From the NCBI GenBank assembly GCA_001819435.1, contig MHMT01000004.1, positions 1 to 33,263 of the forward strand: a DNA stretch of 33,263 nt, read 5' to 3'. The notes under the pieces are model-generated. The model did no database searches. It was not told the origin of the DNA and saw nothing but the letters and a program-made list of their open reading frames with translations. Positions 1 to 33,263 of this stretch are shown one piece after another. Origin of the DNA: Candidatus Portnoybacteria bacterium RBG_13_40_8. Lineage in GTDB: Bacteria > Patescibacteriota > Minisyncoccia > RBG-13-40-8-A. A program made the translations under genes and the position numbers. Every line of letters begins with the position of its first letter. Position 1 is the first letter of the stretch.

Positions 1-1056
1 TATTGCGTGGCTTGCGAAAAGTTTTTAACCGAAAAAGATTTGGTTGATGGATTATGTCCGGACCACAAAACAGAGCCGAAAAAGATTACGGAAAAAAATT
101 ACTTTTTTAAACTCAAAGATTACCTGAAGACAGTAGCAGAATTGATTAATACAAATCAATTGAAAATCGAACCCCAGAATGCCAAGAATGAAGTTTTGGG
201 ATTACTGAAACAGGAATTGGATGATTTTTCCATTTCTCGTCAAAAAGAAAAAGTTAAATGGGGCATTGATTTGCCGTTTGATAAAAATCAGACGGTTTAC
301 GTCTGGGTTGATGCGCTTTTGAATTATTATACCGGAGACGGCACAAAAGAATTTAAAAAATACTGGGAAAAAGGAAAAGTTATTCATTTATTGGCAAAAG
401 ATATTTTGAAATTTCACGCTGTTTTTTGGCCAGCAATGCTGTTGGCAACGAAAAAAAAATTGCCGGACAGAGAATTTATTCACGGATTTTTTACAATCAA
501 TGGCCAAAAAATAAGTAAAACGCTTGGCAATGTAATTGACCCTATCGAAATAGTCAATAAATTCGGCACGGATGCTGCGAGATATATTTTATTATCGCAG
601 TTTCCCTTTGGTCAGGATGGGGACGTTCAAGAAAGCAGGTTTGTTGAAAAATATAATGCCGATTTAGCGAATGGATTGGGAAATCTAACCGCTCGCATTT
701 TAAAGCTCGCGGAAATTTCAAATTTCAAATTTCAAATTTCAAATAAAAAAGAAAAAGAGATTGAAAAGAAAGTTAAGGAAATTAAAGAAATCTATAAGAA
801 AGATATGGAAGAATTTAAGCTATACGAAGCATTAGAGGGAGTATGGAGATTGATTAAATGGTGTGACGAATATATCGAGAAAAATAAACCTTGGCAGATA
901 ACCGATAAAGAAAAATTGGAGCAAGTTTTATCCAATTTGCTTTATTGCCTTTTTGAAATCGCCGATTTAATTTTACCGTTTTTACCCGAGACAAGCGAGA
1001 AAATAAAAGAGCAGATAAAAACAGGGAAATCAGAAATTTTATTTCCCAGAATTTAA
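1..1056 (+). CDS. metG: Methionyl-tRNA synthetase, C-terminal part (5' truncated by window edge)
   Basis: Frame is open from base 1 (YCVACEKF...); zinc-knuckle Cys residues, KISKTLGNVIDP (KMSKS-type loop), anticodon-binding helical C-terminus. Confidence 0.92.
   Translation, partial: YCVACEKFLTEKDLVDGLCPDHKTEPKKITEKNYFFKLKDYLKTVAELINTNQLKIEPQNAKNEVLGLLKQELDDFSISRQKEKVKWGIDLPFDKNQTVYVWVDALLNYYTGDGTKEFKKYWEKGKVIHLLAKDILKFHAVFWPAMLLATKKKLPDREFIHGFFTINGQKISKTLGNVIDPIEIVNKFGTDAARYILLSQFPFGQDGDVQESRFVEKYNADLANGLGNLTARILKLAEISNFKFQISNKKEKEIEKKVKEIKEIYKKDMEEFKLYEALEGVWRLIKWCDEYIEKNKPWQITDKEKLEQVLSNLLYCLFEIADLILPFLPETSEKIKEQIKTGKSEILFPRI
713..744 (+). repeat. Heptamer tandem repeat (AAATTTC)x4 inside metG
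   Basis: Four exact copies of AAATTTC read directly; encodes ISNFKFQISN. Confidence 0.95.
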
Positions 1057-1866
1057 ATGTTAGTAGACACTCACGCACATCTTAATTTTAAAGATTTTGA
1101 AAACGACCGAGAGGAAATCATCGGTCGTTGTTTGGCTAACGATATTTGGATAATCAATATTGGCGCTGATTACGAGACGTCAAAAAAAGCAATAGAAATT
1201 GCGGAAAAATATGAAAAAGGCATTTATGCCGCAGTTGCCTTGCATCCGCATGATGTTTTGACCGAAAAATTTGATTATAAAAAATACAAGGAATTAGCCG
1301 AAAATAAAAAAACCGTGGCGATTGGAGAGTGCGGTTTGGATTACGCTTTTTGCGAAGATGATAAGAAAGTACAAAAATTACAACAAAAAGTTTTTATAGA
1401 GCATTTGAAGCTGGCAAAAGAAGTTAATAAACCGGTTATTATCCACTCCCGCCGTCTATTTCCGGAAATTTTAAACATCATTCAAAATTCAAAATTCAAA
1501 ATTCAAAATTCTGGACCTGGAGTCTTACATTGTTACATGGGTCGTTGGTCTTATGCTGAAGAATATTTGAAATTGGGATTTTATATCAGTTTTACCGGTT
1601 TGATTACTTATGCGCGGGATTACGATAAAGTAATTAAAAATACTCCCTTAGAGCGAATTTTAATCGAAACCGACGCGCCATATTTACCCCCACACCAAAT
1701 TTTTGGTGGTGGGGGTTTGACCCTCGAAGATCGTAAAAAAATTAGAAATACCCCTGAAAATGTCAAATACGTGGCAGAAAAAATTGCCGGGATAAAAGAA
1801 ATTTCACTTGACAAAGTCGCTTCTCAAACCACTCAAAACGCCAAAGAGTTGTTTAATTTGCTATAA
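1057..1866 (+). CDS. tatD: TatD family metal-dependent DNase
   Basis: MLVDTHAHLNF, AIGECGLDY, VIIHSR, LIETDAPYLPP motifs. Confidence 0.93.
   Translation: MLVDTHAHLNFKDFENDREEIIGRCLANDIWIINIGADYETSKKAIEIAEKYEKGIYAAVALHPHDVLTEKFDYKKYKELAENKKTVAIGECGLDYAFCEDDKKVQKLQQKVFIEHLKLAKEVNKPVIIHSRRLFPEILNIIQNSKFKIQNSGPGVLHCYMGRWSYAEEYLKLGFYISFTGLITYARDYDKVIKNTPLERILIETDAPYLPPHQIFGGGGLTLEDRKKIRNTPENVKYVAEKIAGIKEISLDKVASQTTQNAKELFNLL
1484..1511 (+). repeat. Heptamer tandem repeat (AAAATTC)x4 inside tatD
   Basis: Four exact copies read directly; encodes QNSKFKIQNS. Confidence 0.95.
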
Positions 1867-1945
1867 TTACTAGTGAGGGAGAAATAAGGGTTTGTACTTA
1901 TTTCGACCGAACGAAGTAATTCGAAGCTTTGCTTATAATAAGGTT

Positions 1946-4357
1946 ATGGACTATAATCCGCAAAAAATAGAGAGCAAATGGCAGAAATACTGGGAGAAAC
2001 TTGGCTTGGATAGGGCCAAGAACTTTGACAAAAGAAAGAAGCAATACATCTTGGTTGAATTTCCGTACCCCTCTGGAGACGGTTTACATATTGGTCAAGT
2101 TCGTTCTTATGCCGCCCTAGACGCAGTTTGCAGAAAAAAAAGAATGGAAGGTTATAATGTTTTGTATCCGATGGGATGGGATGCCTTTGGATTACCAACC
2201 GAGAATTATGCCATCAAAACGGGAATACATCCGATAGAGGCAACCAAAAAGAATACTGATAATTTCAGAAGGCAATTAAAAATGATGGGACTTTCTTTTG
2301 ACTGGTCTCGGGAAATAAATACCACTGATCCTGAATATTACAAATGGACCCAGTGGATATTTTTGAAAATGTTTGAAAAAGGACTGGCATATCAGTCCGA
2401 AATGCCGATAAACTGGTGTTCGGGCTGTAAAATTGGCTTAGCAAATGAAGAAGTAATTGGCGGAAAATGCGAGCGTTGCGGAGCAGAAACCGAAAAAAAA
2501 CGACAGAAGCAATGGATGCTGAAAATTACCGCTTACGCCGATAGATTAATTGATGATTTGAAAAAAGTTGATTATTCGGAAAGAATCAAGACTCAACAGA
2601 TAAATTGGATTGGCAAAAGCGAAGGAACAACAATAAAATTTAAAATTGTGGATGAATTTATCGAAGTATTTACCACCAGAATTGATACGATATTTGGAGT
2701 TACGGCGCTTGTGCTTGCGCCCGAACATTCGTTAATTGAAAATTTAAAATTAAAAATTGAAAATTGGAATGAAGTCCAGAATTATATCAAAAATGCCAAG
2801 AAAAAAAGCGAGCTGGAAAGAACTGATTTGGAAAAGGAAAAAACCGGAATTGAATTAAAAGGAGTTTATGCGATTAATTTTTTAAATAACGAAAAAATTC
2901 CGGTTTGGGTCGGCGATTATGTGATTGCCGCTTATGGCGGGGGAGCAGTAATGGTTGTGCCGGCTCACGATAAAAGAGATTATGAATTCGCCCAAAAGTA
3001 TGGTTTAGAAATTCGCGAAGTCGTATCTGGAGGCGATATTTCCAAGGAAGCGTTTGTTGATTACGGAACATTGGTTAATTCGGGGCAGTTTAACGGATTA
3101 GAATCAGAAGAGGCAATTAAAAAAATCACTGAATGGATTGATAAAAATAAATTAGGCAGAAAGCAAATTAATTATCATCTTCACGATTGGATATTTTCCC
3201 GTCAGCATTATTGGGGTGAACCAATTCCGATTATTCATTGCGAAAAATGCGGAATAGTTCCAGTGCCGGAAAAAGATTTGCCAGTAAAGTTGCCTTATGT
3301 TAAGAAATACAAGCCAACAAATACCGGCGAATCTCCGTTGGCAGCAATTAAAGAATGGGTTAATGTTAAATGTCCGAAATGCGGCGGTCCAGCAAAGAGA
3401 GAAACCGATACTATGCCCAATTGGGCCGGCTCTAACTGGTACTATATCCGCTATTGCGATCCGAAAAACGATAAGAAAATTGCCGACCCAAAAAAACTGA
3501 AATACTGGATGCCGGTTGATTGGTATAATGGGGGAATGGAACATACCACTCTTCATCTTTTGTATTCAAGATTTATTTATAAGTTTTTATACGACATTAA
3601 GGCTGTTCCAGCTTTCGAACCTTATGCCAAGCGTCGTTCTCACGGCATAGTTTTGGGCGTCGATGGTAGGAAAATGAGTAAATCATTCGGCAATGTAGTA
3701 AATCCTGATGAGGTGGTGAAAAAATACGGTGCGGACAGCTTACGGCTTTATGAAATGTTTATGGGTCCCTATGAAGAAGCAATAAATTGGAGCACCGAAG
3801 GATTGGAAGGTTGCTGGCGTTTTTTGAAAAGAATCTGGGTTTTATTTAATCAAGAGAATAAAATCAGTAAAATAACCACCAAAAATCTGGTTCAGAAATT
3901 ACATTACACAATTAAAAAGATTGGTGATGATTTGGAAAATATGAAATTCAATACTGCCGTGGCCAGCATGATGGAATTGGTAAATTTATGGTCAGAAAAA
4001 AGCAATGTTCTGTCCAAAAAAGACGCGGAAAATTTTCTGAAAATTTTGGCCCCGTTTTGTCCGTATATTTGCGAAGAATTATTTCAAAAACTCAAAACTC
4101 AAAACTCAAAACTCAAAACTATTTTTCTCGAAAAATGGCCGGAATATAATGAGAAATTAATTAAGAAAGAGACAATTGAACTGGTAATTCAGGTTAATGG
4201 CAAAGTGCGCGATAAAATCGAAGTTAGTGCGGAAATTTCCAAAGAAGAAGCGGAAAAACTTGCTTTATCAACCGATAAAATTAAAAAATGGCTCGGAGAT
4301 AACAAGCCAAAAGTGGTAATTTTTGTAAAAGGAAAATTAATTAACATTGTTATATGA
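1946..4357 (+). CDS. leuS: Leucyl-tRNA synthetase
   Basis: FPYPSGDGLHIGQVRSY, editing domain, KMSKSFGNVVNPDEV. ATG 1946 (MDYNPQKIESKWQKYW) is the likely start rather than the ORF-track start at 1892. Confidence 0.95.
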   Translation: MDYNPQKIESKWQKYWEKLGLDRAKNFDKRKKQYILVEFPYPSGDGLHIGQVRSYAALDAVCRKKRMEGYNVLYPMGWDAFGLPTENYAIKTGIHPIEATKKNTDNFRRQLKMMGLSFDWSREINTTDPEYYKWTQWIFLKMFEKGLAYQSEMPINWCSGCKIGLANEEVIGGKCERCGAETEKKRQKQWMLKITAYADRLIDDLKKVDYSERIKTQQINWIGKSEGTTIKFKIVDEFIEVFTTRIDTIFGVTALVLAPEHSLIENLKLKIENWNEVQNYIKNAKKKSELERTDLEKEKTGIELKGVYAINFLNNEKIPVWVGDYVIAAYGGGAVMVVPAHDKRDYEFAQKYGLEIREVVSGGDISKEAFVDYGTLVNSGQFNGLESEEAIKKITEWIDKNKLGRKQINYHLHDWIFSRQHYWGEPIPIIHCEKCGIVPVPEKDLPVKLPYVKKYKPTNTGESPLAAIKEWVNVKCPKCGGPAKRETDTMPNWAGSNWYYIRYCDPKNDKKIADPKKLKYWMPVDWYNGGMEHTTLHLLYSRFIYKFLYDIKAVPAFEPYAKRRSHGIVLGVDGRKMSKSFGNVVNPDEVVKKYGADSLRLYEMFMGPYEEAINWSTEGLEGCWRFLKRIWVLFNQENKISKITTKNLVQKLHYTIKKIGDDLENMKFNTAVASMMELVNLWSEKSNVLSKKDAENFLKILAPFCPYICEELFQKLKTQNSKLKTIFLEKWPEYNEKLIKKETIELVIQVNGKVRDKIEVSAEISKEEAEKLALSTDKIKKWLGDNKPKVVIFVKGKLINIVI
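4087..4120 (+). repeat. Heptamer tandem repeat (AAAACTC)x4 plus partial copy inside leuS
   Basis: Four exact copies plus AAAACT; encodes LKTQNSKLKT. Confidence 0.95.
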
Positions 4358-4956
4358 AAAACATCGCGGTTCTGATTTCTGGGCATGGTACGAATTTGCA
4401 GTCGATTATTGACCACATTAAAGCCGGGAAATTGAAATGTAATTTGGCAGTGGTGATTTCCAATAAGGAAGATGCTTATGGTTTGGTTCGGGCGAAAAAA
4501 GCCAAAATCCCGGCCTATTTTATTGACCATAAAGATATTTCGCGCGAGGAACACGAAAAAAAGATTATTGAGATTTTGAAAAAATATAAAGTTGATTTGG
4601 TGGTTTTGGCCGGCTATATGCGTATTTTGACCCCGCATTTTATCAGAGAATATAAAAACCGGATTATCAATATTCATCCGGCTTTGCTGCCGTCATTTCC
4701 CGGAACCGACGGCTACGGCGATACTTGGAAATACGGGTGTAAGGTTGGGGGGTGCACGATTCATTTTGTTGATGAGGGAATTGATACTGGTCCGATTATT
4801 TTACAAAAAATAAATCCGCTTAGAGAAAATGATACCCTGGAATCTTTCAAAAAACGCGGACTAAAACTTGAACATCAGGCCTTTCCCGAAGCAATCAAGC
4901 TTTTCTGCGAAGGCAGGTTGAAAATTGAGGGGAGGAAAGTGAGGGTTAGTAAATAG
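4354..4956 (+). CDS. purN: Phosphoribosylglycinamide formyltransferase
   Basis: SGHGTNLQSIID, VVLAGYMRIL, NIHPALLPSFPG, GIDTGPII; start overlaps leuS stop (ATGA). Confidence 0.9.
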   Translation: MKNIAVLISGHGTNLQSIIDHIKAGKLKCNLAVVISNKEDAYGLVRAKKAKIPAYFIDHKDISREEHEKKIIEILKKYKVDLVVLAGYMRILTPHFIREYKNRIINIHPALLPSFPGTDGYGDTWKYGCKVGGCTIHFVDEGIDTGPIILQKINPLRENDTLESFKKRGLKLEHQAFPEAIKLFCEGRLKIEGRKVRVSK

Positions 4957-4983
4957 TATTTAGTAGTTAGTATTTGGGAATAA

Positions 4984-5020
4984 AAAAATCGGCGGGAGAC
5001 CTTGCGGTTCCCGCCGTTTT
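4984..5020 (-). terminator. Intrinsic terminator of the 71-aa gene
   Basis: CGGCGGGA(4990-4997)/TCCCGCCG(5009-5016), followed by a T run on the minus strand; a shorter T run on plus may make it bidirectional for purN. Confidence 0.8.
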
Positions 5021-5032
5021 GAAAAGATCGAA

Positions 5033-5248
5033 TTAGTGCCAAGCGCCACAAGAGCAGGGGCCTTCGGTCACATCACAGGGCTGACCGCCGTTAGTGCCTA
5101 GGTTGGCATATTTTTGATGCGCTTCCATCAGAAGCGTATCAAGAGCGCCATTGATTACACAGCAAGCGTGTAGTCCATCGAAATCATGGTGATGATTCTC
5201 TGGATGTTCCTTAATGTCTTTTAGGACACCTTCTCTTGTTCTTTCCAT
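5033..5248 (-). CDS. Small Cys/His-rich hypothetical protein (71 aa)
   Basis: AAAAAGGAGGAAAAA-ATG SD; TTGACA upstream; terminator directly downstream; HHHDFDGLHACC and CSCGAWH cysteine/histidine clusters. Confidence 0.75.
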   Translation of the reverse strand: MERTREGVLKDIKEHPENHHHDFDGLHACCVINGALDTLLMEAHQKYANLGTNGGQPCDVTEGPCSCGAWH

Positions 5249-5324
5249 TTTTTCCTCCTTTTTAAATTTAAGAGTAGATTATAAGATTAGCAATTAACTT
5301 AAATCTTGTCAAGAAATAAAAACA

Positions 5325-5344
5325 GGGAGCGCATGGGCGCTCCC
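5325..5344 (-). terminator. Intrinsic terminator of the 54-aa gene
   Basis: GGGAGCGC-ATGG-GCGCTCCC followed by T-rich sequence on both strands (TGTTTTT on minus). Confidence 0.75.
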
Positions 5345-5356
5345 GTTTTTTTTAAA

Positions 5357-5521
5357 TCATCTAAAAAGTATTTCTTCTCTTTTTTCAACCAACGGACCGG
5401 AGTTGGTCAGCGTCGGAAGTTCCGGTCTGCTGGACATAACCGAGACATGAGCCGCGATTTTGTCCATCGACCTAAAAAAGGATTCAAGGGACTTCGAAAT
5501 AGTTTTAACGATCCTTTTCAC
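5357..5521 (-). CDS. Small hypothetical protein, GTG start, 54 aa (not in supplied ORF track)
   Basis: Minus strand reads VKRIVKTISKSLESFFRSMDKIAAHVSVMSSRPELPTLTNSGPLVEKREEILFR*. AAAGGAGG SD upstream of GTG, TTGACA-N16-TATAAT promoter, terminator downstream. Confidence 0.65.
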   Translation of the reverse strand: MKRIVKTISKSLESFFRSMDKIAAHVSVMSSRPELPTLTNSGPLVEKREEILFR

Positions 5522-5550
5522 GATAAACCTCCTTTATTCGGAATACTTTA

Positions 5551-5578
5551 ATTATACCATATTCATATTATTTGTCAA
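5551..5578 (-). promoter_or_regulatory. Sigma70-type promoter for the 54-aa gene
   Basis: Minus strand TTGACA-N16-TATAAT, both hexamers consensus. Confidence 0.75.
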
Positions 5579-5611
5579 TAGAGTAAGAATTATAAATTAT
5601 GAATAAAAATT

Positions 5612-5636
5612 GGGAGCGGTTGAGCCGCTCCTTTTT
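5612..5636 (-). terminator. Intrinsic terminator downstream of tRNA-Leu/topA
   Basis: GGAGCGG-ttgag-CCGCTCC; T tract on both strands (CAATTTTT on minus). Confidence 0.7.
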
Positions 5637-5640
5637 AATA

Positions 5641-5724
5641 TGCCCGGGGAGGGAGTCGAACCCTCATGGACTTACGTCCACACGATTTTGAGTCGTGCGC
5701 GTCTGCCAATTCCGCCACCTGGGC
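5641..5724 (-). tRNA. tRNA-Leu (anticodon CAA)
   Basis: Minus strand GCCCAGGTGGCGGAATTGGCAGACGCGCACGACTCAAAATCGTGTGGACGTAAGTCCATGAGGGTTCGACTCCCTCCCCGGGCA; class II variable arm, anticodon loop CTCAAAA, no encoded CCA, one A/C mismatch in the acceptor stem. Confidence 0.93.
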
Positions 5725-5728
5725 CTGA

Positions 5729-7789
5729 TTATTCTTTTGTAAAATTACATTCCTTATTACTACACTTTACCTTATCTTGTCTGGTTTTGACAAGCAGAGA
5801 ATCGCATTTTGGGCATTTTTCGCCAGTAGGCATATTCCACAAAGCAAATTTACAATTCGGGTAATTGTTGCATCCATAAAATATTTTTCCCTTTTTGGTT
5901 TTTATTTCAATTATTTTTCCCTCTATACACTTAGGACACTTAACTCCTGTTGAATTTTCGATTGTTTTTGTATTTCTACATTTGGGAAAATTTGAACAAG
6001 CCAAAAATTTTCCAAATCTGCCCATTCTGATTACCATTGCCGCTCCGCATTTTTCGCAAATTTCATCCGATTTTTCTATAAGAGCCTTCTTTTTGACAAT
6101 TTCATCATATTTTTTCTTCAAATTTTCTTCAAATGGCCAATAAAATTTTTCGATTATTGGCACCCATTTTCTTTTTCCCTGGGCAATTTCATCCAAGTCA
6201 TTTTCCATTTTAGCCGTGAATTTTATATCCACAATTTGAGGAAAATGCTCGGATAACAAATTGTTAACTAAAACACCCATTTCTGTTGGACAAAGATATC
6301 TGATTTTTTTAATAATGTATCCTCTTTTTTGAATGGTTTCCAAAATCGGGGCATATGTTGATGGTCGGCCAATGCCGTTTTCTTCCAGGGCCTTTACTAA
6401 AGTTGCTTCAGTGTAGGGGGCGGGTGGTTGAGTAAAATGTTGATTGGAAATAAGCTTTATTAAATCTAATGGCTCATTTTTCTTTAATTCTGGCAGAATT
6501 AAATTCTCACTTTTTATTGGCCAAACCTTCAAGAATCCGTCAAATTTTAGAATATGCCCTGTGGTTCTAAATCCGTAAATGTGGTTATTTTTACTTTTTG
6601 TGGTTTCAATGTCAATAATGGTATCGTCAAAAATAGCTGGTTCCATTTGGCAAGCAATGGCTCTCTGCCAGATCAGATTATAAAGGACAAATTGATTTTT
6701 ATTCAGATATTCTTTTATCTCTTCCGGTTTTTTTTCGAGAAAAGTTGGCCTAATTGCCTCGTGAGCCTCCTGAGCAGTTTTACTTTTAGTTTTGTAGAAA
6801 TTCGGTTTAATCGGAAGATACTTTTTGCCGAAATCCTTGTAAATCAATTCCCTAATTTTGTAAATTGCCTGACCGGCTAAATTCAAGGAATCGGTTCTCA
6901 TATAGGTTATAAGACCAACGGATTTTTTATTTTTCAAAGTAACTCCTTCATATAATTGTTGGGCAATGAACATTGTTTGTTTGGCCGAGAATCTTAGTTT
7001 TCTGGATGCTTCTTGTTGCAGGGTGCTGGTGGTAAAAGGCGGCAGCGGGTATCTTCTTATTTCTTTTTTTTCAATATTGCCTATCCCATATTCAACACTT
7101 TTTAAATCTTTAACAATTTCCTCGGCTTGGGTTTTTGTTTTGATGCTGAGTTTGGGGATTGTTTTATTATCTTTTTTGGTTAATATGGAAACAAAATTTG
7201 GATTATTTTTAAATTCTGCTTCAATGCCCCAATATTCAGTAGGCTTAAATCCATCAATTTCTTTTTGTCTTTCAACAACCAGCCTGACAGCCACTGATTG
7301 AACTCGACCAGCCGAAAGTCCACGCGCCACTTTTTTCCAGAGCAGGGGAGACAATTTATATCCAACCAATCTATCAAGAATTCTCCTGGCTTGTTGGGCA
7401 TCAACCAGATTTATATCGATATCGCGAGGATTTTTAAGAGCCTCCTCGATGGCGGGTTTAGTTATTTCATGAAAAACAATCCTTTTGGGATTTTTTAAAT
7501 TTAACGCCTCCTTTAAATGAAAAGCAATCGCTTCGCCTTCGCGATCTTCATCGGTAGCCAAGATGATGTTTGAGAATTTCGGTACCTGATCCTTTAAATA
7601 TTCAATATTTTTTCTGGCTTTGGCAATAATTATATATTTGGGCTTAAAATCATTTTTAATATTTACTCCAAGCTCTCTTTCCGGCAAATCTCTAATGTGT
7701 CCATAAGAAGCATAGACCCGATATTTGGAGCCTAAAAATCCCTGAAGAGTTTTTGATTTGGTTGGACTTTCCACTAAAACTAGCTGCAT
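5729..7789 (-). CDS. topA: DNA topoisomerase I with C-terminal zinc ribbons
   Basis: MQLVLVESPTKSKTLQGFLG, ATDEDREGEAIAFHL, GLITYMRTDS, C-terminal Cys4 motifs. Confidence 0.95.
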   Translation of the reverse strand: MQLVLVESPTKSKTLQGFLGSKYRVYASYGHIRDLPERELGVNIKNDFKPKYIIIAKARKNIEYLKDQVPKFSNIILATDEDREGEAIAFHLKEALNLKNPKRIVFHEITKPAIEEALKNPRDIDINLVDAQQARRILDRLVGYKLSPLLWKKVARGLSAGRVQSVAVRLVVERQKEIDGFKPTEYWGIEAEFKNNPNFVSILTKKDNKTIPKLSIKTKTQAEEIVKDLKSVEYGIGNIEKKEIRRYPLPPFTTSTLQQEASRKLRFSAKQTMFIAQQLYEGVTLKNKKSVGLITYMRTDSLNLAGQAIYKIRELIYKDFGKKYLPIKPNFYKTKSKTAQEAHEAIRPTFLEKKPEEIKEYLNKNQFVLYNLIWQRAIACQMEPAIFDDTIIDIETTKSKNNHIYGFRTTGHILKFDGFLKVWPIKSENLILPELKKNEPLDLIKLISNQHFTQPPAPYTEATLVKALEENGIGRPSTYAPILETIQKRGYIIKKIRYLCPTEMGVLVNNLLSEHFPQIVDIKFTAKMENDLDEIAQGKRKWVPIIEKFYWPFEENLKKKYDEIVKKKALIEKSDEICEKCGAAMVIRMGRFGKFLACSNFPKCRNTKTIENSTGVKCPKCIEGKIIEIKTKKGKIFYGCNNYPNCKFALWNMPTGEKCPKCDSLLVKTRQDKVKCSNKECNFTKE

Positions 7790-8664
7790 ATAATATAATT
7801 GCCTTTACCCAAATTACGCACCGCTTTTTTTAATTCTAAAATCATTAATGTTGAATTGACAATCCCGGTTGGCAATTTGGAAATTTTAATTATTTCATCG
7901 ATATGCGTTGGTTGAAGCGACAAAATCGAAAGGATAATTTCTTCTTCTTTATTATCAGGTTTAATCTTTTTCTTGGGAGTTGTCAATAAATGAGATAAAT
8001 TTAATTCTTCCAAAATATCCTCAACATCAATAACTAATTTTGCACCCATTTTAATTAATCGGTTTGTGCCAATGGAATTTTTTTCATAAATTGGACCGGG
8101 CACAGCAAAAACTTCTCGATTTTGGTCTAGAGCCAAAGCAGCGGTAATCAAAGCGCCGCTTTTTTCGGGCGCCTCTATAACTATCACGCCCAAGCTTAGT
8201 CCGCTGATAATTCTATTTCTTTCGGGAAAAGTAAATTTTGTTCCGTGAACACCCGGAGGATATTCGGAAATTACCGCCCCTTGTTGACTTATTTTCTCGC
8301 CTAAGTAATAATTGGGGGGCGGGAAAAAGCTTGCCTTATCTAAGCCGCTTCCCAATACGGCAATTGTTCTGCCGCTAACCTCCAGAGCCGCCTGATGGGC
8401 AAAACTATCGATTCCTCTGGCCAGGCCGCTAACAATGGTAATTCCCAATCTGGCCAATTTCCCGCCAATATCAAAAGCAACCTGCTTTCCGTAATTGCTA
8501 TATTTTCTTGTTCCGACTATAGCTACTGCGACTCTGTCTTGGGGAAGGATTTCTCCTTTAATGTAGAGCTCTTTCGGAGGACTGGATATTTCTTTTAATA
8601 GAGTGGGGTATTCTTTATCTTTTGGAATAATTTTTCTTATATTTTTAGAATCAGCTATTGACAT
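7780..8664 (-). CDS. dprA: DNA processing protein DprA
   Basis: AIVGTRKYSNYGKQ, GLARGIDSFAHQAAL, FPERNRIISGLS, GSGALITAALAL-type Rossmann motifs. Confidence 0.93.
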   Translation of the reverse strand: MSIADSKNIRKIIPKDKEYPTLLKEISSPPKELYIKGEILPQDRVAVAIVGTRKYSNYGKQVAFDIGGKLARLGITIVSGLARGIDSFAHQAALEVSGRTIAVLGSGLDKASFFPPPNYYLGEKISQQGAVISEYPPGVHGTKFTFPERNRIISGLSLGVIVIEAPEKSGALITAALALDQNREVFAVPGPIYEKNSIGTNRLIKMGAKLVIDVEDILEELNLSHLLTTPKKKIKPDNKEEEIILSILSLQPTHIDEIIKISKLPTGIVNSTLMILELKKAVRNLGKGNYIICS

Positions 8665-8686
8665 ATTTTGGTCATTATGCTATACT
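8658..8686 (+). promoter_or_regulatory. Sigma70-type promoter driving the dprA-pth intergenic ncRNA
   Basis: TTGACA(8658-8663)-N17-TATACT(8681-8686) with TGC extended -10; -35 abuts the dprA start codon. Confidence 0.75.
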
Positions 8687-8692
8687 TATGGT

Positions 8693-8888
8693 GTGATTGA
8701 AAATTGAATAAATTCTTGTTTCTAATCCTGCCTGTTGAGTGACGAAAGCCAATCTACCCTCCTTGATTGCGCTAGTAGTCAAAATGTTTTCAGGTTTTTT
8801 CGCCTCTGCGGGACAATCTGAAGCGCTCACGGGTAGGGTTAGGAACAAGAATCAAAAACAGCAGTCTGAATTGTTTCGGCTGCTTTTT
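8693..8888 (+). ncRNA. Structured small RNA, 6S-like architecture (candidate)
   Basis: Consensus promoter upstream; long closing stem ATTCTTGTTTCTAATCC(8712-8728)/GGGTTAGGAACAAGAAT(8836-8852) continuing through GAGTG/CGCTC; terminator AGCAGTC...GGCTGCTTTTTT near 8860-8888. Confidence 0.55.
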
Positions 8889-9318
8889 TGATTATTTCTT
8901 TTAGCTGTTTTTCTTCTTCTTTTGAGAATTTATTTAATACAAATTCAGTGGTATCAACTTCATACGAAGGCTTGATGCCGATTCGGATTCTGGTAAAATC
9001 TTTGGTTTTTAATTCATCAATAATCGATTGCACTCCCTTGTGTCCGGCCGAAGAAGAATCTTTGCTGACTCGAATTGTACCAAAAGGCAAGTCAATGTCA
9101 TCATGAATAACAATTAAGTCTTGAGTATTGAGTTTTGAGTATTTGAGCTCTTTTTTAACTGCTTTGCCCGAATTGTTCATAAAAATATCGGGCTTTAATA
9201 ATATAACATTCTTATCAGATATTTCGTCTTTTAACGCGTCAATTACTCTAAACCCGATATTATGTCGGGTTTTTGCGTATTTTCTTCCCGGATTTCCCAA
9301 TCCAACAATTAAAATCAT
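8839..9318 (-). CDS. pth: Peptidyl-tRNA hydrolase (compact, 159 aa)
   Basis: MILIVGLGNPGRKYAKTRHNIGF, PDIFMNNSGKAV, HDDIDLPFG, SAGHKGVQSII, RIRIGI. Confidence 0.92.
   Translation of the reverse strand: MILIVGLGNPGRKYAKTRHNIGFRVIDALKDEISDKNVILLKPDIFMNNSGKAVKKELKYSKLNTQDLIVIHDDIDLPFGTIRVSKDSSSAGHKGVQSIIDELKTKDFTRIRIGIKPSYEVDTTEFVLNKFSKEEEKQLKEIIKKAAETIQTAVFDSCS
9121..9141 (-). repeat. Heptamer-like repeat (TTGAGTN)x3 inside pth
   Basis: TTGAGTA TTGAGTT TTGAGTA; encodes KYSKLNTQ on the minus strand. Confidence 0.85.
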
Positions 9319-10340
9319 ATTTCACTGATTAGTTGTTTAATGTAATTTTTTATCTCTTCGTAATTTTCCAAACCTGCTTTTGGCTTTAAAATATAAGCTT
9401 TTTGTCCTTCTAAGATAATCTCATCAGACATTAAGAACTGGCCTTCTTCTAGATTACTGATAATATGGAATTTAATTTCATCCAAATTTGTCTTTTTAAC
9501 CAGATTCCAGGCATATTTTATGTCAGTTAAATCTATATTGGTTTGGGTGTGACTTTTTAGGGTTTTCCAGATGCTTAAAATAGTGGGAAAGTCCCAAATA
9601 AAGTTAAGAGAAAGAATTCTGTTTTTTAAAATATTTATTATTTCTTGCTGTCTTTGAATACGAGCAAAATCCCCGCCTAATTGATTTCTGCTTCTGATAT
9701 ATTTTAAAGTCGTTTCTCCGTCTAAGTGGTGAACGCCCCTTTTAATAGAGAAGGTTTCGTAAGAATCATAAGGAGCAGGGAAAAGAGGGTCATAAATATC
9801 CTCCCTTACTACTACGTCAATGCCATCCAGCTGGTCGATTAGATTTTTCACACCCTCCAAATCAAAAACAACAAAATAGTCAAAAGTCAGACCGGTTATT
9901 TCTTCTAATTTTCTACTTATTAGCTCGATACTTTCTTTTTCGTTTTTTCCAGAGTCAAAGAGAGAATTTATTTTCGTATAATAATCCTTTTCCGGAAATT
10001 TTACCAATAAATCTCGAGGGATAGATATTCCAATCGGCTTTTCTCCTTTGGGGCCTGTATTAATTATTATAATTGTGTCAGTTAATTTTTCGCCATGGTA
10101 ACCTTTGCCCGGAATGCCCAAAAATAACAGATTAACCCTTTCTTTTTCTTTTAAATCCGACAGAGAGGCTAAACTTGTCTGCCCCAAGTTTATAATTGGA
10201 TTTTGACCAACGATGATTATTTCCCTTTTCGAATATTTATTTAGAGGAGAGATGGCTATGGCTAAAGAAACGAAAATAATGATGATGAAAATTATCACCC
10301 ATTTTGATTTATTTTTTGGTTCTTGAATTTGTTTTTGCAT
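9315..10340 (-). CDS. LytR-CpsA-Psr (LCP) family protein
   Basis: N-terminal TM, NLLFLGIPG...LTDTIIII, IPRDLLV, DGIDVVV, LKYIRSRN...GDFARIQRQQ motifs. Confidence 0.9.
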   Translation of the reverse strand: MQKQIQEPKNKSKWVIIFIIIIFVSLAIAISPLNKYSKREIIIVGQNPIINLGQTSLASLSDLKEKERVNLLFLGIPGKGYHGEKLTDTIIIINTGPKGEKPIGISIPRDLLVKFPEKDYYTKINSLFDSGKNEKESIELISRKLEEITGLTFDYFVVFDLEGVKNLIDQLDGIDVVVREDIYDPLFPAPYDSYETFSIKRGVHHLDGETTLKYIRSRNQLGGDFARIQRQQEIINILKNRILSLNFIWDFPTILSIWKTLKSHTQTNIDLTDIKYAWNLVKKTNLDEIKFHIISNLEEGQFLMSDEIILEGQKAYILKPKAGLENYEEIKNYIKQLISEI

Positions 10341-10363
10341 CGATTATAATTTAATTATATCAT

Positions 10364-10392
10364 TTGCCTTATAATAGATAAACTTGTATAAT
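10364..10392 (+). promoter_or_regulatory. Promoter of lepB (apparently leaderless)
   Basis: TTGCCT-N17-TATAAT; -10 ends 6 nt before ATG 10399. Confidence 0.65.
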
Positions 10393-10398
10393 GGATTT

Positions 10399-10968
10399 AT
10401 GCTTGATAAACCAAAAATATCACAGACAAAATATTGGTTAAATTTTGTATGGGAAATTTTAAAGATTGTTATTATTTCTTTGGCGATTATTATTCCCATT
10501 CGTTATTTTTTAATTCAGCCCTTTTTTGTTAATGGCGCATCAATGGAGCCAAATTTTTTTGATGGTGAATATTTAATTATTGATGAAATAACTTATCGTC
10601 TCGAGAAGCCCGAGAGAGGAGATGTAATTATTTTTAGATATCCCCTGGATCCTTCTCAGTTTTTTATAAAAAGAATTATTGGCTTGCCTGGAGAGACTAT
10701 TAAAATAAATGATGGCAAGATTTTTGTTTATAATAAAGATGTAGTTCCTCAAGAAATAGAATTAGATGAATCTGGGTATTTGAATAATATTTATACGCCT
10801 GGCAATATCGAAACTACATTAAAAGATAATGAATACTTTGTTTTAGGCGACAATCGTCGGGCTAGTTCTGATTCAAGAAAATGGGGGACAGTGCCTAAAA
10901 GATACATTATTGGCGAAGCATGGCTAAGGGCATGGCCCGTTAGTAGAGCCGGCGTAGTTAAAGACTAA
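10399..10968 (+). CDS. lepB: Signal peptidase I
   Basis: N-terminal TM, NGASMEPNFFDGEYLIIDE, RGDVIIFRYP, FIKRIIGLPGE, GDNRRASSDSR. Confidence 0.95.
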   Translation: MLDKPKISQTKYWLNFVWEILKIVIISLAIIIPIRYFLIQPFFVNGASMEPNFFDGEYLIIDEITYRLEKPERGDVIIFRYPLDPSQFFIKRIIGLPGETIKINDGKIFVYNKDVVPQEIELDESGYLNNIYTPGNIETTLKDNEYFVLGDNRRASSDSRKWGTVPKRYIIGEAWLRAWPVSRAGVVKD

Positions 10969-10972
10969 AATT

Positions 10973-12313
10973 ATGCCAAAGAAAAGAAAAAAACATGGTA
11001 GGCGAGGCAGGCCGAGTAAACCGAGAAAGCCCCGCTTATCAAAAATAAAAGTTCAGGCGCCCAAGGGAACTCACGATATTTTACCGGAGGAGCAAAAATA
11101 TTGGGATAAACTTAGAGCGGTAGTTGCTCAAGCGGCAACCAATTATGGATTTGGCAGAATAGATACGCCGGTTTTTGAAGATGTTAGGCTTTATATCAAG
11201 GGAACCGGTCAGAATACCGATATCGTCCAGAAAGAAATTTATACCTTTAAAACAAAGGGCGGCGAACAACTCGCTCTTCGTCCTGAATTTACTCCCGGAA
11301 TAGTTAGGGCCTATATTGAACACGGAATGAAAAACTTACCTCAACCAGTTAAGCTTTGCAGCATTGGTCCGGTTTTTCGTCATGATAAACCCCAGGCTGG
11401 CAGATATCGGCAATTTCATCAAATTAATTTTGAAATTATAGGCGATCCGACTGAAGTTAGCGATGTGCAAATTATTCAGACTTTTGTTTCTATTTTGAAA
11501 AGATTAAACCTGAAAAAATTTACTATTTTTATCAATAGCATTGGTTGTCTTATGTGCGCGCCAAAATATAAGAAAAATCTTTTAAGTTATTATAAAAAAA
11601 GATTAAACAGAGTATGCCCCGAATGCAGGAGAAGATTTGATAAGAATCCATTAAGATTATTAGATTGCAAAAACGAAAAGTGTAAAAAAGTGACCAATGA
11701 AGCGCCTCAAATATTGGATTATTTGTGTGATGAATGTAGGCTCCACTTTAAAAAGGTATTGGAAATTCTGGATGATTTAGAAATTCCCTATATTCTTAAT
11801 CCTTATTTGGTTAGGGGATTAGATTATTATACTAAAACTGTTTTTGAGGTTTGGGAAGACAAAGATGATTCTGGGCAGGGCGCTCTTCTCGGCGGTGGTC
11901 GTTATGATAATTTAGTAGAAATGTTTAAAGGCAAGTCTACGCCAGCAGTTGGTGCCGCAGCCGGGATGGAAAGAATTATTTCTTTTTTAAAAAAACAGGA
12001 TATAAAAATTTCTGAAATCGAAAAGCCGAAAGTTTTTATGATTCAGCTGGGAGAGTTGGGTAAGAGAAAAAGCTTAAAATTATTCGACGAATTCCAAAGA
12101 AACGGAATAAAGGTCGGCGAAGCATTCAGTAAGCCAAGCATTAAATCTCAGCTTAAAATAGCCGATAAAGAAGGAGCAAAAATAGCTTTAATTCTGGGTC
12201 AAAAAGAAGCACTCGAAGATAGTATCATTATCAGAGATATGGTCTCTGGTGTTCAAGAAACAGTGCTAATTGAAAAGGTCATTAATGAAGTTAAAAAAAG
12301 ATTAAAACAATAA
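10973..12313 (+). CDS. hisS: Histidyl-tRNA synthetase with basic N-terminal extension
   Basis: APKGTHDILPEE, RPEFTPGIVRAYIEH, LVRGLDYYTKTVFEV, GGGRYDNLVE; N-terminus MPKKRKKHGRRGRPSKPRKPRLSK. Confidence 0.95.
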   Translation: MPKKRKKHGRRGRPSKPRKPRLSKIKVQAPKGTHDILPEEQKYWDKLRAVVAQAATNYGFGRIDTPVFEDVRLYIKGTGQNTDIVQKEIYTFKTKGGEQLALRPEFTPGIVRAYIEHGMKNLPQPVKLCSIGPVFRHDKPQAGRYRQFHQINFEIIGDPTEVSDVQIIQTFVSILKRLNLKKFTIFINSIGCLMCAPKYKKNLLSYYKKRLNRVCPECRRRFDKNPLRLLDCKNEKCKKVTNEAPQILDYLCDECRLHFKKVLEILDDLEIPYILNPYLVRGLDYYTKTVFEVWEDKDDSGQGALLGGGRYDNLVEMFKGKSTPAVGAAAGMERIISFLKKQDIKISEIEKPKVFMIQLGELGKRKSLKLFDEFQRNGIKVGEAFSKPSIKSQLKIADKEGAKIALILGQKEALEDSIIIRDMVSGVQETVLIEKVINEVKKRLKQ

Positions 12314-12314
12314 T

Positions 12315-12650
12315 ATGTCTGATTGCATTTTTTGTAATATCATAAACAAAAATTCGCCAGCCGATATTCTTCATGAAGATGATGATTTTATTGTTGTAAA
12401 GGACATTAAACCCACGGCTCCTGTCCACCTTTTGATTATTCCCAAAGAACACATAGATTCGATTAATCACATAGAGAAAAAACACAGAGAATTGATAGGT
12501 GATATGTTTTTATTGGCCAAGAAAACAGCACACGATTATGAAATAAGCGAGGGATATAAGTTAGCTTTTAATACAGGTCGAAAAGGAGGACAGCTGATTG
12601 ACCATTTGCATTTACATTTAATGGGCGGCTGGAACGAGGAACAAAAGTAA
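12315..12650 (+). CDS. HIT family protein (HINT-like nucleotide hydrolase)
   Basis: CIFCNIINKNSPA...HLLIIPKEHI...DHLHLHLMGGW (HxHxH motif). Confidence 0.93.
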   Translation: MSDCIFCNIINKNSPADILHEDDDFIVVKDIKPTAPVHLLIIPKEHIDSINHIEKKHRELIGDMFLLAKKTAHDYEISEGYKLAFNTGRKGGQLIDHLHLHLMGGWNEEQK

Positions 12651-12663
12651 TAAAATTTAAAAT

Positions 12664-12873
12664 ATGGAAGTAAAAAGGAAGCCAAAAGAGCCTACTTCTT
12701 TTTTATTGAGACGCTTTACCCAGAGAGTAAGGGAAAGCGGGATTTTGGTTGAAGCAAAAAAATCACAGTTTTATAGGAAAAAGTTAAGTCGTGGCCGAAG
12801 AAGAGTAAATGCCCTGGAAAGAGAAATAAAAAGAAGAGAGAAAATTAGATTAAAAAAATTAGGAAGAATTTAA
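12664..12873 (+). CDS. rpsU: Ribosomal protein bS21
   Basis: 69-aa basic protein; LLRRFTQRVRESGILVEAKKSQFYRKKLSRGRRR resembles the bS21 core. Confidence 0.82.
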   Translation: MEVKRKPKEPTSFLLRRFTQRVRESGILVEAKKSQFYRKKLSRGRRRVNALEREIKRREKIRLKKLGRI

Positions 12874-12874
12874 T

Positions 12875-13366
12875 ATGTTACGAGAACAAATTAACCAGGA
12901 TATAAAAAAGGCAATGCAGGAGAAGAACGAATTACTGCTTTTGGTGTTAAGAGGATTAAATGCCGCTTTTCACAATAAAGAGATTGAAAAAAGGACCAAG
13001 TTAAGTAAGACCGAGAAAGATATCAAAAAACTGGAAGAGTTAAGCAAATTGACCGAAGAAGAAGTTTTGGAGGTAATTTCCAGCGAAGCCAAAAAGAGGA
13101 AAGAATCAATTATTGAGTTCGAAAAGGGCGGAAGGCAAGACCTGGTAGAAAAAGAGAAAAAAGAATTGGAAATTCTTATGAAATATCTGCCCGAACAGAT
13201 GAGTGAAGAGCAGATAAAAGAAGAGGTAAAGAAAGTTATTGCGGAAATTGGCGCAGTCGGACCCAAAGATACGGGCAAAGTAATGGCTGCGGCAATGCCC
13301 AAATTGAAAGGCAAGGCCGAAGGGGGTATGGTAAGTAAGGTTGTTGGGGAGCTATTAAAGGAATAG
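12875..13366 (+). CDS. GatB/YqeY domain protein
   Basis: INQDIKKAMQEKNELLLLVLRGL...ITSEAKKRKESI-like core, LMKYLPEQMSEEQI. Confidence 0.88.
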   Translation: MLREQINQDIKKAMQEKNELLLLVLRGLNAAFHNKEIEKRTKLSKTEKDIKKLEELSKLTEEEVLEVISSEAKKRKESIIEFEKGGRQDLVEKEKKELEILMKYLPEQMSEEQIKEEVKKVIAEIGAVGPKDTGKVMAAAMPKLKGKAEGGMVSKVVGELLKE

Positions 13367-13368
13367 AA

Positions 13369-13836
13369 ATGAACAAGGTAAACCCTGTTAAATATTATTT
13401 AAATAAAAACAGGCATAGCATGAATACTGGTAAATTTAACAGGGTAAATTTTGAAATAAATAAATTAACCCCGGATAAAACGAGCGTAGTTTTTTTAAAG
13501 AAAATCGCCGAAAATACTGTCAAGATTATAAAATTAAAAGGATTTAACGAAATCAGCATTGCGATTGTTTGCAATACAAGAATGAAAAATCTTAACAGAA
13601 AATATCGGGGAAAAAATGAGACAACCGATGTTTTGGCTTTTGACTACGGAGAAATTTTTATTTGTTTGCCTCAAGCAAAAAGACAGGCAAAAAAAATAAA
13701 ACATTCGTTAAAAAAAGAATTGGCCATTTTGTTAATCCACGGCATTTTGCATTTAGCCGGTTACAACGACAGAACAAAGAGCGGATACAATAAAATGGTT
13801 AAATTACAGGAGGATTTATGCCAAAGAACAATATAA
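13369..13836 (+). CDS. ybeY: Endoribonuclease YbeY (16S rRNA maturation) with altered metal motif
   Basis: LNRKYRGKNETTDVLAFDYGEIFI, HGILHLAGYND. Confidence 0.87.
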   Translation: MNKVNPVKYYLNKNRHSMNTGKFNRVNFEINKLTPDKTSVVFLKKIAENTVKIIKLKGFNEISIAIVCNTRMKNLNRKYRGKNETTDVLAFDYGEIFICLPQAKRQAKKIKHSLKKELAILLIHGILHLAGYNDRTKSGYNKMVKLQEDLCQRTI

Positions 13837-15071
13837 TAGTTGGATTAGACGTCGGCACCAGTAAAGTTAGAGTGGTTATCGCTTCGATTAAGAGCAAAGA
13901 AGACACAAAGCCCAGAATAATTGGCGTTGGCGAAAGCAATTCTTCCGGAATGAGAAAGGGGGTCGTTGTTGATATTGAAGAAATGACCAAAAGTATCAAA
14001 AGAGCGATTGACCAAGCCGAAAGAAGTTGTGGCATAAACATAGAAAGAGCTTATGTAACTATTGGCGGTAACCATATTAAGGCAAAAACCAGTAAAGGAA
14101 TTGCTGCGGTATCTAGGGCCGATGAGGAGGTTTCCGAAGAAGATGTCATGCGGGCTATTAATAGCGCTTCTGCGGTTTCTTTGGACCCAAATCAGGAAGT
14201 AATTCATGTTATCCCTCGAGAATTTAACATCGATGGTCAGGCAGGCATTCAAGATCCTCGTAGCATGACTGGGGTAAGACTAGAAGTAGATACCTTAATT
14301 ATTGAGGGGCTATCTCCCTATATTAAAAATTTAAGGAAATGTCTCAGTAGTAATGGATTGGAAATAGAGGGATTGGTTTTGGATGCTTTGGCTGCTTCAG
14401 AGTCGGTCTTGACCAACAAACAGAAAGAATTGGGAGTTTTGGTTTTAGATTTCGGCGGCGGGACAGTGGGGATGACTGTTTACGAAGAAAGAAAACTGAT
14501 TCACGTTCACATTTTACCGATTGGTGCATCTCATATTACTAACGATTTAGCCATTGGTCTGAGAACAAGTGTTGAGACGGCCGAGAAAGTAAAATTGACT
14601 TATGGTTCTTGTTTGGCCGAAGAGATTGGGAAAAGGGATGTTATTGATCTTTCTAAAATCGACGAGAAAGAAGAAGGAGTGGCAAACCGAAAAGAGATTA
14701 GTAGAATTATTGAGGCCAGAATAGACGAGGTTTTTAGCTTGGTTAATAAAGAGCTGAAAAAAATCGACAGGGAGCGATTTTTGCCGGCTGGCGCGATTTT
14801 AGTTGGCGGTGGCTCAAAAATTCCCGGCATTATTGATTTAGCGAAAGAAAAACTAAAATTACCAGTTCAGTTAGGATATCCCCAGGGATTCGAAGGATTG
14901 ATTGATAAGATAGATGACCCTGCCTTTGCTACGGTAACAGGATTGATATTCTGGGCTCTGCAAATGCAGAGCGGAAAAGAAGATGGTAAAATGTTTCCGG
15001 CGATTAAGTCTTCCGTTAATCATGGCATGGCAGATAAAATTAAAAGATTATTTAGAAGTTTACTACCTTAA
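13818..15071 (+). CDS. ftsA: Cell division protein FtsA
   Basis: IVGLDVGTSKVRVVIA, LVLDFGGGTVGMTVYEE, LVGGGSKIPGI, amphipathic C-terminus KIKRLFRSLLP; AGGAGG SD. Confidence 0.93.
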   Translation: MPKNNIIVGLDVGTSKVRVVIASIKSKEDTKPRIIGVGESNSSGMRKGVVVDIEEMTKSIKRAIDQAERSCGINIERAYVTIGGNHIKAKTSKGIAAVSRADEEVSEEDVMRAINSASAVSLDPNQEVIHVIPREFNIDGQAGIQDPRSMTGVRLEVDTLIIEGLSPYIKNLRKCLSSNGLEIEGLVLDALAASESVLTNKQKELGVLVLDFGGGTVGMTVYEERKLIHVHILPIGASHITNDLAIGLRTSVETAEKVKLTYGSCLAEEIGKRDVIDLSKIDEKEEGVANRKEISRIIEARIDEVFSLVNKELKKIDRERFLPAGAILVGGGSKIPGIIDLAKEKLKLPVQLGYPQGFEGLIDKIDDPAFATVTGLIFWALQMQSGKEDGKMFPAIKSSVNHGMADKIKRLFRSLLP

Positions 15072-15076
15072 AATAC

Positions 15077-15105
15077 TTGACGTTTTTTAAATATTGAGCT
15101 AACAT
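15077..15105 (+). promoter_or_regulatory. Candidate promoter for ftsZ with long leader
   Basis: TTGACG-N17-TAACAT; overlaps an 11-bp inverted repeat AATATTGAGCT/AGCTCAATATT (15090-15119). Confidence 0.45.
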
Positions 15106-15140
15106 AAAAGCTCAATATTAATTTCTAAAAATTATGCCCG

Positions 15141-15268
15141 GTGCTACAACTTTGATGGTCGCCACAGGCGACCACAAATAAGGTACTGGACACAATAGAT
15201 AAATAAACATTTTTGATTTATAATCTACAACTTTGATGAACTCAGTATAAAAATCGAAGTTGTAGCAC
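15141..15268 (+). promoter_or_regulatory. ftsZ leader with alternative hairpins / triplicated motif
   Basis: GTGCTACAACTTTGAT (15141-15156), CTACAACTTTGATG (15225-15238) and the inverted copy ATCGAAGTTGTAGCAC (15253-15268); also TGGTCGCC-ACA-GGCGACCA (15156-15174). Confidence 0.6.
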
Positions 15269-15273
15269 TGGGT

Positions 15274-16440
15274 ATGCCTCAAATAAAACCAGACATTGAA
15301 ACATTTGCCCGAATAAAAGTTATCGGCGTTGGCGGTAGCGGAGGTAACGCAATTTCTCGGATGATGTCCTGTGGAATAAAGGGCGTTAGTTTTGTTGCTA
15401 TTAATACCGATGTCCAGGCCCTTCACAATAGTCGAGCCGGAGAAAAAATTCATATCGGCAAGGTCTTAACCAAGGGACTGGGGGCAGGAATGAATCCTGA
15501 AATCGGGCGTCGGGCAGCCGAAGAAAATAAACAAGAACTTCAAGAATCACTTAAAAGTGCGGATATGGTTTTTATAACTTGCGGCTTGGGCGGAGGTACG
15601 GGAACCGGCGCTTCTCCGATTGTGGCTGAATTAGCCAGAGAAGCCGGTGCTTTGACCGTAGCTATTGTTACTAAGCCTTTTTCTTTTGAGGGCTCGCAAA
15701 GAGCTAAGCTTGCCGAAGAAGGCTTGGCAGAACTTAAGGATAAAGTAGATACTATAATCGTTATTCCCAATGACCGACTTTTAAGTATTATTGATAGAAA
15801 GGTTTCACTTTTAAATGCTTTTGAAATTGTTGACGATGTTTTAAGGCAAGCAGTTCAGGGAATTTCCGATTTGATTGTGTTTCCCGGAATAATTAATCTT
15901 GATTTCGCCGATATCAAGGCAATTATGGAGAACGCCGGACCGGCGATTATGGGTATTGGTCGGGCAACCGGCGAGAACAGAGCAACCGAAGCCGCCAGGG
16001 CGGCAATTAGTTCACCATTATTGGAATTTTCAATCGAAGGAGCAAAGGGAATACTTTTTAATGTTAGCGGCGGAACAGATATGGGAATGTTGGAAATTTC
16101 TGAAGCAGCCAAAACAATTACCGAAACCGCTGACCCGGATGCCAAAATAATTTTTGGCGCGGTTATTGATGAAAAAGCCAAGAAAGGAGAAATGAAAATC
16201 ACCGTGATTGCTACTGGTTTTGGCGAGAATTATAATCAGAATTCAAATCATCAGTTAGCAATTGAAGATAAAAAAGCTCCTCCGTCTATCGAAGTAGAGA
16301 AGAGGAAAAAAAAAGAAAAAGATAGAGAAGAGGGAAAAGAAGAGACGAGAGAAGAGAACAATATTGCTGTTTACAAAAGTCCCTTGCCCGAAGACGAAAA
16401 CGAATGGGATATCCCGGCTTTTATCAGAAAAAAGAAATAA
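15274..16440 (+). CDS. ftsZ: Cell division GTPase FtsZ
   Basis: [39 protein letters not shown]-terminal peptide [11 protein letters not shown]. Confidence 0.97.
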
Positions 16441-16459
16441 GCGATTTTTAGATTGTGGA

Positions 16460-16486
16460 TTAGCACTCTTGACATAAGAGTGCTAA
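16460..16486 (+). promoter_or_regulatory. CIRCE operator (HrcA binding site)
   Basis: TTAGCACTC-TTGACATAA-GAGTGCTAA exactly matches the CIRCE consensus TTAGCACTC-N9-GAGTGCTAA. Confidence 0.95.
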
Positions 16487-16497
16487 TTTTTTATACT
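16469..16497 (+). promoter_or_regulatory. clpB promoter embedded in CIRCE
   Basis: TTGACA(16469-16474)-N17-TATACT(16492-16497); -35 lies in the CIRCE spacer. Confidence 0.85.
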
Positions 16498-16522
16498 GGA
16501 AATATATGGTAGAATTAAATAT

Positions 16523-19177
16523 ATGCGATTAGACAAGTTTACAACTAAAGCTCAAGAGGCATTACAGGACGCTCACGGCATTGCCAGTGAGCGTGGTCAG
16601 CAGCAAGTTGATGTCCTCCATTTATTAAAAGCTCTTGTTTTACAGGAGGATTCTTTGGTTTTGGCTATTTTTGAAAAAATGGGAATTGATGTAAAAAATA
16701 TTGATAGAAATATAGATACAGCCATAAGTCGACTTCCGAGACTAACCATTATGAGCGGGAACATTATGCAGGCATATTTAACCCAGGATATGGGTCGGGT
16801 TTTGGAGCAATCGTTTAAAGAAGCCGATAAAATGAAAGATGAGTTTGTTTCTACCGAACATTTTCTTTTGGCCATATTGAATACTCCTACCAAGGCCAGG
16901 GAAGTTCTGGAAAGCAATGGCTTGGATTATGATAAAGTTTTAAAAATCTTGGCTAGCATCAGGGGAGGCGAGCAAGTTACCGATGCCGAGCCGGAAGCCA
17001 GATACCAGGTTTTGGAAAAATACACAAAAAATCTTACCGAATTGGCAAGAAAAGAAAAACTGGACCCGGTCATCGGACGCGATAATGAAATCAGAAGAGT
17101 AATGCAAGTTTTGAGTCGTCGAACAAAGAATAATCCGGTTTTAATCGGTGAAGCCGGAACCGGTAAAACTGCGATTGTTGAAGGTCTTGCCCAAAGAATT
17201 GTTAGTGTTGACGTGCCGGAAAATTTGAAGAATAAAGAGTTGATTAGTCTGGATTTGGGCGGATTGGTGGCCGGTACGAAATTCAGAGGAGAATTTGAGA
17301 ATCGTCTGAAAGCAGTTTTAAGAGAAATTGAAAGAGGTCAAGGTAAATTCATTCTTTTTATTGATGAACTTCATACCTTGGTTGGAGCTGGCGCAGCCGA
17401 AGGGGCAATTGATGCTTCAAATATGTTGAAGCCAGCTTTATCCAGAGGCGAGCTTCATGCCATTGGTGCCACCACCTTGAAAGAATATCAAAAATATATT
17501 GAGAAAGATCCGGCCCTGGAAAGAAGATTTCAGCCGATTTATGTCAGCGAGCCGTCAATTGATGACGCGATTGCCATGTTAAGAGGGATTAAAGAAAAAT
17601 ACGAAGTTCATCATGGAGTGAGAATTATTGACCCGGCAATTGTCGCCGCAGTTAATTTATCATCGCGATATATAAGCGATAGGTTTCTGCCCGACAAAGC
17701 CGTTGATTTGATGGATGAAGCAGCCTCGGCTCTAAGAATGGAAATTGACAGCATGCCCATAGAATTGGACCAGATGAAAAGACAGCAGATGAAATTGGAA
17801 ATCGAAGTCAGGGCTCTTAAAAAAGAAACTGACCCGGATTCGAAAGAGAGATTAAAAGCTATTAAAAGGGAAATTGCCAACTTAAAGGAAGAAAGCAAAG
17901 AATTGGAGCTTCAGTGGAAAACCGAAAAAGATATTATTTCGAAAATCAGGCAATTCCAGAAAGATATTGATTCGTTGAAGGCCGAGGCCGAGATTGCCGA
18001 GAGGAAATCAGATTTACAAAAAGCAGCTGAAATTAGATATGGAAAAATTCCCGATTTGGAAAAGAAAATAAGAGAGCAGCAAAAGAAATTAGTCGATGCC
18101 CAAAAGAAAAAAAGAATTTTGAAAGAAGAGGTAACCATTGAAGATGTGGCAGGGGTTGTTTCCCGCTGGACAGGTATCCCGGTTTATAAAATGCTGGAAG
18201 AAGAAAGCATCAAACTATCCAAAATGGAGGAAGAGATAAAAAAGAGGATTATTGGTCAGGAATCGGCAATTTCAGTTGTATCCAACGCCATTAGACGCAG
18301 CCGGGCAGGGATATCCGAGGAAAATAGACCAATCGGCTCATTTATGTTTTTGGGTCCGACCGGGGTTGGTAAAACAGAATTGGCTTTAATTTTAGCCGAA
18401 CTAATGTTCAATAGCAAAGATGCGATTGTCCGTTTGGATATGTCCGAATACATGGAAAGACACACCGTTTCCAAAATTATCGGTTCCCCGCCGGGTTATG
18501 TTGGCTATGATGAAGGCGGGCAATTGACCGAAATTATCAGGCGCCGACCCTATAGCGTGGTTTTATTTGATGAAATTGAAAAAGCTCATCCCGAAGTATT
18601 TAATATTTTACTCCAGATTTTAGACCGCGGCAGATTGACCGATGCCAAGGGCAGATTGGTTAATTTTAAAAATACGATTATTGTTTTGACTTCAAATGTT
18701 GGCAGCGAACATTTACAGAAAATGGCGGAATTTGGCTTTAGCCACAGCGGCGAAGCCAAGAGAAAAAAAGAAGAGGAAACCAAAGAAAGAATTTCCTCAG
18801 CCTTAAAAGAACAATTCAGGCCGGAATTTCTTAATCGATTGGATGAAATTATAATCTTTAATAGTCTGGGTCCGGAAGAAGTCAGGCAGATTGTTGATTT
18901 ACAGATAAACTTGGTTGAAGAGAGATTGAAAGATAAAAAGATTAAAATTAATGTTTCAATTGGAGCAAGGAATTTATTAGCGGAAAAAGGCTTTGACCCG
19001 GACTTCGGAGTCAGGCCCCTGAAACGGACAATCCAGCAATTGGTCTTGGACCCGTTAGCAAAAATGATGGTTGAAGGAAAAGTAAAAGAAGGGGATAAAG
19101 TAAAAGTAGATGTAAAAGGAAAAGAAATAACGATTGAATCGAGTATCAAGAAAATTAAGCAAATTGTGAAAGTATAA
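16523..19177 (+). CDS. clpB: ClpB-type AAA+ disaggregase
   Basis: Clp-N repeats, [16 protein letters not shown]-domain coiled coil, [33 protein letters not shown]. Confidence 0.94.
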
Positions 19178-19180
19178 TTT

Positions 19181-19205
19181 AAGCCCCGCCTTTGGCGGGG
19201 CTTTT
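19181..19205 (+). terminator. clpB intrinsic terminator
   Basis: AAGCCCCGCC-TTT-GGCGGGGCTTTT. Confidence 0.9.
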
Positions 19206-19219
19206 GAAATATAAAAACA

Positions 19220-19245
19220 GGCATCACCAGTTAAACGGTGATGCC
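19220..19245 (-). terminator. Terminator containing the stop codon of the 89-aa gene in its loop
   Basis: GGCATCACC(19220-19228)/GGTGATGCC(19237-19245), T-rich on both sides; TAA of the minus gene at 19231-19233. Confidence 0.8.
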
Positions 19246-19500
19246 TTTTTGTTCGGATTCTCCGATTGTAAAGTACGTAAAGATTATGATTTTGTCCTGA
19301 AAGAACCAGACAGGAAAGCAAAGGTTGTGATGAATATTGTCTTCATCGGCAGATGCTACCAGATGGTCACAGTTTTCGTGTAATTGTTTTTCTACCTCTT
19401 TGGGATCTTTTCCTTCTACCTTGATAAGTTTGCCATCTTTCTTGATGTAGATTTGCCTAATTCCGAAATCACATACCACACCAGCTTTAAAGTTATTCAT
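19231..19500 (-). CDS. Hypothetical small protein, 89 aa
   Basis: Start revised to ATG 19500 behind GAGGAGGG SD and TATAAT; MNNFKAGVVCDFGIRQIYIKKDGKLIKVEGKDPKEVEKQLHENCDHLVASADEDNIHH... Confidence 0.7.
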   Translation of the reverse strand: MNNFKAGVVCDFGIRQIYIKKDGKLIKVEGKDPKEVEKQLHENCDHLVASADEDNIHHNLCFPVWFFQDKIIIFTYFTIGESEQKGITV

Positions 19501-19531
19501 TTTTCCCTCCTCAATTATATTATACCACCTA

Positions 19532-19560
19532 TTGACCGAAAGGGGAATATTTTCTATCCT
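19532..19560 (+). promoter_or_regulatory. Divergent promoter of a short transcript
   Basis: TTGACC-N17-TATCCT. Confidence 0.55.
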
Positions 19561-19565
19561 GAAAG

Positions 19566-19660
19566 TGTATGGAACAATTGAATACGCCAAAACAAGTCAG
19601 ACGGAGAAAAGTGGTAAATTGAATTTGCTACTGAATTGATTCAGTAGCAAATTTATTTTT
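19566..19660 (+). ncRNA. Putative ~95-nt small transcript (sRNA or leaderless micro-ORF)
   Basis: Promoter upstream; perfect 15-bp hairpin AATTTGCTACTGAAT-TG-ATTCAGTAGCAAATT then TATTTTT; contains micro-ORFs VYGTIEYAKTSQTEKSGKLNLLLN* or MEQLNTPKQVRRRKVVN*. Confidence 0.4.
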
Positions 19661-19672
19661 AGATTAAAGACG

Positions 19673-19863
19673 ACCCCAGCACCAAATTTTGCGAGATTTT
19701 TCTTGACTCGACGCTCACGCCTCGTGAGATTATACACGGCAAAATTGATGCGGGGCAAGTGCGGAAGTGGAGATTAAAAATACGGTGGACTTTACCCCGT
19801 AGACGCGCCCCTCAAGAGTGCGAGGCTGTAAGCCTCCAGATTGAGGTAAGTGCTCTTCGGGGT
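19673..19863. other. Structured intergenic region of unknown function
   Basis: Nested inverted repeats: ACCCC(19673-)/GGGG(19752-19755), AATTTTGC(19685-19692)/GCAAAATT(19739-19746), CTCACG-CCT-CGTGAG(19714-19728), ACCCCG(19794-19799)/CGGGGT(19858-19863), GAGGCT-GTA-AGCCTC(19822-19836). Confidence 0.45.
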
Positions 19864-19891
19864 TGACAGGATAACAATTATATGCTATCCT
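19863..19891 (+). promoter_or_regulatory. Promoter of small-gene cassette 1
   Basis: TTGACA-N17-TATCCT with TGC extended -10. Confidence 0.8.
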
Positions 19892-19914
19892 GTTTTTACA
19901 GAAAGGAGGACAAT

Positions 19915-20277
19915 GTGTTAAGAATGAAACTATCCGATTTAACTTACGAGATTTTAGTAGAAATCGTTACAATTTACGATGAGACAGTCGGCGGTCACGG
20001 CATTCGTTATCTGTATCCCGGTGAACTGAATAATATTTTGCAGGATGTCCAAAAATATGGTGCCGCAGAACGAAGATATGGTTCAAGTTTAACGATTCAT
20101 TCTAAGCTTTGGATACAGTGCGATTTTTCTTACTGTGCTAAGCCAGTTATATTTTTCCGATTTGACGCTAATGTTGATCTTCATTCGAAGAGAGGTGAAA
20201 AAATAGCGCTAAATTTGGAGAGGAAATTTGAAGAAGCAGTTGATGAATTTCTGACAAAAAGGGGGTTGGCAATATGA
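19915..20277 (+). CDS. Hypothetical protein, 120 aa, GTG start
   Basis: AAAGGAGGACAAT-GTG; in-frame start downstream of the ORF-track start, which lies inside the promoter. Confidence 0.7.
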   Translation: MLRMKLSDLTYEILVEIVTIYDETVGGHGIRYLYPGELNNILQDVQKYGAAERRYGSSLTIHSKLWIQCDFSYCAKPVIFFRFDANVDLHSKRGEKIALNLERKFEEAVDEFLTKRGLAI

Positions 20278-20283
20278 AAACAC

Positions 20284-20318
20284 GCGGGTCGAGACAGTGA
20301 GTTTCGATCCGCTTTTTT
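20284..20318 (+). terminator. Intrinsic terminator
   Basis: GCGGGTCGAGAC/GTTTCGATCCGC followed by TTTTTTA. Confidence 0.85.
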
Positions 20319-20417
20319 ATTTTTTAATTATCAACTTTTGTCATGCCCCTTGATTTTTTCGGGATGATTTGGTAGAGTGGAGATACGAATTTGAACTTTA
20401 AATTTAAAGGAGGTAAG

Positions 20418-20696
20418 GTGAGTTATAAATTAAAGGTTGAAATTCCGCAAGAAGTCGAAATAAAAGTTATTTTACGGGGGACTGATTCATCTGTTTTTGA
20501 TCAGGGGAGAAAATTGGAAGAATTTTTGAAAAGAATATTTCCCGATTTAGAAATCAGATGTGCGAATTTCGAAACAAGAGGAGAGAACACTTTTTACGAT
20601 ATCAGATTAAGATGTCCGTCGCGGGACATTGAAAAAATCGGGAGCCGAATAGATGAATTGACTTCCGGGTTTCAAGAAGAAAAAAATAACGGGTAG
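20418..20696 (+). CDS. Hypothetical alpha/beta small protein, 92 aa, GTG start
   Basis: AAAGGAGGTAAG-GTG; VSYKLKVEIPQEVEIKVILRGTDSSVFDQGRKLEEFLKRIF... Confidence 0.7.
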   Translation: MSYKLKVEIPQEVEIKVILRGTDSSVFDQGRKLEEFLKRIFPDLEIRCANFETRGENTFYDIRLRCPSRDIEKIGSRIDELTSGFQEEKNNG

Positions 20697-20720
20697 AGGC
20701 AAGACCAATACCCGTTTTTT
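20688..20720 (+). terminator. Intrinsic terminator overlapping a stop codon
   Basis: AACGGGTA(20688-20695)/TACCCGTT(20709-20716) then TTTT; TAG stop at 20694-20696 is in the stem. Confidence 0.85.
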
Positions 20721-20771
20721 ATATCAAAATCAACCAAGTTCTGAATCGTTCCGCTAAACGGGCTTACCATA

Positions 20772-20800
20772 TTGACAGGATAGTGATTATATGCTATCTT
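20772..20800 (+). promoter_or_regulatory. Promoter of small-gene cassette 3
   Basis: TTGACA-N17-TATCTT with TGC extended -10; near-identical to the promoter at 19863. Confidence 0.8.
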
Positions 20801-20838
20801 GTTATTAGTTTAAGAATTTAAGAAAAAGGAGGTTTAGG

Positions 20839-21159
20839 ATGATTAAACAAGAATTGATAAGGGAGATCAGGGAAAAAATCGAAGGGGATTGCGCGATTTT
20901 TATGTTTTTGGCGATAGTATCTTTCGTGCTCTGGTGGATTTACTTGCTCCTGTTTTTCTTCACGGGCAAAGCAAAAGCCCTTGCCTTGTCCATCTGGGTA
21001 CCGTTGATTAATTTCCCCTTGAATGTTCTTTACTGTTTTGCGGTGATCTTGGTTGCGACGATTATCTTGGTTGTTGTTTTTGCTCCTCTGGTCTGGATTA
21101 TGCAAAAAAGAGAGAAAAGATTTCTCGGGGAACTGGAAGAAATCGAACAATTTTATTAA
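20839..21159 (+). CDS. Small membrane protein, 106 aa, ~2-3 TM helices
   Basis: AAAAAGGAGG SD; hydrophobic blocks FMFLAIVSFVLWWIYLLLFFF and VLYCFAVILVATIILVVVFAPLVWI. Confidence 0.7.
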   Translation: MIKQELIREIREKIEGDCAIFMFLAIVSFVLWWIYLLLFFFTGKAKALALSIWVPLINFPLNVLYCFAVILVATIILVVVFAPLVWIMQKREKRFLGELEEIEQFY

Positions 21160-21197
21160 GAGAAAAATCGCAGCACAATTTTCATCGCCATCCCTCC

Positions 21198-21233
21198 GGA
21201 GGTTCTACCAAAAAGGTTCAACCTCCTTTTTTT
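21198..21233 (+). terminator. Intrinsic terminator
   Basis: GGAGGTT(21198-21204)/AACCTCC(21220-21226) then TTTTTTT. Confidence 0.8.
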
Positions 21234-21234
21234 A

Positions 21235-21264
21235 TTGACACAATATCATTCTTTATGCTATTCT
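21235..21264 (+). promoter_or_regulatory. Promoter of small-gene cassette 4
   Basis: TTGACA-N18-TATTCT with TGC before -10. Confidence 0.75.
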
Positions 21265-21303
21265 TTCTTTAGTTTTTAAATTTGAATAAAGAAGGAGGTT
21301 TAA

Positions 21304-21609
21304 ATGCCGATAACTAAAATAGAAGAAAAGGAAAGTCCAAACGAGACAAAATGCTGGCTCAAAGTGATAGTCATAGGAAAAGAGGGAGAAGACGAGAAAA
21401 AAGTTTTTGCAGAAGGAAAAAGAATTCGCTGGGTTTTGCGAAGATTAGAAAAAGCATTAGGATTTAAGGCAAACAACGGTTTACCCGTAAAAGCCAATCC
21501 GCCCTTTTATTTTTTTATCGTAGAATGTCTGTCGAAAAACAAAGACAGAACCAAGGAGACGATAAGAGAAATCGTCGAAGCCAGCGGAGAAACGCATTAC
21601 GCACATTAG
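21304..21609 (+). CDS. Hypothetical small protein, 101 aa
   Basis: GAAGGAGG SD; MPITKIEEKESPNETKCWLKVIVIGKEGEDEKKVFAEGKRIRWVLRRLEK... Confidence 0.7.
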   Translation: MPITKIEEKESPNETKCWLKVIVIGKEGEDEKKVFAEGKRIRWVLRRLEKALGFKANNGLPVKANPPFYFFIVECLSKNKDRTKETIREIVEASGETHYAH

Positions 21610-21616
21610 TTCATTT

Positions 21617-21645
21617 GAGGGGTCGCCAAAACGATCCCTCTTTTT
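21617..21645 (+). terminator. Intrinsic terminator
   Basis: GAGGGGTCG-CCAAAA-CGATCCCTC then TTTTT. Confidence 0.85.
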
Positions 21646-21661
21646 GTTTTGCCCAAATTAT

Positions 21662-21690
21662 TTGACAAAAACTATATTATCTGCTAAATT
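21662..21690 (+). promoter_or_regulatory. Promoter of pilin-like gene
   Basis: TTGACA-N17-TAAATT with TGC extended -10. Confidence 0.75.
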
Positions 21691-21738
21691 TTATTTTCAC
21701 CTTAAAAAGTGAATAAATCAATCTAAAAGGAGGAAAAA

Positions 21739-22260
21739 GTGAAAAAAGGTTTTACCTTGATTGAGTTGTTGATTGTTATCGCGATTATCGGCATTCTTGC
21801 GTCGATTATTATTCCCAATGCCACTAATGCCATTCAAAAAGCCAAACAGAAGGCTACAATGAGCGATATGGTGACCATTACCACGGCTTGTGCATCATAC
21901 GCTATGGGAAGCGGAAGAATGCCCAAACAAGAAGGCGAAGTCGAGCCGGACAGTGAATTCATGCAAGCCATTGCTCCTTATATTTCAGCATTTCAACCAA
22001 ACGATAAGTGGGGCCACAAATATTTGATCTACACGGGCTCGGCAATAGCTGGTCAGTATGGCATTGAAGAAGATGATTTAACCGGAGAGGATTTTTTGAT
22101 TATTTCTTTGGGTCGAGATGGACAAATGGAAAATTTTCTTTATGATCCCAAAAATCCCGATTCCGGATTTTTCTCGGGAGAGAACATAGAAAGTCTGAAG
22201 AACGATCTCATCAGATTAAATAACAGCTGGATTCGCGCGCCGATATCGGCAACAAAGTAG
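21739..22260 (+). CDS. Type IV pilin / GspG-like major pseudopilin
   Basis: GTG start after AAAGGAGG; prepilin motif MKKG|FTLIELLIVIAIIGILASIIIPN. Confidence 0.92.
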   Translation: MKKGFTLIELLIVIAIIGILASIIIPNATNAIQKAKQKATMSDMVTITTACASYAMGSGRMPKQEGEVEPDSEFMQAIAPYISAFQPNDKWGHKYLIYTGSAIAGQYGIEEDDLTGEDFLIISLGRDGQMENFLYDPKNPDSGFFSGENIESLKNDLIRLNNSWIRAPISATK

Positions 22261-22279
22261 ATTTTTTTCAAGAATTTAT

Positions 22280-22314
22280 GGGCGAATTATCAAAAAGATA
22301 ATTCGCCCTCTTTA
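22280..22314 (+). terminator. Intrinsic terminator
   Basis: GGGCGAATTATC-AAAAA-GATAATTCGCCC then TCTTT. Confidence 0.85.
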
Positions 22315-22316
22315 TT

Positions 22317-22345
22317 TTGACAAATTTTCAATGCGGGTGTATATT
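22317..22345 (+). promoter_or_regulatory. Promoter of small-gene cassette 6
   Basis: TTGACA-N17-TATATT. Confidence 0.75.
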
Positions 22346-22363
22346 CTTTAAAGAGGAGGAAAA

Positions 22364-22585
22364 ATGAAGAAAAAGTATTGTTCTTTAATTGTTTTTGGAG
22401 TAATTTTTATAATCTTAATCGGTGTTATCGGCGGCAGTTGTCTGATTGAGGGCGAGATTTGGTTTTTTGACGTGAACATAGTTGACGGAAAGATTAAAGT
22501 CGAGATTAAGAAAGTCGGAATCGGAGAGATTATAGAAAAAATTGGGCACTACCTCGAACTTATTGGTAGAGCCCATTTTTATTGA
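22364..22585 (+). CDS. Small secreted/membrane-anchored hypothetical protein, 73 aa
   Basis: AGAGGAGGAAAA-ATG; N-terminal hydrophobic segment with Cys; stop TGA lies in the next promoter's TTGACA. Confidence 0.65.
   Translation: MKKKYCSLIVFGVIFIILIGVIGGSCLIEGEIWFFDVNIVDGKIKVEIKKVGIGEIIEKIGHYLELIGRAHFY
22543..22580 (+). terminator. Intrinsic terminator inside the 3' end of the 73-aa ORF
   Basis: TGGGCACTACC/GGTAGAGCCCA then TTTTTATT. Confidence 0.7.
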
Positions 22586-22610
22586 CAAAACAATATTTTT
22601 CTGCTAAAAT
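22582..22610 (+). promoter_or_regulatory. Promoter of small-gene cassette 7
   Basis: TTGACA-N17-TAAAAT with TGC extended -10. Confidence 0.8.
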
Positions 22611-22656
22611 AGAATTAATCCTGAAAAGTCAGGAAATTACGCCTTGGAGGTTATCA

Positions 22657-23025
22657 GTGAGGAGAGTTTTTAAGGATTACGGTAGGTTCAATGGAAAGTG
22701 CGAGGAGATGACTTCGCTACGGGGTGTTTCCGGGACCGTGTTCCTGGAACCATTTGAAGAGATGTTCTACTTCAAAGATCAACCCGAAGCCAAAAAGCTC
22801 ACCGTGTCGGCTGCCGTGGGGAAAAGCGGTGGCGGAATTACTGACGAGGAACTCGTCATCGCAAAGGCCAAGCTTTTCAACTTTCTCAGGGTAGTTGCCC
22901 TGAACAAACAAGGTCCTGATGATGCCCAGGCTCATGTCCGGTGTCAAGTCAAACCCATTCTCTTTGCGGGAACTTCTCCAGCACTTTTCGTGGATCCAAA
23001 AACTCTTGTTCTCCGGCAATTTTAA
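22657..23025 (+). CDS. Hypothetical protein, 122 aa, GTG start
   Basis: TTGGAGGTTATCA-GTG; start revised from ORF-track 22582, which lies in the promoter; VRRVFKDYGRFNGKCEEMTSLRG... Confidence 0.65.
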   Translation: MRRVFKDYGRFNGKCEEMTSLRGVSGTVFLEPFEEMFYFKDQPEAKKLTVSAAVGKSGGGITDEELVIAKAKLFNFLRVVALNKQGPDDAQAHVRCQVKPILFAGTSPALFVDPKTLVLRQF

Positions 23026-23044
23026 AAAGGAGGGAAAAACAAAT

Positions 23045-23075
23045 GGGCGATGCTCAAAGAGCATCGCCCTCTTTT
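23045..23075 (+). terminator. Intrinsic terminator
   Basis: GGGCGATGCTC-AAA-GAGCATCGCCC then TCTTTTT. Confidence 0.9.
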
Positions 23076-23132
23076 TATTTGTGTTTTATTAATTTTTTGT
23101 GGTATGCTAAACTGTAATATGGGAGTAACATT

Positions 23133-23693
23133 ATGGCAAATTTAGAAATAATCGACAAAGAAAAAGAATTGCTTTCAAGGGTGGCCGCGGGCGACAGAGA
23201 TGCCTTTGGCCAGCTTTATGATTTTTATGCTCCAAAGATTTTTCGTTTTATCCGCTTGAAAGTTGGCTCGCAAGCTCTGGCCGAAGATCTTTCTTCGGAA
23301 TCGTTTTTAAGAATTTGGGAATATCTCAAAGAGCAGGAAAGAGAAATAGAAGAAAGCTTTCGAGGACTTTTATATAGAGTTGCCCGTAATTTAATCGTAG
23401 ATTATTACAAGAGAAAAAGTTCTCAAGAGATATTAATCGACGACGATTTTAAAGAATTTTTGGAGGGACACTTGATTGGCGATGATTTAAGGGTCAGTGA
23501 AGATGTCGAGGAAGTCCACCGGGCGTTAGTTAAAATAAAAGAAGAGTACCAAGACGTGATTATTTGGTATTATGTTGACGAGTTATCCGTACCGGAAATA
23601 GCCAAAATTATGGATAAATCACAGGGCGCAGTCCGCGTGTTAATTCATCGAGCTCTTAAGACATTAAAAGACCATTTAGAAGAGGTTGAATGA
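23133..23693 (+). CDS. ECF-type RNA polymerase sigma factor
   Basis: Region 2 (FGQLYDFYAPKIFRFIRLKVGSQALAEDLSSESFLRIWEYL) and region 4 (VIIWYYVDELSVPEIAKIMDKSQGAVRVLIHRALKTLK). Confidence 0.92.
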   Translation: MANLEIIDKEKELLSRVAAGDRDAFGQLYDFYAPKIFRFIRLKVGSQALAEDLSSESFLRIWEYLKEQEREIEESFRGLLYRVARNLIVDYYKRKSSQEILIDDDFKEFLEGHLIGDDLRVSEDVEEVHRALVKIKEEYQDVIIWYYVDELSVPEIAKIMDKSQGAVRVLIHRALKTLKDHLEEVE

Positions 23694-23700
23694 GGGCTTG

Positions 23701-23720
23701 CCATGAGCGTAGTTGAAGGG
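23701..23720 (+). repeat. Copy of short dispersed repeat GnCnTGAGC(G)TAGTyGAAGG (intergenic)
   Basis: CCATGAGCGTAGTTGAAGGG resembles the reverse complement of 28729-28747 (GTCCTGAGCTAGTCGAAGG). Confidence 0.55.
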
Positions 23721-23731
23721 TGTAATAAAAG

Positions 23732-23758
23732 TGTAACAAATGAGGCTAGTTATTCGTC
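23732..23758 (+). promoter_or_regulatory. Candidate ECF-sigma promoter upstream of DUF5667 gene
   Basis: TGTAAC(23732-23737)-N17-CGTC(23755-23758), resembling B. subtilis ECF promoter consensus elements. Confidence 0.5.
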
Positions 23759-23794
23759 TTCTATAGTAGACGGACAAAAGACGGAAATCGTCTC

Positions 23795-24634
23795 ATGGAT
23801 GTAATTTTCAGAAAAATTAAGAATCTACAGCGAATTCAACCTGACGCTTCTTGGCTCATAAGGCAAAGAAGCTTTTTGTTATCTGAGATATATGGAGACC
23901 AAAAACCAATAAAAGAACGGAAGGCTGTTTTAGCTTTTCCGTTTTTTGATTTTTCTAAAATTTTCCGTCCAGCTTTTGCCGTTGCTTTTACAATAATAAT
24001 TTTAGTCAGTTCCTTTGCTACTGTGGGAGCAATTAGTGCTTCGCAGAACAGTTTACCGGGTGATTTTCTTTATCAGGTTAAGACCGTTCTTGAAAAAACC
24101 CAACTTACTTTTACTCATGATTCCGCAAGCAGAACAAGGCTTTCGGTAAAATTTGCCAATCAAAGAATGGATGAGTTTACCCAAATGATTCAAAAGCCGG
24201 AAAAGAAAGAAGATATTCAAAAAACAGTCAAGGGATTTACCCAGCAGATGGTCGCGGTTCAGCAAGAGATGAATATTTTAAAAGAAAAGAATTCCGAGAA
24301 AGCAGCCGAGGTGGCAAAATTGGTTCAAGCCCAGACGCCTGTCTATGAAGAAGCTTTAATTAAAGGCGATGAAAAACTTGGCTATGTTCTTCCCGGAGAA
24401 AAACAGGGATTGAAAGATGATATTAATCAAGCACTGGAAGAGCTGAATAAAACCAAAGAATTGACAAATGAGTTAACAAAAGAAGAAACAAGTCCAATTC
24501 AAGAAACAGAAAATGAAACCGGGAACACAGAAGAGATTATTGTTCCGGGAGAAAAAACCGAGCAAACCGAATCAGTTTCTATCCAATTTGAAAATCTTCA
24601 ACCAACAACCGAAGAGGTTAATAAAGTTGAATAG
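23795..24634 (+). CDS. DUF5667-like single-TM protein, putative sigma partner
   Basis: Cytosolic N-terminus, TM AFAVAFTIIILVSSFATVGAIS, then SQNSLPGDFLYQVKTVLEKTQLTF; immediately downstream of the sigma gene. Confidence 0.75.
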   Translation: MDVIFRKIKNLQRIQPDASWLIRQRSFLLSEIYGDQKPIKERKAVLAFPFFDFSKIFRPAFAVAFTIIILVSSFATVGAISASQNSLPGDFLYQVKTVLEKTQLTFTHDSASRTRLSVKFANQRMDEFTQMIQKPEKKEDIQKTVKGFTQQMVAVQQEMNILKEKNSEKAAEVAKLVQAQTPVYEEALIKGDEKLGYVLPGEKQGLKDDINQALEELNKTKELTNELTKEETSPIQETENETGNTEEIIVPGEKTEQTESVSIQFENLQPTTEEVNKVE

Positions 24635-24643
24635 TAATAAATT

Positions 24644-24788
24644 GTTAGCCGTTATAAACTAATTATTAATAAGGTCGGTAACGGCTACAAAAATCGGGTC
24701 TATAAGACCCATATAAAGGTCGAAAACAAAATTCCTGATTTTATAGATTCTAATCAGCTTAATGCTGACTAGAACCATAAAATCAAGG
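24644..24788 (+). promoter_or_regulatory. Structured 5' leader of S-layer-like gene
   Basis: Three consecutive stems: TAGCCGTTA/TAACGGCTA (24646-24687), GGGTCT-ATA-AGACCC (24696-24710), TGATTTTAT..TTCTAATCAGC-TTAAT-GCTGACTAGAA..ATAAAATCA (24736-24785). Confidence 0.7.
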
Positions 24789-24802
24789 TAAAAAAATCGA
24801 AA

Positions 24803-27800
24803 ATGAAAAAGTTTATATCTATTAGCTTGGCGGTAACCACAATTCTGTGGTTAGTTGGAACAGTCTATGTTCCGGTCGCCAAAGCAGCCGTAGTTGAGGG
24901 CGATATTGTAAGTCCTGACGCCACATTCACTGATGCCGATGGAAACACATACTATCCGTATGATGTTTTTATTGTCAAGTTTGCTGGCACAAAGACTTTC
25001 AAGCGCCTTATCTTAAACCCACAGGTTTTTGACAGCTACGGACACTTAAAATGGAGTAATATTAAGACAATCTCAGCCGCCACTGTTGCTGGTTATACCA
25101 CAGCTTCCTTGGTAAGAGAGATTAATGATACGAAAGTATACAAACTCTCTCCAAATGGAGACATGGGTACCAAGCAGTGGGTTGAAGACCTGGCTTGTTT
25201 TACAAGCAAGGGATATGACTGGGATTCTGTCTATATAATTAACTCTACTGATCGAGACAATTACACCACTGGCGCGAGTATTTGCGGTGGGGGAGCTGCC
25301 GAGGGTCCGATTACGCTTTCATTAGCGTCTGACAACCCAGCAGCTGCTACTATTCCGCCAAATGCCCAGGGTGTTAGTTTCTTAAAGGTAAAAGTTGATG
25401 GTTCAGGAACCGTTAACCAGCTTACAGTTACCAGAAAAGGCGCTGGTGCAGTTGCTGACTTCGGAGATACATACATCTATAAAAATGGAGTTCGTCTGAC
25501 TTCAGGCAGAGCGCTTTCTACGGCAACCAGTAAAGTAAGTTTTATCAACTTGGGTATTGCAGCTCCAGCTGTGTTTGAATTTGTTGCTGACATGACTTAT
25601 ACAAGCGCGAGCGGAGCAGATGCAACCACTGGAGATATTAATTACTTTGCCGTTGAAGCCTCTTCTGACGTAACCGGAACCGGAACCGTTGGTGGAGTAT
25701 TCCCGATTACTGGTAATCCAATGGGGATCAGTGGTACAGCTGCTGGCACAATAACCGTTGTAAGAAGTGGTTCTAGTGCCAATAATGTAACCATTGGTTC
25801 AAAAGAATCAGAAATTTCACAGTTTAAAATTACTACTGCAACTGAGGGCGGCTATGTTAAAAGAGTTAAACTCTTTAACAATGGCACAGCTGATAATAAT
25901 TTGATTACCAATCTTAAATTGAAGGATAACTCTGCAGTAACTCTTGCAACCGCTACTTCAATTGATAGCAGCGGTTATGCGGATTTTGTGCTTGCTTCTC
26001 CTTATTATATTGTTAAGGGAGACAGCGCTATTTTCCGCGTTTACGCTGACATTGGAGCCGTAAATCCAGACTATACCATTCTTCTTTATCCCGAATTAGC
26101 CACTGATATCTTGGTCACCGGAAATATTTACGGTTATGGTATGCCTGCCATTACTACAGGTTACGATAGTGGCGATTATGTTACTATAACCTGCAAAGGT
26201 GGTGACTTAACCTTAAACAAAGTTGGTCCAAATGCCGGTAAGATTGGCACTGCGACTTCTGATACTGTTTTCTTGGAGTATACGGTAGCTGCGGCTGCTG
26301 ATATTACCATTAAGAGAACAGAATTGATATTCTGTCTTGACCACGATGGAGATGGTTACAATACCATTACCAGCGCTGGCGCTGATGTTGAAGACATAAA
26401 GATTAAAGACAAGGATTCGGGTGTTATTATAGCCGGTCCAAAGGATGGTACCGCATTTAACGACGGGTCAAGAACTGCTTGTTCCGCAAGTAGTGTGTAT
26501 GAAGCCTTTACTGATACCATTGACTTAACTGCCGGTACGACAAGAACTTTCCAGGTTACAGCTGACATTAAGACCACTACTAGCACTACCATAAATGCAA
26601 CAGACAGGATGAAATTTATCCTTTACAGCTACGCTACAATGGTGGGTTCTGGCACTGTTAATTACATGAAGTATACCAATACCAGTGATGCAGTACCTAA
26701 TACAGCCATTGTTCCGTCCGGCGATATTGCTGGAGAAGAAATGACTGTTGAGGCAGCCAGTTTGGTTATAACCTTAGCAGCCAGCCCATCCGGCACAACC
26801 AGGACCTATATTAAGGGTCAGAATGGCGTAGAAGCTGTGGGACTTATCTTTACAGCTGGCACAGCATCTGATATTAATGTTAACAGCATTACCTTAGTTT
26901 CTTATTATGACTATGATGGTGCGGGAGCGTTTACAGCTGGAAAGAAGGGCGATAACTATGTCAAGGACAGTATGGGTGGTATCTCTATTTACGACAAAGA
27001 TACTGGCCTCTTAGTTCCTGGTTCAACAGCCAAAGGATTCACCAGCGGAGACAATTACGAACACGTAGTTTACACTGGTCTTAACTGGACAATTCCAGCC
27101 GGAGGACAAAAAACCTTGTTAGTCAAGGGAGATATTTCCTCAGCTGCTCCAGCCAGTGCGTCTACTGCTGATAGTTACGTTTCCTTTGATATTGAGAACG
27201 CAACCGATATCTCGGCAGTTGACATTGACGGCAATACGGTTACTGCAACCGGAAATGGCTCAAATGGTGCTACAACTCCCAATACCTACTTTGGCATTGC
27301 TCAAAGTGGTTCATTGACCATTGACAATGCCACCGACACACCAGATAAGTCAATCGTTGTAATGGGTACAGCTGACAACGAAGTTAGCAAATTTAAGCTC
27401 ACCGGAGCCAATGAAGGTTGGAACATTGAAAAATTCTCTATAGTTCTTGACGATGGTCAAGGAATAGACGAGGAAGACAGAGATAACTTTTCAGCGGTTA
27501 AGATTAAGTACCAGACTCAAGCTCAGTGGGGAACATCCAACTGGACCATTTCCTCTGGCAAGACATTTGGTTCTACTGCCTCTTTAGCTTTCAGCTTTAG
27601 CGGCACTGACAGAATCTATGTGCCAAAGGATGACAATGCCTATGTCACTGTTTTAGCCAGTATTGCTGGCTATAATGGTGGTTATGGCGGTAAGTCAAAG
27701 GTTCCGTTCAAGATGTATGACATGGATGGTGGCTCAAACTCATTTGTTGCTTATGGTGCTCAGTCAGGTTATTACTTGACTAGCTACACCACTGATAGCG

Positions 27801-28477
27801 CAGCTGATACTGATTTTAACTTGCACTTTGTTGCAAGGTCAAAACCGGTATTTGCCAAGAGTGCTTGGTCAGGTGCTGAATTGGAATTAGCCAGATTTAC
27901 TATTACTGCGGTTGGTTATGATGTAGTCTTTGATGGAATAGCTGGTACTGAAACTGGTACCGGAGATATTGCTAGTGCATGTTTAAAGTTTGATGTCGTT
28001 GCCTCATCTACAGATACAGCAAACATTGATCTTTACATGTATGACTGGAACGAAACCGTTGTTGCTAGCATTTATCAACATTTCTCTCCGGATGCCGCAG
28101 ATGCTGATGGGTTTGATGGTAGCGTAAGCAGTGTTAGCTTTGTCTTTGAAGAGGTTGATACTGTTACTATTCCAACTGGCACAACCAAAGAATTACACAT
28201 TGACTTGGCTGCAGGTGATGTCATTGACTTTAACAAAACCGATGAATATATTTACCTTCAGTTAAGAAATGATGATGGTGGTGATTATGCCACTGGAACT
28301 ATGAACTTTGGCGGACGAGATGTTGTCTATCATGACGGTTCTAATGAAGAGGGTATTACCTCTACGGGAGCCACTGATGCTAATGTTGATGCAAGATACG
28401 GTATGCCTAGCTTGATTAAAAACATCGGTCCATTGCCGGTTACCTTCAGAACCTTAAGGGGTACTGGAACTCCATAA
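24803..28477 (+). CDS. Large secreted S-layer-like surface protein (1224 aa)
   Basis: Signal peptide MKKFISISLAVTTILWLVGTVYVPVAKAA; Ser/Thr/Gly/Ala-rich beta-type repeats; N-terminal module shared with the gene at 28594. Confidence 0.85.
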   Translation: MKKFISISLAVTTILWLVGTVYVPVAKAAVVEGDIVSPDATFTDADGNTYYPYDVFIVKFAGTKTFKRLILNPQVFDSYGHLKWSNIKTISAATVAGYTTASLVREINDTKVYKLSPNGDMGTKQWVEDLACFTSKGYDWDSVYIINSTDRDNYTTGASICGGGAAEGPITLSLASDNPAAATIPPNAQGVSFLKVKVDGSGTVNQLTVTRKGAGAVADFGDTYIYKNGVRLTSGRALSTATSKVSFINLGIAAPAVFEFVADMTYTSASGADATTGDINYFAVEASSDVTGTGTVGGVFPITGNPMGISGTAAGTITVVRSGSSANNVTIGSKESEISQFKITTATEGGYVKRVKLFNNGTADNNLITNLKLKDNSAVTLATATSIDSSGYADFVLASPYYIVKGDSAIFRVYADIGAVNPDYTILLYPELATDILVTGNIYGYGMPAITTGYDSGDYVTITCKGGDLTLNKVGPNAGKIGTATSDTVFLEYTVAAAADITIKRTELIFCLDHDGDGYNTITSAGADVEDIKIKDKDSGVIIAGPKDGTAFNDGSRTACSASSVYEAFTDTIDLTAGTTRTFQVTADIKTTTSTTINATDRMKFILYSYATMVGSGTVNYMKYTNTSDAVPNTAIVPSGDIAGEEMTVEAASLVITLAASPSGTTRTYIKGQNGVEAVGLIFTAGTASDINVNSITLVSYYDYDGAGAFTAGKKGDNYVKDSMGGISIYDKDTGLLVPGSTAKGFTSGDNYEHVVYTGLNWTIPAGGQKTLLVKGDISSAAPASASTADSYVSFDIENATDISAVDIDGNTVTATGNGSNGATTPNTYFGIAQSGSLTIDNATDTPDKSIVVMGTADNEVSKFKLTGANEGWNIEKFSIVLDDGQGIDEEDRDNFSAVKIKYQTQAQWGTSNWTISSGKTFGSTASLAFSFSGTDRIYVPKDDNAYVTVLASIAGYNGGYGGKSKVPFKMYDMDGGSNSFVAYGAQSGYYLTSYTTDSAADTDFNLHFVARSKPVFAKSAWSGAELELARFTITAVGYDVVFDGIAGTETGTGDIASACLKFDVVASSTDTANIDLYMYDWNETVVASIYQHFSPDAADADGFDGSVSSVSFVFEEVDTVTIPTGTTKELHIDLAAGDVIDFNKTDEYIYLQLRNDDGGDYATGTMNFGGRDVVYHDGSNEEGITSTGATDANVDARYGMPSLIKNIGPLPVTFRTLRGTGTP

Positions 28478-28532
28478 ACTTGATTCGGACCCTTCACTTT
28501 CTTCCTTGTAGAAGTTGCGAAGGGATGAAACG

Positions 28533-28560
28533 AAAAACCCCCGCTTCGGCGGGGGTTTTT
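28533..28560 (+). terminator. Intrinsic terminator of surface protein gene
   Basis: AAAAACCCCCGC-TTCG-GCGGGGGTTTTT. Confidence 0.92.
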
Positions 28561-28593
28561 CATTGATTTTAATTTTTGTGATATAATTAAATT

Positions 28594-29976
28594 GTGGCGA
28601 GAAAACTTTTAATTTTAATATTATTTAGCTTATTATTTATCCCAATAAAAACTTGGGCTGTTGATATTATTGATGGAGACCTCATTCGCATTCAAGGAGA
28701 CCTTGATGTTTATATTGTCAAAATCCTTCCTTCGACTAGCTCAGGACAAGTGGCAGAAAAATATAAACGCCTGATTCTTAACTCGGAGATATTCAATCAA
28801 TACGGCCATTTGAAATGGGAAAATATCAAAACCGTAAGCCAAACCGAACTGAACGAATATGCTGTTTCTGACCTGGTTCGGGCAGTAAGTGATGATAAGG
28901 TTTATAAATTGTATCCTAACGGAGATATCGGCGAAAAAAGATGGGTAAAAACCGCTGATGATTTTTTGAATTTAGGCTTTAAATGGAATGCCATTTACGC
29001 TATCAATAACTTTGAAAGAGATTTTTATATTCTCGGCGAAAATTTAGTCGCAGTCAGCCCGCCAGAAACACCATCACAAGAGCCAGAAATTCCTTCCCGT
29101 GATCCAATCACAATCAATGTCCCAAATGATTATTCTACAATTCAAACAGCTATTAATGCAGCTATTGACGGTGATACGATTTCTGTAAAATCCGGTACCT
29201 ATGATGAAAACATTGTTCTTGATAAAAAGATAAAATTAATCGGGGAATTGAGCGGAAGCACAATTATTGACGGCAAAGGAAATGAAAATGCCTTAACCAT
29301 AAATAATGGTAAAGATATTTCCATTGAAAGATTTACCATTCAAAGCAAGGATAAATACGCGATTTACTGTCCCGGGAAAAATCAAACTTCGGCCGTATTT
29401 AAAAACCTGATTATCAAAGATTCCGGCTGGGGAATAGTAGCCGAGGAAAATTGCCAGCTTACGGTATTGAATGCTTTGATTTATAATAACAAAAATTCTG
29501 TCAATACGGATGGCGCAGGCATATTGATTAAAAACAACTTTTCTCAGAATATTGTTTCAGAAATAAGAAACAATACCATTGATGATAATTATCACGGTAT
29601 TTGGAGCGAAAACTCTAACTTAAAGGTGATGAATAATATCATCACCAACAATATCGGTGGAAAAGGAGCAAAGGGGAGCACCGGATTATATCACAGCGGA
29701 GACGGAAATTCGGACAATACCTACAATGATGTTTACGGAAATGGCTGGGATTTTGGCGGAGACGCTAAGGCCGGAGATGGTACTTTAATTGTTTATCCAA
29801 AATTTATTTGGCCATCACAGCGGGATTATCGTTTAAAAACCGGTAGTGATTATTCTTTTTGTATTGATGCTGGACACCCGGATTATACTTATAATGATGC
29901 AACTTATTCGAGCAATACCGTTCGAAACGATATGGGCGCTTACGGCGGACCAGACAACTTGGGGTGGACTCCGTAA
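28594..29976 (+). CDS. Secreted protein: surface module plus right-handed parallel beta-helix domain
   Basis: GTG start; signal peptide; DVYIVK...YKRLILNSEIFNQYGHLKWENIKTVS module; VPNDYSTIQTAINAAIDGDTISVKSGTYDENIVLDKKIKLIGE beta-helix start. Confidence 0.85.
   Translation: MARKLLILILFSLLFIPIKTWAVDIIDGDLIRIQGDLDVYIVKILPSTSSGQVAEKYKRLILNSEIFNQYGHLKWENIKTVSQTELNEYAVSDLVRAVSDDKVYKLYPNGDIGEKRWVKTADDFLNLGFKWNAIYAINNFERDFYILGENLVAVSPPETPSQEPEIPSRDPITINVPNDYSTIQTAINAAIDGDTISVKSGTYDENIVLDKKIKLIGELSGSTIIDGKGNENALTINNGKDISIERFTIQSKDKYAIYCPGKNQTSAVFKNLIIKDSGWGIVAEENCQLTVLNALIYNNKNSVNTDGAGILIKNNFSQNIVSEIRNNTIDDNYHGIWSENSNLKVMNNIITNNIGGKGAKGSTGLYHSGDGNSDNTYNDVYGNGWDFGGDAKAGDGTLIVYPKFIWPSQRDYRLKTGSDYSFCIDAGHPDYTYNDATYSSNTVRNDMGAYGGPDNLGWTP
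28729..28747 (+). repeat. Short dispersed repeat CCTTCGACTAGCTCAGGAC inside coding sequence
   Basis: Encodes PSTSSGQ, an insertion relative to the homologous module in the upstream gene. Confidence 0.6.
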
Positions 29977-30016
29977 GGGTTGATTTTTCTCTGAAATTCT
30001 GCTATTTTTAGGGTAG

Positions 30017-31714
30017 ATGAATATCAAGAAGAAAATACTTTTTCTTGTGACACAGTCTGAGTTTGGTGGAGCTCAGCGTTTTATTTATACCCTCATAGAG
30101 GGTATGCGTAGATACACGCAGATTGAACCCCGAGCTAAGCTCGGGGATACGCAGATAAATGCAGATAAAGGCGATTTTTTATATTCAGATGTTACTTATA
30201 AAATTAGAGGTGCTTGTTTTAAAATTTGGAAAGAATTCAGAGGGGCTTTTAAAGAGAAGGTAATTGAAAGGGCTCTGGCAAAAGAATTACAGAATCAAGG
30301 ATTAACAGTTGATACCCAGAAACAGATTTCAGTGCTTTACGATAATGAGAAGATAGGGAAATATGTTCCCGATATGGTGGTTGATGATAGGGTTTTGGTT
30401 GAATTAAAAAGCAAAACTTTTTTAACAAAGGAAGACGAGAAACAATTTTGGTTATATTTAAAGGGATCGAATTATCGATTGGGTCTATTGATCAACTTTG
30501 GTAAAAAACTAGAAATTAAACGTAAAATTTACGATACGGCTCGTGAACAATCTGCGTCAATCAGCGTATTGCCGAAGGCACAAAATCAGCGTGTATCAGC
30601 GAACTATGAAGTAGTTGTTGCTGCGGGACCGGAAGGCGATAATGAAAACGGGCTTTTGTCTGCTTTGGAAAAAACAGGGATTAATGTTATTCGTCTTAAA
30701 TATATGAGACGTACTATTAATCCTTTTTTTGATACTCTGGGCTTTTTTGAGATTAAAAGAATATTAAAAAAACAAAAACCTGATATTGTTTTTTTATGTA
30801 GCACCAAGGCCGGAGCCATAGGTTCGCTCGCCGCTTACCTATATCGCAGATTCACGCATCAGCGTAAATCCGCGTATTCGAGCGAAGCGAGACAAAATCA
30901 GCGTGTATCAGCGCGACCGAAGGTCATATATAGAATCGGCGGCTGGACATTTAATGATCCCTGGCCGAATTGGAAAAAGAAGTTATATATTTTGATAGAG
31001 AAATATACCGCTAAATTTAAAGATTATATTGTTAATAATGCCAGTTCAGACAAAAAGCAAGCAATAGAATTAGGCATAAAACCGAAAAAGGAATTAACAT
31101 TAATCCATAATGGAATAGATGTCTCTCGACTCGAAAAAGAATTTTTAATAAGAGAAAAGGCAAGAAAAGAATTAAATCTTAATCAATCTGATTTTGTTGT
31201 TGGGGCAATCGCTAACTTTTATCCACCAAAGGGATTAAAGTATTTGATAGAAGCTGCCAGCCTGTTATCGGGTAAAGATATTAAATTTATAATTATTGGT
31301 GATGGCGAAGAAAGAACCCTATTAGAAAAAGTAATCGAGGAGAAAAATTTAAAAAATAATTTTATTTTGAAAGGCGTTATTCCCGAAGCATATAGGTATT
31401 TAAAGGCATTTGATATATTTGTTTTGCCGTCAGTTAAAGAAGGATTTCCTTGGACTATTTTGGAAGCGATGTCTGCAGAAGTCCCGGTTATAGCTACAAA
31501 AGTCGGCGCCGTCCCAGAAGTGATAAGGAATAACAAAAATGGAATTTTAATAGAACCAGAAAATCCGCAACAGATATCAGGAGCGATTGAAATGTTAATA
31601 GATGACAAAGGTTTGAAAGAAATTTTAGCGAAAGAAGGCAAAAAAATAGTAACAGAAGAATTCAATTTAAAAACAATGGTAAAAAAATATGAAGACTTGT
31701 TTTTTATCAATTGA
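30017..31714 (+). CDS. GT4-family glycosyltransferase interrupted in frame by two insertions
   Basis: ILFLVTQSEFGGAQRFIYTLIEGM ... YEVVVAAGPEG ... KVIYRIGGWTF ... VVGAIANFYPPKGLKYLIEAASLL ... LPSVKEGFPWTILEAMSAEVPVIATKVGAVPEVI; extra GxxExxY-like domain after residue ~32. Confidence 0.88.
   Translation: MNIKKKILFLVTQSEFGGAQRFIYTLIEGMRRYTQIEPRAKLGDTQINADKGDFLYSDVTYKIRGACFKIWKEFRGAFKEKVIERALAKELQNQGLTVDTQKQISVLYDNEKIGKYVPDMVVDDRVLVELKSKTFLTKEDEKQFWLYLKGSNYRLGLLINFGKKLEIKRKIYDTAREQSASISVLPKAQNQRVSANYEVVVAAGPEGDNENGLLSALEKTGINVIRLKYMRRTINPFFDTLGFFEIKRILKKQKPDIVFLCSTKAGAIGSLAAYLYRRFTHQRKSAYSSEARQNQRVSARPKVIYRIGGWTFNDPWPNWKKKLYILIEKYTAKFKDYIVNNASSDKKQAIELGIKPKKELTLIHNGIDVSRLEKEFLIREKARKELNLNQSDFVVGAIANFYPPKGLKYLIEAASLLSGKDIKFIIIGDGEERTLLEKVIEEKNLKNNFILKGVIPEAYRYLKAFDIFVLPSVKEGFPWTILEAMSAEVPVIATKVGAVPEVIRNNKNGILIEPENPQQISGAIEMLIDDKGLKEILAKEGKKIVTEEFNLKTMVKKYEDLFFIN
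30107..30601 (+). mobile_element. Putative in-frame GxxExxY/PD-(D/E)XK palindromic element inside glycosyltransferase
   Basis: Outer inverted repeats CGTAGATACACGCAGATT(30107-30124)/AATCAGCGTGTATCAGCG(30584-30601), 15/18; inner inverted repeats 30147-30167/30549-30569, 16/21; palindrome CCCCGAGCTAAGCTCGGGG(30128-30146); internal domain with PDMVVDDRVLVELK. Confidence 0.72.
30845..30913 (+). mobile_element. Mini/deletion derivative of the same element, also in frame
   Basis: 22-nt identity ACAAAATCAGCGTGTATCAGCG at 30580-30601 and 30892-30913; preceding ATCAGCGTAAATCCGCGTATT parallels ATCTGCGTCAATCAGCGTATT of the large element; both encode QNQRVSA. Confidence 0.7.
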
Positions 31715-32486
31715 TGTAGAAAAAAGAGAAAATCAGGAAAACCAGCCGTTCGAGGGGGTGGAAAAATTGGATAATATTTTGAATATTTTCAAAAAGCATC
31801 ATCTCAAATCCACCCTTTTTGTCACTGGCGAAGTTCTGGAAAAGTATCCGGAATTGGTTAAGAAATGGACAAATGAACACGAAATCGGCTGTCATGGCTA
31901 TTATCATATTCCATTAGATAAATTAGGTTTAATCGAGAGAGAAAAACAGGTAGTAGATTTTATTGGTTTATATAAAAACAATTTTAACAGGTCACCAAAA
32001 GGGTTCAGGGCTCCTCGGAATATTATCGATAATGAGCAATTTCCTATTTTAGAAAAATACGGATTTCTATACGATGCCAGCGTTTTCCCTCGTTATCCCT
32101 GGCGACTTCATAGATATGAAGGATATCGGGGCCGAGCGCCAATTAACCCCTATTTTCTTGACAGAAAAAATTACAAGAAAAAAGGAGAAGCAAATATTCT
32201 AGAAATACCAGAAAGCCCGGTTTTTCTTAATATTCCCTTGGTAGGAACATGGTTAAGAAAATTAGGCGTAGGAATATTTAAAAAGCTGTTTTTATTTAAA
32301 AAGCCAAGATTTATTAGCTTTTCAATGCATTCTTGGGATGGAGTAAAATTCAAAGGGAAAAGTTCTAAAAATAGCGGAGAAAAATATTTAAAACAATTGG
32401 ATAAAATACTTGGCCATTTAAATAAAATTGGCTATGAATTCAAAACCGGCGAGAAAATTTATGAAGAATTTTCAGAAAATAAATAG
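31689..32486 (+). CDS. Polysaccharide deacetylase (NodB homology)
   Basis: CFLSIDVEKRE, STLFVTGEVLEKYPELV, HEIGCHGYYHIPL, GFRAPRNIID. Confidence 0.9.
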   Translation: MKTCFLSIDVEKRENQENQPFEGVEKLDNILNIFKKHHLKSTLFVTGEVLEKYPELVKKWTNEHEIGCHGYYHIPLDKLGLIEREKQVVDFIGLYKNNFNRSPKGFRAPRNIIDNEQFPILEKYGFLYDASVFPRYPWRLHRYEGYRGRAPINPYFLDRKNYKKKGEANILEIPESPVFLNIPLVGTWLRKLGVGIFKKLFLFKKPRFISFSMHSWDGVKFKGKSSKNSGEKYLKQLDKILGHLNKIGYEFKTGEKIYEEFSENK

Positions 32487-33263
32487 ACAGGAATATAAAG
32501 ATTGGCTGGACAAAGTCCAGTTTAAAACATTTTTTCATGAAACCGATTGGCACGAATTTCTGGAAAAAGAATTTAAATGGCTGAAATTCGAATATTATTT
32601 ATATAAAAATAAGAATAATGAGGTATTACTGCCGATGGCTATTATTGGCAAGAAACTGATTTCGCTTCCGTTTTGCGAATATGGTGGACCATTGCGCCTA
32701 AAAGAATTTGATTTAAATGAATTTAACAGAGATGTTTTAACTGAATTTGGCGATGGTATCAAAATAAAAATTTGGCCACAAGTTTCCGAACTCGCAGGGG
32801 ATTCGTCTGGCATTGTAAGCACTGTATCGAGTCATTGGTTGGCAGATTTAAAATTTGAAAACGAAGTTTGGGGTTCTTTTAGAAAAACCCTAAAACATGA
32901 AATCAAACACGCGCAAGAACGGGGGTTAGAAATTAAGGCATCTAAAAACCCGAAGGAAGTGAGGAAATTCTATGATCTATATACAGCGAATTTAAAACGA
33001 AAAAGAACCATTCCTTATCCTTGGTCTCTGGTCCAATTTCTATGTCAAAGTGCATCTAGCGAGCTGTTATTGGCCTTGTATAAGGGGAAGATTGTGGCAG
33101 GAAGCCTATTCTTGAATTATAGTTATTTTGTCCATTATTTCCTGAGCGCTTCTGATTATAAGCACAGGAATTTGGGAGCTAGTTATTTAATTATTTGGGA
33201 CAAGATAAAGAGGTTAATCGGACAAGGCAAAACTTTGGATTTGGGCGCATCGCCCATGGGCTC
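32461..33263 (+). CDS. FemAB-like / GNAT peptidoglycan-bridge acyltransferase (3' truncated by window; absent from ORF track)
   Basis: Open frame from ATG 32461 to window end: MKNFQKINRQEYKDWLDKVQFKTFFHETDWHEFLEKEF...LPFCEYGGPL...LYKGKIVAGSLFLNYSYFVHYFLSASDYKHRNLGASYLIIWDKIK. Confidence 0.82.
   Translation, partial: MKNFQKINRQEYKDWLDKVQFKTFFHETDWHEFLEKEFKWLKFEYYLYKNKNNEVLLPMAIIGKKLISLPFCEYGGPLRLKEFDLNEFNRDVLTEFGDGIKIKIWPQVSELAGDSSGIVSTVSSHWLADLKFENEVWGSFRKTLKHEIKHAQERGLEIKASKNPKEVRKFYDLYTANLKRKRTIPYPWSLVQFLCQSASSELLLALYKGKIVAGSLFLNYSYFVHYFLSASDYKHRNLGASYLIIWDKIKRLIGQGKTLDLGASPMG

Follow-up and report, generated by a model that had tools for sequence, protein, structure and literature searches.

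A 495-nucleotide cassette lies in frame in a GT4-family glycosyltransferase gene of Candidatus Portnoybacteria bacterium RBG_13_40_8, and related cassettes were found in frame in other host genes, at protein loops and absent from relatives of the hosts. It probably represents (at a probability of about 0.6) an autonomous, frame-preserving mobile cassette composed of inverted 7-mer arrays and a PD-(D/E)XK nuclease of the GxxExxY family. The best reading of the data is that of a protein-coding palindromic element, comparable to Rickettsia palindromic elements (RPEs), which would carry a putative homing nuclease, be tolerated as a surface-loop insertion and remain unspliced. The cassette ends favor a single open reading phase, an ATG of its own is missing from most copies, and the relationships of LepA cassettes occupying one site contradict the phylogeny of their hosts; we infer mobility from evidence that is comparative throughout. 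The window, i.e., the whole stretch of 33,263 nucleotides analyzed (contig MHMT01000004.1), contained the following features.

30017–31714, forward strand: ORF of the GT4-family glycosyltransferase, the host gene, 565 aa with two in-frame insertions.
30107–30601, forward strand: complete cassette, 495 nt (165 codons), divisible by three, no stop.
30107–30166, forward strand: left array, 7-mers at 30107–30113, 30117–30123, 30150–30156 and 30160–30166.
30128–30146: hairpin separating the two 7-mer pairs on the left side, CCCCGAGC-TAA-GCTCGGGG, DNA fold z = −4.4.
30191–30526, forward strand: GxxExxY/PDDEXK_3 nuclease domain, in which D...ExK and the motif Glu are intact.
30550–30601, forward strand: right array, inverted relative to the left one, 7-mers at 30550–30556, 30560–30566, 30585–30591 and 30595–30601.
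30845–30913, forward strand: second insertion, without an ORF of its own, in frame, 69 nt (23 codons), same 7-mers.

The host ORF had no stop along its entire length, and the profile search identified in it Glycos_transf_1 (E = 1e-40) as well as the GxxExxY domain in the N-terminal half. GT4 relatives aligned on either side of both insertions. The 495-nt insert was missing from all 13 aligned GT4 relatives, so the domain is not universal at this site, which is uninterrupted in the relatives: the junction FIYTLIEGM-[insert]-NYEVVVAAGPEGD corresponds to FIYTLLTNLNKDKYDILIAAGPEGD in an example relative, and at its C-terminal end the insert joins the host as ...NQRVSA-NYE. The boundaries that a sequence-only reading had given to the insert (~165 codons without a stop) proved exact to the base. 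Among the genomes compared, the GT4 site was occupied only once. The nuclease of the GT4 cassette formed a supported clade with seven copies located outside long host proteins (nearest identity 65%); since it groups with non-embedded copies, its insertion was a separate embedding event.

The cassette ends comprised eight 7-mers in four pairs, CGCAGAT on the left (forward) and ATCNGCG on the right (inverted), the members of a pair being spaced 10 bp apart; the arrays surround small hairpins. The left array was translated in frame as RRYTQI..DTQINAD and the right array as SASISV..NQRVSA. Separate detection of inverted repeats yielded arms of 22 nt (77%) and 14 nt (93%), and the nested inverted repeats with short palindromes described earlier correspond to these arrays. 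An 88%-identical copy of the left array was present within another gene of the same genome (G000:C12:25565–25625). The DNA folds of the right array and of the solo arrays, i.e., those lacking a nuclease ORF, were no better than those of shuffled sequences; thus, a stable hairpin is supported for the left array only. The second insertion in the same gene, at 30845–30913, which the sequence-only reading did not contain, consisted of a left-array remnant joined to a right array. A longer left-plus-right version, RRNTQIESRQVGNTQINAE-YQCESAYSEGDNPRVSA, occupied the same place in GT4 of genome G005 of the same family, and the insertion was missing from G002, G004 and G006. The shorter copy looks like a deletion derivative of the longer G005-type version.

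The insert matched TIGR04256 (E = 5e-30, 104.2 bits, cut-off 35) and PF13366 PDDEXK_3 (E = 6e-31, 107.7 bits, cut-off 22), scores far above the cut-offs, so that the GxxExxY-type identity proposed from the letters alone is borne out. The motif that gives the family its name is degenerate at its ends (AxxExxI) with the central Glu kept, and none of the catalytic residues (E, D, E and K) is lost, in agreement with the intact PD...ExK signature read earlier. E50, D89, K101, Y117 and R139 (insert numbering) were invariant in 55 relatives, and E99 nearly so. Comparison of embedded copies yielded dN values of 0.09–0.46, with dS mostly saturated, and dN/dS values of 0.06–0.21 where computable; as judged from the sequences, the nuclease domain is under purifying selection. 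The AlphaFold model of the insert had a confident PD-(D/E)XK core (pLDDT > 95), as the sequence-only reading led one to expect, with linkers of low confidence, and the model of the full GT4 protein was too poor outside the nuclease for positioning its domain on the host fold. Fold matches in the PDB were PD-(D/E)XK-type nucleases with weak scores, the best being LHK-Exo 3syy (E = 4.5e-4), with a Holliday junction resolvase and Cas4-like proteins also among them; T7 endonuclease I appeared in the profile search at a weak E = 0.018, which is a hint only. We know of no integrase activity for a nuclease of this type alone. Scanning with the insert revealed only five relatives in genome contigs and no viral relative in IMG/VR. 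In the open-licence literature, the GxxExxY family appeared as a gene label only, without a described function, and no description of its in-frame embedding, of the arrays or of same-site transfer was found there. The 7-mers also bordered several nuclease relatives that are not embedded in long host proteins, and several of these had ends in phase with the ORF. In two Magasanikbacteria loci (L066, L067), free-standing nuclease relatives were located directly upstream of an ORF whose beginning resembles methionyl-tRNA synthetase.

TIGR04256 matches were present in 105 of the 384 genomes of the class, and about 25 GxxExxY cassettes were in frame in long ORFs whose host protein was identified. 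The hosts were LepA (13 genomes) and RecG (8 genomes, with seven cassettes at one loop and one at another), as well as Ndh, transketolase, GatB and GT4; additional LepA cassettes were found in genomes outside the class but within the same phylum. All LepA cassettes shared one site, between GITIKxxPVRMxY and xILNLIDTPGH, where congeners without a cassette have a two-residue turn (empty sites in G129, G186, G197, G072 and G028) and which, from the translational GTPase fold, we take to be the turn of a beta-hairpin. In RecG, the cassettes mainly occupy the loop that joins DEQHRFGVxQR to the SMTATPIPRT motif. The cassette sites are permissive loops adjoining highly conserved motifs. It should be noted that the LepA turn carried unrelated short in-frame insertions in six other genomes (G075, G043, G087, G038, G024 and G052; L169, L171–L174, L176) and is therefore a generally insertion-tolerant site. 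The GatB cassette and one RecG cassette belonged to a distant GxxExxY clade and had different ends, which indicates that in-frame embedding arose repeatedly in the GxxExxY family. In these two cases, at the other RecG loop of G087 (L064/L129) and in GatB of G265 (L128), the flanking repeats were of the TTCGGAT and ATTCGAG types; apparently, these cassettes are separate families of one type of element. The cassettes in LepA, RecG, Ndh and transketolase, those with other ends in GatB and at the second RecG loop, the solo arrays in essential genes and the phylogenetic conflict described below go beyond the sequence-only reading.

In LepA, the cassettes of G272 and G046 were 85% identical, whereas their hosts shared only 52% identity; conversely, the sister hosts of G343 and G363 were 79% identical and their cassettes only 51%. 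Five LepA cassettes formed a clade with 99/99 support, and their hosts did not. AU tests rejected both the forcing of these five hosts together (p = 2.8e-68) and the holding together of the G343 and G363 cassettes (p = 1.2e-4). Mapped onto the LepA host tree, presence or absence of the insert changed at least eight times on starred branches. RecG followed the same trend (G214–G196: cassette 82%, host 55%). The conflict between cassette and host trees therefore indicates horizontal transfer of LepA cassettes into the same site; vertical inheritance was rejected by the identity contrasts and the AU tests. Slower evolution of the cassette could partly explain its high identity, but the reverse pattern in the G343–G363 pair counts against a uniform rate effect. 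Transfer into, and replacement at, an identical site is what homing predicts, and the incongruence suggests that, beyond mere random scatter, cassettes have entered one site in a homing-like manner. The combination of a shared site and incongruent transfer, used here to recognize a homing element in the broad sense, was found for the LepA and RecG cassettes and not for the GT4 cassette. Empty sites were too diverged from occupied ones to resolve a target-site duplication of the classical MITE/IS kind, and no transposase family was among the profile matches in the cassette.

The paired-repeat pattern of the cassette ends had 10 exact matches in the 690-kb genome of RBG_13_40_8, compared with 0 for the reversed control. 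They belonged to three solo arrays on contig C12, to the second insertion and, in the cassette itself, to the right array; its left array, with one base off per 7-mer pair, was detected with mismatches allowed. All three solo arrays were in frame within long ORFs, so that every well-formed array detected in RBG_13_40_8 is genic and in frame. One of the three lies in a PHP-domain-type protein, whose relatives without the array read AIKR[E/K]S[K/D]ELKL at this place. An orthologue of this protein in another genome (L281/L282, G001:C23, ~20725–23238) carried an intein-like insertion of ~400 aa (CLLPDSYLHV...HNC). In addition, in-frame tandem heptanucleotide arrays of AATTTCA, AAAATTC and AAAACTC, with ~4–5 copies each, were observed in the window at 714–744, 1483–1512 and 4087–4120, in genes of the MetG, TatD-like and LeuRS types; in other genomes (L173, L171), the LepA turn was filled by comparable short repeats.

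Across the class, 749 pattern matches were found in 384 genomes compared with a few dozen for the control, so that other loci with the unit or its ends, for which the sequence-only reading had looked to related genomes, do exist both with and without the nuclease. In the fetched loci, 52 of 95 clusters, including some cassette arrays and a few doubtful ones, were in frame within ORFs of at least 130 aa, which provides the count of intragenic copies that the earlier reading had called for; the calls for L260, L270, L271 and L190 had odd phases and may reflect spurious ORFs. According to the profile search, the hosts of solo arrays included GatB, LeuRS, RecG, EF-G, TopA, IleRS, ATP synthase alpha and beta, Mfd-like proteins, ThrS, PolX, DnaG, TsaD, IF-2 and GatA, and the arrays were mostly inside the matched family domain. 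Solo arrays occupy many essential genes. The right repeat (SQRESA type) was read in one phase in 23 of 30 cases and the left repeat (TQINAD type) in 33 of 52. In two loci (L115, L117), arrays were tandemly amplified inside proteins (SPQLSAS four times in LepA and a TRTNANN type in transketolase); the amplification in L115 proceeded in 21-nt steps, so the frame was kept. At least four pattern matches occurred in 32 of the 105 genomes with a GxxExxY gene and in 12 of the 279 without one (p = 2.5e-11, kinship ignored). No GxxExxY gene was detected in these 12 genomes, examples of array-rich genomes of this kind being G042 (32 matches), G050 (19) and G056 (16); either the gene was lost or missed, or the arrays moved otherwise. 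Some cassette genomes (G196, G343, G164 and G325) had zero pattern matches.

Of 23 cassettes, 18 lacked an in-frame ATG between the host sequence and the nuclease domain, and nine, the GT4 cassette included, had no ATG, GTG or TTG ahead of that domain. A simple scan revealed no promoter-like site on the coding strand of the cassette region. Consequently, read-through translation is the economical reading. The cassette would thus be translated into a flexibly linked domain whose presence the host protein tolerates, and no splicing would be required. The nuclease may cut empty alleles at or near a conserved target, or act on a branched structure formed by the palindromes, and recombination would then copy the cassette into the cut site, i.e., by homing. 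In addition, the repeat arrays may spread by themselves, mobilized in trans, and give rise to RPE-like solo insertions. The odds fall just short of even that these cassettes make up a distinct class of element, a non-splicing homing cassette at permissive turns whose nuclease would mobilize arrays in trans; such a class would provide the enzyme so far missing from the RPE-like way of life.

Several other explanations were considered. The palindromic arrays may themselves be the real mobile unit, RPE- or MITE-like and dependent on host recombination or an unlinked enzyme for their movement, with the GxxExxY gene as a passenger or repressor that became trapped between two arrays and is conserved for some other reason. 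This is unlikely, if worth serious attention. In its favor, solo arrays outnumber cassettes, some array-rich genomes lack a detected GxxExxY gene, and PD-(D/E)XK nucleases are not transposases on their own; against it stand the significant co-occurrence of arrays and GxxExxY genes noted above (kinship ignored), the strong conservation of catalytic residues within embedded copies and the in-frame position of distant-clade GxxExxY domains, with other flanks, in GatB and the second RecG loop. The patchy presence within genera, the functional unrelatedness of hosts such as GT4, Ndh and transketolase, and the conflict of cassette and host trees in both directions make it improbable that the nuclease is a domesticated domain, inserted long ago and kept for serving its host proteins (LepA, RecG, GT4), even though its apparent purifying selection and the prevalence of hosts that act on nucleic acids or in translation would suit such a role.

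The recurrence of in-frame insertion beside highly conserved motifs, together with a nuclease, recalls inteins and group I introns, and an element removed at the protein or RNA level was considered for this reason. It is very improbable: the intein reading was rejected, as no Hint or intein family was among the profile matches in the cassette, and the group I/II intron reading was rejected, as the Rfam scan of 29900–31800 contained no catalytic intron RNA family within E ≤ 1. Moreover, the sites are permissive loops or turns rather than catalytic residues, the ends show a preference for a single open phase, arrays that lack an ORF altogether are likewise in frame, and the intein-like insertion of a relative looks quite different (C...HN-C between IIPAH and YTPWF, L281). 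The named records in the data are metagenome-assembled genomes, which might suggest an artefact of assembly or gene modeling, or chance in-frame repeats in linkers; this is scarcely credible, given dozens of independent genomes and contigs, and was refuted by the clean empty sites in GT4 and LepA relatives and by pattern counts many-fold above the reversed control.

If the mobile-cassette reading is right, it would supply a testable enzyme for in-frame palindromic elements, explain one way in which loop domains are acquired by bacterial proteins and assign GxxExxY proteins a likely function. Selfish DNA within coding genes has been familiar since the discovery of RPEs, and homing nucleases usually accompany introns or inteins by which the insertion is removed; the cassette is apparently selfish as well. 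Two themes, in-frame palindromic DNA and a homing-type nuclease, would meet in genes such as lepA, recG, fusA, gatB and dnaG. The hosts are small, reduced genomes of ultra-small bacteria, whose named relatives are CPR-type bacteria, and the cassettes would have moved between distant lineages of them.

Both the profile scores and the catalytic residues place the inserted domain clearly within the GxxExxY family (TIGR04256/PF13366). As with intron and intein homing endonucleases, a nuclease recurs at one conserved position in distantly related hosts, and its distribution is patchy and incongruent with phylogeny; in CPR bacteria LAGLIDADG enzymes are known within rRNA insertions (PMC11270868). 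However, those endonucleases reside in self-splicing elements, whereas the cassette has no splicing module and probably stays in the protein, and its palindromic ends, unlike those elements, also occur alone. Inteins have a Hint splicing domain with Cys/Ser and a C-terminal HN followed by Cys/Ser/Thr; the cassette matched no such family and ends in ...NQRVSA. The REPIN/RAYT system likewise associates non-autonomous palindromic repeats with a linked nuclease-type gene (PMC3116915); RAYTs belong to the tyrosine (HUH) transposases and REPs lie mostly outside genes (PMC3116915), whereas the cassette enzyme is of the PD-(D/E)XK type and the arrays are often intragenic and in frame. RPEs share with the cassette palindromic DNA with terminal inverted repeats, in frame in unrelated conserved genes (PMC10969869, PMC2229807), and they are translated, apparently at tolerated positions, as is proposed here for the cassette. 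The comparison with RPEs made in the sequence-only reading was apt as regards behavior, the arrays being in frame in many unrelated genes. RPEs of 105–150 bp encode a short peptide only, and these reviews link no enzyme to them (PMC10969869, PMC2229807), whereas the present element has a 495-bp form with a nuclease ORF, same-site horizontal transfer and an unrelated lineage of hosts; the likeness is one of behavior.
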